Assembly: GCF_025215075.1 (NCBI RefSeq)
Contig: NZ_JAOBTH010000026.1
Span: forward strand, 248,001 to 312,000
DNA length: 64,000 nucleotides
DNA from: Tenacibaculum haliotis
GTDB lineage: Bacteria; Bacteroidota; Bacteroidia; Flavobacteriales; Flavobacteriaceae
Direction of reading: 5' to 3'
Under the pieces are notes generated by a model. That model did no database searches and had not been told where the DNA came from. It saw only the letters and a program-made list of their open reading frames with translations. This document shows positions 1-64,000 of the stretch, piece by piece. A program made the position numbers and the translations under genes. Positions within the stretch are counted from its first letter, which is position 1. The number at the start of each line of letters is the position of its first letter.

Positions 1-2237
1 TAGCTTTACAAGCTTTAAATGATAAAAAAGAGCTTCCTCAAATATTTAGAGCCGGAAATTATTTAGATGATTTACGTGCTGACAAAATTGGTGATGAATT
101 CGGAATTCAATACACAATCCTTGGAGGCGGAAATGAATACGAGCGAGTAAACGATATTAAAAACACCAATGCTACTTTTATAATTCCTATTAATTTCAGA
201 AAAGCTTATGATGTAAGTAATGCTTTTTTAGCTGATAAAATTGCGTTGAGCGATATGCGTAAATGGAATCAAGAGCCTGCAAATCCTGCTGTTCTTGCTA
301 AAAACAATGTGCCATTTGCTTTAACTACTTTTAAATTAAAAAAAGTAAAAGACTTTAATGCTAATTTAAACAAAGCTATTAAATTCGGATTAGATAAAAC
401 TACTGCTTTAAAAGCCTTAACAAGTGTTCCTGCTAAAATTTTACAAAATGATAGAATCGGAAACTTAAATAAAGGTAGTTATGCTAACTTTTTAATTACT
501 TCTGGAGATATTTTTGATAAAAACACTACTCTTTACGAAAACTGGGTACAAGGAAACAAAAATGTTGTAAACGATATTACTATTAAAGATCTTTCGGGTG
601 AATATTCATTGGCAGTTAATGGTAATACTTATAACATGTCTATCAGCGGAAAAGGAACTAAGCAAAAAGCAACAATTAAAAAAGATGGAAAAAAGGTAAA
701 CTCTAAATTTTCTTTTAAAGATAATTGGATGTCTATTACTTTAAGAGAAGGTGATGCTTTTACACGTTTATCAGGAATGGTAGATGTTAAAAATATTAAA
801 GGAAAGGCCATAACCAATACTGGTGATGAAACCAATTGGACAGCTACTTTCAATTCTAAAAAAGAAGAAAAAAAGAAAAAGAAGAAAAAAGAAGACAATA
901 TTAATGTTGTTGCTGTTTCTTATCCAAATATCGGATATGGTAATTATACTAAAACACAAAAAGAAACTATTTTAATAAAAAACACCACTGTTTGGACTTC
1001 TGAAAACAAAGAAATCTTAACAAATACTGATGTTTTAATTAAAGACGGAAAAATTTCTCAAATAGGAAAAAATATTTCAGCAAGAGGAGCCAAAGTTATT
1101 AATGGTGAAGGAAAATATTTAACCGCTGGTATTATTGACGAGCACTCTCATATTGCAACCTCTGCAGTAAACGAATCTGGTCATAACTCTACTGCCGAAG
1201 TTACTATTGAAGATGTTGTTGATCCTGATGATGTAAATATTTATAGAAATATTGCAGGAGGAGTTACTTCAATCCAAATTTTACATGGTTCTGCTAATCC
1301 AATTGGTGGTCGTTCTGCAATTATCAAACTTAAATGGGGAGAAAATGCTGATGGATTAATCTATAAAAACAGTCCGAAGTTTATCAAATTTGCCTTAGGT
1401 GAAAATGTAAAACAAGCCAACTGGGGAGATTTACAAACAGTTCGTTTTCCACAAACACGTATGGGAGTTGAACAGGTTTATATCGATTATTTTCAACGTG
1501 CTAAAGAATACGACGCTAAAAAGAAAAGCGGACAACCTTATCGTAAAGATATTGAGTTAGAAACGTTAGCTGAAATCATTAATAAAGAACGTTTTATTTC
1601 TTGTCACTCTTACGTACAATCAGAAATTAATATGTTAATGAAAGTTGCTGAAAAATTTGATTTTAACATCAACACATTCACACATATTTTAGAAGGATAC
1701 AAAGTAGCTGATAAAATGAAAGAACACGGCGTTGGTGGTTCTACATTTGCAGATTGGTGGGCGTACAAATACGAAGTTAACGATGCAATTCCTTATAATG
1801 CTGCAATTATGCACAACCAAGGAATTACAGTTGCTATTAATTCTGATGATGCTGAAATGTCTCGTCGTTTAAATCAAGAAGCTGCTAAATTGATAAAATA
1901 TGGTGGATTAAGTGAACAAGAAGCTTGGGAAACTGTTACCATAAATCCTGCTAAATTATTACACTTAAACGATCGTACTGGTAGTATAAAAATTGGTAAA
2001 GATGCAGATGTTGTTTTATGGAGCGGAAATCCTTTATCTATTTATAGTAAAGCTGAAAAAACAATTATTGATGGTGCTGTTTATTTTGATATTAAAGAAG
2101 ATAAAAAGAAACGTGCTACAATTAAGGCAGAGCGTGCTAAATTGATTAACATGATGTTGCAAGAAAAATTAAAAGGAGCTAAAACTCAAGCACCTGTTAA
2201 GAAGTCTAAAAAATTATTTCACTGTGATACAGAATAA
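1..2237 (+). CDS. Amidohydrolase family protein, tandem domains (5' end outside window)
   Basis: The reading frame is open from the first bases of the window, so the gene begins upstream; the first internal ATG at 246 is not the start. The visible part is about 745 codons. It holds the end of a first amidohydrolase domain (closing with the usual GNLNKGSYANFLI strand), a beta-rich linker with a Lys/Glu-rich stretch near 860-895, and then a complete second imidazolonepropionase-like amidohydrolase domain. That domain shows the metal motif GIIDEHSHI, downstream His residues (FISCHSYVQ, FTHILEGY) and the Asp motif NSDDAEMSRR, so it should be a metal-dependent hydrolase. Substrate is unknown; in the family it is cyclic amides or peptides, and these large flavobacterial members are usually exported. 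It overlaps the region just before the next amidohydrolase gene by position only, and the two are probably co-transcribed. Confidence 0.9.
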   Translation, partial: ALQALNDKKELPQIFRAGNYLDDLRADKIGDEFGIQYTILGGGNEYERVNDIKNTNATFIIPINFRKAYDVSNAFLADKIALSDMRKWNQEPANPAVLAKNNVPFALTTFKLKKVKDFNANLNKAIKFGLDKTTALKALTSVPAKILQNDRIGNLNKGSYANFLITSGDIFDKNTTLYENWVQGNKNVVNDITIKDLSGEYSLAVNGNTYNMSISGKGTKQKATIKKDGKKVNSKFSFKDNWMSITLREGDAFTRLSGMVDVKNIKGKAITNTGDETNWTATFNSKKEEKKKKKKKEDNINVVAVSYPNIGYGNYTKTQKETILIKNTTVWTSENKEILTNTDVLIKDGKISQIGKNISARGAKVINGEGKYLTAGIIDEHSHIATSAVNESGHNSTAEVTIEDVVDPDDVNIYRNIAGGVTSIQILHGSANPIGGRSAIIKLKWGENADGLIYKNSPKFIKFALGENVKQANWGDLQTVRFPQTRMGVEQVYIDYFQRAKEYDAKKKSGQPYRKDIELETLAEIINKERFISCHSYVQSEINMLMKVAEKFDFNINTFTHILEGYKVADKMKEHGVGGSTFADWWAYKYEVNDAIPYNAAIMHNQGITVAINSDDAEMSRRLNQEAAKLIKYGGLSEQEAWETVTINPAKLLHLNDRTGSIKIGKDADVVLWSGNPLSIYSKAEKTIIDGAVYFDIKEDKKKRATIKAERAKLINMMLQEKLKGAKTQAPVKKSKKLFHCDTE

Positions 2238-2256
2238 GAAACCAAAAACATTAAAC

Positions 2257-3555
2257 ATGAAAATTAAAGTTATATATAGTTTATTATGTTTCTTATTAAT
2301 AGGAAATATAATGGCGCAACAAACACCCGCCGCAAAACAAACACAAGATTATAGTATCGAGGGAGCAACCGCTCACTTAGGAAACGGAAAAGTGATTGAA
2401 AATTCATTAATCATGTTTTCTGAAGGAAAAATTTCTTTTGTTGGTAGTGCAATGATGAAAATTGCCAGAAAAGGGAAAGTCATAAATGCTAAAGGAAAAC
2501 ATGTGTATCCTGGGTTTATTGCAGCAAACACTTCTTTAGGATTAGCAGAAATTGATGCCGTAAGAGCTACTGTAGATGCTGATGAAGTTGGTGCTATGCT
2601 ACCTCACATTCGTAGTATTATTGCTTATAATACAGAAAGTAAAATAGTGGAATCTATGCGTCCGAATGGAGTATTAATGGGACATATTACACCTCGTGGT
2701 GGTGTTATTTCAGGAACTTCATCTGTAGTACAGTTTGATGCTTGGAACTGGGAAGATGCTGCTTTAAAAACAGATGATGGAATTCACATGAACTGGCCAA
2801 GTGATTTTAGTCGTGGTCGTTGGTGGTTAGGAGAAGATCCTGCCTTAAAACCAAATAAAAACTACGCTAAAAACATCAATCAGATTACTGATTATATTAA
2901 CAATGCAAAAACATATTTAGCAAGTAACAAATCTGCTAAAATATTACCTTATGAAGCTTTACAAGGAGTTTTAAATGGTTCTCAAAAAATGTTTGTGCAT
3001 GTAAGCGGACAAAAAGCAATTACTGATGCAGTAAAGACTTTAAAAAAGGTTGGGATTAAAAATATTGTTATTGTTCACGGAACCGAAGCTGAAAAAGTAG
3101 CCGATTTATTAAAAGAAAATAATATCCCAGTAATTTTAGAGCGTGCACACCGTTTACCTGGTGCTGAAGATGAAGATTATGATTTACCTTATCGTGCTGC
3201 TAAAATATTATCAGATGCTGGTATTTTAATTGGTTTAGGTATGGAAGGCGAAATGGAACGCATGAGTACGCGTAACTTACCTTTTTATGCTGGTACGTAT
3301 GCTGCTTATGGTTTAGGTAAAGAAAAAGCGTTGCAATTAATTACACAAAATAATGCCAAGATTTTAGGCATTGATGATAAAGTAGGTACTTTAGAAGTTG
3401 GTAAAGATGCCACTTTATTTATCTCAGAAGGTGATGCGTTAGATATGCGAACTAATATTTTAACAGAAGCTTTTATTCAAGGTAGAAAAATTAGCTTAGA
3501 AACGCACCAAACAAAACTTTGGAAACGTTACTCTAATAAATACAAAAATCAATAA
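2257..3555 (+). CDS. Secreted amidohydrolase-like protein lacking metal ligands
   Basis: About 432 residues starting with the signal peptide MKIKVIYSLLCFLLIGNIMAQ. An upstream GTG at 2224 in the same frame would add 11 residues ahead of the signal peptide and overlap the previous gene, so ATG 2257 is preferred. The fold is that of the imidazolonepropionase-like amidohydrolases: N-terminal beta strands, a barrel, and the closing VGTLEVGKDATLFI strand. However the canonical D-x-H-x-H after PGFI reads AANTS, and the Asp-containing motif is replaced by GLGMEGEMERM. The protein is therefore probably not a metal-dependent hydrolase, but a partner or substrate-binding subunit of the upstream enzyme (inference). 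It lies 19 bases after the upstream stop and ends before a strong terminator. Confidence 0.88.
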   Translation: MKIKVIYSLLCFLLIGNIMAQQTPAAKQTQDYSIEGATAHLGNGKVIENSLIMFSEGKISFVGSAMMKIARKGKVINAKGKHVYPGFIAANTSLGLAEIDAVRATVDADEVGAMLPHIRSIIAYNTESKIVESMRPNGVLMGHITPRGGVISGTSSVVQFDAWNWEDAALKTDDGIHMNWPSDFSRGRWWLGEDPALKPNKNYAKNINQITDYINNAKTYLASNKSAKILPYEALQGVLNGSQKMFVHVSGQKAITDAVKTLKKVGIKNIVIVHGTEAEKVADLLKENNIPVILERAHRLPGAEDEDYDLPYRAAKILSDAGILIGLGMEGEMERMSTRNLPFYAGTYAAYGLGKEKALQLITQNNAKILGIDDKVGTLEVGKDATLFISEGDALDMRTNILTEAFIQGRKISLETHQTKLWKRYSNKYKNQ

Positions 3556-3561
3556 CAACAA

Positions 3562-3589
3562 AAAAGCTCGGTATAAATACCGAGCTTTT
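3562..3589 (+). terminator. Intrinsic terminator after the amidohydrolase pair
   Basis: A 13-bp perfect stem (AAAAGCTCGGTAT / ATACCGAGCTTTT) with a 2-base loop, followed by T-rich sequence, six bases after the stop codon at 3555. Confidence 0.85.
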
Positions 3590-3695
3590 CATTTTAATTC
3601 AAATAAATATTAAAAAAATGTCCCCTTATTACATTTTTTAATAGTAAAACTGAATTTACATTTGCTTTACAAAGATTAAAATAAAATCAATAGTA

Positions 3696-3722
3696 AAAAA
3701 TACCCTTAATTGGGTATTTTTG
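3696..3722 (+). promoter_or_regulatory. -7 box inside a palindrome, directly before the SpoU gene
   Basis: TATTTTTG at 3715-3722 fits the Bacteroidota -7 consensus TAnnTTTG and ends five bases before the ATG at 3728, which predicts a leaderless mRNA. It overlaps a 10-bp inverted repeat, AAAAATACCC (3696-3705) and GGGTATTTTT (3712-3721), which may be a protein-binding site. I see no clear -33 box. Confidence 0.5.
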
Positions 3723-3727
3723 TATTT

Positions 3728-4519
3728 ATGAAACAAATTAGCAGCATACAAAACCCTTTTATAAAGGATTTATTAAAGTTACAAGACAAATCTCGCGAGC
3801 GAAAAAAGAAAGGATTGTTTTTAGTAGAAGGACAACGTGAAATATCTTTAGTTGTTGGCGGTGGTTATGAAATAGAAACTATTTTATTTGTTCCGAATAT
3901 GTTGTCTAACGAAAATTTAGATAAGCTGTTAAAACATACGGCAAACTGTATAGAAATTAACAAAGAAATCTATCAAAAAATTGCCTATCGCGATACTACC
4001 GAAGGTGTAATTGCTGTTGTTAAATCAAAAGATTTTAATTTAGAAAATATTAATTTTAATACCACTACTCCACTTATTTTAGTTTTAGAAGGTATTGAAA
4101 AACCAGGTAATATTGGTGCCATGTTACGTACAGCAGATGCCGCAAATGTAGATGCTGTTTTTATAGCAAATCCAAAAACCGATTTGTTTAATCCTAATAT
4201 TGTGCGCTCTAGTGTTGGTTGCTTATTTACCAATCAGATTGGTATAGGAACATCCGAAGAAATTATTGATTTTTTAAAACAGCATAAAATTAATATCTAC
4301 AGTGCTACGCTTCAAAATTCTAACGAATATCATAAAAGCGATTATACCAAACCAACTGCTTTAGTTGTAGGTACAGAAGCAACGGGGCTAACACAAGTTT
4401 GGCGAGATAAAGCAACGCAAAACATTAACATACCAATGCAAGGGCAAATAGATTCGATGAACGTTTCTGTAGCCGCTGCCATTTTAACTTTCGAAGCCAA
4501 AAGACAACGTGGGTTTTAG
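3728..4519 (+). CDS. SpoU/TrmH-family RNA 2'-O-methyltransferase
   Basis: A 263-residue SPOUT-class methyltransferase that should transfer a methyl group from S-adenosylmethionine to a ribose 2'-OH in rRNA or tRNA. The N-terminal part (about residues 1-100) has the substrate-binding region with KKGLFLVEGQREI; the C-terminal knot domain shows LEGIEKPGNIGAMLRTADAA, VVGTEATGL and the closing IPMQGQIDSMNVSVAAAI motif. This architecture resembles the RlmB/TsnR-type 23S enzymes, but the target base cannot be read from sequence. The upstream TTG at 3710 would fall inside the promoter, so ATG 3728 is chosen. A second, TrmH-like paralogue sits at 7812-8486. Confidence 0.9.
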   Translation: MKQISSIQNPFIKDLLKLQDKSRERKKKGLFLVEGQREISLVVGGGYEIETILFVPNMLSNENLDKLLKHTANCIEINKEIYQKIAYRDTTEGVIAVVKSKDFNLENINFNTTTPLILVLEGIEKPGNIGAMLRTADAANVDAVFIANPKTDLFNPNIVRSSVGCLFTNQIGIGTSEEIIDFLKQHKINIYSATLQNSNEYHKSDYTKPTALVVGTEATGLTQVWRDKATQNINIPMQGQIDSMNVSVAAAILTFEAKRQRGF

Positions 4520-4556
4520 TTTTTTTTAAAATTGTTTTTTTTACTATCTTGATATC

Positions 4557-5162
4557 ATGAAAAAGTTATTATTAATTCTATTCTTATTGCCCTATGTAAT
4601 AAGTGCTCAAGAAAAAAAGAAAATTGAATTACAAGATCAGTGGTTTAAAGGAGCTAAAATAGAGTTAAATAATAATTTAAGTAATGCTTTTTCTTCTTTC
4701 TGGTTTTCATATGACATACTTCCAAAATCTCAAAAAGGGAAAGAATCTTTAAGGTTTTTCGATTCGTTAAAAATTGTTCTTAGAAAAAATTTAATAAATA
4801 ATGTACAAGGTCGATGGAAATTAAAAATATTCAGAAAATCTAAATCTGATCGAAAACATTACGAGAGACTTGGTAAATTTTTATACATAAAAAGTGATTC
4901 TATATTTTTTTATAAAAATAGACGAAATTTAAATTCACATAATGCTTCATTATTTACTAAAATTGAATTCTGTGATTTAATGAACTTTTTTCCAAGCTAT
5001 TCTGATATAATTCATCCTGGGAATGAAATTTGGAATTATAATATTAATTCAGAAAAAAATAAATTAACTGTTTTAGATTTTGGTAAATTAGACAATGATA
5101 GAAAAAATAGAACAGGTATTATTAGTCATCCTTCAGGTTTTACTTATAATCGCATAAAGTAG
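4557..5162 (+). CDS. Secreted hypothetical protein
   Basis: A 201-residue protein of unknown function beginning with a clear signal peptide (MKKLLLILFLLPYVISAQ). The mature part is lysine- and aromatic-rich; from about residue 85 the pattern NNVQGRWKLKI followed by alternating strands is reminiscent of lipocalin-like proteins, but the similarity is only suggestive. It is transcribed in the same direction as the flanking methyltransferase and topoisomerase genes, with T-rich spacer on both sides, so may be monocistronic. Confidence 0.6.
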   Translation: MKKLLLILFLLPYVISAQEKKKIELQDQWFKGAKIELNNNLSNAFSSFWFSYDILPKSQKGKESLRFFDSLKIVLRKNLINNVQGRWKLKIFRKSKSDRKHYERLGKFLYIKSDSIFFYKNRRNLNSHNASLFTKIEFCDLMNFFPSYSDIIHPGNEIWNYNINSEKNKLTVLDFGKLDNDRKNRTGIISHPSGFTYNRIK

Positions 5163-5287
5163 ATGTTATAAAACTTATTAAAATAATTTCTTCTAACATT
5201 TCTTGTTAATAAACAACCTTATATTCCAAAATTACTTTTCACACGAATCAAATTATTTTAGTAATTTCGAGTTTCTAAATAGTTTTA

Positions 5288-7588
5288 ATGAAAGTCTGTA
5301 TTGCCGAAAAGCCGAGTGTAGCACGCGAAATTGCTAATATATTAGGAGCCAATACCAAACGAGATGGTTATTTCGAGGGTAATGGTTATGCAGTTACCTA
5401 TACTTTCGGACATTTATGCACGCTTTTAGAACCTAAAGACTACAAACCACATTGGAAAAGTTGGGATTTAAACAACTTACCCATGCTTCCCGAACGTTTT
5501 AATACCAAAATAACCAACGATGGAGGTATAAAAAAACAGTTCAATATTGTTAAATCATTATTTGAGAGAGCTGATGTTATTATAAACTGTGGCGATGCTG
5601 GTACAGAAGGAGAACTCATACAACGTTGGGTAATAAACCAAGCAAATTATAAAGGTGAAGTACAACGCTTATGGATTTCTTCACTAACCGAAGAAGCTAT
5701 TAGAGAAGGTTTTAATAATTTAAAACCCGCCGCACAATACGATAATTTATATTACGCAGGTTTTTCTCGTGCCATTGGCGATTGGCTATTAGGCTTAAAT
5801 GCAACGCGATTATACACCGTTAAATTCGGCGGTTACAAACAAGTATTATCGGTTGGTAGAGTGCAAACTCCTACTCTAGCCATGTTGGTAAATCGTTTTA
5901 AAGAAATTCAACATTTTAAGCCACAACCCTATTGGGAACTTCAAACTTTATATCGCGAAACACTTTTTAGTTACGAAGAAGGTCGTTTTCTTAAAAAAGA
6001 AGAAGGTCAGGTTTTTGCTGATAAAGTAAAAGAGAGTGATTTTGAAATTACTTCAGTTACCAAAAAGAAAGGAAAAGAATACGCTCCTAAATTATTTGAT
6101 TTAACAGGTTTGCAAGTTTATTGTAATAATAAATTTGGATTTTCTGCGGATGAAACCTTAAAAATAGTACAGAAACTCTACGAAATGAAAGTAGTTACCT
6201 ATCCGAGGGTTGATACTACTTTTTTACCGAATGATGTGTATCCGAAAATAGCAGGAATATTAACCAAGTTAACAGACTATAGTCAGTTAACAAAACCGTT
6301 ATTAGGCCAAAAAATAAAGAAATCTAAAAAGGTTTTTGACGATAAAAAAGTTACCGATCACCACGCTATTATTCCTACCGGGATTCAGAATAATTTACAG
6401 TACAACCAACAACAAGTGTATGATATTATTACACGTCGTTTTATAGCTGTTTTTTATCCTGAAAGTGATGTTGCTAACACTTCGGTAATTGGTGAGGTTG
6501 ATAAAATTTCTTTTAAAACAAGCGGAAAAGAAATAGTATCTAAAGGATGGCGTGTTGTTTTTGAGCACGGAAACGATACTAAAAAAACAGAAGCAAACAC
6601 CTTACCTACTTTTGTAAAAGGTGAAAAAGGACCACACGAACCTAGCTTTTTAGAAAAAGAAACCAAACCGCCACGTAATTATACTGAAGCAAGTTTATTA
6701 CGTGCTATGGAAACGGCAGGAAAGCAGGTTGATGATGATGAAATGCGAGAGTTAATGAAAGAAAACGGAATTGGTCGTCCGTCTACGCGTGCTAGTATAA
6801 TAGAAACTTTATTTAGAAGAAAATATATCGAACGTCAAAAAAAATTAGTGATTCCTACACAAACAGGAATCGATTTAATTGATTTAATTGACAATGAATT
6901 ACTAAAATCTGCCGAATTAACCGGTCGTTGGGAAAAGCGTTTAAAAGAAATTGAGCGAGGAGAATTTAATGCCGGAACTTTCATCAACAACATGAAAAAA
7001 ATGGTGGATGAATTGGTGTATGAAGTCCGTTCTAGCACTAAAACAAAACGGCTATCTTCTGAAAATGAAGCTCCGAAGGTGAAACCAAAAAAGGCAGCAC
7101 CTAAGAAAAAAACAGTCGTTGCTAAAGAATGTCCGAAATGTAAAAAAGGTCAGTTATTAAAAGGGAGTACCGCCTACGGATGTTCTGGTTATAAAAGCGG
7201 GTGTGATTTTAAATTGCCTTTCGAATTTATGGATAAAAAAATATCTGAGAATCAACTAATTCGTTTAATAGATAAAGGATGTACTACTAATTTAAAAGGT
7301 TTTAAACACGGCAACGATAAAGTTGAAGGTTTGGTTCGTTTTGATGATAATTTCAATTTAAAGCTAGAACAAAAACAAACATCAGTTAAATCGGAGTCGA
7401 AAAACACAGAGACAATCACCTGCCCGAAATGTAAAAAAGGGACTGTTTTAAAAGGAAAATCTGCTTACGGATGTTCTCACTACAAAAATGGTTGTGATTT
7501 TGTGTTTACGTTTGATATCATTAAAAAAATAGCCAACGGACAAGCGTTAACTAAAGAGTTGGTTTTAAAAATTATTAGTTCTAATTAA
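5288..7588 (+). CDS. topB: DNA topoisomerase III (type IA)
   Basis: A 766-residue type IA topoisomerase that cuts and rejoins one DNA strand to relax supercoils and resolve recombination intermediates. The N-terminal Toprim domain has the catalytic Glu (KVCIAEKPS, E7) and the acidic motif GDAGTEGEL near residues 102-110, where the usual second Asp is Gly, as in other DAG-type TopB proteins. The active-site Tyr is Y305 in VTYPRVDTT. The middle contains the expected GRPSTRASII motif. After a Lys-rich linker the C-terminus carries two zinc-ribbon repeats, each with CPKC and a later C-x6-C (about 614-645 and 714-742). Upstream, TAATTTCG at 5262-5269 is a plausible -7 box. Length is normal for TopB with two C-terminal repeats. 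Confidence 0.95.
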   Translation: MKVCIAEKPSVAREIANILGANTKRDGYFEGNGYAVTYTFGHLCTLLEPKDYKPHWKSWDLNNLPMLPERFNTKITNDGGIKKQFNIVKSLFERADVIINCGDAGTEGELIQRWVINQANYKGEVQRLWISSLTEEAIREGFNNLKPAAQYDNLYYAGFSRAIGDWLLGLNATRLYTVKFGGYKQVLSVGRVQTPTLAMLVNRFKEIQHFKPQPYWELQTLYRETLFSYEEGRFLKKEEGQVFADKVKESDFEITSVTKKKGKEYAPKLFDLTGLQVYCNNKFGFSADETLKIVQKLYEMKVVTYPRVDTTFLPNDVYPKIAGILTKLTDYSQLTKPLLGQKIKKSKKVFDDKKVTDHHAIIPTGIQNNLQYNQQQVYDIITRRFIAVFYPESDVANTSVIGEVDKISFKTSGKEIVSKGWRVVFEHGNDTKKTEANTLPTFVKGEKGPHEPSFLEKETKPPRNYTEASLLRAMETAGKQVDDDEMRELMKENGIGRPSTRASIIETLFRRKYIERQKKLVIPTQTGIDLIDLIDNELLKSAELTGRWEKRLKEIERGEFNAGTFINNMKKMVDELVYEVRSSTKTKRLSSENEAPKVKPKKAAPKKKTVVAKECPKCKKGQLLKGSTAYGCSGYKSGCDFKLPFEFMDKKISENQLIRLIDKGCTTNLKGFKHGNDKVEGLVRFDDNFNLKLEQKQTSVKSESKNTETITCPKCKKGTVLKGKSAYGCSHYKNGCDFVFTFDIIKKIANGQALTKELVLKIISSN

Positions 7589-7595
7589 TACTTTA

Positions 7596-7800
7596 CGTTA
7601 TTCTGAACTTGTTTCAGAATCACATCTTATAAAACAAGAACAAATCTGTTTGTATGAGAACCTGAAATAAATTCAGGTTGACGTAAAATAATCTCTTTTA
7701 AAAATCAAAAAACACTAAAATTCGTCATTCTGAACTTGTTTCAGAATCACATCCTATAAAAACGAATTAATTTATGTAAAACCTGAAACGAACTTAAGTT
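7596..7800. repeat. Two REP-like intergenic palindrome units
   Basis: Unit 1 (7596-7683) opens with CGTTATTCTGAACTTGTTTC, forming the hairpin TTCTGAA/TTCAGAA, and closes with ACCTGAAATAAATTCAGGT plus TGACG, so the unit has CGTYA...TGACG ends. Unit 2 (7723 to about 7800) repeats the left part with CGTCATTCTGAACTTGTTTC and CAGAATCACATC, but its right hairpin (ACCTGAAACGAACTTAAGT) is degenerate. Such dispersed palindromes are common between flavobacterial genes. The stretch otherwise holds no gene. Confidence 0.75.
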
Positions 7801-7811
7801 CTCAAATACTT

Positions 7812-8486
7812 TTATTTACTAAGCTCTTTATAATAGTGTGCTGTTAACTTATCAGGATTTTTAATCGTGTTTTTAATCCATTCAAAATACAACTCTTTTT
7901 TTTCTACATCACTTAATTGCCATTCGACATTTGTTTTCTTCAATCGAGAAGTTACATCATTTAAAGTAATTGCAGCGGCAACCGATATATTTAAACTTTC
8001 TGTAAAACCAACCATCGGAATTTTTAAAAATCCGTCAGCTTCTTGTTTAATATAATCTGAAATTCCGTCTTTTTCAGCTCCAAAAACAAAAGCAGATTTT
8101 TTAGTAACATCAAAATCAGCCAAAACACACGAATCGGTATGCGGCGTAGTACCAATTATCTGATATCCTTTTACTCGCAAATCTTTTAAACAAGCTTTCG
8201 TATTATCACCATCTTCTTTAAAGCGGTTAATATTTAACCATTTCTGACTTCCTTTTGCAACGTGACGAGAAACTTTATTGGTAAATCTGTTTTCAATGGC
8301 ATACACATCTTGCACTCCGAAAATATCGCAACTTCTTACTACTGCACTTGCATTATGAGGTTGATAAATATCTTCTAACACAACTGTAAAATGGCGTGTT
8401 CGCTCATTTAACACTCTTGTAAATGTTTCTTTTCTTTTATCAGTAATAAAACCTTCTAAATACGCAAATAATCCTTCATCAATCAT
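7812..8486 (-). CDS. trmH: tRNA (guanosine-18-2'-O)-methyltransferase, TrmH type
   Basis: A 224-residue SPOUT methyltransferase predicted to methylate the ribose of G18 in tRNA. It shows the TrmH arrangement of an N-terminal helix (KETFTRVLNERTRHFTVVLEDIYQPHNASAVVRSCDIFG), the central FVFGAEKDGIS loop and the final knot motif IPMVGFTESLNISVAAAI, followed by a C-terminal helical tail typical of TrmH. A -7 box TATGTTTG lies only four bases before the ATG. It is divergent from the sirtuin gene, with 50 bases between the starts. Confidence 0.9.
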   Translation of the reverse strand: MIDEGLFAYLEGFITDKRKETFTRVLNERTRHFTVVLEDIYQPHNASAVVRSCDIFGVQDVYAIENRFTNKVSRHVAKGSQKWLNINRFKEDGDNTKACLKDLRVKGYQIIGTTPHTDSCVLADFDVTKKSAFVFGAEKDGISDYIKQEADGFLKIPMVGFTESLNISVAAAITLNDVTSRLKKTNVEWQLSDVEKKELYFEWIKNTIKNPDKLTAHYYKELSK

Positions 8487-8490
8487 AGTA

Positions 8491-8498
8491 CAAACATA
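8491..8498 (-). promoter_or_regulatory. -7 box of trmH, leaderless arrangement
   Basis: On the minus strand the sequence reads TATGTTTG, matching TAnnTTTG, and ends four bases before the ATG at 8486. The transcript would start at or next to the start codon. Confidence 0.5.
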
Positions 8499-8536
8499 CT
8501 AAAATTTCATATTTTTAAGGGGTAAAACTTTTACTG

Positions 8537-9223
8537 ATGAAAAAACGAATCGTAATATTAACTGGCGCGGGAATTAGTGCCGAAAGCGGGATAAAAACCT
8601 TTAGAGACGCTGATGGTTTGTGGGAAGGTCATGATATTTACGAAGTTGCCACACCTGAAGGTTTTTATAAAAACCCTGAATTAGTATTCGACTTTTACAA
8701 TCAACGAAGAAGACAATTACTTGCCGTTTCTCCTAACAAGGCTCATTACAATCTTGTTAAGTTAGAAGAAAATTATCATGTTGATATTATTACTCAGAAT
8801 GTTGATGATTTACATGAACGTGCTAAAAGCACCAACGTTTTACATCTACACGGTGAGTTATTAAAAGCAAGAAGTACGGCTAATATAAATTTGGTTTACA
8901 GCTGTAAAAAAGATATTATTTTAGGTGATTTATGTGAAGAAAAATCGCAATTACGTCCTCATATTGTTTGGTTTGGCGAAGATGTACCAATGTTAGATAA
9001 AGCTATAGAAATAACGGCTAAAGCAGATGTTTTAGTAATTATTGGTACTTCTATGCAGGTATATCCTGCGGCTAGTTTAATTGATTATATCTCAAATAAA
9101 ACACCTATTTATTTTATAGATCCAAAACCTGTGGTAAATAAAAACGCCTTTAGTAATTTAACAATTATTAAAGACGTTGCTAGTTTAGGAACTGAAAAGT
9201 TACTTACGATGTTAGCTTATTAA
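8537..9223 (+). CDS. Sir2-family NAD-dependent protein deacylase, zinc tetrad absent
   Basis: A 228-residue class III-type sirtuin, removing acyl groups from lysines at the expense of NAD. It has the NAD motif GAGISAESGIKTFRDADGLW, TQNVDDLHE, the catalytic His of HLHGEL (H105), and GTSMQVYPAA. Y54 and R57 (FYNQRRRQL) match the Tyr/Arg pair that in CobB and SIRT5 binds acidic acyl groups, suggesting desuccinylase or demalonylase activity. The insert between HGEL and RPHIVWFGE contains just C123 and C133, so the usual four-Cys zinc site is missing. It ends overlapping the convergent DUF6495-like gene by 20 bases. Confidence 0.92.
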   Translation: MKKRIVILTGAGISAESGIKTFRDADGLWEGHDIYEVATPEGFYKNPELVFDFYNQRRRQLLAVSPNKAHYNLVKLEENYHVDIITQNVDDLHERAKSTNVLHLHGELLKARSTANINLVYSCKKDIILGDLCEEKSQLRPHIVWFGEDVPMLDKAIEITAKADVLVIIGTSMQVYPAASLIDYISNKTPIYFIDPKPVVNKNAFSNLTIIKDVASLGTEKLLTMLAY

Positions 9224-9671
9224 AATATTCAAATAGCTCACCTTTAGAAATAGTACTTCCTTTTTCTATCAAATCGAAAACTTCAGCGTTTCTTTCTTGT
9301 TCGTATTTTTTGGTTCCTGTAAAAAATTCTATTTTTTCGTCATTCGGATTTTTCATCAACCATTCAAAACCTTCTTGCTCTAATAAATTTATTTCTTTAT
9401 CAACTTTTATAACAATACGATGAATTTCTTCTTCATCACATTTAAATAAATTTACCACTTTTGGAGAAAAATGTTCTAAATGTGCTGTTTTAGTAAGTAC
9501 ATCATCCCAAACAACATCACTAAAAACATTCATTTCATCTTCAGCTACTTCCGGTTTTTCTTCTTTTAATTCTTTCCATTCTTTAGCATCGATACTTTGT
9601 GAGGCTAAAAAACGAGCAAATTCTTCATGTAATCCTTCAAATTGTTCTTTGGTAAGTTGTCTATACTTCAT
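9204..9671 (-). CDS. DUF6495-like conserved protein
   Basis: A 155-residue acidic cytoplasmic protein with no signal peptide or membrane segment, starting MKYRQLTKEQFEGLHEEFARFL. It matches from memory a family restricted to Flavobacteriia (DUF6495); no function is known. The sequence is helical, rich in Glu/Lys, and has a conserved-looking VWDDVLTKTAHLEHF segment. It overlaps the upstream M23 peptidase gene by 11 bases, so the two are probably translated from one mRNA, and it overlaps the convergent sirtuin gene at its 3' end. Confidence 0.75.
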   Translation of the reverse strand: MKYRQLTKEQFEGLHEEFARFLASQSIDAKEWKELKEEKPEVAEDEMNVFSDVVWDDVLTKTAHLEHFSPKVVNLFKCDEEEIHRIVIKVDKEINLLEQEGFEWLMKNPNDEKIEFFTGTKKYEQERNAEVFDLIEKGSTISKGELFEYFNKLTS

Positions 9672-10344
9672 TTGGCAATTTTAATAATAAATTAGGGTTT
9701 GGGCAATTTTCCTTGTAAAAATTAAGTGTCTTTTCTGATGATACTCCTGGGTAATCGCCTAGGTTACCTTCCATATCAATTATCAGTTGAAAATGTAAAT
9801 GAGGAGCATAATCTCCGTTTACTGAGTTATCACCTAACACTGCTATTTTTTTACCTTGTGATACTTTATCTCCAACACTTAAGTTGTTTAGTGAATCTTC
9901 TGATAAATGACCATAAAGCGAATAAAAAACACGATCACCAAAAGTGTGTTTTAAAATGATTGTTGGGCCGTAATCACCGTGATTTGTATTATTTTTAAAG
10001 CTATGTATCTCGCCATTTAAAACAGCTAAAACAGCGGTATTAGCATCACACCATAAATCGATACCTAAATGAATATTTCGTTGATTTTCTTTTAATTGTT
10101 TCGTAAAATATTCACTTCTGTTATAAATATCTCTTTTTTCCAAGTATCCTCCAAAAGCAACTTTCGCATTTTTTTCTTTAAGGTACTGCGCTATATATAT
10201 TTCCCATTCTGATGATGATGCTACATCAAAATTTAATTGCTTATTTTCTGATGAAATTGAAATAGGAATATATTCTTCAAAAGTAATAGATGAATCTATT
10301 ACTTTTAATGGTTCTTCTGATATCTTATTTAGTAAATTTTCCAT
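9661..10344 (-). CDS. M23-family peptidase
   Basis: A 227-residue protein with a LytM/M23 zinc endopeptidase domain in the C-terminal two thirds: the first ligand pair H-x3-D in HLGIDLW, the SLYGHLS strand and the HLHF motif that supplies the last His. Such enzymes cut peptide bridges of peptidoglycan or act on other exported proteins. I see no signal peptide or membrane segment at the N-terminus, which is unusual for a cell-wall enzyme; either export is non-classical or the substrate is cytoplasmic. First gene of a two-gene unit with the DUF6495-like gene. Confidence 0.85.
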   Translation of the reverse strand: MENLLNKISEEPLKVIDSSITFEEYIPISISSENKQLNFDVASSSEWEIYIAQYLKEKNAKVAFGGYLEKRDIYNRSEYFTKQLKENQRNIHLGIDLWCDANTAVLAVLNGEIHSFKNNTNHGDYGPTIILKHTFGDRVFYSLYGHLSEDSLNNLSVGDKVSQGKKIAVLGDNSVNGDYAPHLHFQLIIDMEGNLGDYPGVSSEKTLNFYKENCPNPNLLLKLPNEV

Positions 10345-10355
10345 ATTACAAAAAT

Positions 10356-10387
10356 AAAGAACTCCAGGTAAAAACCTGGAGTTCTTT
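10356..10387 (-). terminator. Terminator after aconitase
   Basis: A 14-bp perfect stem (AAAGAACTCCAGGT / ACCTGGAGTTCTTT) with an AAAA loop, 22 bases beyond the aconitase stop. It is followed by ATTTTT on the minus strand. It also separates the aconitase from the M23 gene. Confidence 0.85.
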
Positions 10388-10408
10388 CGTATTAACGATA
10401 AATTTTAA

Positions 10409-12670
10409 TTATGCGTTTTGCTTTTTAATTAAGTTCAAAGCAGAACCTTCATTATACCATTCTATTTGTCCTTGATTATACGTATGATTTACCATAACAA
10501 TATCTTGAGATCCATCAGCATGAACAACTTCAATTGTTAATTGTTTGTTAGGTGCAAAATCTTTTAAATCTGTAAAATTAAAGGTATCATTTTCTTGAAT
10601 TAAATCATAATCTGATTCCATAGCAAACGTTAAACCTAACATACCTTGTTTTTTAAGGTTTGTTTCATGAATACGCGCAAAAGATTTTACAATAACCGCT
10701 GCAACACCTAAATGACGTGGCTCCATAGCTGCATGCTCTCTTGATGAGCCTTCACCATAATTATGATCTCCAACAACAATAGTAGGTACTCTTGCCGCTT
10801 TATAAGCTCTAGCTGCATCTGGCACACCTTCAAACTCCCCTGTTAATTGATTTTTCACAAAATTTGTTTTCTTTCCAAAAGCGTTTACGGCACCAATTAA
10901 GCAATTGTTAGAAATATTATCTAAATGCCCACGGTAACGTAACCATGGCCCTGCCATAGAAATATGATCTGTAGTACATTTACCAAATGCTTTTATTAAT
11001 AATTTAGCCCCTTTTATATCATTTCCTAAAGGCGTAAAAGGTGTTAATAACTGCAAGCGTTCTGAGGTTGGATTTACTGATATATTTACACCGCTTCCAT
11101 CTTTTAAAGGTTCTTCATAACCAGAATCTACAACATCAAATCCTAAAGGTGGTAGCTCAATACCTTTTGGTTCATCTAGTTTTATTTCTTCACCATCTTC
11201 ATTAATCAAAGTATCATTCATTGGGTCGAAATCTAAACGACCTGAAATTGCAATAGCAGCAACCATTTCTGGTGATCCTACAAATGCATGTGTATTCGGG
11301 TTTCCGTCTGCTCGCTTAGAAAAGTTTCTATTAAATGAATGTACAATTGTATTTTTTTCTTCGCCTTTTCTATCACTTCTCTCCCATTGACCAATACATG
11401 GTCCACAGGCATTCGTGAAAATAGTAGCATCTAAATCTTCAAATATTTTTAAAACGCCATCACGTTCAGCAGTAAAACGAATTTGCTCTGAACCAGGGTT
11501 GATTCCAAAATCAGATTTAGGTTTAATTTTTTTATCTACTGCTTGTTTTGCTATGGATGCCGCTCTCGTTAAATCTTCGTAAGAAGAATTTGTACAAGAA
11601 CCTATAAGTCCCCAATCTACTTTAATTGGCCAACCATTTTCTTTTGCTTTTGCTCCTAACTCACCAACTGGCGTTGCTAAATCTGGTGTAAAAGGTCCAT
11701 TTAAATGTGGACATAATGTACTTAAATCAATTTCAATAACTTGATCAAAATATTCTTCTGGATTAGCATATACTTCTTCATCACCTGTTAAATATTCTTT
11801 TACTTTGTTCGCTTCATCTGCAACATCACTTCTATCGGTAGCACGCAAATAACGCTCCATTGATTCATCATATCCAAAGGTAGAAGTAGTAGCACCAATC
11901 TCAGCTCCCATATTACAAATGGTTCCTTTTCCTGTACATGATAAGTTCCTTGCTCCTTCTCCGAAATATTCAACTATAGCTCCAGTACCACCTTTTACAG
12001 TAAGAATACCTGCTACTTTAAGAATAACATCTTTAGCAGACGTCCATCCATTTAAGCTACCTGTTAATTTTACCCCTATAAGTTTCGGGAATTTAAGTTC
12101 CCAAGCCATTCCTGCCATTACATCAACTGCATCTGCTCCACCTACACCAATTGCTACCATTCCTAAACCACCAGCATTTACGGTGTGAGAATCGGTGCCA
12201 ATCATCATACCTCCTGGAAAGGCATAATTTTCTAAAACAACTTGATGAATAATTCCTGCTCCTGGTTTCCAAAAACCAATTCCGTATTTATTAGAAACTG
12301 AAGCTAAAAAATCAAAAACTTCACTACTTGTTTTGTTTGCTCGTTTTAAATCTACTGCAGCACCTTGTTTTGCTTGAATCAAGTGATCACAGTGAACTGT
12401 TGTTGGTACAGCTACTTTTGGTTTTCCGGCTTGCATAAATTGCAATAAAGCCATTTGTGCTGTAGCATCTTGACACGCAATTCTGTCTGGTGCAAAATTG
12501 ACATAATCTTTACCTCTTTGAAATGCTTTATTAGAAGTTTCATCCCAAAGGTGAGCGTATAAAATCTTTTCTGAAAGTGTTAATGGTTTACCTACAATTT
12601 CTTTAGCTTTATCTACACGTTCAGCCATTGTAGCATAAACCTTCTTTATCATTTCTATATCAAATGCCAT
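10409..12670 (-). CDS. Aconitate hydratase (mitochondrial-type)
   Basis: A 753-residue TCA-cycle enzyme interconverting citrate and isocitrate through a [4Fe-4S] cluster. The cluster ligands are the Cys of [10 protein letters not shown] and the two in ACGPCIGQW; the swivel domain follows from about residue 560 and has GSSREHAA, the active-site arginine/serine loop. Length and order match the mitochondrial aconitase branch rather than AcnA/IRP1 (about 890) or AcnB. It lies directly downstream of acnB on the same strand, with a terminator and a structured RNA-like element between them. Confidence 0.95.
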
Positions 12671-12754
12671 AATAAATAATATTAGTTTAAAAGTAACCTA
12701 ATATACAAAATAAAGTATGACTTTAATAAGTATTATAATTCTTTCAGTTTGATC

Positions 12755-12850
12755 TCTAAAGTGCGTTAGGGATTGAAATGGAAATCCTTTTTGTGAGGCA
12801 CGAACAGAAAGATTGGAAAAGAAAGCCCGACCCTTGTGGTAACGCCCAAC
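12755..12850 (+). ncRNA. Structured noncoding element (candidate flavobacterial RNA)
   Basis: This stretch is GC-richer than its surroundings and has no ORF. GCGTTA at 12763-12768 pairs with TAACGC at 12840-12845; inside are GGGATT-gaaatgg-AAATCC, a conserved-looking TGAGGCACGAAC segment and AGCCCGACCC. From memory this sequence recurs in flavobacterial genomes and may correspond to the Flavo-1 type motif, but I could not verify that. The orientation given is that of the recalled motif; it would then be antisense-oriented between the two aconitase genes. Confidence 0.45.
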
Positions 12851-12903
12851 TTATTGGCATAATTTCTGATATTTTAGATGTACTCTAAATGACTTTTAAA
12901 TAA

Positions 12904-12932
12904 AAAATCCCGAGCCTAAGACTCGGGATTTT
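12904..12932 (-). terminator. Terminator after acnB
   Basis: An 11-bp stem (AAAATCCCGAG / CTCGGGATTTT) with a 7-base loop and U-rich tail on the minus strand, 25 bases past the acnB stop. Confidence 0.85.
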
Positions 12933-12957
12933 AACTATTTTATATAATCTTTTTTGA

Positions 12958-15735
12958 TTATCTCACTAACTGCTTTGTAGAAGGTTTAAACTTCGTTAAA
13001 ACAATACCATCTACAGCTGCTTCGTATTCTGCCATAGTTGGTGTTCTACCTAAAATTGTAGATAAAACTACTACTGGAGTTGATGATAATAGAGATTCTC
13101 CTTTTTTCTCACCAGAATCTTTTACAACTCTACCTTGAAATAAACGTGTTGATGTTGCCATAACTGTATCTCCTGGTGCTGCTTTTTCTTGGTTACCCAT
13201 ACATAAGTTACAACCTGGTCGCTCTAAATATAACATGTTTTCGTACTTGGTACGTGCTAAACCTTTAGGTGCGTTATCGTCAAATTCGAATCCTGAGTAT
13301 TTTTGTAATACTTCCCAATCTCCTTCTGCTTTTAACTCATCAACAATATTGTATGTTGGTGGTGCAACTACTAAAGGTGCTTTAAATTCAACTTTACCAT
13401 GTTGTGCTTCAATGTTTTTTAACATTTGAGCTAATATTTTCATATCTCCTTTGTGAACCATACAAGATCCTACGAAACCTAAATCTACTTTTTTAGTTCC
13501 ACCATAAAAAGATAATGGACGAATATTATCGTGTGTATAACGCTTAGAAACATCATCGTTATTTACATCTGGATCCGCAATCATTGGTTCTGCGATTTCA
13601 TCTAAATCAATAATAACTTCTGCATGATACTTCGCGTTTGCATCTGGTCTTAAAGATGGTTTGATACCCGTTTTAAGTTCCGTTATTCTAGTATTAGCTT
13701 TATCAACTAAACCTTTAAGCACTTGCTTTGCATTGTCCATTCCTTTATCAATCATGATTTGGATACGACCTTTAGCAATCTCTAAAGATTCTATTAAAGT
13801 ATCATCTTCAGAAATACAAATAGATGCTTTTGCTTTCATCTCTGCAGTCCAATCTGTGAATGTAAAAGCTTCATCTGCAGTAAGCGTTCCAATATGAACC
13901 TCAATGATTCTTCCTTGAAAAACGTTTTCACCACCAAATTGCTTTAACATTTGAGATTGTGTAGCGTGTACTACATCACGGAAATCCATATAAGATTTCA
14001 TTTGTCCTTTAAAAGTAACTTTTACAGATTGTGGAATTGGCATTGAAGCCTCACCTGTAGCTAATGCTAAGGCAACTGTTCCTGAATCTGCTCCAAAAGC
14101 AACTCCTTTAGACATACGTGTGTGAGAATCTCCTCCAATAATAATGTCCCAATCACCAACAGTAATATCGTTCAGTACTTTATGAATAACATCTGTCATT
14201 GGAAAATATTTCCCTTTAGGATCACGACCAGTAATTAAACCAAAGTCGTTCATAAAGCTCATTAATCTTGGTATGTTTGCTTTCGATTTATCATCCCAAA
14301 CTGAAGCTGTATGACAACCCGATTGGTAAGCACCATCTACAATTGGAGAAATAACTGTAGCGGCCATCATCTCTAATTCTTGAGAAGTCATTAACCCTGT
14401 AGTATCTTGAGAACCTACAATGTTTACTTCTACACGAACATCAGATCCTGCATGTAAAACAGCTCCTGGTGTAGTACCAACGGCATTTTTATTGAATATT
14501 TTTTCAACAGCTGTTAAGCCTTGCCCTTCAATAGTAATTTCTTTTGATGGTGCATAAACTGGTATCACATCAATATTTAATACTTTAGATGCAAAAGTTT
14601 GTAATTTTTTACCGAAAACAACAGCATAAGAACCACCTGCTTTCATAAACTCCATTTTTTGTGGTGTAAATGCAGCAGAAATATCTTTTAACTCTTTATC
14701 GCCGTTGTATAATTTTTTCTCTTTTGTATTAATTGTCAGTACTGTTCCTGTAGCAACAGAATACTCTTCTTTTAATACTGGATCTCCGTTTTCATCACGA
14801 ATCGTGTTTCCTTCTGCATCTTTTTGTTGAACCCAGTTTTTAAGGTCTAAACCAATACCACCAGTTACACCAACAGTTGTTAAGAAAATTGGAGAAATTC
14901 CGTTTGTTCCAGCAATTGCTGGAGCGATATTAATAAAAGGTACATACGGACTCGATTTAATTCCTGTCCATAATGCGACGTTGTTTACACCAGACATTCT
15001 AGAAGAACCAACTCCCATTGTTCCTTTTTCTGCAATTAACATCACTCTTTTATCAGGATGCTGCGCTTGTACCGCTTTTAATTCGGCTTGTTGTTCTTTA
15101 TTGTGCTCAAATAAACACTGACCGTGTAATTCTCTATCTGAACGAGAGTGTGCATCACCACCTGGAGATAATAAATCTGTTGATATATCACCAACTCCTG
15201 CGATAAATGTTACCACCTCTATTTTTTCATCTATTTCTGGTAATTTTGTAAAAAACTCCGCTTTTGCATAACTTTCAATAAGTTCTTTTGCAATAGTGTT
15301 TCCTAATTTAAAAGCTTCTTCTAAGCGAGCAGTATCTGCTTCATAAAGAAAAACTTGAGTTTTAAGAACTTCTGCAGCTTGTTTAGCTAAATCTTCATCA
15401 TTACCTAAAGCAATATCCAATAAAACATTTACTGAAGGACCTCCTTTCATGTGAGATAACTGTTCGAAAGCAAAAGTTGGTGTAATTTCTTTTACTATTG
15501 ATTCTCCTAAAATGATTTCCTTTAAAAATTGAGCTTTTACACCAGCTGCACTTGTAGTACCTGGCAAAACATTATAGATAAAGAAATTAAGAGAATCTTC
15601 TCTAAACTCATTATCTAAATCTTTTATTTGCTCAATAATTTGACTTAATAATTCAGCTCCATCAATTGGTTTTGGATGAAGTTCTTGAACTTTTCTGTCT
15701 TCTATCTCTTTTATATACTCTTTATAAATACTCAT
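12958..15735 (-). CDS. acnB: Aconitate hydratase B / 2-methylisocitrate dehydratase
   Basis: A 925-residue AcnB. It begins with the AcnB-specific HEAT-like helical domain (about residues 1-160), followed by the swivel domain and the cluster-binding domains, an order different from the neighbouring aconitase. Cluster Cys residues appear in GFVGSCMVH and PGCNLCMGNQ near the C-terminus. AcnB isomerises citrate and, in some bacteria, dehydrates 2-methylisocitrate; in E. coli the apo-form also binds mRNA. A promoter with TACTTTTG lies about 130 bases upstream. Presence of both aconitase types side by side is notable. Confidence 0.95.
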   Translation of the reverse strand: MSIYKEYIKEIEDRKVQELHPKPIDGAELLSQIIEQIKDLDNEFREDSLNFFIYNVLPGTTSAAGVKAQFLKEIILGESIVKEITPTFAFEQLSHMKGGPSVNVLLDIALGNDEDLAKQAAEVLKTQVFLYEADTARLEEAFKLGNTIAKELIESYAKAEFFTKLPEIDEKIEVVTFIAGVGDISTDLLSPGGDAHSRSDRELHGQCLFEHNKEQQAELKAVQAQHPDKRVMLIAEKGTMGVGSSRMSGVNNVALWTGIKSSPYVPFINIAPAIAGTNGISPIFLTTVGVTGGIGLDLKNWVQQKDAEGNTIRDENGDPVLKEEYSVATGTVLTINTKEKKLYNGDKELKDISAAFTPQKMEFMKAGGSYAVVFGKKLQTFASKVLNIDVIPVYAPSKEITIEGQGLTAVEKIFNKNAVGTTPGAVLHAGSDVRVEVNIVGSQDTTGLMTSQELEMMAATVISPIVDGAYQSGCHTASVWDDKSKANIPRLMSFMNDFGLITGRDPKGKYFPMTDVIHKVLNDITVGDWDIIIGGDSHTRMSKGVAFGADSGTVALALATGEASMPIPQSVKVTFKGQMKSYMDFRDVVHATQSQMLKQFGGENVFQGRIIEVHIGTLTADEAFTFTDWTAEMKAKASICISEDDTLIESLEIAKGRIQIMIDKGMDNAKQVLKGLVDKANTRITELKTGIKPSLRPDANAKYHAEVIIDLDEIAEPMIADPDVNNDDVSKRYTHDNIRPLSFYGGTKKVDLGFVGSCMVHKGDMKILAQMLKNIEAQHGKVEFKAPLVVAPPTYNIVDELKAEGDWEVLQKYSGFEFDDNAPKGLARTKYENMLYLERPGCNLCMGNQEKAAPGDTVMATSTRLFQGRVVKDSGEKKGESLLSSTPVVVLSTILGRTPTMAEYEAAVDGIVLTKFKPSTKQLVR

Positions 15736-16061
15736 TCTAGAGGTTTTTTAAAACATTAAACACCTAACTACAATTAGCTGACTACATCTATTCTTTCATC
15801 AACTTTAGTATAAATACTATTGATCACATGAATAGAAAAAATCAAATTGTGTAATTTTTGTTGAGCAAAAGTACTATTTTTAGTCCAATTTTAAAAGATA
15901 AACACAGAACTAGGTGAATTACTAAGTAAAGAGTAATTTATATTCAAAAAAACAAGAAATCAATAATAAATAAAGGGTTAATTGTTAATTTTTTATCAAA
16001 AAAACAATTCAAAACCATTAAAATAATTAGTAAATCAATAGTTAAAATATATAAAAATAAA
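15736..16061. other. Intergenic region with the acnB promoter
   Basis: This 326-base stretch has no convincing ORF. On the minus strand TACTTTTG (15873-15866) fits the -7 consensus TAnnTTTG and gives acnB a leader of roughly 125 bases. The remainder, toward rnpB, is very AT-rich, and its end (about 16040-16061) supplies the U-rich tail after RNase P RNA. I see nothing else in it. Confidence 0.5.
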
Positions 16062-16364
16062 AAAGCAGACCTATAAGCTGGATTCTGTTCCTTATAAATA
16101 AGGCTCTTATCATTTCTCTAGTTTTACAATTACTTGTAAAATCAATCTGCCTACCCCTTAGAATCGCGCGAGTAGCGCTCGAGCTCTAATGTACATGACA
16201 TTGCACCGCATAGAGTTTACCTGGTTTCACTACAGCCTTACCTGTACATACTTTCTGCTGCACTTGTCCTCGGTTTACACCGGACGGGTGTTATCCGCTA
16301 TGCTACTCTATGGTGTCCAGACTTTCCTACTTATACTAAATATAAGTCGATAAGATGGTCTGCT
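16062..16364 (-). ncRNA. rnpB: RNase P RNA (bacterial type A)
   Basis: Catalytic RNA that trims the 5' leader of tRNA precursors. On the minus strand the 5' end AGCAGACC pairs with the 3' end GGTCTGCT to form P1; conserved region I reads AGGAAAGTCTGGAC, and the 3' conserved region reads ACAGAATCCAGCTTATAG. Between them are the typical GGACAAGTGCAGCAGAAAG and the GGTAAACTCTATGCGGTGCA segments. The length of about 303 bases fits compact Bacteroidota RNAs. A U-rich run follows the 3' end. Ends are accurate to a few bases. Confidence 0.93.
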
Positions 16365-16395
16365 TCAATATTTTTATAAAATTTGCTCTTTTCAT

Positions 16396-16469
16396 AAAAA
16401 AACCCACTCAATAAATTGAGTGGGAAAATTGCTATGAAAAAGAAAAAGTGTCTAGAACGTCTTCTAGAC
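16396..16469 (-). ncRNA. Candidate small RNA between rnpB and dnaJ
   Basis: Reading the minus strand, a -7 box TATATTTG (16481-16474) is followed after four bases by an 8-bp hairpin (GTCTAGAA-gacg-TTCTAGAC, 16469-16450), a pyrimidine-rich single-stranded segment (CACTTTTTCTTTTTCATAGC), and then a perfect 8-bp terminator stem CCCACTCA/TGAGTGGG (16424-16403) with seven U. No start codon with a sensible frame is present. The layout is that of a short independent RNA of about 75 bases. Alternatively it is a regulatory leader for rnpB, though the terminator argues against that. Confidence 0.5.
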
Positions 16470-16473
16470 GGTA

Positions 16474-16481
16474 CAAATATA
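16474..16481 (-). promoter_or_regulatory. -7 box of the candidate small RNA
   Basis: Minus strand TATATTTG, an exact TAnnTTTG match. No clear TTG-type -33 element is seen at the expected distance. Confidence 0.45.
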
Positions 16482-16529
16482 AGAATGTTTTTTAATTTAT
16501 CTATCATTTTTTTTAAAATAATAAAAAAC

Positions 16530-16559
16530 AAAACCCTTTCAAAAAATTGAAAGGGTTTT
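16530..16559 (-). terminator. Terminator after dnaJ
   Basis: A 13-bp perfect stem (AAAACCCTTTCAA / TTGAAAGGGTTTT) with an AAAA loop, about 40 bases beyond the dnaJ stop. It is followed by a T-rich run on the minus strand. Confidence 0.8.
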
Positions 16560-16599
16560 AAACACACTTAAGTAGCTGTTAATTAAGTATTTAAGTGTA

Positions 16600-17733
16600 T
16601 TAAGAAAACATATCTTTTACTTTATCAAAAAATGATTTATCTGATTTTTGAGGATTTGGGCTAAAGTTATCGTCTTCTTTCATTTCTTCGAAAAAATTTC
16701 GTTGTTCTTTAGTTAGTTCTTGCGGTGTCCAAACATTAATATGTATTAAGAAATCGCCTTTTCCATAACGTTCTATACTTGGTAAACCTTTTCCTTTTAA
16801 TCTTAAAATTTTACCCGATTGTGTTCCTGCCTCAATCTTTATTTTTACTTTTCCTGTTACTGTTTCTACTTCTTTAGAAATACCTAAAACTGCTTCAGAA
16901 AAATTAATATACAAATCATAATGCACATTACTTCCTTCTCTTTTTAAAGTTTCGTGCTGAACTTCTTCAATTAAAACTAATAAATCTCCTGGAATAGAGT
17001 TTTTACCTGGAGCTTCATTTCCTTTACCTCCTACTTTTAATTGAACACCTTCTGTAACTCCTTCTGGAATATTTATTGAAACAGTTTCTTCTTTAACAAT
17101 TAAACCTTGCGCATCTGATCCACCTGGTTTACTATTAAGTATTTCTCCTGCTCCTTGACATGTACCACAAGTAGTTGCTGTTTGCATTCTACCTAAAATA
17201 GTATTGGTAACTCGCATTTGCTGACCACTACCATTACATGTTGTACACGTTTTATAAGTAACTCCGTCTGCCTGAACTTTTCTACGAACTTTAACCTTCT
17301 TCTCTACTCCGTTTGCGATTTCCTCTAAAGTAAGTTTTACTCTAATTCGCATGTTAGATCCTTTAACTCTGGCTTGTCGTTGACCTCCGCCGCCACCGAA
17401 ACCGCCAAAGCCACCTCCGCCACCACCAAAAATATCTCCGAATTGGCTGAATATGTCATCCATATTCATTCCGCCACCGCCAAAGCCGCCACCGCCACCT
17501 TGTGGACCATCAAAAGCTGCATGACCATATTGATCGTAACGTGCTTTTTTATTCTCATCACTTAGTATTTCATATGCCTCGGCACATAACTTGAATTTCT
17601 CTTCAGCGGTTTTATCATCCGGGTTTTTATCTGGATGATATTTTATCGCCATTTTACGATATCCTTTTTTTATCTCTGGTTGTGACGCCGATTTTGAAAT
17701 ACCTAATACTTCGTAATAATCTTGTTTTGCCAT
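16600..17733 (-). CDS. dnaJ: Chaperone DnaJ with reduced zinc domain
   Basis: Hsp70 co-chaperone of about 377 residues. MAKQDYYEVLG at 17733 is the standard DnaJ start; an in-frame ATG six codons upstream is less likely. The J domain (1-70) has HPD at 33-35, followed by a long Gly/Phe-rich region (75-117) and the two beta-barrel substrate domains. The zinc region has only two CxxCxGxG motifs (C163-C166 and C189-C192) where the E. coli protein has four, so only one zinc can be held. This reduced form is, from memory, normal in Flavobacteriia. It follows grpE by 55 bases and the two are likely one operon. Confidence 0.95.
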   Translation of the reverse strand: MAKQDYYEVLGISKSASQPEIKKGYRKMAIKYHPDKNPDDKTAEEKFKLCAEAYEILSDENKKARYDQYGHAAFDGPQGGGGGFGGGGMNMDDIFSQFGDIFGGGGGGFGGFGGGGGQRQARVKGSNMRIRVKLTLEEIANGVEKKVKVRRKVQADGVTYKTCTTCNGSGQQMRVTNTILGRMQTATTCGTCQGAGEILNSKPGGSDAQGLIVKEETVSINIPEGVTEGVQLKVGGKGNEAPGKNSIPGDLLVLIEEVQHETLKREGSNVHYDLYINFSEAVLGISKEVETVTGKVKIKIEAGTQSGKILRLKGKGLPSIERYGKGDFLIHINVWTPQELTKEQRNFFEEMKEDDNFSPNPQKSDKSFFDKVKDMFS

Positions 17734-17788
17734 TGTATTGTTAATTGACAATCATCAATAAATAATTGATAATTGGAACTATTATTTT

Positions 17789-18340
17789 TTATGCTTGTGC
17801 TACTACTACTTTTGGGTGACGAATAATTTTATCTCCTAACTTATATCCTGTTTCTATACAGTCAATAATCTTCCCCTTTAAATCATCTGAAGGTGCTGGA
17901 ATTTGTGTAATTGCTTGGTGTACTTCTGCATCAAAAACATCTCCTTGCTTTACTTCAATAGCTGTTAAGCCTTTTTGTTCTAGTGTTTTTACCATTTTTT
18001 GGTAAATTAACAATACTCCTTTACGTAATTCTTCTGCTTCTTTATCATCATCTGCATGTGTCAGAGCACGTTCAAAATCATCTAAAATTGGCAGTAAAAC
18101 TGTCATTACTTCCTTTCCTGCTGTTTTATAAAGCTCCATACGTTCTTTAGAAGTACGTTTTTTATAGTTTTCGAACTCTGCAAACAAACGTAAATGCTTG
18201 TCTTTCTCTGCCTGAAGTAACTCCTCAGTAGTTGGTTCTACTTCTTCTACAACCTCTTCTACTTCTGGTGTTTCATCAATTGGCGCATTATCAATAGCGT
18301 CTTTTAATTCGTCTTCTTTTGTATATTGATCTTTACTCAT
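17789..18340 (-). CDS. grpE: Nucleotide exchange factor GrpE
   Basis: A protein of about 183 residues that releases ADP from DnaK. It has an acidic N-terminal tail (EVEEVVEEVEPTTEE), a long helix (LLQAEKDKHLRLFAEFENYKKRTSKER), the four-helix region with PILDDFERAL, and the C-terminal beta domain ending in GYKLGDKIIRHPKVVVA, all typical. I start it at ATG 18340 (MSKDQYTKEDEL); an in-frame ATG at 18370 would add ten basic residues. Directly upstream of dnaJ on the same strand. Confidence 0.95.
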   Translation of the reverse strand: MSKDQYTKEDELKDAIDNAPIDETPEVEEVVEEVEPTTEELLQAEKDKHLRLFAEFENYKKRTSKERMELYKTAGKEVMTVLLPILDDFERALTHADDDKEAEELRKGVLLIYQKMVKTLEQKGLTAIEVKQGDVFDAEVHQAITQIPAPSDDLKGKIIDCIETGYKLGDKIIRHPKVVVAQA

Positions 18341-18396
18341 TGTAAATCGTTTCTTTAAATTCTTCAGCATAATTTTATCAATAATATTGCCAATAA

Positions 18397-18425
18397 AAAA
18401 ATCGTGTCATGTTGACACGATTTTT
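18397..18425 (-). terminator. Terminator after the LolA/DUF6503-like gene
   Basis: A 9-bp core stem ATCGTGTCA / TGACACGAT with a TGT loop, extended by A/T pairs and followed by a U-rich tail on the minus strand. It lies between the stop at 18450 and grpE. Confidence 0.75.
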
Positions 18426-18449
18426 ATTTTATATTTTTACTTTAACTTT

Positions 18450-19217
18450 TTAAAGTTTTGGTGCATTTACCATAGAACTACCTTTTGGCTTACTAAAATC
18501 GGCCTGTTCTGTAAAAATTACATTCGATAATTGTACTTCACCTATTTTATTTTTATATCCATTCTCTAAAGACCACATATGAAATGTCCAATTTTTAGAG
18601 ATAAGAACACCATCAATAACTGTGTATGAATTGTACTTAATAGCATGTGGTTCTTTTTCTGCTTTTTCTTTGCCTTTTCCGTAACTAACGATATAAGCTG
18701 CTCCTTCTAATATACTTGATTTAGAATTTTTATAGATTATATACCAATCATCTGGTGCATCTCCTGTTCCTGAAGAAAAAGATAGTTTTGCTGTTTCTAA
18801 ATCAACCTGCCCCCATTTATTTTTATCTAAATCAGACCAAATTGTTCCTTTATCATTTAATTTATATGGCAATCCTAAAAAGTAAGACCATGTAAAAATA
18901 TCAAAACGCGCTCCTTTATGTAATTTTTCAGGAATACCTTTTACGTAAACGTTAGTTCCGTCAAAAATTATTACAGAACCATCTTTCTTTTCTATTTTTA
19001 TTTTACCACCTCCTGTTTCTTGCGTTATTTTACCTAATAAATGTTCTGCTCCACCAAATTTAATATCTATATCAAAAGAAATATATTTCTTTTTCACAAA
19101 TACATCTTTTTGATGTTTTTTCTCTATTGAACTTGTAAACTCCTTAGCTGATATTATTTGAGCTGATGCATTTAAAAATAGACTAAATACTAACGCTAAA
19201 GAAAATAATGTTTTCAT
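18450..19217 (-). CDS. Secreted LolA/DUF6503-like protein
   Basis: A 255-residue exported protein with a signal peptide (MKTLFSLALVFSLFLNASAQ) and a mature part made of alternating beta strands, in the style of lipoprotein-carrier (LolA/LolB-like) folds. Segments such as WGQVDLETAKLSFSSGTGDAPDDWYIIY and EPHAIKYNSYTVIDGVLIS fit, from memory, the flavobacterial DUF6503 group; function is unknown. It is downstream of murA on the same strand but separated by an 84-base gap. Confidence 0.65.
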   Translation of the reverse strand: MKTLFSLALVFSLFLNASAQIISAKEFTSSIEKKHQKDVFVKKKYISFDIDIKFGGAEHLLGKITQETGGGKIKIEKKDGSVIIFDGTNVYVKGIPEKLHKGARFDIFTWSYFLGLPYKLNDKGTIWSDLDKNKWGQVDLETAKLSFSSGTGDAPDDWYIIYKNSKSSILEGAAYIVSYGKGKEKAEKEPHAIKYNSYTVIDGVLISKNWTFHMWSLENGYKNKIGEVQLSNVIFTEQADFSKPKGSSMVNAPKL

Positions 19218-19301
19218 AATATTATAATTAATATGTTTTTACTTGTAGTCGTAGCCTTAAATATTACTTACAGTTAATTGAATACTTGTTATAACTAAAT
19301 T

Positions 19302-20615
19302 TTACTCTTCTATTCTTTCAATTTTAGCTCCGATCGATTTTAAACGAGCTTCAATGTTTTCGTATCCTCTATCAATTTGTTCAATATTATTAATAATACT
19401 GGTTCCTTTTGCTGATAAAGCTGCTATTAATAATGAGATTCCTGCACGAATATCTGGCGAAGTCATTTTTGTTGCTTTTAACATGGATTTAAAATCATGA
19501 CCAATTACCGTTGCTCTATGAGGATCACATAAAATTACTTTTGCGCCCATATCAATCAATTTATCAACAAAAAACAAACGACTTTCAAACATCTTTTGGT
19601 GGATTAATACCGTTCCTTTTGCTTGTGTTGCAATAACTAATACAATACTTAACAAGTCTGGTGTAAATCCTGGCCAAGGCGCATCTGCAACTGTTAAAAC
19701 AGAACCGTCAATATAATTCTGAATTTCATAACTATCTTGAGATGGAATATAAATATCGTCTCCTTTTTTCTCTAATTTAATTCCTAGTTTTCGAAATACA
19801 CTTGGTATTTGCCCTAAGTTTTTCCAACTAACATCTTTAATAGTTAATTCTGATCGTGTCATTGCTGCCACACCAATCCAACTACCAATTTCAATCATAT
19901 CTGGTAGTACTCTGTGTTCGCATCCGCCTAAAGCAGTTACTCCTTCAATCGTTAATAAATTAGAACCAACACCTGATATTTTTGCCCCCATAGAATTCAA
20001 CATTTTAGATAATTGTTGAATGTAAGGTTCGCAAGCTGCATTGTATATTGTTGTAGTTCCTTTGGCTAAAACTGCTGCCATAATAATATTCGCAGTTCCT
20101 GTTACCGAAGCTTCATCTAAAAGCATATCGGTTCCTGTTAAACCATTTTCAGCTTCTACTCCGTAAAAATATTCTTCTTTATTATAACGGAATTTCGCGC
20201 CTAAATTAATAAAACCTTCAAAGTGGGTATCTAAACGACGACGACCAATTTTATCGCCTCCCGGACGTGGAATATATCCTTTTCCGAAACGTGCTAATAA
20301 AGGTCCAACAATCATTATAGACCCTCTTAATGAGCTTCCGTCTCTTTTAAACTCAGGTGATTCTAAATATTTTAGATTGATATCATCTGCTTGAAAACTA
20401 TATGAATTACTTCCTAACTTTTCTGTTTTAACACCTAGTTCTCCTAAAATAAATATTAGTTTGTTTACATCAATAATATCTGGAATATTATTAATTACTA
20501 CTTTTTCGGCAGTTAATAATACCGCACATATAATTTGTAGTGCTTCGTTTTTTGCTCCTTGAGGTGTTATTACGCCACTAAGTTTGTGACCTCCTTCAAT
20601 TTTAAATGATGCCAT
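19302..20615 (-). CDS. murA: UDP-N-acetylglucosamine 1-carboxyvinyltransferase, Asp variant
   Basis: A 437-residue MurA, the first committed enzyme of peptidoglycan synthesis, adding enolpyruvate from PEP to UDP-GlcNAc. Two inside-out alpha/beta domains are recognisable. The substrate-binding Lys-Asn pair is in GAKNEAL (K22, N23). The loop that carries the catalytic Cys in E. coli (PGGC) reads PGGDKIGRR, so position 121 is Asp. Cys-to-Asp MurA enzymes are known from other bacteria to stay active and to escape alkylation by fosfomycin. The DUF4290 gene ends immediately before the start, a zero-gap pair. Confidence 0.96.
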   Translation of the reverse strand: MASFKIEGGHKLSGVITPQGAKNEALQIICAVLLTAEKVVINNIPDIIDVNKLIFILGELGVKTEKLGSNSYSFQADDINLKYLESPEFKRDGSSLRGSIMIVGPLLARFGKGYIPRPGGDKIGRRRLDTHFEGFINLGAKFRYNKEEYFYGVEAENGLTGTDMLLDEASVTGTANIIMAAVLAKGTTTIYNAACEPYIQQLSKMLNSMGAKISGVGSNLLTIEGVTALGGCEHRVLPDMIEIGSWIGVAAMTRSELTIKDVSWKNLGQIPSVFRKLGIKLEKKGDDIYIPSQDSYEIQNYIDGSVLTVADAPWPGFTPDLLSIVLVIATQAKGTVLIHQKMFESRLFFVDKLIDMGAKVILCDPHRATVIGHDFKSMLKATKMTSPDIRAGISLLIAALSAKGTSIINNIEQIDRGYENIEARLKSIGAKIERIEE

Positions 20616-21272
20616 TTATTTTTTTCTATGTTTATTATTACTGTAATTCGTTTTTCCTTTAGGAGAGTTTTTATGATTTGTCTTACCCTGTTGAGTAGTA
20701 CGTTTTCTTAATAAGTTTTTACTTTCTGCTAACTTTTCTATAGTTTCTCTTAAGTCTATTTTTTTATCAGATAAATCATATAAATGCTTAAAAATAACAG
20801 CATCATCAACTGTATCTTTATTCCAATTTAAATAGCATTTTTTCATGTGATTAGCAATCGTAAAAACCAATGCTTCTCTTTTATCACCTTCTTCCCAAGT
20901 TAATGCAATATTTATCATGGTTTGAATGTTGTTACCGTAATAACGATATCTTGAAGCAGATTTTGGGTAATCCATCTTTTCTGGCTTCTCTGTTAGCTCT
21001 TCTTTAGATGGTGTTTCATATGGTGAATCAGCATCTAATTTAAAATCGGCAATTATATGTAACTGATCCCAAAGTTTGTGTTTAAAATCTGGCACATCGC
21101 GTAAATGAGGTTGTAAATTCCCCATTACATCTACAATCGCTTTTGCCATTGTATTTCTTTCTTCTTTTGTTTCTAAAGCGATGCAGTGATTTACTAATTT
21201 TTGTATATGCCTTCCGTATTCCGGAATTATTAAGTGATCTCTTTCTGAATTGTACTCTAAATCAAACGTCAT
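20616..21272 (-). CDS. DUF4290 domain protein
   Basis: A 218-residue cytoplasmic protein of the Bacteroidota-specific DUF4290 family (MTFDLEYNSERDHLIIPEYGRHIQ). It is helical up to about residue 180 and ends in a very basic Lys/Asn/Gln-rich tail (KGKTNYSNNKHRKK) that could bind nucleic acid. Function is unknown. Its stop codon abuts the murA start, and this pairing recurs in flavobacteria from memory, which hints at a link to cell-wall synthesis or growth control but proves nothing. Confidence 0.85.
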   Translation of the reverse strand: MTFDLEYNSERDHLIIPEYGRHIQKLVNHCIALETKEERNTMAKAIVDVMGNLQPHLRDVPDFKHKLWDQLHIIADFKLDADSPYETPSKEELTEKPEKMDYPKSASRYRYYGNNIQTMINIALTWEEGDKREALVFTIANHMKKCYLNWNKDTVDDAVIFKHLYDLSDKKIDLRETIEKLAESKNLLRKRTTQQGKTNHKNSPKGKTNYSNNKHRKK

Positions 21273-21321
21273 TTCTCTGTATTTATAGCTGCAAAATAGG
21301 TAATTATTACGAATTACGTAG

Positions 21322-23649
21322 TTATCCGATTACCTTTAATTTTGCGAATTGTAATAATAATTTCTTTTTACCTACGGTACCAAACTTAATTTCCGCCTTT
21401 TTATTAGGTCCTTTACCTTCTAAAGCAACTACTTCACCTGTTCCGAAACGATTGTGTTCTACAAAATTACCAATCACTATTTCACCATCAAACAAGTTCA
21501 TTTTAGGGCTTACTTCTGACACCTTTTTCATTTTACTTTTTGGTGGTATCAAATTCGGTTTTTCTTTTTTTGCTAAAAACTCTTTTCGTTGTTTTTGAAT
21601 TGGTTTTTGAAAACGTATATTCTTAGGAGTATCGTCATCAAACATACTTGCATCAATAAACCTATTAGCTAATGCTACTGGCACTTTAGGTGCTAAATGT
21701 TCTACAAACTTATCATCAATTTCTTCTAAAAAACGACTTGGTTCTCCATCAGTTAATTTACCCCAGCGGTAACGTGTTTGCGCATAGGTTAAATATGCTA
21801 CTTTTTCTGCTCGTGTTAAGGCTACATAAAATAAACGTCTTTCTTCTTCTAGCTCGCTACGTGTATTCATACTCATTCCCGAAGGAAATAAGCCTTCTTC
21901 TAAACCAACTATATAAACGTATTGATATTCTAATCCTTTTGATAAGTGAATGGTCATTAACGAAACCATTGGTGTATCGTCACTTTCACTATCAAAATCT
22001 GTTGCCAAGGCTACATCTTCTAAGAAAATAGGCAATGAAGCATCTTCGCCAGTTTCAATTCTATCGGTTATAAAGTCTTTTATTCCGTTTAATAATTCCT
22101 GAACGTTTTCAACTTTATTAACCCCTTCAGGTGTACCATCTTTTTGTAAATCTTTTACTAATTGTGTTTGCTTTACTACCAAATCGGCAATTTCGAAAGC
22201 ATTCATCTTTTGAGCGTCTATTTGAAAACGCTGAATCATTCTAGTAAAATTAGCTAGCTTAGTTTTGGTACCTGAATTTATTTTTAAATCAACTTTATCT
22301 AAATTTAATAAAATATCGAAAATTGATTTTTTATAATGGTTTGCTGCTATCGCTAATTTATCAATTGTTGTAGCGCCAATTCCTCGTGCTGGATAATTGA
22401 TAATTCTCTTTAAAGCTTCTTCATCATTCGGATTTATTAGCATACGCAAATACGATAATAAATCTTTTATTTCTTTACGTTGATAAAAAGAGATGCCTCC
22501 GTAAATTTTATACTTAATATCTTTTTTTCGCAAAGCATCTTCCATTGCTCTCGATTGCGCATTGGTACGATATAAAATAGCAAAAGAATCATTTGTTAGT
22601 TGATGATTCATTTTGTTTTCCCAAATAGATTGTGCTACGAAACGCCCTTCTTCTCCATCAGAAATTGTTCGCATTACTTTAATGCTTTCCCCAGGGTCAT
22701 TTGCTGTCCAAACTTCCTTATCTAACTTGGTTTTATTTTTATCAATTACACTATTGGCAGCTTCAACAATATTACTTGTTGATCGGTAATTTTGTTCTAA
22801 TTTAAAAGTCTTAACATCCGGATAATCTTTCTGAAAATTTAAAATGTTATTGATATTTGCTCCACGGAAACTATAAATACTTTGTGAATCATCACCAACG
22901 ACACAAATATTCTGAAAACGATCTGCTAAAGCTCTAACAATTAAATATTGTGAGTGATTTGTATCCTGATATTCATCAACCATTATGTATTTAAAACGGC
23001 TTTGATATTTTGCTAAAACCTCAGGAAAACGAGTTAGTAATTCATTGGTTCTTAACAATAAATCATCAAAATCCATTGCTCCTGCCTTAAAACATCTTTC
23101 TACATAAGCTTTATAAATATCACCTACTTTTGGCCTGCTTGCTTCTAAGTCTGCCTCTTGTAAATCAGAGTTATTAAAATATGCTCTAACCGTTATTAAG
23201 CTATTTTTAAAAGATGAAATTCTGCTTAAAATTTGTTTTGGCTTATAGCGATCTTTATCTAAATTCATTTCTTTGATAATAGCAGAAATCAACCGAACAG
23301 AATCTTGTGTATCGTAAATTGTAAAGTTTGAGGGATAGCCTAAACGATCTGCTTCTGATCGTAAAATACGAGAAAAAACAGAGTGAAAAGTTCCCATCCA
23401 TAAATTCTTTGCTTCACTATAACCAACAACGCCACCAATACGCTCTTTCATTTCACGGGCTGCCTTATTTGTAAAGGTTAGCGATAAAATATTAAAAGAA
23501 TCTACCCCTTCCTTCATTAAATGTGCAATCCGATAGGTTAAAACTCTTGTTTTACCCGACCCGGCTCCTGCAATAATTATCATTGGGCCATCTTTTTGTA
23601 AAACGGCTGCTCTTTGTGGTTCGTTAAGTTGCTCTAAGTAAGTATTCAA
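21322..23649 (-). CDS. UvrD/PcrA-type superfamily 1 DNA helicase
   Basis: A 775-residue 3'-5' SF1A helicase used in repair and in removing proteins from DNA. Visible motifs are Walker A (IIAGAGSGKTRVLTYR), DEYQDTN (motif II), GDDSQSIYSFRGA (III), LEQNYRS (IV), TIHLSKGLEYQYVYI and LFYVALTRA (VI). The C-terminus has the basic tail and the FGTGEVVALEGKG beta-hairpin typical of PcrA. The start appears to be TTG at 23649 (MNTYLEQLNEPQRAAV); no in-frame ATG lies upstream before non-coding sequence. Last gene of a block of minus-strand genes. Confidence 0.94.
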   Translation of the reverse strand: MNTYLEQLNEPQRAAVLQKDGPMIIIAGAGSGKTRVLTYRIAHLMKEGVDSFNILSLTFTNKAAREMKERIGGVVGYSEAKNLWMGTFHSVFSRILRSEADRLGYPSNFTIYDTQDSVRLISAIIKEMNLDKDRYKPKQILSRISSFKNSLITVRAYFNNSDLQEADLEASRPKVGDIYKAYVERCFKAGAMDFDDLLLRTNELLTRFPEVLAKYQSRFKYIMVDEYQDTNHSQYLIVRALADRFQNICVVGDDSQSIYSFRGANINNILNFQKDYPDVKTFKLEQNYRSTSNIVEAANSVIDKNKTKLDKEVWTANDPGESIKVMRTISDGEEGRFVAQSIWENKMNHQLTNDSFAILYRTNAQSRAMEDALRKKDIKYKIYGGISFYQRKEIKDLLSYLRMLINPNDEEALKRIINYPARGIGATTIDKLAIAANHYKKSIFDILLNLDKVDLKINSGTKTKLANFTRMIQRFQIDAQKMNAFEIADLVVKQTQLVKDLQKDGTPEGVNKVENVQELLNGIKDFITDRIETGEDASLPIFLEDVALATDFDSESDDTPMVSLMTIHLSKGLEYQYVYIVGLEEGLFPSGMSMNTRSELEEERRLFYVALTRAEKVAYLTYAQTRYRWGKLTDGEPSRFLEEIDDKFVEHLAPKVPVALANRFIDASMFDDDTPKNIRFQKPIQKQRKEFLAKKEKPNLIPPKSKMKKVSEVSPKMNLFDGEIVIGNFVEHNRFGTGEVVALEGKGPNKKAEIKFGTVGKKKLLLQFAKLKVIG

Positions 23650-23753
23650 TAGAAAAAATTTGAAAGAATTTTTAAAACGGAAATTTAACCATTCTTTTAG
23701 GTTATATAAAGAATGTAACCTTTTTTTTATTCACAATTTTTATCTACTTAAAA

Positions 23754-23817
23754 ACAGATAAAACAGCATATCTGCTACAGAACAGATAAATAAAATTATC
23801 TGCTTATATATAGATAA
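23754..23817 (+). promoter_or_regulatory. Operator-like repeat array upstream of satD
   Basis: Repeated ACAGATAA-type half-sites: ACAGATAA at 23754-23761 and 23782-23789, TTATCTG at 23796-23802, and TAGATAA at 23811-23817. CAGATAA (23783-23789) and TTATCTG form a perfect 7-bp inverted repeat with a 6-base spacer. AGCATATCTGCT between the first two copies is also near-palindromic. The array is 52 bases before the satD start and is probably the site where SatD or another regulator binds. Confidence 0.5.
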
Positions 23818-23868
23818 TTTTGGTTGTTTATAAATATTTAAGTATTTTTAAAACTTATAAAAATTATA

Positions 23869-24483
23869 ATGACAAGTATTTTAACAGGAGACATTGTAAA
23901 ATCTAGGAAAGCCAATAATAGTATTTGGTTAAAAAAGCTAAAGGATACTCTTAATAAATTCGGAAAACAACCTACTGATTGGGAAATTTTTAGAGGCGAT
24001 AGCTTTCAACTAGAGGTTCCTATAGAAAAGGCTTTTTATGTTGCTTTTTTATTGAAATCTCACCTAAAACAAATCGATAATATTGATGTTAGAATTGGTA
24101 TAGGTATTGGTGCAAAAGAACCTAAAAGTTTCAATATTACTGAAGCCAATGGTGAAGCTTATATTAATTCAGGTGAAATTTTTGATAGCTTAGTAAAAAA
24201 ACAATTAATAGCAATAAAAACTCCTTGGATAGCGTTAGATGAAGAGCTGAATTTAGCTTTAGAGTTGGCCTTATTAACTATGAATAATTGGACGAAAAAT
24301 TCAGCTGAAGTATTTCAATTATCAATAGAAAATCCGTTATTAACTCAAAGTGAGATTGGAAAAAAAATAGGCATCACACAAAGTAATATTAGTGAACGAC
24401 AAAAACGAGCTGGTTATGATGCTATTATCAAATTAGAAAAAAGATACAGAGAATTAATTCAACAAAAAACAGCTTTATTATGA
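23869..24483 (+). CDS. SatD-family protein
   Basis: A 204-residue protein starting MTSILTGDIVKSRK, the signature of the SatD family. The N-terminal part resembles a nucleotide-cyclase-like fold (SILTGDIV, RGDSFQLEV, VRIGIGIG), and the C-terminal 60 residues form a helix-turn-helix (SEIGKKIGITQSNISERQKRAG). It probably is a transcriptional regulator, perhaps responding to a small ligand; the family is named after a satellite-linked gene of Streptococcus but its role is unclear. It overlaps the DUF3307 gene by ATGA and therefore is translationally coupled. Confidence 0.85.
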   Translation: MTSILTGDIVKSRKANNSIWLKKLKDTLNKFGKQPTDWEIFRGDSFQLEVPIEKAFYVAFLLKSHLKQIDNIDVRIGIGIGAKEPKSFNITEANGEAYINSGEIFDSLVKKQLIAIKTPWIALDEELNLALELALLTMNNWTKNSAEVFQLSIENPLLTQSEIGKKIGITQSNISERQKRAGYDAIIKLEKRYRELIQQKTALL

Positions 24484-25193
24484 TCTTATTTCTAAAACTT
24501 CTTATTGCTCATTTTTTAGGTGATTTTATTTTTCAACCAGAAAAGTGGGTCAAAAATAAAGAGAAAAAAAAGTTTAGATCTAAAAAACTATACTTACATA
24601 TTACTGTTCATTTATTATTGTTATTAGTAATAATCAACTTTAATTTTAAATATATTTTAGGTGTATTATTTATAATTACAACTCACTATGGTATTGATTT
24701 AGGAAAATTATATTTACAGAACAAAAAGAACAAAACAACTTTGTTTTTTATTGATCAATTTTTACATATTTTAATGTTAGCCTTGGTAACTTATTGGTAT
24801 TTCCCTTATCAATTTAATATTGATTTTCTTCTTTCACTAAAAGCACTTTTACTGACATCTTGTTTGATTTTTGTGAGTTTTGTTGCATCTATAATTATAC
24901 AAACGATAATATCACAATGGAACCCTGAAAAAGAATTAAAAAAAGAAGATGAATCTTTAGCTAAAGCAGGAAAATATATCGGTATTCTAGAACGTTTATT
25001 AATATTTACATTCATTGTTATCGGACAATGGGCAGGTGTTGGTTTTTTATTAGCTGCAAAATCTATTTTCCGTTTTGGAGATTTAACTTCAGCAAAAGAT
25101 AGAAAACTAACAGAATACATTTTAATTGGAACTTTATTAAGTTTTGGATTGGCAATTTTAACAGGACTTGTATATTCGCATTATGGAAGATAA
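24480..25193 (+). CDS. DUF3307 membrane protein
   Basis: A 237-residue inner-membrane protein with about six or seven hydrophobic segments. The N-terminus MILFLKLLIAHFLGDFIFQPEKWV, with the HFLGDF motif, and the HYGIDLGK and FFIDQFLHI segments carrying charged or His residues inside the membrane, identify the DUF3307 family. SatD-DUF3307 pairs are widespread and thought to work together; the substrate is not known. It overlaps satD by four bases and also overlaps the next gene by 11 bases, so three genes form a unit. Confidence 0.85.
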   Translation: MILFLKLLIAHFLGDFIFQPEKWVKNKEKKKFRSKKLYLHITVHLLLLLVIINFNFKYILGVLFIITTHYGIDLGKLYLQNKKNKTTLFFIDQFLHILMLALVTYWYFPYQFNIDFLLSLKALLLTSCLIFVSFVASIIIQTIISQWNPEKELKKEDESLAKAGKYIGILERLLIFTFIVIGQWAGVGFLLAAKSIFRFGDLTSAKDRKLTEYILIGTLLSFGLAILTGLVYSHYGR

Positions 25194-25695
25194 AATTATT
25201 GAAGGATTCGCATACGCTTTACCAGCATTAGTAACAGGATTTGTAGCCTATTTTATATTAGGTGCATTTATTAAGCAAGACAACAACGAAAAAAAGTTTA
25301 ATGCTTTAGTTGATAAAAAACGAGAAAGCTTACCTATTAAGCTACAAGCTTATGAACGTTTACTTTTGTTTTGTGAACGCATAAACCCTACAAAATTATT
25401 AATTCGTGTAATTCCTATCGGTGAGGATACTAAAAGTTATCTACAATTATTAATTGCCAATATAGAGCAAGAATACGAACACAATATGGTGCAACAATTA
25501 TATGTATCTGAAGATAGTTGGAAAGCAATAGTAGCTGCAAAACTAACTATAATCGCTAAGCTTCGTAAAACATCAGAAACAGCAAAAACAGCAAAAGATT
25601 TACGCGAAAGTATATTAATTGATTATTCTCAGAATGAGAATCCAACACAAACATCAATTGCATATTTAAAACAAGAAGTTAAGAAATTAATTTAA
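25183..25695 (+). CDS. DUF7935-like membrane-anchored protein
   Basis: A 170-residue protein with one N-terminal membrane segment (residues about 8-28, YALPALVTGFVAYFILGAFI) followed by a helical cytoplasmic domain containing LPIKLQAYERLLLFCERINPTKLLIRV and the NPTQTSIAYLKQEVKKL end. I recognise it as a common flavobacterial family (DUF7935-like) of unknown function. The ATG at 25183 is preferred over 25168 because the anchor then begins near the N-terminus. It overlaps the end of the DUF3307 gene and converges on the sulfurtransferase with three bases between them. Confidence 0.7.
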   Translation: MEDKIIEGFAYALPALVTGFVAYFILGAFIKQDNNEKKFNALVDKKRESLPIKLQAYERLLLFCERINPTKLLIRVIPIGEDTKSYLQLLIANIEQEYEHNMVQQLYVSEDSWKAIVAAKLTIIAKLRKTSETAKTAKDLRESILIDYSQNENPTQTSIAYLKQEVKKLI

Positions 25696-25698
25696 ACC

Positions 25699-26538
25699 CT
25701 ATTTCTCAACTGGCAAGGCTAAAGTACTCGCCCATTCCGTCCATGAGCCATCATATACGGAATAATTTGTATTCCCCGCTAACTCATTTCCTAAAGCTAA
25801 AATACAGGCTGTAATACCAGATCCGCATGAAAAAATAACGGTTTCTTTCTTCGGATTTAATACTGAGAAAATTTCTTGTAATTCTTCTTTAGATTTCATT
25901 TTACCACCTGTCTGTAATTCGGAATACGGTAAACTTTTAGAATTCGGAATATGACCTCCTCTTAAACCTTTTCTCGGTTCTGGCGATGTTGCTTCGAAGC
26001 GTCCTTTAGAACGCGCATCAAAAATATGCTTCTTATTATTTGACGCTATCAACACATCTTTAGTAGTACTTAAGTAAGTAATTTTAAAATCTGCCTTAAA
26101 ATTACCTTTTATTAGTTGTTTAGTTTTCAATTTTTCTGTTGGATATTTTGCTTCTTTCCAAGCAGGTAATCCGCCATTTAAAACAGCTACGTTTTCAAAA
26201 CCAAACAGTTTAAATAACCACCACGCTCTAGGTGAAGAATATACACCTAAATCATCATAAATAATTACGCAACTATCTTTATTAACTCCCAGTTTTTGAA
26301 CTTCTTTTTCAAAATATTTTGCTGTCGGAATTGTATTCGGAAACTCACCTTCTTTATCTGAAAAAACATTTTTTAAATCGAAGAAAACAGTATTTATAAT
26401 ACAATTCTTACTTTCTACTTTATTTTCTTGAGTGCCTACTTTAGCGATACTTGCATCTAAAATAATTAAATTATCTGCTTTTATATTTTCAAATAACCAA
26501 TCAACAGAAACAAGCGAGCTCGGAATTGTAATTTTCAT
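25699..26538 (-). CDS. sseA: 3-mercaptopyruvate sulfurtransferase
   Basis: A 279-residue protein with two rhodanese domains, the N-terminal one inactive and the C-terminal one with the active-site loop C238-GSGITAC. The CGSGxTAC loop, rather than CRKGVT, points to 3-mercaptopyruvate as donor instead of thiosulfate. Other family marks are DARSKGRFEATSPEPRKGLRGGHIPN and the N-terminal YDDLGVYSSPRAWWLFK. It is cytoplasmic and appears monocistronic; upstream lie a hairpin and a REP-like repeat. Confidence 0.92.
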   Translation of the reverse strand: MKITIPSSLVSVDWLFENIKADNLIILDASIAKVGTQENKVESKNCIINTVFFDLKNVFSDKEGEFPNTIPTAKYFEKEVQKLGVNKDSCVIIYDDLGVYSSPRAWWLFKLFGFENVAVLNGGLPAWKEAKYPTEKLKTKQLIKGNFKADFKITYLSTTKDVLIASNNKKHIFDARSKGRFEATSPEPRKGLRGGHIPNSKSLPYSELQTGGKMKSKEELQEIFSVLNPKKETVIFSCGSGITACILALGNELAGNTNYSVYDGSWTEWASTLALPVEK

Positions 26539-26588
26539 TTATCTCTTTTTTAAAACCTTTTATCTATATATCTCTCTCATTAAACTTA

Positions 26589-26624
26589 AAAAACATCAAT
26601 GTTAAATTACACATTGATGTTTTT
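26589..26624. terminator. Terminator-like hairpin upstream of sseA
   Basis: A 14-bp perfect stem (AAAAACATCAATGT / ACATTGATGTTTTT) with an 8-base loop and T-rich flank. It can terminate the symporter transcript, which ends at 26810 on the minus strand, after a REP-like element. Confidence 0.7.
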
Positions 26625-26653
26625 ATTCTATTGTTCACTTTTGATGATTTTTT

Positions 26654-26770
26654 TGTCAATTCGAGTGAATTTTACGATTGAAATGAGTAAAATTTATATC
26701 GAGAATTAAAGTTGTTACTTCTAAATTAGTTCTCGACACTATTTTTCATCAAAAATCACTCGAACTGACA
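26654..26770. repeat. Nested palindromic intergenic repeat
   Basis: Outer arms TGTCAATTCGAGTGA (26654-26668) and TCACTCGAACTGACA (26756-26770) pair with one mismatch; an inner pair TCGAGAA and TTCTCGA (about 26699-26736) lies within. The TGTCA...TGACA ends and the CGAGTG/CACTCG core resemble dispersed repeats seen in flavobacterial intergenic DNA. It sits between the symporter and its terminator-like hairpin. Confidence 0.7.
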
Positions 26771-26809
26771 TTATAAAGTCTTTTTTAACTCAAAAACCAC
26801 ATTCATTTT

Positions 26810-28135
26810 TTATTTTACATCATCATAATTATCATCCCAATTTTTAGGCTTAGGATCGTGTAATTTACCTACTGATTTTGCTACAATCATAGACACAGTT
26901 GCATCTCCAGTAACATTAATAGTAGTACGTAGCATATCTAAAGGTCTATCTACAGCAAAAATTAATGCTAAAGCTACCGGATATAAATCTTTAGGAAAAC
27001 CAATAGATTCTAACACAATAACTAACATTACCATTCCTGCTCCAGGAACAGCAGCACTACCAATAGATGCTAATAAAGCCGTTAAAACAATTGCCATTTG
27101 ATTTGCAAAACCTAAACCTTCTGGCCATAAAACTTGCATTACAAATACTGCTGCTACTGCTTGATATAAACTTGTTCCGTCCATATTTATAGTTGCACCT
27201 ACTGGCAACACAAAACTAGATACTTCTTTATCTACTCCAATATGTTCCTCTACACGCTCCATCGTAACGGGTAACGTTGCCGCACTCGAACTTGTAGAAA
27301 AAGCTAATAATTGTGCTGGACTTAATTGTTTTAAAACCCAAAAAGGATTTTTCTTTGTGTAAACGCTAACTAAAACTGAATAGAAAACAATCATTAACAA
27401 CAAGCCTAAAACAACAACACCTGCATATTTTAATAAGGCTAATAAAATATCTGGATCACCAGAAGTAACCACAACATTTGCCAATAAAGCAAAAACTGCA
27501 AATGGAGAAATTAACATTATAAGATCTACCATTTTTAAAATCGCTTCATTTAATGAATCGAAAAACTTCTTTAAAGGTTTTGCTTTCTTCTCTCCAATTA
27601 ACAACATTGATATTCCTAAGAAAATAGTAAAGAATATTACTTGTAACATTGCTTTATTATTACTCATCGCACTTACTGCGTTATCTGGTACCATATCAAC
27701 AACAAACTGTAAAGGTCCACTACTCTGTTGCCTTGTTGCTTCTGAAATTTTAGCTGTTACACCAGAACTTTTTGCATATGTGTTTGTTAGTTTATCTACT
27801 GTTTCTTGTGAAATTCCGTCACCTGGCTGAATTAAATTCACCAATACCAAACCAATACTAATTGCAATTACAGTAGTACCTATATATATTAACATGGTTC
27901 TTACACCAATGCTTTTAAATTTAGAAATATCTTTTAAATCTGAAATTCCTTTAATTAATGAAGCTACAATTAACGGTACAGCTATTAATTTTAATAATTT
28001 TACAAAAATAGTTCCTAGTGGTTTTATCCAATCCTCTATAAAACTATTCCAGCCAAATTGTAATGCTAAAAATCCGAACAAGATTCCTAGAACCATTCCT
28101 ATTAAAATTTTCCAATGTAACGCCAGTTTTTTCAT
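26810..28135 (-). CDS. Dicarboxylate/amino acid:cation symporter (DAACS family)
   Basis: A 441-residue secondary transporter of the inner membrane, importing glutamate, aspartate or C4-dicarboxylates with H+ or Na+. It has about eight membrane helices plus the two re-entrant hairpins: the Ser-rich STSSSAATLPVTM and the PVGATINMDGTSLYQ signature in HP1/TM7, and SIGSAAVPGAGMVML in HP2. The C-terminal DRPLDMLRTTINVTGDA segment contains the Asp and Arg that bind substrate. The exact substrate is not determinable. Confidence 0.93.
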   Translation of the reverse strand: MKKLALHWKILIGMVLGILFGFLALQFGWNSFIEDWIKPLGTIFVKLLKLIAVPLIVASLIKGISDLKDISKFKSIGVRTMLIYIGTTVIAISIGLVLVNLIQPGDGISQETVDKLTNTYAKSSGVTAKISEATRQQSSGPLQFVVDMVPDNAVSAMSNNKAMLQVIFFTIFLGISMLLIGEKKAKPLKKFFDSLNEAILKMVDLIMLISPFAVFALLANVVVTSGDPDILLALLKYAGVVVLGLLLMIVFYSVLVSVYTKKNPFWVLKQLSPAQLLAFSTSSSAATLPVTMERVEEHIGVDKEVSSFVLPVGATINMDGTSLYQAVAAVFVMQVLWPEGLGFANQMAIVLTALLASIGSAAVPGAGMVMLVIVLESIGFPKDLYPVALALIFAVDRPLDMLRTTINVTGDATVSMIVAKSVGKLHDPKPKNWDDNYDDVK

Positions 28136-28257
28136 CTATATGATTTAAATTTTTAAAGGTTGTAAGATAAAATAAATATTTAAAAAATGTGACCATTAAT
28201 CCGTAACTTGTGTCATAATTACTGATAACTAATTACAAATCTTATAACAACATTAAA

Positions 28258-28905
28258 ATGGCAGGAATTTTAGACTTATTAAACAGCGACTTAGGTAAAT
28301 CGATTATATCAGGAGTAGCAGGATCTACAGGACAAGATACTAACAAAACAAGTAGTGTTTTAACAATGGCTTTGCCTGTTTTAATGAAAGCAATGCAACG
28401 TAACGCTACTTCACCACAAGGTGCAGAAGGTTTAATGGGCGCGTTAAACAAACATGATGGTGGTATTTTAGATAATTTAGGTGATTTATTTAATGGTGGT
28501 GTAAATGCTGATGTTTTACAAGATGGTGGTAACATTTTAAAGCATGTTTTAGGAAACAAACAACAAGGAGTTGAGCAAGTAATTGGTCAAAAATCTGGAA
28601 TGGATGCTGGTGCAGTTGCTAGTATTTTAAAAACTGCAGCGCCTATCTTAATGGGAGTTTTAGGAAAACAATATCGTCAAGAAAAAGTTGGAAACTCAAG
28701 TGATTTAGGTGGTTTGTTAGGTGGGCTACTTGGTGGTAATTCTGCTGATAAAGAACAGAGTTTCTTAGAGCAAATTTTAGATGCTGACGGTGATGGAAGT
28801 ATTGTTGATGATGTTGCTGGTATGGTTTTAGGAAGCGGTAGCCAACAAAAATCTGGCGGAGGATTACTTGGTGGATTACTTGGTGGAATTTTTGGAAAAA
28901 AATAA
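28258..28905 (+). CDS. DUF937 domain protein
   Basis: A 215-residue protein with the DUF937 (YidB-like) fold: the N-terminal MAGILDLLNSDLGKSIISGVAGSTG, a central helical part with ALPVLMKAMQRNA and KTAAPILMGVLGKQ, and Gly/Leu-rich repeats (GGLLGGLLGG) with an acidic LDADGDGSIVDDV segment that looks like an EF-hand-type loop. The family is of unknown function. No signal peptide. It is followed by a strong terminator. Confidence 0.85.
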   Translation: MAGILDLLNSDLGKSIISGVAGSTGQDTNKTSSVLTMALPVLMKAMQRNATSPQGAEGLMGALNKHDGGILDNLGDLFNGGVNADVLQDGGNILKHVLGNKQQGVEQVIGQKSGMDAGAVASILKTAAPILMGVLGKQYRQEKVGNSSDLGGLLGGLLGGNSADKEQSFLEQILDADGDGSIVDDVAGMVLGSGSQQKSGGGLLGGLLGGIFGKK

Positions 28906-28926
28906 ATCTCACATTTATATAATATC

Positions 28927-28956
28927 AAAAAGGGTAAACATTTGTTTGCCCTTTTT
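28927..28956 (+). terminator. Terminator after DUF937 gene
   Basis: AAAAAGGG (28927-28934) and CCCTTTTT (28949-28956) pair, with AAACA/TGTTT extending the stem toward a short loop, followed by CTTTT. It overlaps the -33 region of the next promoter. Confidence 0.8.
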
Positions 28957-28972
28957 CTTTTAATTACTTTTG
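28941..28972 (+). promoter_or_regulatory. Promoter of the DUF6787-like gene
   Basis: TTTG (28941-28944), a 20-base spacer, and TACTTTTG (28965-28972), a textbook Bacteroidota -33/-7 pair. The -7 ends only five bases before the ATG, so the message is probably leaderless. The -33 box lies inside the terminator of the preceding gene. Confidence 0.6.
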
Positions 28973-28977
28973 CCGCC

Positions 28978-29283
28978 ATGGAAAAATTAAAACAACGTTG
29001 GGGTTTAAAAACCAATTGGGATGTAATAGCAGTACTAATCGTATTTTCTATTAACGGTTCGTTTGCTTCTTGGGTTGCAAAACCTATTACTGCTTTTTTC
29101 GGGCTCTCTCTTGAAACTACTTCTCCTTGGGTGTATTGGCCTTTACGTATTTTTCTTATTTTTCCTATTTATCAAACTACCTTGCCTTTAGTTGGTTGGC
29201 TATTTGGTCAATTTAAATTCTTTTGGGCTTTTGAAAAGAAATTTTTAAGTAGATTAGGTTTGGGTTTTTTATTTAAAGACTAA
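28978..29283 (+). CDS. DUF6787-like small membrane protein
   Basis: A 101-residue protein with two hydrophobic segments (WDVIAVLIVFSINGSFASWV and WVYWPLRIFLIFPIYQTTLPLVGWLFG). It starts MEKLKQRWGLKTNWD, a pattern I associate with the flavobacterial DUF6787 family. The function is unknown. ATG 28978 is chosen because the promoter -7 box lies just before it, while the upstream TTG at 28942 would be inside the terminator. Confidence 0.7.
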   Translation: MEKLKQRWGLKTNWDVIAVLIVFSINGSFASWVAKPITAFFGLSLETTSPWVYWPLRIFLIFPIYQTTLPLVGWLFGQFKFFWAFEKKFLSRLGLGFLFKD

Positions 29284-29396
29284 TTTTTAAATTTACCTAT
29301 TATTTTTATTAAGTTTATAAGGATAAATAAACATCATATTTATAACTAAATCATTGTGGTAAAAGAAATAATATCTATCCAGTTTCTGAAAACTCA

Positions 29397-29915
29397 ATGA
29401 AATCAATTGAAATAAAAATTGATTTTAGTATTGTTAAAAAAGGTGAGACATTTATTAAGCGTAATAAAAGAAATAATAAGGAATACTTTATTATTGATGG
29501 AGTTTCTAGAAGCTACTTAATAAATCCGGAAGGAGAAGATATTACAATTTCTTTTTTCACTAAAAACGCTATTATTTCTCCATTTTCTACTCGAACCGAA
29601 AATGAAATTTCTATTTTAAATTTTCAAGCATTAACTGAGTTAAAAATTGCAACTATTGATGCTGCTTTATTTGAACAATTAATGCTCGATAATAAAGAGA
29701 TTAGAAACTTTGGTAATAAAGTACTTAGAAACGAACTTAAACAAAAAACTTCTAAAGAAATAGGCTTAGCATCCTTATCGGCTAAAGAACGACTTCAAAG
29801 CTTTAGGAAGGATTACCGTAACTTAGAAAACTTAATACCACACACAATAATTGCCACTTATTTAGGTATAACTAATATATCTTTAAGTAGATTAAGAGGT
29901 GATTTAGCCAAATAA
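29397..29915 (+). CDS. Crp/Fnr-like transcriptional regulator
   Basis: A 172-residue protein with a cyclic-nucleotide-binding-like jelly roll (FSIVKKGETFIKRNKRNNKEYFIIDGVSRSYLINPEGEDITISFF) in the N-terminal 110 residues and a short C-terminal helical domain (YLGITNISLSRLRGDL) in the position of the helix-turn-helix. No typical cAMP-binding Arg-Ser pair is seen, as is usual in the Bacteroidota members, so the ligand is unknown. It is followed on the same strand by an outer-membrane protein and a hydrolase. Confidence 0.8.
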   Translation: MKSIEIKIDFSIVKKGETFIKRNKRNNKEYFIIDGVSRSYLINPEGEDITISFFTKNAIISPFSTRTENEISILNFQALTELKIATIDAALFEQLMLDNKEIRNFGNKVLRNELKQKTSKEIGLASLSAKERLQSFRKDYRNLENLIPHTIIATYLGITNISLSRLRGDLAK

Positions 29916-29988
29916 TTTCACTTTTTATCATTTGTTAATTGAAATTCTTTGTAATACAGAGAATTTTGTATTCATAAATATTTAACAA

Positions 29989-30609
29989 ATGACGAAAAAA
30001 ATTATTACAACCTTTTTAATTCTAGCTAGTTTAACTCTGTATAGTCAAAACAATAAATACCTTAGATTGTATGCTAATATGGGGGTTCAGATTAATCAAT
30101 TAAACTCTAATTTTAATACCGACTTAGCTACTAATTACTCTTTTCAAATAGGAGCTGGTAGTAGTTATAAATTAAAACAATTTGTAGTAGGAACAGAATT
30201 TTACAATTCGAAAGGAGCTACAGAAAACAACAATAACAAAATCGATTCTCAAGAGTTTACCTCTATCATTTATTTTGGATATGATTTTTTAAAATGTACA
30301 AGTGCTGCTCTTGAACCTACTTTGGGTATTTCATTTTCTAATAAACAATCTATATTGTATGACTATCAAAATCAAAAATCCTTAGTTTATAAGATTAATC
30401 AATTAGGAATTACACCAGCTTTAACCTACACTAAGTTTAATAGTTTAGGTGTTAGTATAGGTTTTAAAATTGGTTGTAATTACACTTTAAATAATAACTA
30501 TTGGAACAAAGGTATTGATGATACTAAAACCAACAATGCTATAAATAAGTTTACTCCGTTTATTCAATTAAATATTGGAGGAAAAATAAAACTTTTTAAA
30601 AATAAATAA
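29989..30609 (+). CDS. Predicted outer-membrane beta-barrel protein
   Basis: A 206-residue protein with a signal peptide (MTKKIITTFLILASLTLYSQ) and alternating amphipathic strands (FQIGAGSSYKL, FVVGTEFYNSKGA, TSIIYFGYDFLKC, GVSIGFKIGCNYTL, PFIQLNIGGKIKLF) ending in a hydrophobic-aromatic C-terminus, as in small porin-like barrels. I do not recognise a family. It starts 18 bases before the downstream hydrolase and both may be under the Crp-like regulator. Confidence 0.65.
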   Translation: MTKKIITTFLILASLTLYSQNNKYLRLYANMGVQINQLNSNFNTDLATNYSFQIGAGSSYKLKQFVVGTEFYNSKGATENNNNKIDSQEFTSIIYFGYDFLKCTSAALEPTLGISFSNKQSILYDYQNQKSLVYKINQLGITPALTYTKFNSLGVSIGFKIGCNYTLNNNYWNKGIDDTKTNNAINKFTPFIQLNIGGKIKLFKNK

Positions 30610-30626
30610 CTTATAAACTTTTAAAG

Positions 30627-31487
30627 ATGACAACAGTAGTAATAGATAATAACGGAAACAAATTACATTCAAAAGTTTATTTAAATAAAGATAAAGAAAC
30701 TATAATTTTATTACATGGAGGCCCTGGCGTTCCAGACGATTTACTACCTGTTGTTGATCTTTTAAAAGATACATTTCAAGTTATAACTTTTCATCAGAGA
30801 GGTACAAAATTATCTCCTTGCATTAATCATGATTATTCGATGAATGCTTATGTAAATGATATTCAATCAATAAAAAAGCACTTTAAATTAACTAGTTTTC
30901 ATTTATGGGGACATTCATGGGGTGGATTATATGCGCAGATATATGCGCAAAAATATCCAGGCAATTTATTAAGTTTATTTTTATGTTCTACTGCTTCTGG
31001 AACAAACATTCACTGGAAACAGACCGAAAAAGAGGTTATGGATTTTAATAAATCTTCCACTAGTTTTTTACAATGGTTAAAAATGGGATGGTATAGTTTA
31101 TCTGGTTACATGGGAAATAACAAATCGTATCAAAAACTATTTCAACAAGTTATAAAAAATTATAATAAAAAATTTCAACCAATAAATACCTCCGTTTTTT
31201 CTTTCTCACTTAGTAATGTAAAAGCAAAACCTATTAATAAAACTAGGCCCGAAATTATTAAATATCCTTTATTATTAAAAAATTCAAAACCTAACTATAA
31301 AATTTCAATTGTCTATGGAGAGTTTGACATTTATAAAGTAAGCAAAAAATTTGTTATTGATCGATATCCTTCTGCAAGTGTAAAGAATATTAAAGATAGT
31401 GGTCATTTACCTTGGCTACATAATCCTTTTGAATTTAAAAAAATAGTGAGTCATTTTTATAATTTAAAAAGAAACCATCAATTATAA
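30627..31487 (+). CDS. Alpha/beta hydrolase
   Basis: A 286-residue serine hydrolase of the alpha/beta fold. The oxyanion region HGGPG (30-34), the nucleophile elbow GHSWGG (S97), an acid in VYGEFDIYK and the catalytic His in DSGHLPWLHNP are all visible. The HGGPG-GHSWGG combination is typical of proline-iminopeptidase-like members, but the substrate is not known. No signal peptide, so it is cytoplasmic. Seventeen bases after the barrel protein. Confidence 0.85.
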   Translation: MTTVVIDNNGNKLHSKVYLNKDKETIILLHGGPGVPDDLLPVVDLLKDTFQVITFHQRGTKLSPCINHDYSMNAYVNDIQSIKKHFKLTSFHLWGHSWGGLYAQIYAQKYPGNLLSLFLCSTASGTNIHWKQTEKEVMDFNKSSTSFLQWLKMGWYSLSGYMGNNKSYQKLFQQVIKNYNKKFQPINTSVFSFSLSNVKAKPINKTRPEIIKYPLLLKNSKPNYKISIVYGEFDIYKVSKKFVIDRYPSASVKNIKDSGHLPWLHNPFEFKKIVSHFYNLKRNHQL

Positions 31488-31506
31488 TTATATATTAGAT
31501 GAGTAA

Positions 31507-32361
31507 CTAAACTTTTACTACCTTATAAATAGGAATTGGTAATGCTACACCTTCAGCCAAAAAACGCTTATGAACAGCTTCTTTTAAAGCACATTTTGTT
31601 TTAAATTCTTTAAATGGCTCATTTAACCAAACGTAGGCCCGCATATGTATATGATCTGTATCTACATCGATTACACGAACATCTACTTGTTGGGTATCAG
31701 CCATAACTTGTTCTGGTGTTCTAAAATCGATTACCGAAGGAAGTTTAATTGCTTCTTCTTGTATAATTTTTCGCGCTAAATCAATATCCGCCTTTAGGCC
31801 TAGTTTAAAATTATTAAAACTTAATACATGCGAATCTTCTATAGTATGATTTAAAACAGAATCAGTACTTATTACAGAGTTAGGTATAATTAATCGTTTG
31901 TTTTCAAAATTATTTATTACCGTATGTCGTAACGTAATATCTTCAACAATACCAACTCGAATATCGTCTAACCTAATATAATCTCCTATACGAAACGGTC
32001 GAAAAATAACAATAAAAGCTCCGGCTATTAAATTAGATAACGCTGCTTGCGCTGCAAAACCAATAATAGCTGCCAAAATACCAGCTCCAGAAAATATTAA
32101 CGCTGCTTGACTTCTAAAAGCTGGTACTGTCATAATAATATATACAATACCAAATAATCCTAGAAAAAATTTTACTGAGTTTCGTAAAAATAAAATACTT
32201 GTTTTACCATAACGATCCGTTTTTCTTCGTTTAATAATTTGAACAATTATGTACCTTATAATTCTAGAAAGTACCCATGCTGTAAACACAACTATTAGTA
32301 CGTATATTAAAACACCTAAAATTGAATCTAAATTAAATTGATATTTCAATAATTCTTTCAT
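31507..32361 (-). CDS. MscS-family mechanosensitive ion channel
   Basis: A 284-residue small-conductance channel. Three membrane helices occupy about residues 15-110; the pore-lining TM3 reads SGAGILAAIIGFAAQAALSNLIAGAFIVIFRP, with the Gly/Ala packing seen in MscS. The cytoplasmic beta domain follows (FRIGDYIRLDDIRVGIVEDITLRHTVI). It should release solutes on hypo-osmotic shock. Its ATG follows the parC stop with no gap, so it is likely the last gene of the parE-parC unit. Confidence 0.9.
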   Translation of the reverse strand: MKELLKYQFNLDSILGVLIYVLIVVFTAWVLSRIIRYIIVQIIKRRKTDRYGKTSILFLRNSVKFFLGLFGIVYIIMTVPAFRSQAALIFSGAGILAAIIGFAAQAALSNLIAGAFIVIFRPFRIGDYIRLDDIRVGIVEDITLRHTVINNFENKRLIIPNSVISTDSVLNHTIEDSHVLSFNNFKLGLKADIDLARKIIQEEAIKLPSVIDFRTPEQVMADTQQVDVRVIDVDTDHIHMRAYVWLNEPFKEFKTKCALKEAVHKRFLAEGVALPIPIYKVVKV

Positions 32362-35067
32362 CTAAAATAAACTTTCTTGACTATCATCTTCTTTAGCCTT
32401 TTTCTTTTGAAGCGCACGTTCTAATGCCTTTTTTGCTTTGTCGTCTTTAGTGTTTGTAAACTCTTTTGGCGACACTTCTTCCACATCTAAAGGTAAGCTA
32501 TTTTCTATTATTTCTTCCTCTTCATTTACCTCTATATTCTCTACTTTCTCTTCTTCTGGTTCCTCATAAGGTAATGCTTCTAATAAGTTAACAGTACGTA
32601 TTTTATCTGTTGTTAATTGATTTCCTTGTGCTTTAATACCTTTTACAGAAATAAATGTCTCGAAATTCACTTCTATTTTATCTAAGCTTCTTTTTGAAAA
32701 AATAACCTCAGCCATTGGTCGAAAATCAGTCGCTATAACTTCTAATTTCGATTTTTCACTTTCAGAAATAAATACTTCTTCTTTATCAATTGTATCAATT
32801 AAAAAACGTTTTACATAGTAACGTTCTTTTTCTCCATCGAAATAAACGGCAGAAATAGGCTTATTAGGCTTCCATTTTTCTAACACAATCATGTCATTTT
32901 CAAAATGCATTGATAAATCTGGTGATACTGCTTTAATCTTCCCTGATTGTGTTGCTATTAAAATTTTATCTTCTGCTCTAAATTCTCCTAATAACTCCCC
33001 TCTTTCATCAACATTTAAACGCTGTACAGCATCATCAAACCATATTTTACGAGGTTTTAAAGTTGATACACCAGCTGATTTAAAATCAATCTTTCTAATA
33101 GCAAATTTTGTTATTTGATTCCCACGAACTGCTCTTCCTTTTATCGCTAAGTCAGAGAAATCGATATCCCACTTTAACTTTTTAATACTACCAACAGCAC
33201 GAAGATTAATCGTTACAACCTCAGCTTCTCCATTCGGATTTGCTGTAAAGTATAACATTTTTGAACCTTTATTTCCTGTGGTTAAATCGTACTCTTTATC
33301 GCGGGTTACACTTGTTACGTTAAAACGTTTCATATAACTCGGTCCTTTTGCACCGTCTTTATACATCATGTTATACACCGTACGCTTGTCTTTCTTTTTA
33401 AAGATTGCAATGTGAATAATATCTTTACCTACAAAGGTTTTAGACGCTACTTTGGTAACAATCATTTTACCATCACCTTTAAAAATGATGATATCATCAA
33501 TATCAGCACATTCTGTAACGTATTCATCTTTTTTAAGAGAAGTACCTACAAAACCTTCTTCTCTATTTACATACAATTTGGTGTTTCGCATTACTACTTT
33601 CGTAGCTACGATGTCATCAAAAATTCTGATTTCTGTTTTACGCTCGCGTCCTTTACCATACTTTGTTTTTAAGTTTTTAAAGTAATCAATAGCAAAATCA
33701 ATTAAATTATCTAAGTGATGTTTTACCTCTGCTATTTTTTCTTCTAAACTCTCAATATGTTGTTTGGCTTTGTCAATATCAAATTTAGAAATTTTCTTAA
33801 TTCGAATTTCGGTTAAACGAACAATATCTTCTTCGGTTATTTCTCGCTTTAAATGTTTTATATGTGGCTGTAAACCTTTATCAATTGCTTCTATTACACC
33901 TTGCCAAGTTTCTACTTCTTCAATATCGCGGTAGATTCTATTTTCAATAAAAATTCGCTCTAACGATGCAAAATGCCATTGTTCTTGCAATTCATTTAAT
34001 TGAATTTCTAATTCACGTTTAAGCAAATTAACCGTTAAATCTGTAGAATGCTTTAACATTTCTGAAACTCCAACAAATACCGGTTTATTATCTTCAATAG
34101 TACAAGATAGTGGTGAAATTGAATTTTCGCAATTGGTAAATGCGTATAAAGCATCTATGGTTTTATCTGGTGATATTCCCGCAGGCAAATGCACTAAAAT
34201 TTCTACATTGGCAGCAGTATTATCTTCTATTTTTTTAATCTTTATTTTACCCTTATCATTTGCTTTTAAAATACTATCAATTAAAGTTGTAGTAGTCGTT
34301 GCAAACGGAATTTCAGTAATTACTAAAGTCTTTTTATCTAGTTGAGAAATTTTTGCTCGCACACGAACCTTTCCTCCTCTTATACCATCATTATAATTGG
34401 TAAAATCTGCAATTCCTCCTGTTAAAAAATCAGGCACAATTGTAAAACTTCTTCCTTTTAAATATTTAATAGAAGCATCTATCAATTCATTAAAATTGTG
34501 CGGTAATATTTTGGTAGACAAACCTACTGCAATCCCTTCTGCTCCTTGTGCTAATAATAAAGGAAACTTTACCGGTAAATCTATCGGTTCTTTTCTTCTC
34601 CCATCATACGACATTTTCCATTCTGTCGTCTTAGGATTAAAAACAACATCTAAAGCGAATTTAGATAAACGAGCTTCTATATAACGAGAAGCGGCTGCGC
34701 GGTCTCCTGTTAAGATATTACCCCAGTTACCTTGCATATCAATCAGTAATTCTTTCTGACCAATTTGCACCATAGCATCTGCAATTGACGCATCACCGTG
34801 TGGGTGATACTGCATGGTATGCCCAACAATGTTGGCTACTTTATTGTAACGACCATCATCTAAATCTTTCATAGAATGCATTATTCTACGTTGTACAGGT
34901 TTTAATCCGTCTTCTAACGACGGAACAGCTCTTTCTAAAATTACATACGAAGCATAATCTAAAAACCATTCCTTATACATTCCGGTAACTTTCGTTATCG
35001 TTTCTGCATTTTCTATTGGTTGATTCAGCTCTTCGTCGTGCTCGTAATTATTATTTTCTTCACTCAT
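32362..35067 (-). CDS. parC: Topoisomerase IV subunit A
   Basis: A 901-residue type II topoisomerase A subunit that with ParE decatenates chromosomes. The winged-helix active-site Tyr is Y129 (AAASRYIEARL); the coiled-coil gate and a C-terminal beta-pinwheel domain (from about residue 520) follow, then an acidic tail and a basic end. In the quinolone-determining helix, YHPHGDASIADA has Ala (A93) where E. coli GyrA/ParC have Ser. It is separated from parE by a small membrane-protein gene. Identification as ParC rather than GyrA rests on the parE neighbour and the divergent pinwheel. Confidence 0.9.
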   Translation of the reverse strand: MSEENNNYEHDEELNQPIENAETITKVTGMYKEWFLDYASYVILERAVPSLEDGLKPVQRRIMHSMKDLDDGRYNKVANIVGHTMQYHPHGDASIADAMVQIGQKELLIDMQGNWGNILTGDRAAASRYIEARLSKFALDVVFNPKTTEWKMSYDGRRKEPIDLPVKFPLLLAQGAEGIAVGLSTKILPHNFNELIDASIKYLKGRSFTIVPDFLTGGIADFTNYNDGIRGGKVRVRAKISQLDKKTLVITEIPFATTTTTLIDSILKANDKGKIKIKKIEDNTAANVEILVHLPAGISPDKTIDALYAFTNCENSISPLSCTIEDNKPVFVGVSEMLKHSTDLTVNLLKRELEIQLNELQEQWHFASLERIFIENRIYRDIEEVETWQGVIEAIDKGLQPHIKHLKREITEEDIVRLTEIRIKKISKFDIDKAKQHIESLEEKIAEVKHHLDNLIDFAIDYFKNLKTKYGKGRERKTEIRIFDDIVATKVVMRNTKLYVNREEGFVGTSLKKDEYVTECADIDDIIIFKGDGKMIVTKVASKTFVGKDIIHIAIFKKKDKRTVYNMMYKDGAKGPSYMKRFNVTSVTRDKEYDLTTGNKGSKMLYFTANPNGEAEVVTINLRAVGSIKKLKWDIDFSDLAIKGRAVRGNQITKFAIRKIDFKSAGVSTLKPRKIWFDDAVQRLNVDERGELLGEFRAEDKILIATQSGKIKAVSPDLSMHFENDMIVLEKWKPNKPISAVYFDGEKERYYVKRFLIDTIDKEEVFISESEKSKLEVIATDFRPMAEVIFSKRSLDKIEVNFETFISVKGIKAQGNQLTTDKIRTVNLLEALPYEEPEEEKVENIEVNEEEEIIENSLPLDVEEVSPKEFTNTKDDKAKKALERALQKKKAKEDDSQESLF

Positions 35068-35085
35068 TGAATAATGGGTATTCTT

Positions 35086-35274
35086 TTAAGAGTTATTGTT
35101 TTTTTTATTTAGGATAAAAATGATAGCAAAAACTAATACAGCTATTAGCATATTTACATAATGCTTGCTATTAATTACCCAACTTAAATTATCAAAATCA
35201 ACATTTAATAGATTGATAAAAAAGATGGTAAAAGCTATTATTAAGTATATTCTTGCTCTTCTTTCTTTATTCAT
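35086..35274 (-). CDS. Small two-helix membrane protein between parE and parC
   Basis: A 62-residue protein with two hydrophobic segments (IYLIIAFTIFFINLL and YVNMLIAVLVFAIIFIL) and basic ends. It fits the parE-parC transcription unit, 17 bases after parE stop and 18 before parC. The codon content is ordinary and no family is recognised. It may be a real small gene or a spacer ORF; its position in an operon and two well-formed helices support the former. Confidence 0.5.
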   Translation of the reverse strand: MNKERRARIYLIIAFTIFFINLLNVDFDNLSWVINSKHYVNMLIAVLVFAIIFILNKKNNNS

Positions 35275-35291
35275 TATTACTTAATTTTTTT

Positions 35292-37151
35292 TTATCCTTC
35301 TTCTTCAACAACATCTAATTCAACTTTTAAATTCTCGATGATAAATTTTTGTCTGTCTGGAGTGTTCTTCCCCATATAAAATTCTAACATTTGCTCTATC
35401 GACATTTCTTTATCTAACATAACAGGGTCTAAACGAATATCATCACCAATAAAATGAACAAATTCGTTTGGTGAAATTTCCCCTAATCCTTTAAATCGAG
35501 TTATTTCTGGTTTTCCTCTTAACTTCTCAATCGCTTCTCGCTTCTCCTCTTCTGAATAGCAGTAATAAGTATCTTTTTTATTACGAACTCTAAACAACGG
35601 AGTTTCTAAAATATATAAATGCCCTTCTTTAATTACTTCTGGGAAGAATTGTAAAAAGAACGTAATTAATAATAAACGAATGTGCATACCATCAACATCA
35701 GCATCTGTTGCTATTACAATATTGTTATAACGTAAATCTTGTAAACCGTCTTCTATATTTAAAGCTGCTTGCAATAAATTAAACTCCTCATTCTCGTATA
35801 CAATTTTCTTACTAAGTCCGTACGAGTTTAAAGGCTTCCCTTTTAAACTAAAAACGGCTTGCGTGTTTACATTTCTCGATTTTGTAATAGATCCAGATGC
35901 TGAATCTCCCTCGGTAATAAACAACGTAGAATCTAAATAAGTTTCTTTTTTTGTATCGCCTAAATGCACTCTACAATCTCGTAGTTTCTTATTGTGTAAA
36001 CTTGCTTTCTTTGCTCTGTCTTTTGCTAATTTTCGTATTCCTGATAATTCTTTACGTTCCTTTTCTGCTTGTATAATTTTACGTTGCAGCTTATCAGCCG
36101 TATCTACATTTTTATGTAAGTAATTATCTAACTTCGTTTTTAAAAAATCGTTGATATACGTTCTTACCGTTGGTAACTCGCCTCCCATATCAGTAGAACC
36201 TAATTTTGTTTTTGTTTGACTTTCAAAAACAGGTTCCATCACTTTAATTGCAATGGCTGATATAATTGATTTACGAATATCCGAAGCTTCAAAATTCTTA
36301 CCGTAAAACTCACGAATGGTTTTAACAATAGCTTCTCTAAATGCTGCTTGATGTGTACCACCTTGTGTAGTATGTTGTCCGTTTACAAACGAATGATATT
36401 CTTCTGAGTATTGTGTTTTACTGTGTGTGATAGCAACTTCAATATCATCTCCTTTTAAATGGATAATTGGATACAACATATCATCTTGACTGTTGTTATC
36501 TTCCAATAAATCTTTTAATCCGTTTTCAGACACATATTTTTCGCCGTTAAAAACAATCGTTAAACCTGTGTTTAAATACACATAGTTTTTAAGCATTTTA
36601 GCAACGTACTCGTTTCTGAATTTATAATTTTTAAAAATAGCTTCATCAGGTATAAAAGATACTTTTGTTCCTTTTCTGCGTGAAGTTTCTTCTAAAAACT
36701 CTTGATCGGTTAAATTTCCTTGTGAAAATTCTGCTGCTGCAGATTTACCATCTCTTGACGATTCTACTCTAAAAAACGAAGACAGTGCATTTACGGCTTT
36801 CGTACCTACACCATTTAATCCTACCGATTTTTTAAATGCTTTAGAATCGTACTTTCCTCCCGTATTCATTTTAGAAACTACATCTACTACTTTTCCTAAA
36901 GGAATACCACGACCGTAATCTCTTACAATAACTTTATTCCCTTGAATAGAAATTTCGATGGTTTTACCCGCTCCCATCACGTATTCATCAATAGAATTAT
37001 CTAAAACCTCTTTTACCAAAATATAAATTCCGTCATCGGCAGACGAACCGTCACCTAGTTTACCAATGTACATTCCCGGTCGCATACGGATGTGTTCTTT
37101 CCAATCGAGCGAGCGTATATTATCTTCGGTATATTTTGTTTCTTGAGTCAT
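35292..37151 (-). CDS. parE: Topoisomerase IV subunit B
   Basis: A 619-residue ATPase subunit of topoisomerase IV. The GHKL ATP-binding domain has [24 protein letters not shown] and [14 protein letters not shown]; the transducer and Toprim domain follow with [11 protein letters not shown] and [15 protein letters not shown], coordinating Mg2+. The length matches ParE rather than the longer GyrB. First gene of the parE-small ORF-parC-mscS unit. Confidence 0.93.
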
Positions 37152-37207
37152 AAAAATTGAGGAAATTGAAGTCTCTGCTAAAGTAGTATTTACTCTTTAA
37201 AAACAAA

Positions 37208-37239
37208 AAACTCTGTTGAATTAGTTTTCAACAGAGTTT
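37208..37239 (-). terminator. Terminator after guaB
   Basis: A 13-bp perfect stem (AAACTCTGTTGAA / TTCAACAGAGTTT) with a 6-base loop and a T-rich tail on the minus strand, 24 bases past the guaB stop. Confidence 0.85.
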
Positions 37240-37263
37240 GATATTTATGAACTTTTACTAAAA

Positions 37264-38739
37264 TTACCTTCTACTATAATTTGGTGCTTCTTTGGTAATT
37301 GCTACATCATGCGGGTGACTTTCATTAATTCCGCTTGCGGTAATACGTACAAATTTACCCGTATTTTTTAGTGTTTCTATATCTTTAGATCCACAATATC
37401 CCATACCTGCACGTAAACCACCTACAAATTGATGAATACTTTCTTCTAATTCACCTTTATATGGTACACGACCAACAATACCTTCTGGTACTAGTTTTTT
37501 AATGTCATCTTCTACATCCTGAAAATAACGATCTTTAGAACCTTGTTTCATTGCTTCAACAGATCCCATTCCTCTATATGATTTAAACTTACGTCCTTCA
37601 TAAATAATCGTTTCTCCTGGTGATTCTTTTGTTCCTGCTAATAACGATCCTAACATTACACAATCTGCACCTGCTGCAATTGCTTTAGGAATATCTCCTG
37701 TATAACGAATACCTCCATCTGCAATTACTGGCACTCCACTTCCTTTTATAGCTGCTGCAACTTCTAATACTGCAGAAAACTGAGGAAAACCTACCCCTGC
37801 AACTACACGAGTTGTACAAATTGATCCTGGTCCAATACCTACTTTTACTGCATCAGCGCCAGCTTCAACTAAATATTTAGCTGCTTCAGGTGTTGCAATA
37901 TTACCTACAATAACATCTAATTCTGGAAATTTTTCTTTTACGTTTTTTAAAACAGCCACCACACCTTTTGTATGTCCGTGAGCTGTATCAATAATAACCG
38001 CATCTACGCCTGCTTTTACTAAAGCCTCTGCTCTATCAACAGCATCTGCTGTAACGCCTAATGCAGCTGCAACTCGTAAACGCCCATAAGTATCTTTATT
38101 TGCTATTGGTTTTTGGGTAACCTTTGTAATGTCTCTAAAGGTAATTAACCCCGAAAGTTTATAATTATCATCTACAATTAATAATTTTTCGATTTTATTT
38201 TCTTGTAAAATACTTTCTGCGGATTTTAATGATGTTCCTACTGATGCAGTAACCAAATTTTCTTTGGTCATTACTTCAACAATAGCTCTATCATTTTTAT
38301 GCTCAAAACGTAAATCACGATTGGTAACAATTCCTTTTAAAATTCCGTTATCATCAACTACAGGAATTCCACCAATACTATGTTCTTTCATTAACATTTT
38401 AGCATCTAAAACAACTGCCGTTAATGGTAACGTAACTGGATCGATAATCATTCCGCTTTCTGCACGTTTTACTTTACGAACTTCTTGAGCCTGTTGCTCG
38501 ATAGTCATATTTTTATGTAAAACACCTATACCTCCTTCTCTTGCCATAGCGATTGCCATTGCCGATTCGGTAACTGTATCCATAGCTGCTGAAACTATAG
38601 GAACATTGATTGTTATATTTTTAGTGAATTTTGTTTGAATAGATACCTCTCTTGGAAGTACTTCTGAATAAGCTGGTACTAATAAAACGTCGTCATACGT
38701 TAAACCTTCGCCTACTATTTTTGATTGATGAGCTTGCAT
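37264..38739 (-). CDS. guaB: IMP dehydrogenase
   Basis: A 491-residue enzyme oxidising IMP to XMP with NAD, the committed step of GMP synthesis. The barrel contains the catalytic Cys in [13 protein letters not shown] (C308) and the flap Arg-Tyr (GRVPYKG). Two CBS domains (about residues 97-210) form the usual regulatory insert. ATG 38739 ([19 protein letters not shown]) is chosen over a TTG two codons upstream. A TATATTTG box lies 38 bases upstream. Confidence 0.96.
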
Positions 38740-38776
38740 GTGCAATTAATTTAGTGTGTTGTTAATTAATTACGTG

Positions 38777-38784
38777 CAAATATA
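38777..38784 (-). promoter_or_regulatory. -7 box of guaB
   Basis: Minus strand TATATTTG matches TAnnTTTG exactly. It gives a leader of roughly 30 bases. No strict TTTG lies at the ideal -33 spacing. Confidence 0.5.
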
Positions 38785-38897
38785 CTACAAATAACGGCAA
38801 CTCAATTTTAAATTAAGGTTAACAAAATAATTTTTCTTTAGGACCCATTTTATACTTTAATTTAAAGTATGTACTTATAAAAACTAAAGTAGTATGT

Positions 38898-38925
38898 TTT
38901 GTTTAGCATACATGCCTTACTTTTG
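38898..38925 (+). promoter_or_regulatory. Promoter of the membrane metal-dependent hydrolase gene
   Basis: TTTG (38898-38901), a 16-base spacer, and TACTTTTG (38918-38925), eight bases before the ATG at 38934. The short leader suggests nearly leaderless translation. Confidence 0.5.
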
Positions 38926-38933
38926 TTTATTAT

Positions 38934-39932
38934 ATGGATTCACTTACTCAAATAATATTAGGAGCCGCTGTTGGCGAAGCTGTTTTAGGTAAAAAAATCG
39001 GAAACAAAGCCATGTTTTATGGCGCAATTGCAGGAACAATTCCTGATTTAGATGTGCTTGCTTCTTATTTTACAGATACAGTTACAGCTCTTAATATTCA
39101 TCGTGGATTTACACATTCCATACTCTTTTCTATACTCTTCGCTCCTGTTTTTGGTTGGTTGGTTTCTCGTTATGAGAAATACAAGAATTTTAAAAATTGG
39201 TCTTGGTTATTTTTCTGGACTTTTATAACACATCCTATTTTAGATGCTCATACCACTTGGGGAACGCAGTTTTTTTGGCCTTTTGATATTCGGTTAGCAT
39301 TTAAAACAATTTTTGTTATCGATCCGCTTTACACAATGCCTTTTTTAGTTTTTCTATTATTAGCTATGAAGCAAAAACGAACCTCTAGGAAACGACAGAT
39401 TTATAATAAAATTGGCTTAATAGCTAGCTCTACTTACTTAATACTTACATTTTTTTTTAAATGGATGGCTTTCAATCAATTTGAAGCAGCTTTAAAAACA
39501 CAAAACATATCATATTTACAATTAAATACCAGACCTTCTCCAATGAATACCGTTCTATGGAGCGCTAATATAGAAACAGAAAACACATATCTATTAGCCA
39601 ATTATTCATTTTTTGACACACAACCTATTACTTTTAATTCTTATAAAAAAAATCATCATTTATTAGGAAACCTAGCTGATAATAAAAAAATAAAAGAAAT
39701 GATTGCTATTTCAGAAGGTTGGTATACTATTACAAAAAAGAATGATATCCTTTATTATAATGACTTACGGTTTGGACTTTTAAGTTTGGCACCAAACTCT
39801 CAAAACTTTGTTTTTAAATATAAAATTACTGAAGATGATTTAGGTAATATTCAATTTACTGAAGAACCTAAAGATAAACGCGATGGAAAAAAATTACTTT
39901 CCCAATTATGGACACGTATAAAAGGAAATTAA
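38934..39932 (+). CDS. Membrane-bound metal-dependent hydrolase (DUF457/YdjM-like)
   Basis: A 332-residue protein of the YbcI/YdjM (DUF457) group. The N-terminus MDSLTQIILGAAVGEAVLGKKIGNKAMFYGAIAGTIPDLDVL and the HRGFTHSILF motif supply the Asp and His metal ligands that define the family, followed by WTFITHPILDAHTTWG. Four or five membrane helices lie in the first 190 residues; the last 140 residues form a soluble domain. The substrate is unknown. Separate gene with its own promoter. Confidence 0.85.
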   Translation: MDSLTQIILGAAVGEAVLGKKIGNKAMFYGAIAGTIPDLDVLASYFTDTVTALNIHRGFTHSILFSILFAPVFGWLVSRYEKYKNFKNWSWLFFWTFITHPILDAHTTWGTQFFWPFDIRLAFKTIFVIDPLYTMPFLVFLLLAMKQKRTSRKRQIYNKIGLIASSTYLILTFFFKWMAFNQFEAALKTQNISYLQLNTRPSPMNTVLWSANIETENTYLLANYSFFDTQPITFNSYKKNHHLLGNLADNKKIKEMIAISEGWYTITKKNDILYYNDLRFGLLSLAPNSQNFVFKYKITEDDLGNIQFTEEPKDKRDGKKLLSQLWTRIKGN

Positions 39933-39984
39933 AGATAGTAGTTTGTAACTCTCTTAGTCTATAATTTAATTTTTATGTATAAAA

Positions 39985-40566
39985 TTATTTTTTCTGGAAT
40001 ATCACAAACAACTCCATACCTTTTCTATTGTGATAAGAATTATAGCAAGATTCCATTTTAATAATATTTAAATAAGGTTTAAAATAAGTACTATACTCTT
40101 CTTTACTGCCTCCAAAAGGCGGATGATCTTCATTTAATTTTGCATCAAATAACAAACCTACTAATTTTCCGTTTTCACTAAGTAAATCATTAATTTTTGA
40201 AGCATATTTTGCACGTAAATTCGGGTCAATAGCGCAAAAAAAAGTTTGTTCTATTATTAAATCAAAAGTAGAATCTATATCAAAAAAATTAGCATTAATT
40301 AATTGTGCTGAAGGAAAATTTGGAACTCTTTTTTTTAAGTTACTTAAAGGTTCTTTAGAAATATCAACTACAAAAACATTTTTAAATCCGTTATTAAAAA
40401 GATATTCTGCTTCGTAAGAATTTCCTCCTCCAGGAATTAAAATTTTTAGTTCTTTATTTTCTAATTGATCAAAATAAGCTTTTAAAGGTGGAGAAACTAC
40501 TCCTAAATCCCATCCAATTTTATTAGATGTATATTTCTTTCCCCAAAAATTTGCAGATAAATCCAT
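39985..40566 (-). CDS. SAM-dependent methyltransferase (TPMT-like)
   Basis: A 193-residue class I methyltransferase. The SAM-binding motif I is KILIPGGGNSYEAEYLF, followed by FVVDISKEPL, and an internal EQTFFCAIDP motif typical of the thiopurine S-methyltransferase family. In bacteria these act on small thiols, selenium or tellurium compounds, although the native substrate here is not known. It starts 46 bases after the end of the 4-TM protein gene on the same strand. Confidence 0.85.
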   Translation of the reverse strand: MDLSANFWGKKYTSNKIGWDLGVVSPPLKAYFDQLENKELKILIPGGGNSYEAEYLFNNGFKNVFVVDISKEPLSNLKKRVPNFPSAQLINANFFDIDSTFDLIIEQTFFCAIDPNLRAKYASKINDLLSENGKLVGLLFDAKLNEDHPPFGGSKEEYSTYFKPYLNIIKMESCYNSYHNRKGMELFVIFQKK

Positions 40567-40611
40567 TTATTAAATATTTAGCTTTAAAAATGAAAATTGT
40601 TTGTGTACACT

Positions 40612-41115
40612 TTATTCTAAAGTTAACTTCTTTTTAAAAATCAATTGATTAAAAATCATTAAAACAGCCATTCCGAATGAAAGAGTCATAAATAACCCCG
40701 AAATCATAATAATATATTTCATCCAGGTAATTCCTGTCCACATTAAATAAATTCCACCAAAGGTGCTAATTATTGACACAAAAGGTTCAATCATTAAAAA
40801 CAACTTTAGCCTTTTATTAATGCTTGTTGTAGCTAAAATAATTGCCAATAAAAAGAAAATTACAGAGAGTGATAAAATATGATTATGCACCATTGTTTTG
40901 ATTTCTCCTGCCGATTTTTTAAACTTCATTGTAGTAGCCTCTTCTACATCTTCGTTTCCTAAATAACGCTCTTCTATTCCTGTTGGATTAGAATTTGTTG
41001 TATCTCTAACAAATGATATTCCGCCAAAAAAACCAATACTTAAGGTACAAACAAAAGCGAGTATTAATAATTTTATTTCTTTCGGAAATTGATGAATTAC
41101 ACCGTGAACTTGCAT
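40612..41115 (-). CDS. Four-helix membrane protein coupled to the FMN-binding protein
   Basis: A 167-residue integral membrane protein I do not recognise. Hydrophobic segments lie at about 13-36, 80-97, 103-127 and 132-158. A periplasmic loop (37-70) is acidic (GIEERYLGNEDVEEA). His77 and His79 (MVHNHILSLS) sit at the membrane entry of helix 2, as heme or quinone ligands often do, but no heme family is evident. Its ATG abuts the stop of the flavin-binding gene with no gap, so the two are co-translated and probably act as partners, perhaps passing electrons from the membrane to the exported flavoprotein (inference). Confidence 0.7.
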   Translation of the reverse strand: MQVHGVIHQFPKEIKLLILAFVCTLSIGFFGGISFVRDTTNSNPTGIEERYLGNEDVEEATTMKFKKSAGEIKTMVHNHILSLSVIFFLLAIILATTSINKRLKLFLMIEPFVSIISTFGGIYLMWTGITWMKYIIMISGLFMTLSFGMAVLMIFNQLIFKKKLTLE

Positions 41116-41652
41116 TTACAATACTTTATTTTTATGAAGGATTTCTAAATTTTGTAGAAAAGTATTCACTGCAATTGTCATTGAAGAAGCTGAAATTGTT
41201 GCTCCTGATATTGCCATAATATCTTTTTCGTATTTTAAAGTATCTTTTGATGTTTTGCCTATAAATTGCTTTAACCAACGCTTACTACCAATTTCGCCGC
41301 CATAATCTTCGCGGTATATTAATACCTTGGTTTTTATCACAATTAATTGTTTATCTAATAAAACTAAGTAATCAAATTCATCTGTTTTACTTGGTGCTTT
41401 ATCAATAAAAACATACCCTAAAACGTTATCTTCAATTGTTATTTTAAATAAATTTTCTTCAGAAATTTTACTCTTTAATTTATTGTTAATTGCTTTTGGA
41501 ACAATTATTTTACTTAGCGAAAAGTCTTCAACATTAAATGTTTTTTTAATTTCCTTATCAACTTTCTTCTTCAGCTTTTTAGGAATACTAAAAGATAGCA
41601 ACCCTAAGGAAGTAACAATAAATAAGAAAAGTAATAAAATACGAGTTTTCAT
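41116..41652 (-). CDS. Exported FMN-binding domain protein
   Basis: A 178-residue protein with an N-terminal signal or anchor helix (RILLLFLFIVTSLGLLSF) and an FMN-binding domain like NqrC/RnfG: the strand GYVFIDKAPSK, the GGEIGSKRWLKQFIGK segment, and the motif S149-GAT-ISASSMT. Thr152 in SGAT is where ApbE attaches FMN covalently in related proteins. The usual acidic residue three before the Ser is Met146 here, while Asp144 is five before it. The domain should face the periplasm. A putative operator lies between the promoter -33 and -7 boxes. Confidence 0.85.
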   Translation of the reverse strand: MKTRILLLFLFIVTSLGLLSFSIPKKLKKKVDKEIKKTFNVEDFSLSKIIVPKAINNKLKSKISEENLFKITIEDNVLGYVFIDKAPSKTDEFDYLVLLDKQLIVIKTKVLIYREDYGGEIGSKRWLKQFIGKTSKDTLKYEKDIMAISGATISASSMTIAVNTFLQNLEILHKNKVL

Positions 41653-41656
41653 ATTG

Positions 41657-41691
41657 CAAAAATATTAGAATTAGTCTAAATAAAAAACAAA
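41657..41691 (-). promoter_or_regulatory. Promoter of the FMN-binding gene with embedded operator
   Basis: Minus strand: a TTTG-type -33 box, a 23-base spacer, and TATTTTTG at 41664-41657, four bases before the ATG. Within the spacer and -7 lies the motif TTTATTTAGACTAATTCTAA (41684-41665), a close match to the motif copies around the porin gene. A bound repressor here would block RNA polymerase. Confidence 0.55.
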
Positions 41692-41755
41692 AACCGAACC
41701 AAATTATAAAAACTTGATTCGATTATTGCAAAAAATAACAAACTTCTAATACAAA

Positions 41756-42940
41756 TTAGAACCAAACACCAAACCCTAAGTTTAATTGCTTGATTGTTTG
41801 ACTACCGTCTATTGCATTGTTTTTAAATTGATAATCTGCTTTAAATGCAGCACCTGGTGCAACTTTATAAGTTAAACCAAACGTTAATTCATTACGATCG
41901 TATGCTAAATTTTTAGCCAATCCACCATCAGTTGAAGCATGTGTATTGTAATCTTCGTAGCGTGCAAAAGCAAATAATTGTTGTTTTTTATCTTGTGGTA
42001 ATAAATTATATGCAGTTTCTACATACCATCCTTGTAAAGCGCTTCCTAAATCTACAGTACTTCCTGAAACAGTACTGTAATATTCGTTATATTCCTTACT
42101 ATCAGAAATACTTGCGTGAATAAACTGACCACGAGCTGTAAAACGTTGGTATGCATAACGAGCATCAAAACCTACCATTGCAATACCTACATCAGAACCA
42201 TCAATATTCTCTATAGCCTGTTCCGATTGAGTTCTTCCAAAATACCCTGATAATCCTAAACGTAAACCTGGTACTCCGTAATAATCTACCTTTCCTGAGA
42301 AGTTTACATTATTCATCATAGATTCAGCTCCTTTTTGACGACCGTTTCTAAAACCATTTTTACCGCCTAAAAATTTACCATTATTATCAGATACAAAGCC
42401 ATTAAACATATATGCTTGGTAACGTAAAGATGCTTCATCCCATCTACCAGAAATACCTAAACCAATTTCTCTCCAAGTAGAAGGCACAATAGATTTATCC
42501 ATACTTGGTCTTTCAACACCGTTAAAAGTAGTTGGTTCGTGATATTCATTTACAATACCCATTGGTACTAACATTAAACCTGCTCTTAAGTTTAAATTAT
42601 CTGTTAATGTATACTGTAAAAAAGCTTGTTCTATGTATACTTCTTTTACGTGTTCAAACTCAATTTCAGTAATAAATTGTGTGCGTTCGTTAAATTTATA
42701 TCCTAATAACATAACCATTCTATGCACATCTAACATGGCATTTTGTCCTGTCGCTCTATTGTAATGAACCTCTGCATAACCACCAACAGTTAAACCTTTT
42801 TGGGTTAAATTAGAAGATAAGATACGTTGTGCTGCATTTTGCTGACTTTGTGGATTCGTAGGAATACTATCTTGCGGAGCCGATTGCGCTGTTACAAATA
42901 ATGATGCAGTTAATAGTACTGCAAAAAACACTTTTTTCAT
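41756..42940 (-). CDS. Porin of the phosphate-selective O/P type
   Basis: A 394-residue outer-membrane beta-barrel with a signal peptide (MKKVFFAVLLTASLFVTAQ), a short N-terminal Gln/Asn-rich linker, and strands ending in the aromatic C-terminus LNLGFGVWF. Segments such as GYAEVHYNRATG, LRAGLMLVPMGIVNEYHEPTTFNGVERP and GLGISGRW match the OprP/OprO-like porins found in Bacteroidota. The ligand is not determinable. Its promoter is flanked by three copies of the palindromic motif also found in front of the FMN-binding gene. Confidence 0.88.
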   Translation of the reverse strand: MKKVFFAVLLTASLFVTAQSAPQDSIPTNPQSQQNAAQRILSSNLTQKGLTVGGYAEVHYNRATGQNAMLDVHRMVMLLGYKFNERTQFITEIEFEHVKEVYIEQAFLQYTLTDNLNLRAGLMLVPMGIVNEYHEPTTFNGVERPSMDKSIVPSTWREIGLGISGRWDEASLRYQAYMFNGFVSDNNGKFLGGKNGFRNGRQKGAESMMNNVNFSGKVDYYGVPGLRLGLSGYFGRTQSEQAIENIDGSDVGIAMVGFDARYAYQRFTARGQFIHASISDSKEYNEYYSTVSGSTVDLGSALQGWYVETAYNLLPQDKKQQLFAFARYEDYNTHASTDGGLAKNLAYDRNELTFGLTYKVAPGAAFKADYQFKNNAIDGSQTIKQLNLGFGVWF

Positions 42941-42941
42941 C

Positions 42942-42967
42942 TTTATTTAGATTAATTTTAAATAATT
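42942..42967 (-). promoter_or_regulatory. Operator-like site in the porin leader
   Basis: On the plus strand TTTATTTAGATTAATTTTAA followed by ATAATT. The outer arms TTATTTA and TAAATAA are palindromic. It starts two bases before the porin ATG and lies downstream of the predicted transcription start. Confidence 0.5.
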
Positions 42968-42983
42968 AATTGTTTTACGGGTG

Positions 42984-43014
42984 CAAATGTAAAAGAGTTA
43001 ATTAATTTAACAAA
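42984..43014 (-). promoter_or_regulatory. Porin promoter
   Basis: Minus strand TTTG (43014-43011), a 19-base spacer and TACATTTG (42991-42984), an excellent Bacteroidota -33/-7 pair. Confidence 0.65.
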
Positions 43015-43074
43015 GTTTATTAAGATTTATTTTAAATAAACTTTAACACTTTATCTAAAATAAATCTTAATAAC
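43012..43074. promoter_or_regulatory. Two head-to-head operator copies upstream of the porin promoter
   Basis: Plus-strand copy 43015-43041 and minus-strand copy 43074-43049 share TTATTAAGATTTATTTTA followed by R-ATAAA. Because they face each other, TTAAGATTTATTTTA (43020-43034) and its complement (43056-43070) form a 15-bp inverted repeat with a 21-base spacer. AAAGTTTATT (43012-43021) and AATAAACTTT (43035-43044) form a second, shorter one. It overlaps the -33 box edge. Confidence 0.55.
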
Positions 43075-43092
43075 TTAAAAATCAAAAAGTTA

Positions 43093-44649
43093 TTATTTTA
43101 CAGTTTTAAGGTAGCTTATCACAGCTTTTCTAATATCAGCACTTAATTCGGTTGGTTTTGGTTTGTAAACCGAAATAACATCAGGGTTTTTATCTGATAG
43201 ACCAGGTATATCTAATCCACGTAATAAATAATCAGAAAATGCTACTGTATAGGTTTTATCAACAATAATGGCTTCTTTTCCTATCAACCATTTACCCGCT
43301 ACTTTATTTGCGTTATAACGTTGTAAATAAGCACCAGTACCTGCTGCTTTAAAACCATATTCTAAAACTTCCTTTAATAGACTTCCTTTAATATCTACTT
43401 TTAAAATAGCGCCTCCATAAGGCAAAACTCTAAAAATATCAACTACATTTATAGCACCATCTAACGCATCGTCAATACGAACAGAACCTCCATTTACCAA
43501 TGCACAATCTACTTTGTCATCATAAGCAAAACTCATCGCTTTTGTAATAATTTCTCCCATATTAGTTTGAATACTTCTAATTGGTGTTTCTCTAGCATCT
43601 AATGGCTCCTTTGCATTAAAGATCACTTCATATGGGTTCGCTACAATATCTTGAATTTTTGTTTTTAGTACTTTTTGCCATTTCGTAACAATAGCACCTA
43701 CTTTTTCATCTGTAGGTATTTGAGCATTAATTTCTTTTAATTCTGATTTTAACTGAATTTTCTTTGTTGATAAATCATATTCAAAGCGATGAATATAAAC
43801 TGTTTTTGCGTTTGCATCTGCTTTTGCTATGATTACTTTTCCAACATTTTCATAGGTATTAGTATGCTCGTGACCTCCCATAATTAATGGAATATTAGGA
43901 AACATTTCTGCTACTTTTTTATCCTGTTCAAGTGTTAAATGCGTTAACCCGATAACAACATCTACTTTATCTTTTATATTATTATAAGCTCTTTGTATTT
44001 CTTTATAGATTTCTCCGTAATACACATACCCTTTCGGATTTGAAGGAATACATGCACTTATAAAACCTACTTTTAATTTAGTGCCATCTTCGTTTTCAAA
44101 TTCCCTGATATAAGAATCTTTTAAATATTCTTTTTCTCCATTGATTTTTTTATGAAAGTATTCCTGTTTTCCGTCTTTATTGTGTAATACATTTGCAGAA
44201 ATCCAATCGAATTTACTTTCATTTAATCTTTCTTGTAAATTTGTATAACTTAAATCGAATTCGTGATTACCAAAAGCAACCAAATCAAAATTCATGGCAT
44301 TCATTACTTCTACCATTTGCTTACCTCTTACACGAGATCCATTAACTTTCATGGTACCTATTAATGATGGATTTAAAAAATCGCCTGCTAAAACAAGCAT
44401 GCTATTTTTATTTTCTTTTAATACGTTTTGGTGCACAGTTTCTACTCTAGCCATCCCCCCAAACTCATCGTTTTGAATGGGTGCTATTTCATAAACATCG
44501 TTTAATTGAAGTATGTTAAAATATGTTTTTCCTGCTTCTTTTTTAAATTGATGTGAAGCAATAGCAGTTTTTTTATTGTTTTTTTTAGAATCACAACCAA
44601 CAATAGTAATTGTTAGTATAATTATAAATAAAATTTTAATTTGTTTCAT
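43093..44649 (-). CDS. Lipoprotein 5'-nucleotidase/metallophosphatase (UshA family)
   Basis: A 518-residue two-domain enzyme with a lipoprotein signal (MKQIKILFIIILTITIVGC, Cys19). The calcineurin-like phosphatase domain has LNDVYE (Asp51; the usual second His is Tyr53), GGMARV, LAGDFLNPS (Asp90), FGNHEFDL (Asn128, His129), a later LTH and GGHEH; the C-terminal nucleotidase domain has NGGSVRIDD and FRVLPYGG. The DVYE variant is a known subgroup of bifunctional 2',3'-cyclic phosphodiesterase/5'-nucleotidases. It should dephosphorylate nucleotides outside the inner membrane. Confidence 0.9.
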   Translation of the reverse strand: MKQIKILFIIILTITIVGCDSKKNNKKTAIASHQFKKEAGKTYFNILQLNDVYEIAPIQNDEFGGMARVETVHQNVLKENKNSMLVLAGDFLNPSLIGTMKVNGSRVRGKQMVEVMNAMNFDLVAFGNHEFDLSYTNLQERLNESKFDWISANVLHNKDGKQEYFHKKINGEKEYLKDSYIREFENEDGTKLKVGFISACIPSNPKGYVYYGEIYKEIQRAYNNIKDKVDVVIGLTHLTLEQDKKVAEMFPNIPLIMGGHEHTNTYENVGKVIIAKADANAKTVYIHRFEYDLSTKKIQLKSELKEINAQIPTDEKVGAIVTKWQKVLKTKIQDIVANPYEVIFNAKEPLDARETPIRSIQTNMGEIITKAMSFAYDDKVDCALVNGGSVRIDDALDGAINVVDIFRVLPYGGAILKVDIKGSLLKEVLEYGFKAAGTGAYLQRYNANKVAGKWLIGKEAIIVDKTYTVAFSDYLLRGLDIPGLSDKNPDVISVYKPKPTELSADIRKAVISYLKTVK

Positions 44650-44683
44650 TGATTTTTTTTTTAATGCAACAAATTTACATATT

Positions 44684-45493
44684 CTAATGAAGATATTTAC
44701 GAGTATTTTGCCTGATCATTTTTCGATATGCTACCAACTCTGGAAATTGATAGAAGAAATTTATTTTTTTATGCGCAATCGTTCTTGGTTTTCTAATTTT
44801 AGAGCGTAAAACAAAGGCTGTCCAACTTTCAACAATATCTTCTTCTGGGCTAATAGCAGCATAATCTGTTAAAAATTCAGAGGAATTATTTTGATATAAG
44901 TCATATAATTTCTCAACACAATTCGCTTCAGTTTTACAGTAATCTCTTTGAATAACATCCCAATTATTTAATAAAGCACCTTTCCAAAAAAGGTTAACAA
45001 ATTTATTAATATAACTGTTTTTATAAGCTTCTCCCTCAATGGTCAAATACAATTCGCCTTCCTGTTGTTTCTCTTTTCTTGTTGGCCTAATTTGCGTTTT
45101 ATTCAACGTTAATAAATGACCAAACTCATGAGTCATCGTATAAACAGATTCGTATAATCTTCTTTTATCTCTAGATTTTAAATTAACATCTTTAACATCA
45201 ATTTCTAGTTGCCATTTATCATTTCTAGAATTTAACGAGACTAACGCACCTACTTTTTCGTCAGGACCATCAGTCATTAAAATAATTCGCTTCACATATT
45301 TACTAGTTAATTCTTTAGGAAAAATCCTATAAAACTCTTTCCAGTAATCATTAGCCAAATCATTTATATTAGACCTGTTTTTTATTAAACTCCCCTTTTG
45401 AATTTGCCATACTCCTAACCTTTCATCAATCTGATCCTGAGATTGACAAAAAATAGTTGTAAATAAAAAGAGTATAATAAATTTAAGCTTCAT
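44684..45493 (-). CDS. Secreted zinc-metallopeptidase candidate
   Basis: A 269-residue protein with a signal peptide (MKLKFIILFLFTTIFCQSQ). It carries H122-EFGH, the HExxH zinc motif, in an SVYTMTHEFGHLLTLN context, and a later YAAISPEEDIVESWTAFV segment where Glu222 or Asp219 could be the third ligand; this distance pattern resembles gluzincin-type enzymes. I cannot place it in a named family. It lies 35 bases from the nucleotidase gene and six bases after the HMG-CoA lyase gene, on the same strand. Confidence 0.65.
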   Translation of the reverse strand: MKLKFIILFLFTTIFCQSQDQIDERLGVWQIQKGSLIKNRSNINDLANDYWKEFYRIFPKELTSKYVKRIILMTDGPDEKVGALVSLNSRNDKWQLEIDVKDVNLKSRDKRRLYESVYTMTHEFGHLLTLNKTQIRPTRKEKQQEGELYLTIEGEAYKNSYINKFVNLFWKGALLNNWDVIQRDYCKTEANCVEKLYDLYQNNSSEFLTDYAAISPEEDIVESWTAFVLRSKIRKPRTIAHKKINFFYQFPELVAYRKMIRQNTRKYLH

Positions 45494-45499
45494 ATCTAT

Positions 45500-46357
45500 T
45501 TAAAATACTTCGAGAGCTTTATTGTAAGCGCTTTCGAAGCTCATTGGTTTTATATTTGTTGTTACTTTATTGGCTGTAAAATACGATAACAATTTTTCTG
45601 TTGGCATATTACCCGTTAACTCATCTTTTGCCATTGGACAACCTCCATAACCTTTAATAGCACCATCAAAACGACGACAACCTGCCTTAAATGCACTGTC
45701 TACCTTTTCGTGCCATTTTGTTGGAGTGGTGTGTAAATGTGCTCCAAACTCTATTTGCGGATAACTCGGTATTAAATTCGAATACAAATAATCAATATCT
45801 TCTGGGGTTGATGTACCAACGGTATCTGATAAAGATAAGATTTTTACACCTAATTTTGATAATTTCTCTGTCCAATCTCCTACAATATCAACATTCCATG
45901 GATCACCATACGGATTCCCAAATCCCATTGATAAGTATGCAACAACTTCTTTATTAGTTCTGCTTGCAATAGCTAACACCTCTTTTAAAGTATCTATTGA
46001 TTGCTCTATTGTTTTATGTGTATTTCGCATTTGAAAATTCTCGGATATCGAAAAAGGATATCCTAAATAATCAATTTCTTCAAACTGAGAAGCATCATTT
46101 GCGCCTCTAACATTTGCTACAATTGCTAATAATTTACTTTTTGTTGTTGATAAATCTAACTTTGATAAAACCTCGGCAGTATCTCTCATTTGAGGAATTG
46201 CTTTTGGTGATACAAAACTTCCAAAATCTATCGTATCAAATCCTACTTTTAACAGTGAATTGATATACTTTGCCTTTGCTTCTGTAGGAATAAAATGATT
46301 TTTAATTCCTTGCATGGCATCCCTTGGGCATTCAATAATTTTTATACTGTCAATCAT
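45500..46357 (-). CDS. mvaB: Hydroxymethylglutaryl-CoA lyase
   Basis: A 285-residue TIM-barrel enzyme cleaving HMG-CoA to acetoacetate and acetyl-CoA in leucine breakdown. It has the N-terminal IECPRDAMQGI (Arg-Asp for metal and substrate), SFVSPKAIPQM, the AHLHT metal motif and the catalytic Cys loop GYGGCPMAKDELTGN. The ATG at 46357 (MIDSIKIIECPRDAM) is chosen; the upstream start adds a basic, unrelated 14-residue extension. No other leucine-degradation gene is adjacent. Confidence 0.9.
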   Translation of the reverse strand: MIDSIKIIECPRDAMQGIKNHFIPTEAKAKYINSLLKVGFDTIDFGSFVSPKAIPQMRDTAEVLSKLDLSTTKSKLLAIVANVRGANDASQFEEIDYLGYPFSISENFQMRNTHKTIEQSIDTLKEVLAIASRTNKEVVAYLSMGFGNPYGDPWNVDIVGDWTEKLSKLGVKILSLSDTVGTSTPEDIDYLYSNLIPSYPQIEFGAHLHTTPTKWHEKVDSAFKAGCRRFDGAIKGYGGCPMAKDELTGNMPTEKLLSYFTANKVTTNIKPMSFESAYNKALEVF

Positions 46358-46503
46358 TATGCCAAATATACGTATTTTGATTCGTTTTATGAACCTCACT
46401 TTTTCTTTCTATTAAAAAAAACATCAAAAACATAGTTCACTCAATTATAGAACATTACACTATTTTTAGCTGCGTTTTAGAATAAAATTTTACTTTTATA
46501 AAA

Positions 46504-46535
46504 TAATTTTGTCACAATTCGAAAACTGAATTGTC
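46504..46535 (+). promoter_or_regulatory. Promoter and inverted repeat of the ECF sigma gene
   Basis: TAATTTTG (46504-46511) fits the -7 consensus. Just downstream ACAATTC and GAATTGT (about 46515-46521 and 46529-46535), 7 bp each with a 7-base spacer, form an inverted repeat that could be an operator or leader hairpin. Confidence 0.45.
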
Positions 46536-46546
46536 TCTAGTATAGA

Positions 46547-47119
46547 ATGATTTATTTGGAGTCTGAAAAAACACATATCAACCAACTAATAGCGCGCTGT
46601 AAAAAAAATGATAGTGCTGCGCAAATGCAAGTATACAATAGCTATTGTAAAGCTATGTATAATACCGCATATCGTATTTTAAAAGATGAGTTTGAAGCTG
46701 AAGACATAATTCAAGAAGCATTTTTAACTGCTTTTACCAAACTGAATACTTTTAAAGGAGAAGTTGCTTTTGGAGCTTGGCTAAAAAAAATTGTGGTAAA
46801 TAAAAGTCTTACACAATTAAAGAAAAATAATCGTTACGAAGAAGTAAAAATGGATGTTATTCCTAATCATGAAATAGAAGAAACTGTTATTGATTATAAT
46901 TCTTTAGATGTAAAACAAGTAATAAAGAGTATAGAGAATTTAAAAGACAATTACCGAATTGCGTTAACTTTAAATTTAATAGAAGGCTACGACTATGAAG
47001 AAATTTCTCAAATATTAAACTATACGAACGAAAATGTACGTACAACAATATCTAGAGCCAAAAAAAAACTAAAGCAATTATTGCTTTGCAACACTAATAA
47101 AACACCTATATATGGATGA
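46547..47119 (+). CDS. ECF-type RNA polymerase sigma factor
   Basis: A 190-residue sigma-70 family member with only regions 2 and 4. Region 2 (residues about 25-95) includes AYRILKDEFEAEDIIQEAFLTAFTKL, region 4 (about 130-185) includes YDYEEISQILNYTNENVRTTISRAKKKL. It should direct transcription of a small regulon. The next gene overlaps it by eight bases and has the features of its anti-sigma factor, followed by exported beta-helix genes that are plausible targets. Confidence 0.92.
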   Translation: MIYLESEKTHINQLIARCKKNDSAAQMQVYNSYCKAMYNTAYRILKDEFEAEDIIQEAFLTAFTKLNTFKGEVAFGAWLKKIVVNKSLTQLKKNNRYEEVKMDVIPNHEIEETVIDYNSLDVKQVIKSIENLKDNYRIALTLNLIEGYDYEEISQILNYTNENVRTTISRAKKKLKQLLLCNTNKTPIYG

Positions 47120-47639
47120 TAAATTACATCAGTTTTTTGATGAAAATGATTTTGACGTATTCGAGCCACATTCTGGACATTCAGATCGTTTTCAAAGAAA
47201 ACTTCAGTCACATAAAAAACAACAAAAGCCAACCTTATTCTGGATGAGTATTGCAGCATCAATTATATTGGTTTTAGGTTTTTATATTGGTAGTTATCAA
47301 CAGAATAAAAGTTATGAACTAGCAGATGTTTCTCCGAAAATGGCAGAAACGCAAAGTTTTTTTGTAACAACAATAAATCAAGAATTAAAAGAAGTTGAAC
47401 AATATAGAACTATCGAAACAGAAACTATTATTGAAGGTTCTTTAGATGAAATTGAAGAATTAGAAGATCACCATAAATCATTAATTAATGAATTGGCTAA
47501 AAACGAAAATAAGCGCTTAGTTATTCAAAAAATAATTGATAATTATCAACAACGACTAATAGTTTTAGAAAGGCTTTTAGTACAATTAGAACAGCAAAAA
47601 ACAACAAAACTAGCACACTTAAATGATGAAATTATATAA
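47112..47639 (+). CDS. Putative anti-sigma factor, membrane protein
   Basis: A 175-residue protein with a short acidic cytoplasmic N-terminus (MDDKLHQFFDENDFDVFEP), one membrane segment at about residues 42-63 (PTLFWMSIAASIILVLGFYIGSY) and a periplasmic helical, probably coiled-coil, domain with several EIEELEDHH and LERLLVQLEQQ segments. Single-pass topology and overlap with the ECF gene suggest it is the cognate anti-sigma factor, though no zinc-type or other known anti-sigma domain is visible. Confidence 0.65.
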   Translation: MDDKLHQFFDENDFDVFEPHSGHSDRFQRKLQSHKKQQKPTLFWMSIAASIILVLGFYIGSYQQNKSYELADVSPKMAETQSFFVTTINQELKEVEQYRTIETETIIEGSLDEIEELEDHHKSLINELAKNENKRLVIQKIIDNYQQRLIVLERLLVQLEQQKTTKLAHLNDEII

Positions 47640-48699
47640 ATTGATATTCCTTTTTATACTCTTACCAACCGTTTTGGTTGCAAACGATAAAAAGAAGCAC
47701 GAAAAAAGTAAAACAATTAGTAAAAATTTTACTGTTAATAAAAACGCAACCTTATATATTAATAATAAATATGGTAATGTAAACGTAACTACTTGGAATG
47801 AAAACCGTATTGAAATTGATGTTAAAATAACCGTAAAAGGGAATGATTTAAAAAATGTTGATAAAAAATTAAATGCTATTAACATACTCTTTGAAGCTTC
47901 TAATGACTTGGTTGAAGCTCGTACTAAAATAGAAAGTATAAAGTCTAACTGGTCATTGTGGGGTTCGAACGACATTAACTACAAAATTAACTATTTTGTA
48001 AAAATGCCAATAACCAACAATGCCGATTTAAACAACAAATATGGTGCTATTGAAATAGATAAGCTTGAAGGAAAAGCAAATTTAAATTGCGATTATGGAA
48101 ACATAAACGTTGATGAGTTATTGAATGATTCAAATACTATAAATTTAGATTATTGTGGTGGATCAGAAATCAACTTTATGAAATCTGGTAATATCAATAT
48201 TGATTATTCTAAATTACATATAGAAAAATCAGAATCTTTGAATATTAATGCTGATTATTCAACTGTAAAAATAGGACGTTCTAATAACGTAAAATTTAAT
48301 AGTGATTATGGTAGTATTGCCGTATCTGATATAGCTAATATTACTGGAAGTTCAGATTATGCTAGTATAAAAATAGGAAACTTAAGAAAAAATCTTAAAA
48401 TAAATACTGATTACGGAAGTATTAAGGTTAGTAATATTATAAAAGGTTTTAACAATATTACAATAGACGGAAGCTACGCAAGTATTAAATTAGGTACAAG
48501 TAGTAACAATAACTTCAATTTCATGATAGATTTAGGATATGCTGGTTTTAACTATCCTGAAAATAATGTAAACCTCTTTAAAAGTATTAAAAAAACTACC
48601 AAAAAATATTACGAAGGTACTTTTGGGAATGGTAACTCTAAATCAACAATTAATATAAAATCAAGATACGGAGGGGTTTCTTTAAAAGTTAAAGATTAA
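47623..48699 (+). CDS. Exported beta-helix repeat protein (DUF4097-like)
   Basis: A 358-residue secreted protein with a signal peptide (LYKLIFLFILLPTVLVA) and a right-handed beta-helix of short repeats built on YG-[NAS]-[IV]-x-[IV] units: YGNVNV, YGAIEI, YGNINV, YSTVKI, YGSIAV, YASIKI, YGSIKV, YASIKL and YGGVSL. That matches DUF4097/DUF2807-like adhesin or stress-envelope proteins. It overlaps the putative anti-sigma gene by 17 bases, so the three genes form one unit and it may be the effector or sensor. Confidence 0.75.
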   Translation: MMKLYKLIFLFILLPTVLVANDKKKHEKSKTISKNFTVNKNATLYINNKYGNVNVTTWNENRIEIDVKITVKGNDLKNVDKKLNAINILFEASNDLVEARTKIESIKSNWSLWGSNDINYKINYFVKMPITNNADLNNKYGAIEIDKLEGKANLNCDYGNINVDELLNDSNTINLDYCGGSEINFMKSGNINIDYSKLHIEKSESLNINADYSTVKIGRSNNVKFNSDYGSIAVSDIANITGSSDYASIKIGNLRKNLKINTDYGSIKVSNIIKGFNNITIDGSYASIKLGTSSNNNFNFMIDLGYAGFNYPENNVNLFKSIKKTTKKYYEGTFGNGNSKSTINIKSRYGGVSLKVKD

Positions 48700-49349
48700 T
48701 AGCGCTTTTCCTCAATTATAGAAATACAAATTAAATAACGAGCTATATAATACATTACTGTATATATAATTACCATAATTATACTATACTCTAAATACCT
48801 ATTAAAAGCTAGAAAAAAGTCTGCTATACCTATAAGAAAAACTCCTAAAAAGAATTGTATGTTTTGTCTATCCTTTTTTTGTATAAGATGAAAAAAAGCT
48901 ACACCTATCAAACCTAAATTTAAAAAACAGATTATAAAAAAAGCAATTAGCATATTTTCTACATACGGCGACAATAAATAGGAACTCATAATAAAAACAA
49001 ATACTCCTGGAATAATATATTTTTTTACAGAACCCATTTCTATTTTAGAAAGTGTTTTTCTTAAAATTATAAAGTATAAAACTCTTTCAACAATAACTAA
49101 AACTAGTCCTTCTCTAAGAAAATCAGGATCGAAAATAAAAAAAGAATCAGAACCTATCGAGCACATTAAAATTAAGATGTACCAATAGTTTATTTTTTTT
49201 GATACACTAATATATAAAAAAGCTAAAAAAACAAGTGAAGTTAATTTAACAACCATTTCTTCTAAAGAAGCTCCTACATCAATAAAAAACAATGAAATAA
49301 AACAGGCTATGAAATAAACTGTACTATATATTTTAAATTTTAAATCCAT
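48696..49349 (-). CDS. YhhN-like integral membrane protein
   Basis: A 217-residue protein with about seven to eight hydrophobic helices and few charged residues, in the size range of the YhhN/lysoplasmalogenase-like family; the segment SIGSDSFFIFDPDFL contains the Asp residues usual there. It has no close recognisable motif beyond that. The start at 49349 (MDLKFKIYSTVYF) is preferred over an upstream ATG that would reach into the neighbouring gene. It converges on the beta-helix gene with a 4-base overlap. Confidence 0.55.
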   Translation of the reverse strand: MDLKFKIYSTVYFIACFISLFFIDVGASLEEMVVKLTSLVFLAFLYISVSKKINYWYILILMCSIGSDSFFIFDPDFLREGLVLVIVERVLYFIILRKTLSKIEMGSVKKYIIPGVFVFIMSSYLLSPYVENMLIAFFIICFLNLGLIGVAFFHLIQKKDRQNIQFFLGVFLIGIADFFLAFNRYLEYSIIMVIIYTVMYYIARYLICISIIEEKRY

Positions 49350-49385
49350 AATAGTAAATATAACCCATTCAAATAAATAAATAAA

Positions 49386-50114
49386 ATGAACAAACAACTT
49401 TTTACAATTGTCATCGTATTATTATCTGTAACTACTAACGCACAAAGTTGGTGGAATTCGAAAAAAATTAAAGGTAACGGGAATACTATTACCAAAACGA
49501 GAACTATTAATACTTTTGATAAAGTAAGTATTGGCGGCTCTTTTGATGTTAATTTAATAGCCGGAACTGAAGGAACTATAACTCTTGAAGGGGAAGAAAA
49601 CATCTTACCTTATATTGAAACAACAGTTAAAAACGGAAAATTAAAAGTTCAATTTAAAGAAAACACCAATATTAAAACAACAAAACAATTAACAGTTACA
49701 ATTCCTTTTAAGAACATTGAAGCTGTTTCATTAGGTGGTTCTGGTAAAGTAACTGTAGAGAAACGCATAAAAGCCGATAATGTATCATTTAATATTGGAG
49801 GTTCAGGAAGTATTACTGCAAATGTTACTGCAAATACTATAAAAGCCTCTATAGGCGGTTCTGGAAACATCAAATTAAAAGGTAAATCTGAAAATCTTAA
49901 ATGTTCTATTGCAGGTTCTGGTAACGTAAAAGCCTACGATTTAAACACCAATACTGTAAAAGCAAGTATTGCTGGATCTGGAAATATACGAACAACAGTA
50001 ACATCTAAAATAAAAGCGAGTATTGTAGGTTCTGGAAGTGTTTATTATAAAGGAAAACCAAATAACATAGATACTAATTCAGTAGGCTCTGGTGATATAA
50101 TTGATAAGAATTAA
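49386..50114 (+). CDS. Head GIN domain (DUF2807) protein
   Basis: A 242-residue secreted beta-helix protein, signal peptide MNKQLFTIVIVLLSVTTNAQ. The DUF2807 core has repeated GSG turns: IGGSFDVNL, LGGSGKVTV, IGGSGSITA, IGGSGNIKL, IAGSGNVKA, IAGSGNIRT, IVGSGSVYY, VGSGDI. Proteins of this fold are common in Bacteroidota, near ECF sigma factors and envelope genes, and may bind the cell surface or a ligand, but no activity is established. It shares its 5' flank with the YhhN-like gene (divergent, 36 bases). Confidence 0.85.
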   Translation: MNKQLFTIVIVLLSVTTNAQSWWNSKKIKGNGNTITKTRTINTFDKVSIGGSFDVNLIAGTEGTITLEGEENILPYIETTVKNGKLKVQFKENTNIKTTKQLTVTIPFKNIEAVSLGGSGKVTVEKRIKADNVSFNIGGSGSITANVTANTIKASIGGSGNIKLKGKSENLKCSIAGSGNVKAYDLNTNTVKASIAGSGNIRTTVTSKIKASIVGSGSVYYKGKPNNIDTNSVGSGDIIDKN

Positions 50115-50132
50115 TAGTTATATAAGCTATAA

Positions 50133-50165
50133 AAAACCCGCTAAATAACATATTTAGCGGGTTTT
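50133..50165. terminator. Bidirectional terminator between DUF2807 and valS
   Basis: A 15-bp perfect stem (AAAACCCGCTAAATA / TATTTAGCGGGTTTT) with a 3-base loop, suitable for both the DUF2807 gene (plus) and valS (minus), which end on either side. Confidence 0.88.
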
Positions 50166-50182
50166 AATTTATGAGAATTATT

Positions 50183-52819
50183 TTACTTTAAACTAGCTAA
50201 ACTAGATTTAATCGTTGCTATTTTGGCTAAAGTATCTGATTCTTTCTTGCGCTCTATAACAATTACCTGCTCTGGCGCATTGCTTACAAAACGTTCGTTA
50301 GATAACTTCTTTTGAATACCAAATAAGAAACCTTCAGCTCTTTTTAATTCTACTTCTAACTTTTTAGTTTCTGCTGCTACATCTATATTTTCAACCGCAA
50401 TCGGAATAAAATATTCGTTAGATTTTACTCTAAATGAAGCCCCTTCAACTTTATCAGAAACGTAATTAATTACCGATGCATTTGTTAGTTTTTGAATAAT
50501 AACATCAAAACTCTTTGTAAAATCTTCTTTATTTACTACTGATAATTCCACAGCATCTTTAAATGAAATGTTTTTATCTTTTCTTATCGTTCTAATTCCT
50601 GAAACAACATTAGTAGCAAACTCAAATTCACTAATAATAGTTGTGTCTACTTTTTTAACCTCAGGATATTTTGCTATAATTAATGCTTCTTCTGGAGTTC
50701 TCTCAGCAATATATTGCCAAATATCTTCAGATAAAAATGGCATAAACGGATGCAATACTTTTAAGTTCTCTTCAAAAATAGCGATTACTGCATCAAATGT
50801 TTTTTTATCTATTGGTTGTTGATATGCTGGCTTAACCGTTTCTAATAACCATGAAGAAAAATCATCCATAATTAGTTTATAAATTGCCATTAAAGCATCC
50901 GATAAACGATATTTAGAAAAATGATCTTCAATTTCTGCTAATACTGTTTGAAACTTCGCATTATACCATTCTAAACCTATTTTGGCTGCTTCTGGTTGTG
51001 CTAATGTTGCGTCTACTTCCCAACCTTTAACCAAACGAAAGGCATTCCATATTTTATTAGAAAATCCTTTTCCTTGCTGACATAAATCTTCATCAAACAT
51101 TAAATCATTTCCTGCCGCAGAACTTAGTAACAATCCTACTCTTACTCCGTCTGCTCCGTAATCTTCAATTAATTTTAAAGCATCAGGTGAATTCCCTAAT
51201 GATTTAGACATTTTACGACGCTGCTTATCGCGTACTAAACCTGTTAAATAAACATTCTGAAAAGGTTTTTCATCTTTATATTCATAACCAGCAACAATCA
51301 TTCTTGCTACCCAGAAAAATAAAATATCTGGTCCGGTAACTAAATCGTTTGTAGGATAGTAATATTTAATTTCTTCGTTCTCTGGATTGTTTATTCCGTC
51401 AAAAACACTCATTGGCCATAACCAAGAAGAAAACCACGTATCTAATGCATCTTCATCTTGTCTTAAGTCAGATGCCGACAGCGAATCGTTATTTGTTTTT
51501 TCTTGAGCTAATTTAACTGCCTCCTCAATAGTTGTTGCAACAACGAAATCTTCTTTTCCGTCTCCGTAGAAATACGCAGGAATCTGTTGCCCCCACCAAA
51601 GTTGACGAGAAATATTCCAATCACGAACATTTTCCATCCAATGACGATACGTGTTTTCGAATTTCTTTGGATACAGATTAATTTCAGCATCTTCACCTAA
51701 AACAGCTTTAATAGCTGGTTTTGCTAAATCTTCCATCTTTAAAAACCATTGATCTGATAATCTTGGTTCAATAACAGCTTTGGTTCTTTCTGAGGTTCCT
51801 ACTTTATTTGTGTGAACTTCAGTTTTAACTAAAATTCCTTTTTCTTCTAACTCTTTTGCTATTTCTTTTCTAGCTACAAATCTATCTTTTCCTTGATAAT
51901 GTAAACCAAAAGAATTTAATGAAGCATCATCATTAAAAATATCAATTACTTCTAATTTGTGCTTATCTCCTAAAACCTTGTCATTTTCATCGTGAGCAGG
52001 AGTTACTTTTAAACATCCTGTTCCGAATTCAACATCTACATATTCATCTTCAATAATCGGAATTACTCTTCCACAAAGAGGCACAATTGCTTTTTTACCT
52101 TTTAAATGCGTAAAACGTTCATCATTCGGATTGATACAAATAGCGGTATCTCCAAAAATAGTTTCTGGACGCGTTGTTGCAATCGTTAATTTATCTTCAG
52201 ATCCTTCAATTTTATATTCTAAATAATAAAGATTTCCTTGTTTTTCAATATGAATAACTTCTTCGTCAGAAAGTGTTGTTTTCGCTTCAGGATCCCAATT
52301 TACCATTCTATATCCACGGTAAATCAATCCTTTATTATATAAATCAACGAAAACTTTAATAACAGATTCAGACAACGCTGGATCCATAGTAAAAGCTGTA
52401 CGTTCCCAATCACAAGAAGCACCAAGCTTTTTTAATTGCTCTAAAATTTTACCTCCATACTCATGTTTCCATTCCCAAGCATGCTCTAAAAATTCTTCAC
52501 GCGTTAAATCGTTTTTATCAATTCCTTGTTCTTTTAACTTGGCAACAACTTTTGCTTCGGTAGCAATAGAGGCGTGATCGGTACCAGGAACCCAACAAGC
52601 ATTTTTACCTTGTAAACGTGCACGACGAATTAATACATCTTGAATTGTATTGTTCAACATATGCCCCATATGTAACACTCCAGTAACGTTTGGCGGCGGA
52701 ATTACAATCGTATATGGTTCTCTATCATCTACTTCAGAATGAAAGTAATTATGCTTCATCCAGTAATCGTACCACTTCCCTTCTACTTCTTTAGAATTAT
52801 ATTTTGATGGAATATTCAT
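50183..52819 (-). CDS. valS: Valyl-tRNA synthetase
   Basis: An 878-residue class Ia synthetase charging tRNA-Val. It has the HIGH-type motif [14 protein letters not shown] (residues about 41-54), the editing (CP1) insertion, the KMSKS motif [11 protein letters not shown] near residue 535, the anticodon-binding helical domain and the C-terminal coiled-coil arm ([28 protein letters not shown]) that is typical of ValRS. No anomaly noted. Confidence 0.97.
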
Positions 52820-52961
52820 CTGTTTTTTATATCTTTATAACCAAATAATTAAGCTCTGTGCTTTTTGGCATTATTTTTGAAATTCAATTAAGCAAAAATA
52901 CAACTATCTCTGAGGTACAGAAAATAAGATGTCGATTTTTTTAAAACTAAAAAAATAACCC

Positions 52962-52969
52962 TAAATTTG
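52962..52969 (+). promoter_or_regulatory. -7 box of the DUF1573 gene
   Basis: TAAATTTG, an exact TAnnTTTG match, 35 bases before the ATG at 53005. Confidence 0.45.
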
Positions 52970-53004
52970 TGGTGGTTTAAACCCCTAAATTAAATTTATC
53001 TATT

Positions 53005-53412
53005 ATGAAAACAATTTTATCAATTATTGCTGTTTGTTTTATTACGTTAACAGTAAGCGCTCAAGAATTTAAATTTGAAACTGAAACTATTAACTATGGA
53101 AAAATAGCTGTAGGATCAGAAGGAACACGTGTGTTTGAATTTACAAACGTAGGTGATGCTCCTTTAATTATTAAAGATATAAAGTCTACTTGTGGATGTA
53201 CCGTACCTAAAAAACCTGAAGCACCAATTATGCCAGGACAAAAAGGTGAAATTTCAGTTTCTTACGACACCAAAAAACCAGGAGGTTTCTCTAAAGCTAT
53301 TACAGTAATTTCTAATGCTAAAAAGAAAAGAACAATGCTTAAAATTAAAGGTTTTATTACTAAAGATGCAGCTCCTGCAAAAGCAAAGGATGCAGTAAGT
53401 GATAGTGAGTAA
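53005..53412 (+). CDS. DUF1573 secreted protein
   Basis: A 135-residue exported protein with a signal peptide (MKTILSIIAVCFITLTVSAQ) and one immunoglobulin-like DUF1573 domain: FEFTNVGDAPLIIKDIKSTCGCTVPKKPEAPIMPGQKGEISVSYDTKKPGGFSKAITV. The Cys-Gly-Cys is characteristic of the family. Function is unknown; many copies occur in Bacteroidota. The tail is Ala/Lys/Asp-rich and ends within a few bases of the 56-bp palindrome. Confidence 0.88.
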   Translation: MKTILSIIAVCFITLTVSAQEFKFETETINYGKIAVGSEGTRVFEFTNVGDAPLIIKDIKSTCGCTVPKKPEAPIMPGQKGEISVSYDTKKPGGFSKAITVISNAKKKRTMLKIKGFITKDAAPAKAKDAVSDSE

Positions 53413-53422
53413 TTACTACAAC

Positions 53423-53478
53423 AAATCAATATAAAAAAAGCGTCAATTTTAAAATTGACGCTTTTTTTATATTGATTT
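53423..53478. terminator. 56-base perfect palindrome, bidirectional terminator
   Basis: Two 28-base arms with no spacer, centred between 53450 and 53451. The core is AGCGTCAATTTT/AAAATTGACGCT flanked by A/T runs, giving a T-run on both strands. It includes the stop codon of the convergent protease gene. Confidence 0.85.
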
Positions 53479-54804
53479 TTCTAATCGAAATTCAAACTTT
53501 AAATCAGTTACTCCTCTTCTAACGTTCATTTTAATCTTCTTGTTTGGCTTTGTTTGAAACAAAGTCATTATTTTTTCTAAAGTATATTCATAAGCTTGTT
53601 TTCCGTTAATTGATTTTATAATATCATCTTTTAAAAATCCTGCTTTATAAGCAGGAGACCCCTCAACAACTCTATCTATTTTATATTTCGGTTTAAACTT
53701 ATAGTGGTAAGTACTAACAAATGAAAGAACATTATTTTTATTGGTGGATTTTCTCCCGTAACCAATATTAGCAGTATTTACAGTTCTTTCTTTAACCAAT
53801 TCTTGTCCATCATAAATAATATGTAAACCACTCATATTATAGTAGAAACCGTCTTTTAGAGAGGCATTCTTTTTTAAAGTGATTTTTTTATTCGGATAAT
53901 CAATCCATATTTTAAATCGTTTTAAAATATTACCACCAATACTACCATTTCTCCCTTTAAACTTTCTTGCATTAAATGTTGTTACTGCATCTAAAAAAGA
54001 AACCGTTGGTTCTTTAATTAAAAACTTACCTAATGCCACGTAGGGGATCCTACTTCTGTTTCCATAAATAGTTCCGCTAAGTCCTTCTCCTAAAATATCT
54101 TTAAAATGTTTTATAGGCGTTTTTATAATTTCTTTGCTATCTTCAAACAACCACATTGCATCACTTCCTCCTGTATCTATTAACAATTTCATTGGAGTTT
54201 TCACATTGTTTATAGTGTCAATCCTAGCTTCAACATTTATATATGGCTTATTACGATAGAACTGCAATGGAAAAATTTCACATTTTCTACATTTTGATTC
54301 TTTATATGTTTTAGGGTTATAAAAAACAATTTTTTTAGTACTGTAATTTACTTTAACAACAACATCCTTCAATAAATCATAGCCTATAATACCATGAATA
54401 GTGGTTCCCATTTTTGCAGATAAACTAAAAGCATCATTTAAAATAACATATAAATCTTGGTTAGCACTTAATATGTTTTTAACCCTAAAGTTATTCCCTT
54501 TTGATAATAAAGCTTCAATTGGTTCTCCATCACCTAACCCCCTTATAAATACTTTTTTAACATTATTTAAACCTAGGCTATCGTTTTCTGTTAAATTAAA
54601 TAAGATCGTTTTATTAACTCCTGTATCCATTATAAAAGACAATTTATGTCCGTTAATTTCTAAAGGAATCACTATTAAATTATTTATTAATTTAAATGAT
54701 ACTTCTTGCTTTTCTTTATTTTTTCCATAAAATTTAAATTTCTTTTGAGAATAAACTGACAAACAAGTAAGGAAGGCTACAATATAAAGTATCTCTTTTT
54801 TCAA
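53467..54804 (-). CDS. Retropepsin-like aspartyl protease with PDZ domain
   Basis: A 445-residue exported protein, signal peptide MKKEILYIVAFLTCLSVYSQ. Two aspartyl protease half-sites are visible, D60-TG in FIMDTGVNKTI and D210-TG in LLIDTGGSDAM, separated by about 150 residues, forming one active site, and a PDZ domain near the end (about 370-440, EGSPAYKAGFLKDDIIKSINGK). Such proteins are widespread in Bacteroidota and act in the periplasm. The start codon is TTG (54804); no in-frame ATG is near the signal peptide. Confidence 0.85.
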   Translation of the reverse strand: MKKEILYIVAFLTCLSVYSQKKFKFYGKNKEKQEVSFKLINNLIVIPLEINGHKLSFIMDTGVNKTILFNLTENDSLGLNNVKKVFIRGLGDGEPIEALLSKGNNFRVKNILSANQDLYVILNDAFSLSAKMGTTIHGIIGYDLLKDVVVKVNYSTKKIVFYNPKTYKESKCRKCEIFPLQFYRNKPYINVEARIDTINNVKTPMKLLIDTGGSDAMWLFEDSKEIIKTPIKHFKDILGEGLSGTIYGNRSRIPYVALGKFLIKEPTVSFLDAVTTFNARKFKGRNGSIGGNILKRFKIWIDYPNKKITLKKNASLKDGFYYNMSGLHIIYDGQELVKERTVNTANIGYGRKSTNKNNVLSFVSTYHYKFKPKYKIDRVVEGSPAYKAGFLKDDIIKSINGKQAYEYTLEKIMTLFQTKPNKKIKMNVRRGVTDLKFEFRLEKSI

Positions 54805-54960
54805 ATAGTAAAGTGTTAATGGTTAATCTTAAAGATACAATCTTCATTTTAATTTTCAACAATTTTATGATTTTTTTAACCTCTATTTTAATAAACAACA
54901 AGTTTATTTTATCAAAAATAATTCGCAAATTTGCTTTTCAAACTACTAATACTATTTACA

Positions 54961-56151
54961 ATGCCAAACATTTCTATAAAAGGAAATTCTATGCCTCAAT
55001 CACCAATACGTAAATTGGTGCCTTTTGCTGAGGCTGCTAAAAAAAACGGAACTAAAGTTTTTCATTTAAACATTGGTCAACCAGATATAAAAACACCACA
55101 AGTAGCGCTTGATGCTGTTAAAAATAATACCATTGAAGTATTATCATATGCACGTTCTGAAGGTTCTGAAGAATACCGAACTAAATTAGCTAACTATTAT
55201 GCTAAAAACGACATTCATGTTAATGCAAATAATATTGTAGCTACCACTGGTGGCTCTGAAGCATTATTATTTACCATTGGTAGTATTACCGATCCGGGTG
55301 ATGAAATTATTATCCCTGAACCTTTTTATGCGAATTACAACGGGTTTTCAACTGCTTCTGGAGTAAAAGTGGTTCCTGTTATTTCAAAAATTGAAAATAA
55401 CTTTGCGTTACCTGCTATTGAAGACTTCGAAAAGCTAATTACCTCGAAAACCAAAGCAATTTTAATCTGTAATCCTGGAAACCCAACCGGATATTTATAC
55501 AGTGCTGACGAAATTGAAAAATTAAAGCAAATTGTTTTAAAACACGATTTATTTTTAATTGCTGATGAAGTATATCGTGAGTTTACGTATGATGGTGAAA
55601 AGCACAATTCGATAATGACTTTAAACGGTTTAGAGCAACATGCTATTATGATAGACTCTGTCTCTAAACGTTATAGTATGTGTGGTGCAAGAATTGGTTG
55701 TATTGTTTCTAAAAATGAAGAATTTGTTAATACTGCTATTAAATTTGCACAAGCACGTTTAAGTCCGCCAACTTATGCTTTATTAGCCAGTGAAGCTGCT
55801 TTAGATACGCCTCAAAGTTATTTTGATGACGTTATTGAAGAATATGAAGGTCGTAGAAATACGTTAGTTACTGAATTACAAAAAATTGATGGTGTAAAAG
55901 TGGCAAATCCAAAAGGAGCCTTTTATTGTGTTGTTCAACTTCCTGTTGCTAATGCTGATCATTTTGCACAATGGATTTTAGAAGAATTCAACGATAATAA
56001 CGAAACAATTATGGTTGCACCTGCAAGTGGATTTTACTCTACCGAAGGAGAAGGTAAAAATCAAGTTCGTATCGCTTATGTTTTAAATAAAACTGATTTA
56101 AAACGCGCTGTAGAAATTTTAAAAATCGCTTTAACACAATACAATAAGTAA
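54961..56151 (+). CDS. Class I/II aminotransferase (aspartate aminotransferase-like)
   Basis: A 396-residue PLP-dependent enzyme of fold type I. PLP Lys is K236 (DSVSKRYSMCGARIGC); other marks are NPGNPTG (174 region), ADEVYREF (Asp202, Tyr205) and the N-terminal LNIGQPDIKTP. The ATG at 54961 is preferred; an upstream in-frame start would add a hydrophobic run that is not a signal peptide of this family. The amino donor is not fixed by the sequence. murB begins four bases after its stop. Confidence 0.88.
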   Translation: MPNISIKGNSMPQSPIRKLVPFAEAAKKNGTKVFHLNIGQPDIKTPQVALDAVKNNTIEVLSYARSEGSEEYRTKLANYYAKNDIHVNANNIVATTGGSEALLFTIGSITDPGDEIIIPEPFYANYNGFSTASGVKVVPVISKIENNFALPAIEDFEKLITSKTKAILICNPGNPTGYLYSADEIEKLKQIVLKHDLFLIADEVYREFTYDGEKHNSIMTLNGLEQHAIMIDSVSKRYSMCGARIGCIVSKNEEFVNTAIKFAQARLSPPTYALLASEAALDTPQSYFDDVIEEYEGRRNTLVTELQKIDGVKVANPKGAFYCVVQLPVANADHFAQWILEEFNDNNETIMVAPASGFYSTEGEGKNQVRIAYVLNKTDLKRAVEILKIALTQYNK

Positions 56152-56155
56152 TTCT

Positions 56156-57163
56156 TTGAATATTAAAGAAAACATATCATTAAAAAAATACAACACGTTT
56201 GGCATTCATGTAAATGCCAAGCGTTTTGTTACTATAGATTCACTTTACGATTTACAACAGCTTTTAAAAAAAGAAAAAGACATCTTTTTAATTTCTGGAG
56301 GAAGTAATATGTTGCTTACTAAAGATATTGAAAAATTGGTGGTACATATTAATATGAAAGGAATTTCTATTGATAGAGAAAATAATAACAATGTACATTT
56401 AACGGTAAATGCAGGTGAAAATTGGCATGAATTTGTACTTTGGTGTGTTTCTGAAAATTATGGAGGTATTGAAAACTTATCACTCATTCCTGGAAATGTA
56501 GGTACTTGCCCTATTCAAAACATTGGTGCTTATGGTATTGAAGTTAAAGACACCATTACTCGTGTAGAAGCTGTTGATATTAAAACAGGCAAATTAGTAA
56601 CCTTTTCTAATGCTGAATGTGAATTTGGTTATCGAAATTCTATTTTTAAAAATATTGTTAAAGGAAAATATATTATTACAGCTGTTAGTTTTAAACTTAC
56701 CAAAAATGAACACAAGCTTAATTCTTCTTATGGTGCTATTGAAACAGAATTAGTTTCTAAAAACATTATAAATCCTACAATAAAAAATATTTCTGATGCA
56801 GTAATTGCTATACGTCAAAGTAAATTACCCGATCCTAAAAAAATTGGAAATAGCGGAAGTTTTTTTAAAAATCCAGTAATTTCTAAAGCTGATTTTGATA
56901 AACTTCAAAAAGAATTTTCAACAATACCTAGTTACGTTATTTCAGAATCTGAAATAAAAGTACCCGCAGGTTGGTTAATTGAACAATGTGGTTTTAAAGG
57001 TAAAAGTTATGGTGATTATGGCGTACATGAAAAACAAGCTTTAGTACTTGTTAATTATGGAAATGCTACAGGTATCGAAATTTACGAACTAGCGCAAAAC
57101 ATTCAAAAAACAATTAAAGATACTTTTTCTATTGATTTAGAAATTGAAGTTAATATTATTTAA
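56156..57163 (+). CDS. murB: UDP-N-acetylmuramate dehydrogenase
   Basis: A 335-residue FAD enzyme that reduces enolpyruvyl-UDP-GlcNAc to UDP-MurNAc, the second step of the peptidoglycan pathway. It shows ISGGSNMLL (FAD binding), ENLSLIPGNVGTCPIQNIGAYG and the active-site Ser in GNSGSFFKNP. It is the longer type of MurB (E. coli type). The start is TTG at 56156; no ATG or GTG is available in frame. It overlaps the SCO gene by four bases, tail to tail. Confidence 0.94.
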   Translation: MNIKENISLKKYNTFGIHVNAKRFVTIDSLYDLQQLLKKEKDIFLISGGSNMLLTKDIEKLVVHINMKGISIDRENNNNVHLTVNAGENWHEFVLWCVSENYGGIENLSLIPGNVGTCPIQNIGAYGIEVKDTITRVEAVDIKTGKLVTFSNAECEFGYRNSIFKNIVKGKYIITAVSFKLTKNEHKLNSSYGAIETELVSKNIINPTIKNISDAVIAIRQSKLPDPKKIGNSGSFFKNPVISKADFDKLQKEFSTIPSYVISESEIKVPAGWLIEQCGFKGKSYGDYGVHEKQALVLVNYGNATGIEIYELAQNIQKTIKDTFSIDLEIEVNII

Positions 57164-57849
57164 TCTTCTTTTTTCAAAATTTCAACATGTCGTATTAACC
57201 TCTTAGTTTCTAACCCTAAAGTGCCATTATAAACACCTCGTATTCTTCCTTTTTTATCGACTAAAACAAAATTTTCTGAATGTATAAAAGCAGCTGTATT
57301 TTGTGTTTTCTCGAAATCTTCATCTGCAAAATACCCTTTTCTTGCTAAGTTATAAATATGTTTTTTATCTCCTGTTACTAAATTCCATTTACCAGATACA
57401 ATCTCATTATCTAAAGCATATTTTTTTAAAACTGAAACGGAGTCTTTAACAGGCATAACAGTATGCGACAATAATAAAACAGAAGAATCATTCTTATATT
57501 TTTCTTGAATTTTACTCATGTTTTTTTCAAGAACAGGGCAAATTCCAGGGCAAGTAACAAAGAAAAAATCTGCAACATAAATTTTCCCTTCGTAGGTCTT
57601 ATTTGTTATAATTTTTCCTTCTTGATTTATTAAATTAAAATCAGGAATTGTATGTATATTATTATATTCTGACGAACTTTCTGCTATCCATTCTGGTGTA
57701 AATTCTGCTGAATTAAAAAAAGGCAATACTGTTTCTTTATCTATTTTTACTTCATTTTCAATTTTGGTTTTACATGCCGTAAAACTTATCATCAAAAAAA
57801 ATAATACGAATATGTTCTTTTTCAATTTATGTTTTTTTAAAAATATCAT
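57160..57849 (-). CDS. SCO1/SenC family lipoprotein
   Basis: A 229-residue thioredoxin-fold protein with a lipoprotein signal (FLMISFTAC). The CxxxC motif is in VTCPGICPVLEKN, and a later His (LLSHTVMP) supplies the third copper ligand. SCO proteins bind copper and reduce or load it into the CuA site of cytochrome oxidase, or act as thiol-redox proteins. Its position as the last gene of a four-lipoprotein operon, overlapping the MORN gene by four bases, suggests a specific partner role there rather than oxidase assembly. Confidence 0.88.
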   Translation of the reverse strand: MIFLKKHKLKKNIFVLFFLMISFTACKTKIENEVKIDKETVLPFFNSAEFTPEWIAESSSEYNNIHTIPDFNLINQEGKIITNKTYEGKIYVADFFFVTCPGICPVLEKNMSKIQEKYKNDSSVLLLSHTVMPVKDSVSVLKKYALDNEIVSGKWNLVTGDKKHIYNLARKGYFADEDFEKTQNTAAFIHSENFVLVDKKGRIRGVYNGTLGLETKRLIRHVEILKKED

Positions 57850-58442
57850 TTAATTCTTTCATTTTCAATAGCTACCGAGTAACATTTTTTTAATCCTATC
57901 AATCCAAAACGTTCTCCATTTTTAGTTACAAAATTTGCTTTTATTTTTCCGTTAGGTTGCCATGTTTTTTGACGACCTTCTTCTCTTCCATCTTTAAAAT
58001 TAAACTCATTTAATAATGCTCCGTTCATGTACCAATCTGTAATACTACCATTATATACACCATTAGTATTAAAATGATATTTAAACATTGGTTTGCCATT
58101 ATCAAACCAACCAATATGAATTCCTGTTTTTAATCCGTTTGTATAAAAACGTTGAAACCATTTATTTCCGCTAATATACCAGCCGTTATAAATTCCGTGT
58201 TTTTTTCCTTGAAAATATACAGAAGTTGATTTTAATTTTTCTTTTGAATAATAATCTTCTACAATTCCTGAATATGGTGTTTCATTTAATAACAAAACAC
58301 CATTTTTAAGATTAAAACTCTTATCTTTTTTATTCTTTTTTATATTCGGAATAATAATTTTATTGATTGATAAATCTTTTATTTCTTTCTCTTTAAAATT
58401 ACATGAAATAAAAATCAGTATAATTACGATATAAATTTTCAT
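57846..58442 (-). CDS. MORN-repeat lipoprotein (YwqK-like)
   Basis: A 198-residue protein with a short lipoprotein signal (MKIYIVIILIFISC) and MORN-like repeats of the type GxxxGxxxxWYxNG: GIYNGWYISGNKW, GIHIGWFDNGKPM, GVYNGSITDWYMNGALL, GREEGRQKTWQPNGKIK. Such proteins are often annotated as YwqK antitoxins, but that label is not supported here since no toxin is near. It overlaps the SCO gene by four bases and follows the YHYH gene after nine. Confidence 0.75.
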   Translation of the reverse strand: MKIYIVIILIFISCNFKEKEIKDLSINKIIIPNIKKNKKDKSFNLKNGVLLLNETPYSGIVEDYYSKEKLKSTSVYFQGKKHGIYNGWYISGNKWFQRFYTNGLKTGIHIGWFDNGKPMFKYHFNTNGVYNGSITDWYMNGALLNEFNFKDGREEGRQKTWQPNGKIKANFVTKNGERFGLIGLKKCYSVAIENERIK

Positions 58443-58451
58443 GCTATTTAA

Positions 58452-59222
58452 TTATCTTGTTACAACTCCAGCAGTACCGAAAAAACCATTTCCATTTAAA
58501 TAAGGGTCTTCATTTGTAATGTGGTAATGATAAATTCCATCAGGAAAATCAGCAGTTACAGAAGTATAACCATGATAATCGTCTAAATCATCATTTGTAA
58601 TTGTTTTTCCATCTTCTAAAGAACCATATACCGGAAATCCATCAGATAATAATCCTAAAAAAGCATCTTCACCAAAAGTATCTGTTAAAAACTTTGGCTT
58701 AATATGATAATGATATGTTGTCATTGCAGGATGTCCTAAATATTGATCAAAAGAATTAATTTCACCTGTTAAAGGTGCACCTCCTCCGGCATATTGATTG
58801 AAAAAAACAACACCATTTCTTGATATTCCTATTGGTCCCATTGGTGTTGCTGTTTTATTTACAGCTTCGCTTGGATTTAAAGACATGGTAAAAGTAATCT
58901 CCTGCTCTCCGATAGAACCTGGATTCTGATTCCAACTAGTATTTATACCGTTATAAGCTTCGTACATTGCGTTATCTGTTCCCCAATACGGGCTTTTATG
59001 ATTTGGTAAATCGGTAGTTGTAAAAGTTACTATATTATCTGATATGGCATAAGAAACTGATGCTACATCATCAAATTTTGATAAAATACTTGTAATATCA
59101 TAGTTTGTTACTTCAGGTGTATTTCCTCCTTCTTCTGTAGTATCATCAGATGAGCAAGCATAAAATAAACCTGCTATCATTATTAATACTGCTACTTTTT
59201 TAATTAATTGATTTTTTTTCAT
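58452..59222 (-). CDS. YHYH domain lipoprotein
   Basis: A 256-residue lipoprotein (signal MKKNQLIKKVAVLIMIAGLFYAC, followed by acidic residues SSDDTTEEGG). The C-terminal domain has the two signature YHYH motifs, TTYHYHIKPKF and GIYHYHITNEDPYLNG, which could bind metal such as copper. Function of the family is unknown. ATG 59222 is chosen because the hydrophobic core of the signal peptide then lies at normal distance. Located 28 bases after the sulfatase gene. Confidence 0.85.
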   Translation of the reverse strand: MKKNQLIKKVAVLIMIAGLFYACSSDDTTEEGGNTPEVTNYDITSILSKFDDVASVSYAISDNIVTFTTTDLPNHKSPYWGTDNAMYEAYNGINTSWNQNPGSIGEQEITFTMSLNPSEAVNKTATPMGPIGISRNGVVFFNQYAGGGAPLTGEINSFDQYLGHPAMTTYHYHIKPKFLTDTFGEDAFLGLLSDGFPVYGSLEDGKTITNDDLDDYHGYTSVTADFPDGIYHYHITNEDPYLNGNGFFGTAGVVTR

Positions 59223-59250
59223 GTGTATCATTTTTAATTATTAGTTAAAA

Positions 59251-60564
59251 TTACTCTCTAAGACTATTTACTTTCGCTATTAATTCATCTCTAATAACAG
59301 TATCACTAGCACTTAAAGGCAATTGATTTGTGCTTAATAAATTGGGGTTTTCTAAAGGATTTTCAATTAAATTATATAAAGCTTCACTTCCATCTGAAAA
59401 CTGTATATATTTATGAGTTGAATTTCGAATAGTATAATTTACTGTTCCGTTGTCTTCGCCGATTTCGGTATATGTATAATCTCTAAAACTAGTATTTGAA
59501 GTTGTAAATAATTCTTTAAAACTTTTACTATCATTTATTTCTGTAGTACCTGTACCAGCTATATCTGAAATTGTTGCAAATAAATCAGTTGTATTTAATA
59601 AAGCATCTTCTGACTCACTAAATCGATTTATATTTTTACCTGATATAATCATTGGTACATTAACACCTCCTTGATATACGCTTCCTTTTGCTCGCTGACT
59701 AGCATACTCTTGAACAACTTGATTCGGCGTACCATTATCTCCTATAAAAATGATAACAGTATTATCTTTTTCTTCTTGTGACATTGAAGCTAAAAGTCTT
59801 CCTACTTCGGTATCTAAAGCTTCTAACATAGCCATATAATACGGTTGTGGATTTGCATCAATACTTGCTTGATCTGAAGATAATGATTGTGTATGTAAAT
59901 TTGCAGGAGGTAAATGAAAAGGTGTGTGCGGAGCATTATAAGCCAACCATAAAAACCAAGGTTCTTTTTGTAAAGCTACCCAATCGATTGCTAAATCAGT
60001 AAATTTAGTGGTTGTATATTCTGTTGAATTTGTTGTTTGCTGATTTTCTGTAAAATTCCAATTAGTGTACGATTGTACACCTCCGCTTAACAAACCTGCG
60101 TAATATCCTACACCCATTTGTGCTGGATGTGAAGCATCTTTTGATAAATGCCATTTACCTATTACAGCATGATTATAACCCGAATTATTGTTATCTAAAT
60201 GTTTTTGAAGTGATATTTCTGATGTTGATAACGCATCATTAACCTTCATTACATTTGTTCTAAAACCATATTTACCAGTTAAAATACTTGATCTTGTTGG
60301 TGTACACGTTGGGTATGACCATAAATTATTAAATTTAACCCCGTTATTAATCATACTTTGAAGGTTTGGCATTGTAGGTTTTTCAGTACCTACATTATAC
60401 CCAGGAGTTGCATCTAACCCCATATCATCGGCTATAATTAATAAAATATTTGGTTTGTTGTTTGTTGAACCATCAGGATCATCTATTTCGTTAACGACAT
60501 CTTTATCGCATGAAATAAATAAAATTATAATGATAAAAATAAGATTAGCAGTAGGTAGCTTCAT
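59251..60564 (-). CDS. Cys-type sulfatase lipoprotein
   Basis: A 437-residue sulfatase of the alkaline-phosphatase superfamily with a lipoprotein signal (ANLIFIIIILFISC) followed by DKD, a plausible surface-export signal. The active-site motif CTPTRSSILTGKYG has Cys87, which must be converted to formylglycine, so the organism needs a maturase elsewhere. Calcium-binding residues appear in IADDMGLD and GDNGTPN. The C-terminal part is short for an arylsulfatase, so specificity is uncertain. GTG at 60573 is in frame but ATG 60564 gives a better signal. First gene of the lipoprotein operon. Confidence 0.88.
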   Translation of the reverse strand: MKLPTANLIFIIIILFISCDKDVVNEIDDPDGSTNNKPNILLIIADDMGLDATPGYNVGTEKPTMPNLQSMINNGVKFNNLWSYPTCTPTRSSILTGKYGFRTNVMKVNDALSTSEISLQKHLDNNNSGYNHAVIGKWHLSKDASHPAQMGVGYYAGLLSGGVQSYTNWNFTENQQTTNSTEYTTTKFTDLAIDWVALQKEPWFLWLAYNAPHTPFHLPPANLHTQSLSSDQASIDANPQPYYMAMLEALDTEVGRLLASMSQEEKDNTVIIFIGDNGTPNQVVQEYASQRAKGSVYQGGVNVPMIISGKNINRFSESEDALLNTTDLFATISDIAGTGTTEINDSKSFKELFTTSNTSFRDYTYTEIGEDNGTVNYTIRNSTHKYIQFSDGSEALYNLIENPLENPNLLSTNQLPLSASDTVIRDELIAKVNSLRE

Positions 60565-60622
60565 GAATTTCACGTTTATTTTAAGACCTAAGTTTCATAA
60601 AAAGGTTTAAAATAAAAGCAAT

Positions 60623-60660
60623 AAAAAAACAGGCTCAATAAATATTGAGCCTGTTTTTTT
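60623..60660 (-). terminator. Terminator after aqpZ
   Basis: An 18-bp perfect stem (AAAAAAACAGGCTCAATA / TATTGAGCCTGTTTTTTT) with a 2-base loop, 17 bases after the aqpZ stop. The T run is on the minus strand, and it also separates aqpZ from the sulfatase operon. Confidence 0.88.
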
Positions 60661-60676
60661 CTAATATCTAAATATT

Positions 60677-61363
60677 TTATTCCTTATCAAAAAACGCTTT
60701 ATGAATAAATCCGGCTACAATTGCTCCTGCTATTGGTGCAACCCAAAACAACCAAGACTGTGTTAAATAACCACCGCCTGCAAATAATGCCTGACTCATA
60801 GAACGTGCAGGATTTACCGAAGTATTTGTAATTGGAATACTTATTAAGTGTATTAATGTTAAACCTAAACCAATAGCTATTGGAGCAAAACCTTTAGGCG
60901 CTCTTTCATTGGTACTTCCTAAAATAATTAATAAAAAGAACATCGTTAATAAAAACTCTGTTACAAAAGCTGATGTCATATTATAACCTCCTGGTGATAA
61001 TTCTCCGTATCCGTTAGCAGCAAAACCACCAATAGTTTCAAAATCTGATTTTCCAGAAACAATTAAAAACAAAGCAGCGGCAGCTAAAATTGCTCCTACT
61101 AATTGAGAAATAATATATGGTATTAATTCTTTAGCAGAAAACTTTCCTCCTGCCCACAAACCTAACGAAACTGCAGGATTAAAATGCCCTCCAGAAATAT
61201 GCCCAACAGCATATGCCATTGTTAAAACTGTTAAACCAAAGGCTAATGCTACCCCTACAAAACCTATTCCTAAATCAGGGAACCCTGCTGCAAAAATTGC
61301 GCTACCACAGCCTCCAAAAACTAACCAAAATGTTCCGAATGATTCTGCTAAATATTTTTTCAT
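60677..61363 (-). CDS. aqpZ: Aquaporin Z-type water channel
   Basis: A 228-residue inner-membrane channel with six membrane helices and the two NPA boxes ([11 protein letters not shown] and [10 protein letters not shown]). The selectivity-filter Arg follows the second NPA (PAR). It starts [27 protein letters not shown], almost identical in pattern to AqpZ. Expected function is rapid water permeation. Confidence 0.95.
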
Positions 61364-61467
61364 ATATTGAATTTTTAAATAATTTATTTTTATTTATGAC
61401 CCCTAAAAAAAAGAAAAGTCACATCTATAAATTTATAAATAATCAATCCCTTAAAACAGGAAGTTTG

Positions 61468-61475
61468 TATCTTTG
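61468..61475 (+). promoter_or_regulatory. -7 box of the small Cys-rich protein gene
   Basis: TATCTTTG fits TAnnTTTG, 20 bases before the ATG at 61496. Confidence 0.5.
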
Positions 61476-61495
61476 TACTACTAAAATTTAAAAAA

Positions 61496-61702
61496 ATGAA
61501 ATTAGTTTTTCTTACCATCGGTTTATTAGCATTAGCTTTTGCAGGAATTGCTATAAAAATCTGGGCAAAAAAAGACGGAGAATTTGCGGGTACTTGTGCT
61601 AGTCAGAATCCTGTTTTAAATGAAAGTGGAGAAGCCTGTGGTTTTTGTGGTAAAACACCTGATCAATTTGATTCATGTGCAGAACCTGAACACGATAATT
61701 AA
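61496..61702 (+). CDS. Small membrane-anchored Cys-rich protein
   Basis: A 68-residue protein with one N-terminal hydrophobic segment (residues about 2-21) and a short hydrophilic part that contains four Cys (C34, C48, C51, C61) in a TCASQ...GEACGFCGKTPDQFDSC arrangement, which could bind zinc or iron or form disulfides. I have seen similar short proteins in flavobacteria but know no function. It has its own promoter and is followed by a 25-bp inverted repeat. Confidence 0.7.
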   Translation: MKLVFLTIGLLALAFAGIAIKIWAKKDGEFAGTCASQNPVLNESGEACGFCGKTPDQFDSCAEPEHDN

Positions 61703-61707
61703 CCATC

Positions 61708-61759
61708 TTTTTAATAACCATAATTTATACAAGTTTGTATAAATTATGGTTATTAAAAA
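61708..61759. repeat. 25-bp inverted repeat with 2-base loop
   Basis: Arms 61708-61732 and 61735-61759 are perfectly complementary. The core reads AACCATAATTTATACAA. It is downstream of the small Cys-rich gene by six bases, but has no T-run after the second arm on either strand, so it is not a classical terminator. Confidence 0.75.
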
Positions 61760-61866
61760 CTTTACTTCTATAAATTCACCTACTTATCTCTTACCAACTA
61801 TTTCATATTTGTTTAGTATCATTTCAAATCATTATATTTATCAAATACAATTTCTAAACCTATACA

Positions 61867-62430
61867 TTGGAAATAAACAAAGAAAAAGTACAAAACCATA
61901 TTCAGTTAGCTAAAAAAGGAAATCAGGTTTCTTTTAATTTCTTGCTTGATACTTTTTGGACTAGTGTATATCATTATCAATTATCAAAAATTAAAAATGA
62001 TAATGAAGCTGAAGACATAACAATTCGTACCTTTTCTAAAGCTTTTGATAAAATTGATACTTTTAATGATGAATATCAATTTAAAACATGGTTAATTACC
62101 ATTTCTAAAAATGTATATATTGATTTTCTGCGAAAGAAAAAATCATCAATATTAACAGAAACTACCAAAGAACAAGAAGAAGCTGCTTTTAGAGTTATCG
62201 ACAATTCTCCGTCTCCTGAAGACAAAATTATTACTGAACAAAACTTAGCAAAGCTTTTAAAAGATATTAAAAAGTTAAAGCCAAAATACCAAGAAGTTAT
62301 CAATTTGCGTTTTTTTCAAGAATTGAGTTATAAAGAGATTTCTGAAAAAATAGAAGAACCTATTAATAATGTTAAGGTTAAATTACTGAGGGCTAAAAAA
62401 TTATTAGCTGAAATAATAAAGAAGTCTTAA
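61867..62430 (+). CDS. ECF-type RNA polymerase sigma factor
   Basis: A 187-residue sigma factor with region 2 (NEAEDITIRTFSKAFDKIDTF) and region 4 (LSYKEISEKIEEPINNVKVKLLRAKKLL). There is no anti-sigma gene beside it, unlike the ECF factor at 46.5 kb. The start is a TTG (61867), with no in-frame ATG upstream before stop-rich sequence. The NRAMP-like gene follows in 83 bases. Confidence 0.9.
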   Translation: MEINKEKVQNHIQLAKKGNQVSFNFLLDTFWTSVYHYQLSKIKNDNEAEDITIRTFSKAFDKIDTFNDEYQFKTWLITISKNVYIDFLRKKKSSILTETTKEQEEAAFRVIDNSPSPEDKIITEQNLAKLLKDIKKLKPKYQEVINLRFFQELSYKEISEKIEEPINNVKVKLLRAKKLLAEIIKKS

Positions 62431-62476
62431 CTTACACATATTTTAATTCCTAGATTTTCAAAACATTATGAAACGC

Positions 62477-62499
62477 TAAAATAAAATAGCTTTATTTTA
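62477..62499 (+). promoter_or_regulatory. Inverted repeat before the NRAMP-like gene
   Basis: TAAAATAAA (62477-62485) and TTTATTTTA (62491-62499) form a perfect 9-bp inverted repeat around ATAGC, 14 bases before the ATG at 62514. It is a plausible operator; the half-site resembles part of the motif at the porin gene, though the match is short. Confidence 0.4.
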
Positions 62500-62513
62500 A
62501 TACGATCCCCTTT

Positions 62514-63734
62514 ATGAAAAAACCTCTTTCTAATATACTTGGCCCTGGGCTATTATTTGCTGGTGCTGCCATAGGAGTTTCTCATTTAGTACAATCAACT
62601 AGAGCTGGTGCCGACTTTGGCTTTGGGTTACTTTGGGCGTTATTAATTGTTAATATTTTTAAATATCCATTTTTTCAGTTTGGTCCTCGTTATGCTGCTG
62701 CAACAGGAGAAACTCTATTAGATGGTTATAAAAAATTAGGCAAAGGTGTTTTGATGAGCTATTACATCTTAAATTTTATGATGATGTTCATATTTCAAGC
62801 TACATTAACAATTGTAACTGCTAGTTTGGCTTCAACTATTTTTGGTTTCACTAACGATCTCGTAATTTGGTCTTTAATTATCCTACTACTTAGTGTTGGA
62901 ATTTTAGGAATTGGTAAATACAAATTATTAGACAACCTAATGAAGTATATTATTGCAATACTAACCATAAGTACCGTTATTGCCGTAAGTATTGCATTAT
63001 TTAGCACTCAAAAGGGATTTAGTTTTCAGCAAATTATACCAAGCGGAACGGCTCAGATTACTTTTTTAATTGCTTTTTTAGGATGGATGCCTGCTCCTTT
63101 AGACATTTCTATTTGGCACTCTATTTGGTCTGTTGAAAAAAGTAAAACTACGTTTGAAAAAATTAAACCCAAGTACGCTATATTCGATTTTAATGTAGGT
63201 TATATTGGTACACTTTTTTTAGGAGTTTGTTTTGTAATACTTGGTGCATTGGTTATGTTTCAATCTGGAGAGTCTTTTTCATCTAAAGGAACTATTTTTG
63301 CTTCACAGTTAATCCATTTATACACAAAAAACCTAGGTGACTTCTCCTATTTATTTATAGGTATTGCTGCTTTTACAACCATGTTTAGTACTACTTTAAC
63401 TACTTTAGATGCTTCACCGAGAGCCATGTCAATAACCTCGAATTTATTATTCAATAAAAAAACAAAATTAAATTATTGGTTTTGGATGTTCTTATTAACC
63501 ATTGGTACTTCTGTTGTTTTAAAATACTTTTTAGCTGATATGGGATTCTTAGTTAAAATTGCTACTGTAGTTTCTTTTTTAACAGCTCCTTTTTACGCTA
63601 TTTTAAACTATATACTCATTACTAGTAAGCACACTCCAAAAAAAAATCAACCAAAATTACCTCTGCGTATTTTAAGTATTAGTGGTATCGTTTTTTTAAT
63701 CGTATTTAGTCTTTGGTTTTTAATCAATTTATAA
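62514..63734 (+). CDS. NRAMP-like transporter lacking the DPGN motif
   Basis: A 406-residue membrane protein with about eleven helices in the NRAMP (SLC11) family fold: an N-terminal [28 protein letters not shown] in TM1 and [18 protein letters not shown] in TM6. The metal-ligand motif DPGN of TM1 is absent (the position reads AAIGVSH), while the Met of TM6 (GWMPAP) is present. It is therefore a divergent NRAMP-related protein whose substrate may be another divalent cation or a different ion. It follows an ECF sigma gene and an operator-like repeat. Confidence 0.8.
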
Positions 63735-63746
63735 TACTTTTCTTCG

Positions 63747-63754
63747 TAAATTTG
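63747..63754 (+). promoter_or_regulatory. -7 box of lipA
   Basis: TAAATTTG, matching TAnnTTTG, 20 bases before the ATG at 63775. Confidence 0.45.
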
Positions 63755-63774
63755 CTATTCAATTTTTCATTAAA

Positions 63775-64000
63775 ATGGCAAACGAATCTGTAGTATTACC
63801 AGAAAGAGTAAAAAAACCAAAATGGTTACGTGTAAAATTACCTGTAGGTAAAAAATATACCGACTTAAGAGGTTTAGTAGATAAATACAAATTGAATACT
63901 ATTTGTACCAGTGGTAGCTGTCCTAATATGGGAGAATGTTGGGGAGAAGGTACTGCAACATTCATGATTTTAGGTAATGTATGTACCCGTTCTTGCGGAT
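63775..64000 (+). CDS. lipA: Lipoyl synthase (3' end outside window)
   Basis: Radical SAM enzyme that inserts two sulfurs into octanoyl-protein to make lipoyl cofactors. The visible 75 residues begin [22 protein letters not shown] and show the auxiliary-cluster Cys motif ([16 protein letters not shown]) and the start of the radical SAM cluster motif (NVCTRSCG). The rest lies beyond the window. Confidence 0.93.

Follow-up and report, generated by a model that had tools for sequence, protein, structure and literature searches.

Most descriptions of iron uptake in Bacteroidota centre on TonB receptors, hemophores and PepSY proteins. Several known systems resemble the locus considered here. Clusters of PepSY-like and DUF2271 proteins, for which Meheust et al. 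(2021; PMC8238504) report Fur repression and links to iron uptake, pair a flavinylated protein of the periplasm with a neighbouring membrane protein, often together with ApbE. The same paper describes P19/FTR1 clusters, in which an FMN-binding protein is found inside an iron-uptake cluster, and its published cases are mostly Gram-positive. The DUF4405/FezC cytochromes, as presented in PMC11334425, offer a multi-helix membrane partner with conserved histidines, the heme sites of FezC being proposed to form by dimerisation. The fourth comparison is with RnfG and NqrC.

The locus lies in a 64,000-nucleotide stretch of the Tenacibaculum haliotis genome (the window), which comes from an assembly of 2.98 Mb with a completeness of 99.93%. 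It is a module of three genes encoding a porin, an FMN-binding protein and a four-helix membrane protein of the family PF27139 (below, 4-TM). Like the PepSY-like/DUF2271 clusters, one of which is present in the same genome with Fur-box-like sites, the module has a membrane protein next to a periplasmic one whose flavinylation is here predicted. Unlike them, it has an FMN_bind domain and not DUF2271, the 4-TM protein and not PepSY_TM with an NAD-binding domain, and a porin alongside. The FMN-binding protein is similar to RnfG/NqrC in sequence and fold and carries a flavinylation-type motif, but no other Rnf or Nqr subunits were seen beside the module, and by Pfam its membrane partner shows no relation to NqrB/RnfD. 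In contrast to DUF4405/FezC, the two histidines of the 4-TM protein stand two residues apart in one helix, and it has no Pfam match to DUF4405. Finally, neither P19 nor FTR1 was among the neighbours of the module scanned with Pfam, and the membrane partner differs from theirs.

Gene order and distribution of the module

All three genes are on the minus strand and are transcribed in the order porin (41756-42940, 394 aa), FMN-binding protein (41116-41652, 178 aa), 4-TM protein (40612-41115, 167 aa). The first encodes an outer-membrane protein that belongs to the Porin_O_P-like proteins by its Pfam score (PF07396, 27.7 bits with the cut-off at 20.9, E 2e-6). The second product, with an N-terminal hydrophobic helix, is an exported protein with an RnfG/NqrC-like fold (PF04205, 24.8 bits, cut-off 22), and the third is its predicted partner. 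The porin gene is separated from the FMN gene by 103 bp, and the 4-TM gene starts directly 3' of the FMN stop codon. These coordinates agree with the first-pass annotation, which had placed the three genes side by side on one strand with a zero gap between the last two. In many of the pairs, the FMN and 4-TM genes overlap by 1-4 bases. Among named species, it is Tenacibaculum that has the nearest relatives of the window's 4-TM protein.

We read 64 flavobacterial loci, 35 from named species and 29 in a second set. Since two second-set loci repeat named-species ones (L056/L112 and L074/L115), these make 62 distinct loci. The FMN gene adjoins the 4-TM gene in all 62, and the porin gene adjoins the pair in 59. 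The count includes L102, where the FMN gene lacks an ATG and was missed by the ORF caller while its frame is open. The upstream sequence was too short to judge porin presence in L080 and L100, and the porin was absent from the 7 kb upstream in L055/L181 (genome G113). Rare adjacency in relatives, which had been named as evidence against the module, is thus not observed.

Among 395 genomes drawn phylum-wide, 37 carry the 4-TM gene, and these span ten families. From the 32 4-TM-bearing genomes outside Flavobacteriaceae we sampled 20 loci of 9-13 kb each. The FMN gene was the direct neighbour of the 4-TM gene in 20/20, and a porin was recognized by profile in 18/20; its position is occupied by a DUF6607 gene in L155 and by a gene for a 370-aa protein with no Pfam match in L174. 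The gene order kept in Flavobacteriaceae and in nine further families supports the earlier suggestion that the genes form one functional unit. The order of the FMN and 4-TM genes is reversed in L174.

Within Flavobacteriaceae, the 4-TM protein had a match at E<=0.001 in 113 of 299 genomes; in six of the 113, the matches were only weak. The four matches to long proteins that were read resemble efflux pumps, two of them being second matches in genomes with a true gene. No match was found in 186 of the 299 family genomes and in two genomes of the same genus (G383 and G597), so the module is dispensable.

The FMN-binding protein and its membrane partner

The FMN-binding protein had a weak RnfG match, and a profile match to RnfG in the PDB (9eri, E 3.6e-4). 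Its structural model (pLDDT 81.5, with lower confidence around the SGAT loop) had RnfG and NqrC as the top Foldseek matches, with TM scores of 0.38-0.52 and the best E-value of 1.5e-4 at a TM score of about 0.47. The tetrapeptide Ser149-Gly-Ala-Thr152 (41197-41208, minus strand) is the predicted site of flavinylation by ApbE, and its Gly, Ala and Thr are invariant in 18/18 sequences from across the phylum. The protein has both the FMN_bind domain and the SGAT-type motif required of ApbE-flavinylated proteins, and FMN is predicted to be covalently attached at Thr152 by ApbE.

One ApbE is encoded in the genome of the window. We found ApbE in all 76 4-TM-bearing genomes checked (44 of the 113 with family matches and all 32 others). 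Since it was found in every genome checked, including 37/37 genomes without a 4-TM match, its presence in Flavobacteriaceae is uninformative. Outside the family, 15/32 genomes (9 genera) have ApbE no more than 2.5 kb from the 4-TM gene, and in 14 of those 15 no other ApbE was found; six linked genes were confirmed with Pfam. Where it holds, this linkage ties ApbE to the FMN protein of the module. In the other 17/32 genomes, ApbE is remote from the module.

The 4-TM protein had been left without a recognized family. Indeed, neither the local Pfam nor the local NCBIfam gave a match for the protein of the window, but its 120 listed homologues all carry a precomputed PF27139 assignment. The family comprises 2418 homologous sequence clusters, and a literature search found no paper on PF27139. 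The AlphaFold model (pLDDT 88.6) has long helices at residues 12-39, 69-95, 101-127 and 132-159. As the loop charges indicate that both ends would be cytoplasmic, the motif His77-Asn-His79 (HxH; 40879-40887, minus strand) would be on the periplasmic side of the membrane, close to the end of the second long helix that is predicted to face the periplasm. The two histidines, already singled out in the first-pass annotation, are invariant in 103/103 and 20/20 aligned homologues. Glu110 is present in 103/103 and 19/20 of these sequences, and the Glu110-Pro111 pair, constant or almost so, is in the third long helix of the model.

Twenty diverse members of the family yielded only scattered weak Pfam matches (18 families at E<=1). 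PepSY_TM (PF03929) was absent among these matches, as were the domains of NapH, MsrQ, DsbD, NqrB/RnfD and DUF4405. Thus, the Pfam scan linked PF27139 to none of the membrane classes published in connection with flavinylation. Because fold searches with the 4-TM model gave no significant match, no profile similarity to the PepSY reductase of the genome was seen, and only two histidines are conserved, an electron route through the 4-TM protein is putative.

Fur-box-like sites and their conservation

The Fur box of R. anatipestifer, ATTTAGAATTATTCTAAAT, was predicted from regulated promoters, and gel shifts were made on four promoters (PMC5609570); several boxes in the table of that paper match the consensus poorly, including that of the gel-shifted sprT. 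The consensus is contained within a 21-bp palindrome, TATTTAGAATNATTCTAAATA, which we scored out of 20 and copies of which we found in both the porin and the FMN-gene promoters. The window has five palindrome sites of at least 16/20 (mean 0.89 and maximum 5 in 200 shuffles), four of them at the module, and two of at least 17 (mean 0.085, at most 2). In the genome, there are 15 distinct TATTTAGAATNATTCTAAATA sites with up to 3 mismatches, compared with 2 for the reversed control. The shorter forms of the motif behaved differently: allowing up to 2 mismatches, the loose 15-mer TTAGANTNANTCTAA had 11 sites in the window where 14 were expected, and the 16-mer TTTAGANTNANTCTAA, allowing up to 1, had 25 strand hits in the genome against 38 for its reversed control, so that neither was enriched. 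Hence, of the motif as first noticed, it is the full palindrome that stands out in the window and in the genome, and for this full form a random genome-wide occurrence, which would have counted against the proposal, is not what we see. Judged by sequence, the full 21-bp motif corresponds to the Fur box of flavobacteria. The metal control suggested earlier would, at this level, be exerted by Fur rather than DtxR, given the Riemerella consensus, the genome counts and the boxes of the porin promoter.

Elsewhere in the genome, two boxes are found by genes of a TonB receptor and HmuY, divergent to those of DUF6607, an ankyrin-like protein, DUF2271 and a PepSY reductase (Pfam). In addition, there are sites by hemA (named by eye from the translation) and an AraC-type regulator (Pfam), and by a TonB receptor with its partner protein, nqrA, sdh and a cytochrome complex (all by eye). 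At least one site, C25:61163, falls within a gene and is likely due to chance. The genome holds three FUR-family genes, and so does not lack a candidate Fur protein. The best of them (C25) precedes a purA-like gene (by eye); likewise, the single Fur gene described for F. psychrophilum precedes purA.

We read both promoter candidates with the Bacteroidetes promoter consensus; the naming of its elements as -33 and -7 is met in the literature. The candidate porin promoter, read from the sequence (42984-43014, minus strand), consists of TTTG (43011-43014) and, after 19 nt, TACATTTG (42984-42991). It is bracketed by two Fur boxes, one just upstream of the -33 element (43018-43038, 17/20) and the other beside the start codon (42944-42964, 18/20). 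The upstream box is the motif that had been listed as a variant, and it forms an inverted pair with a third Fur-box-like site (43052-43072, 16/20). The candidate FMN-gene promoter (41657-41690, minus strand) is weak, with TTG (41688-41690) and TATTTTTG (41657-41664) separated by 23 nt, a spacer longer than usual. The Fur box of this promoter (41662-41682, 16/20) is essentially Tenacibaculum-specific. It had been placed exactly between the two elements, and it does lie between TTG and TATTTTTG, but it runs 3 nt into the second element, and the spacer measures 23 nt.

A box scoring at least 17/20 lies upstream of the porin gene in 34/34 named-species loci, the mean for dinucleotide shuffles being 13.3, and the same 34/34 porin promoters reach 17 in fixed 220-bp windows. 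Two boxes are present in 33/34 of these loci, one usually 96-117 bp and the other 24-55 bp ahead of the porin start codon, and a counterpart of the third site in 2/34 (L083 and L085). Among control promoters, scored in the same 220-bp windows, at least 17 was reached in 1/141 other genes, 1/30 IMPDH, 0/31 HMGL, 0/17 5'-nucleotidase (NUC5) and 0/35 4-TM starts, the IMPDH and HMGL labels being assigned by eye. Both exceptions are the same site of L085, between IMPDH and an imelysin-like gene (by eye). The separate FMN-gene box is present in 10/10 named Tenacibaculum loci and, in a weak form, in 1/24 other named loci (L092) and 1/28 second-set loci (L067); it was not found in L054, a second-set locus from the same genus. 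As it occurs in all ten named Tenacibaculum loci but only weakly in 2/52 others, this box looks like a later addition. Both of the promoters for which shared control was proposed carry boxes, but the control that is widely conserved is that of the porin promoter with its two boxes.

In distant loci, the flavobacterial box was found at p<=0.02 in 12 of the 17 with enough upstream sequence, including a perfect 20/20 box in L160. L162 and L164 have no porin box, but carry one in front of the FbpA gene, which itself lies ahead of the porin gene (scored without a shuffle test). L159, L173 and L174, all with sufficient upstream sequence, have no box. The porin thus has the promoter box expected of a Fur-regulon gene, with the two matches in the window repeated across the named-species loci, and control of the module by Fur is, from the sequence, very likely. 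Literature searches turned up no expression data for this locus.

Proposed function and alternatives

In distant relatives, the module is flanked by ApbE, by an FbpA protein that binds ferric iron, or by hmuY/TonB genes. In particular, a gene upstream of the porin in L160 is of the FbpA type (E 4.5e-91 to a solved iron-binding protein) and has its own Fur box, and L162 and L164, from one genus, have an FbpA-like protein in the same place. In L155, the genes for DUF6607, the FMN protein and the 4-TM protein stand opposite those for HmuY, DUF6686 and a TonB receptor. In the genome of the window, DUF6607 is with DUF2271 and the PepSY reductase, opposite TonB/HmuY. Because this hmu-type locus combines DUF6607 with DUF2271/PepSY, the FMN and 4-TM pair appears to take the position of the published pair of a flavin protein and a membrane reductase. 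FbpA contexts make up 3/20 distant loci (two from one genus), and hmuY contexts 1/20. From the parallel in position and the FbpA/hmuY context we infer ferric reduction for iron uptake, and the module likely serves iron acquisition. The ApbE, FbpA and HmuY/TonB neighbours also argue for the electron-transfer or uptake role suggested at first.

We consider it somewhat more probable than the contrary that the module is a ferric-reduction unit for iron starvation, in which the porin admits ferric complexes, the flavinylated FMN protein reduces the iron and the 4-TM protein supplies the electrons. Iron-loaded Fur would repress the porin promoter, and low iron would derepress it. Small ferric complexes would then pass the porin. 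ApbE would attach FMN to Thr152, and the 4-TM protein would either oxidise menaquinol or relay electrons through a cofactor bound by HxH to the FMN domain, so that the flavinylated protein could reduce ferric iron in the periplasm. Fe(II) would enter the cell via FeoB, and in some relatives the FbpA protein may hold Fe(III) for reduction. A wider proposal, plausible but held with slightly less than even confidence, is that PF27139 represents an undescribed class of HxH-built electron-transfer partners of ApbE-flavinylated proteins, which with the porin form a Fur-controlled, TonB-independent ferric reduction route across Bacteroidota.

Some of the same features could be read differently. The invariant HxH, as an entry site, and Glu110-Pro111 within a helix, with Glu110 nearly as constant, would also suit an inner-membrane iron permease loaded by the FMN protein as reductase, which would complete a TonB-independent route from the outside to the cytoplasm. 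The FbpA-type protein of L160, L162 and L164 fits such a permease, as no permease was seen among the five other flanking genes scanned (besides ApbE). However, four is a low number of helices for a transporter that is not oligomeric, no transporter family matched convincingly (the best was MMPL, in 1/20 members at E 0.44), the genome already has a clear FeoB, and the constant pairing of the FMN and 4-TM genes suits an electron partner equally well. We regard a permease as unlikely.

Two further readings assign the module to other tasks. The occurrence of Fur-box-like sites by nqrA, sdh and the cytochrome complex (by eye) could point to iron sparing, in which the flavin protein would, when iron is limiting, stand in for a heme protein in an unrelated redox task of the periplasm, with the porin serving general uptake; an exchange of flavins and cytochromes is discussed in Meheust et al. 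(2021; PMC8238504). Yet in some relatives the module sits with FbpA or hmuY/TonB, which are acquisition genes, and iron sparing seems rather improbable. Alternatively, the module could supply electrons for periplasmic heme handling, such as heme-iron reduction, after uptake by HmuY/TonB. The arrangement of L155 opposite hmuY and a TonB receptor, the DUF6607 gene with DUF2271/PepSY in the hmu-type locus of the genome itself, and the Fur box before hemA (by eye) are consistent with heme use. But the hmuY context is seen in only one of the 20 distant loci, and neither the porin of most loci nor the FbpA of three would suggest heme, so we give this role little credence.

If ferric reduction is indeed the function, the module adds a further reduction route to iron uptake in Bacteroidota and gives a function to an orphan family of 2418 sequence clusters. 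The path of electrons to flavinylated proteins that lack a known membrane partner would become testable in one two-gene pair, and the double-box porin promoter would make an iron-stress reporter for marine flavobacteria. As for FeoB, the genome of the window has one clear gene, in a 702-aa frame; ten weaker PF02421 matches (E 5e-15 or worse) were taken as other GTPases.

Candidate Fur regulon in the T. haliotis genome

Fur-box-like sites (matches to a 21-bp palindrome, scored out of 20) at C23:63616, C29:192540, C29:303677 and C29:169942 of the T. haliotis genome adjoin, as judged by eye, hemA, nqrA, sdh and a cytochrome complex, which suggests that the reach of the putative Fur regulon extends to iron-rich respiratory complexes too. 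Another such site, at C21:75739, is flanked by a Dps-like gene (by eye) and by a gene pair whose end protein has MbnH/MauG-type di-heme matches, all below the cut-off.

On contig C25, a Fur homologue (L122:1435-1884) precedes a purA-like gene. Unlike the usual zinc-binding Fur, it lacks the CxxC pair on inspection by eye.

The porin promoter and its relatives

Within 43018-43072, Fur-box-like sites form an inverted pair with a spacing of ~13 bp; among the named relatives, the third site (43052-43072) has a counterpart only in L083 and L085, both flavobacterial. In L085 (10415-12486), an imelysin-like gene (by eye) is inserted next to IMPDH, and the two genes have one Fur-box-like site (18/20) in common. 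In G113, a Cys-rich ORF of 80 aa on the opposite strand (L181:6131-6373) occupies the place of the missing porin.

DUF6607

At C22:91000-103000 of T. haliotis, an intergenic region with two Fur-box-like sites separates a TonB receptor/HmuY pair from a divergent DUF6607-ankyrin-DUF2271-PepSY reductase group. DUF6607, for which our literature search found no paper, also occurs in the distant Bacteroidota locus L155, where it accompanies the FMN-binding and 4-TM genes.
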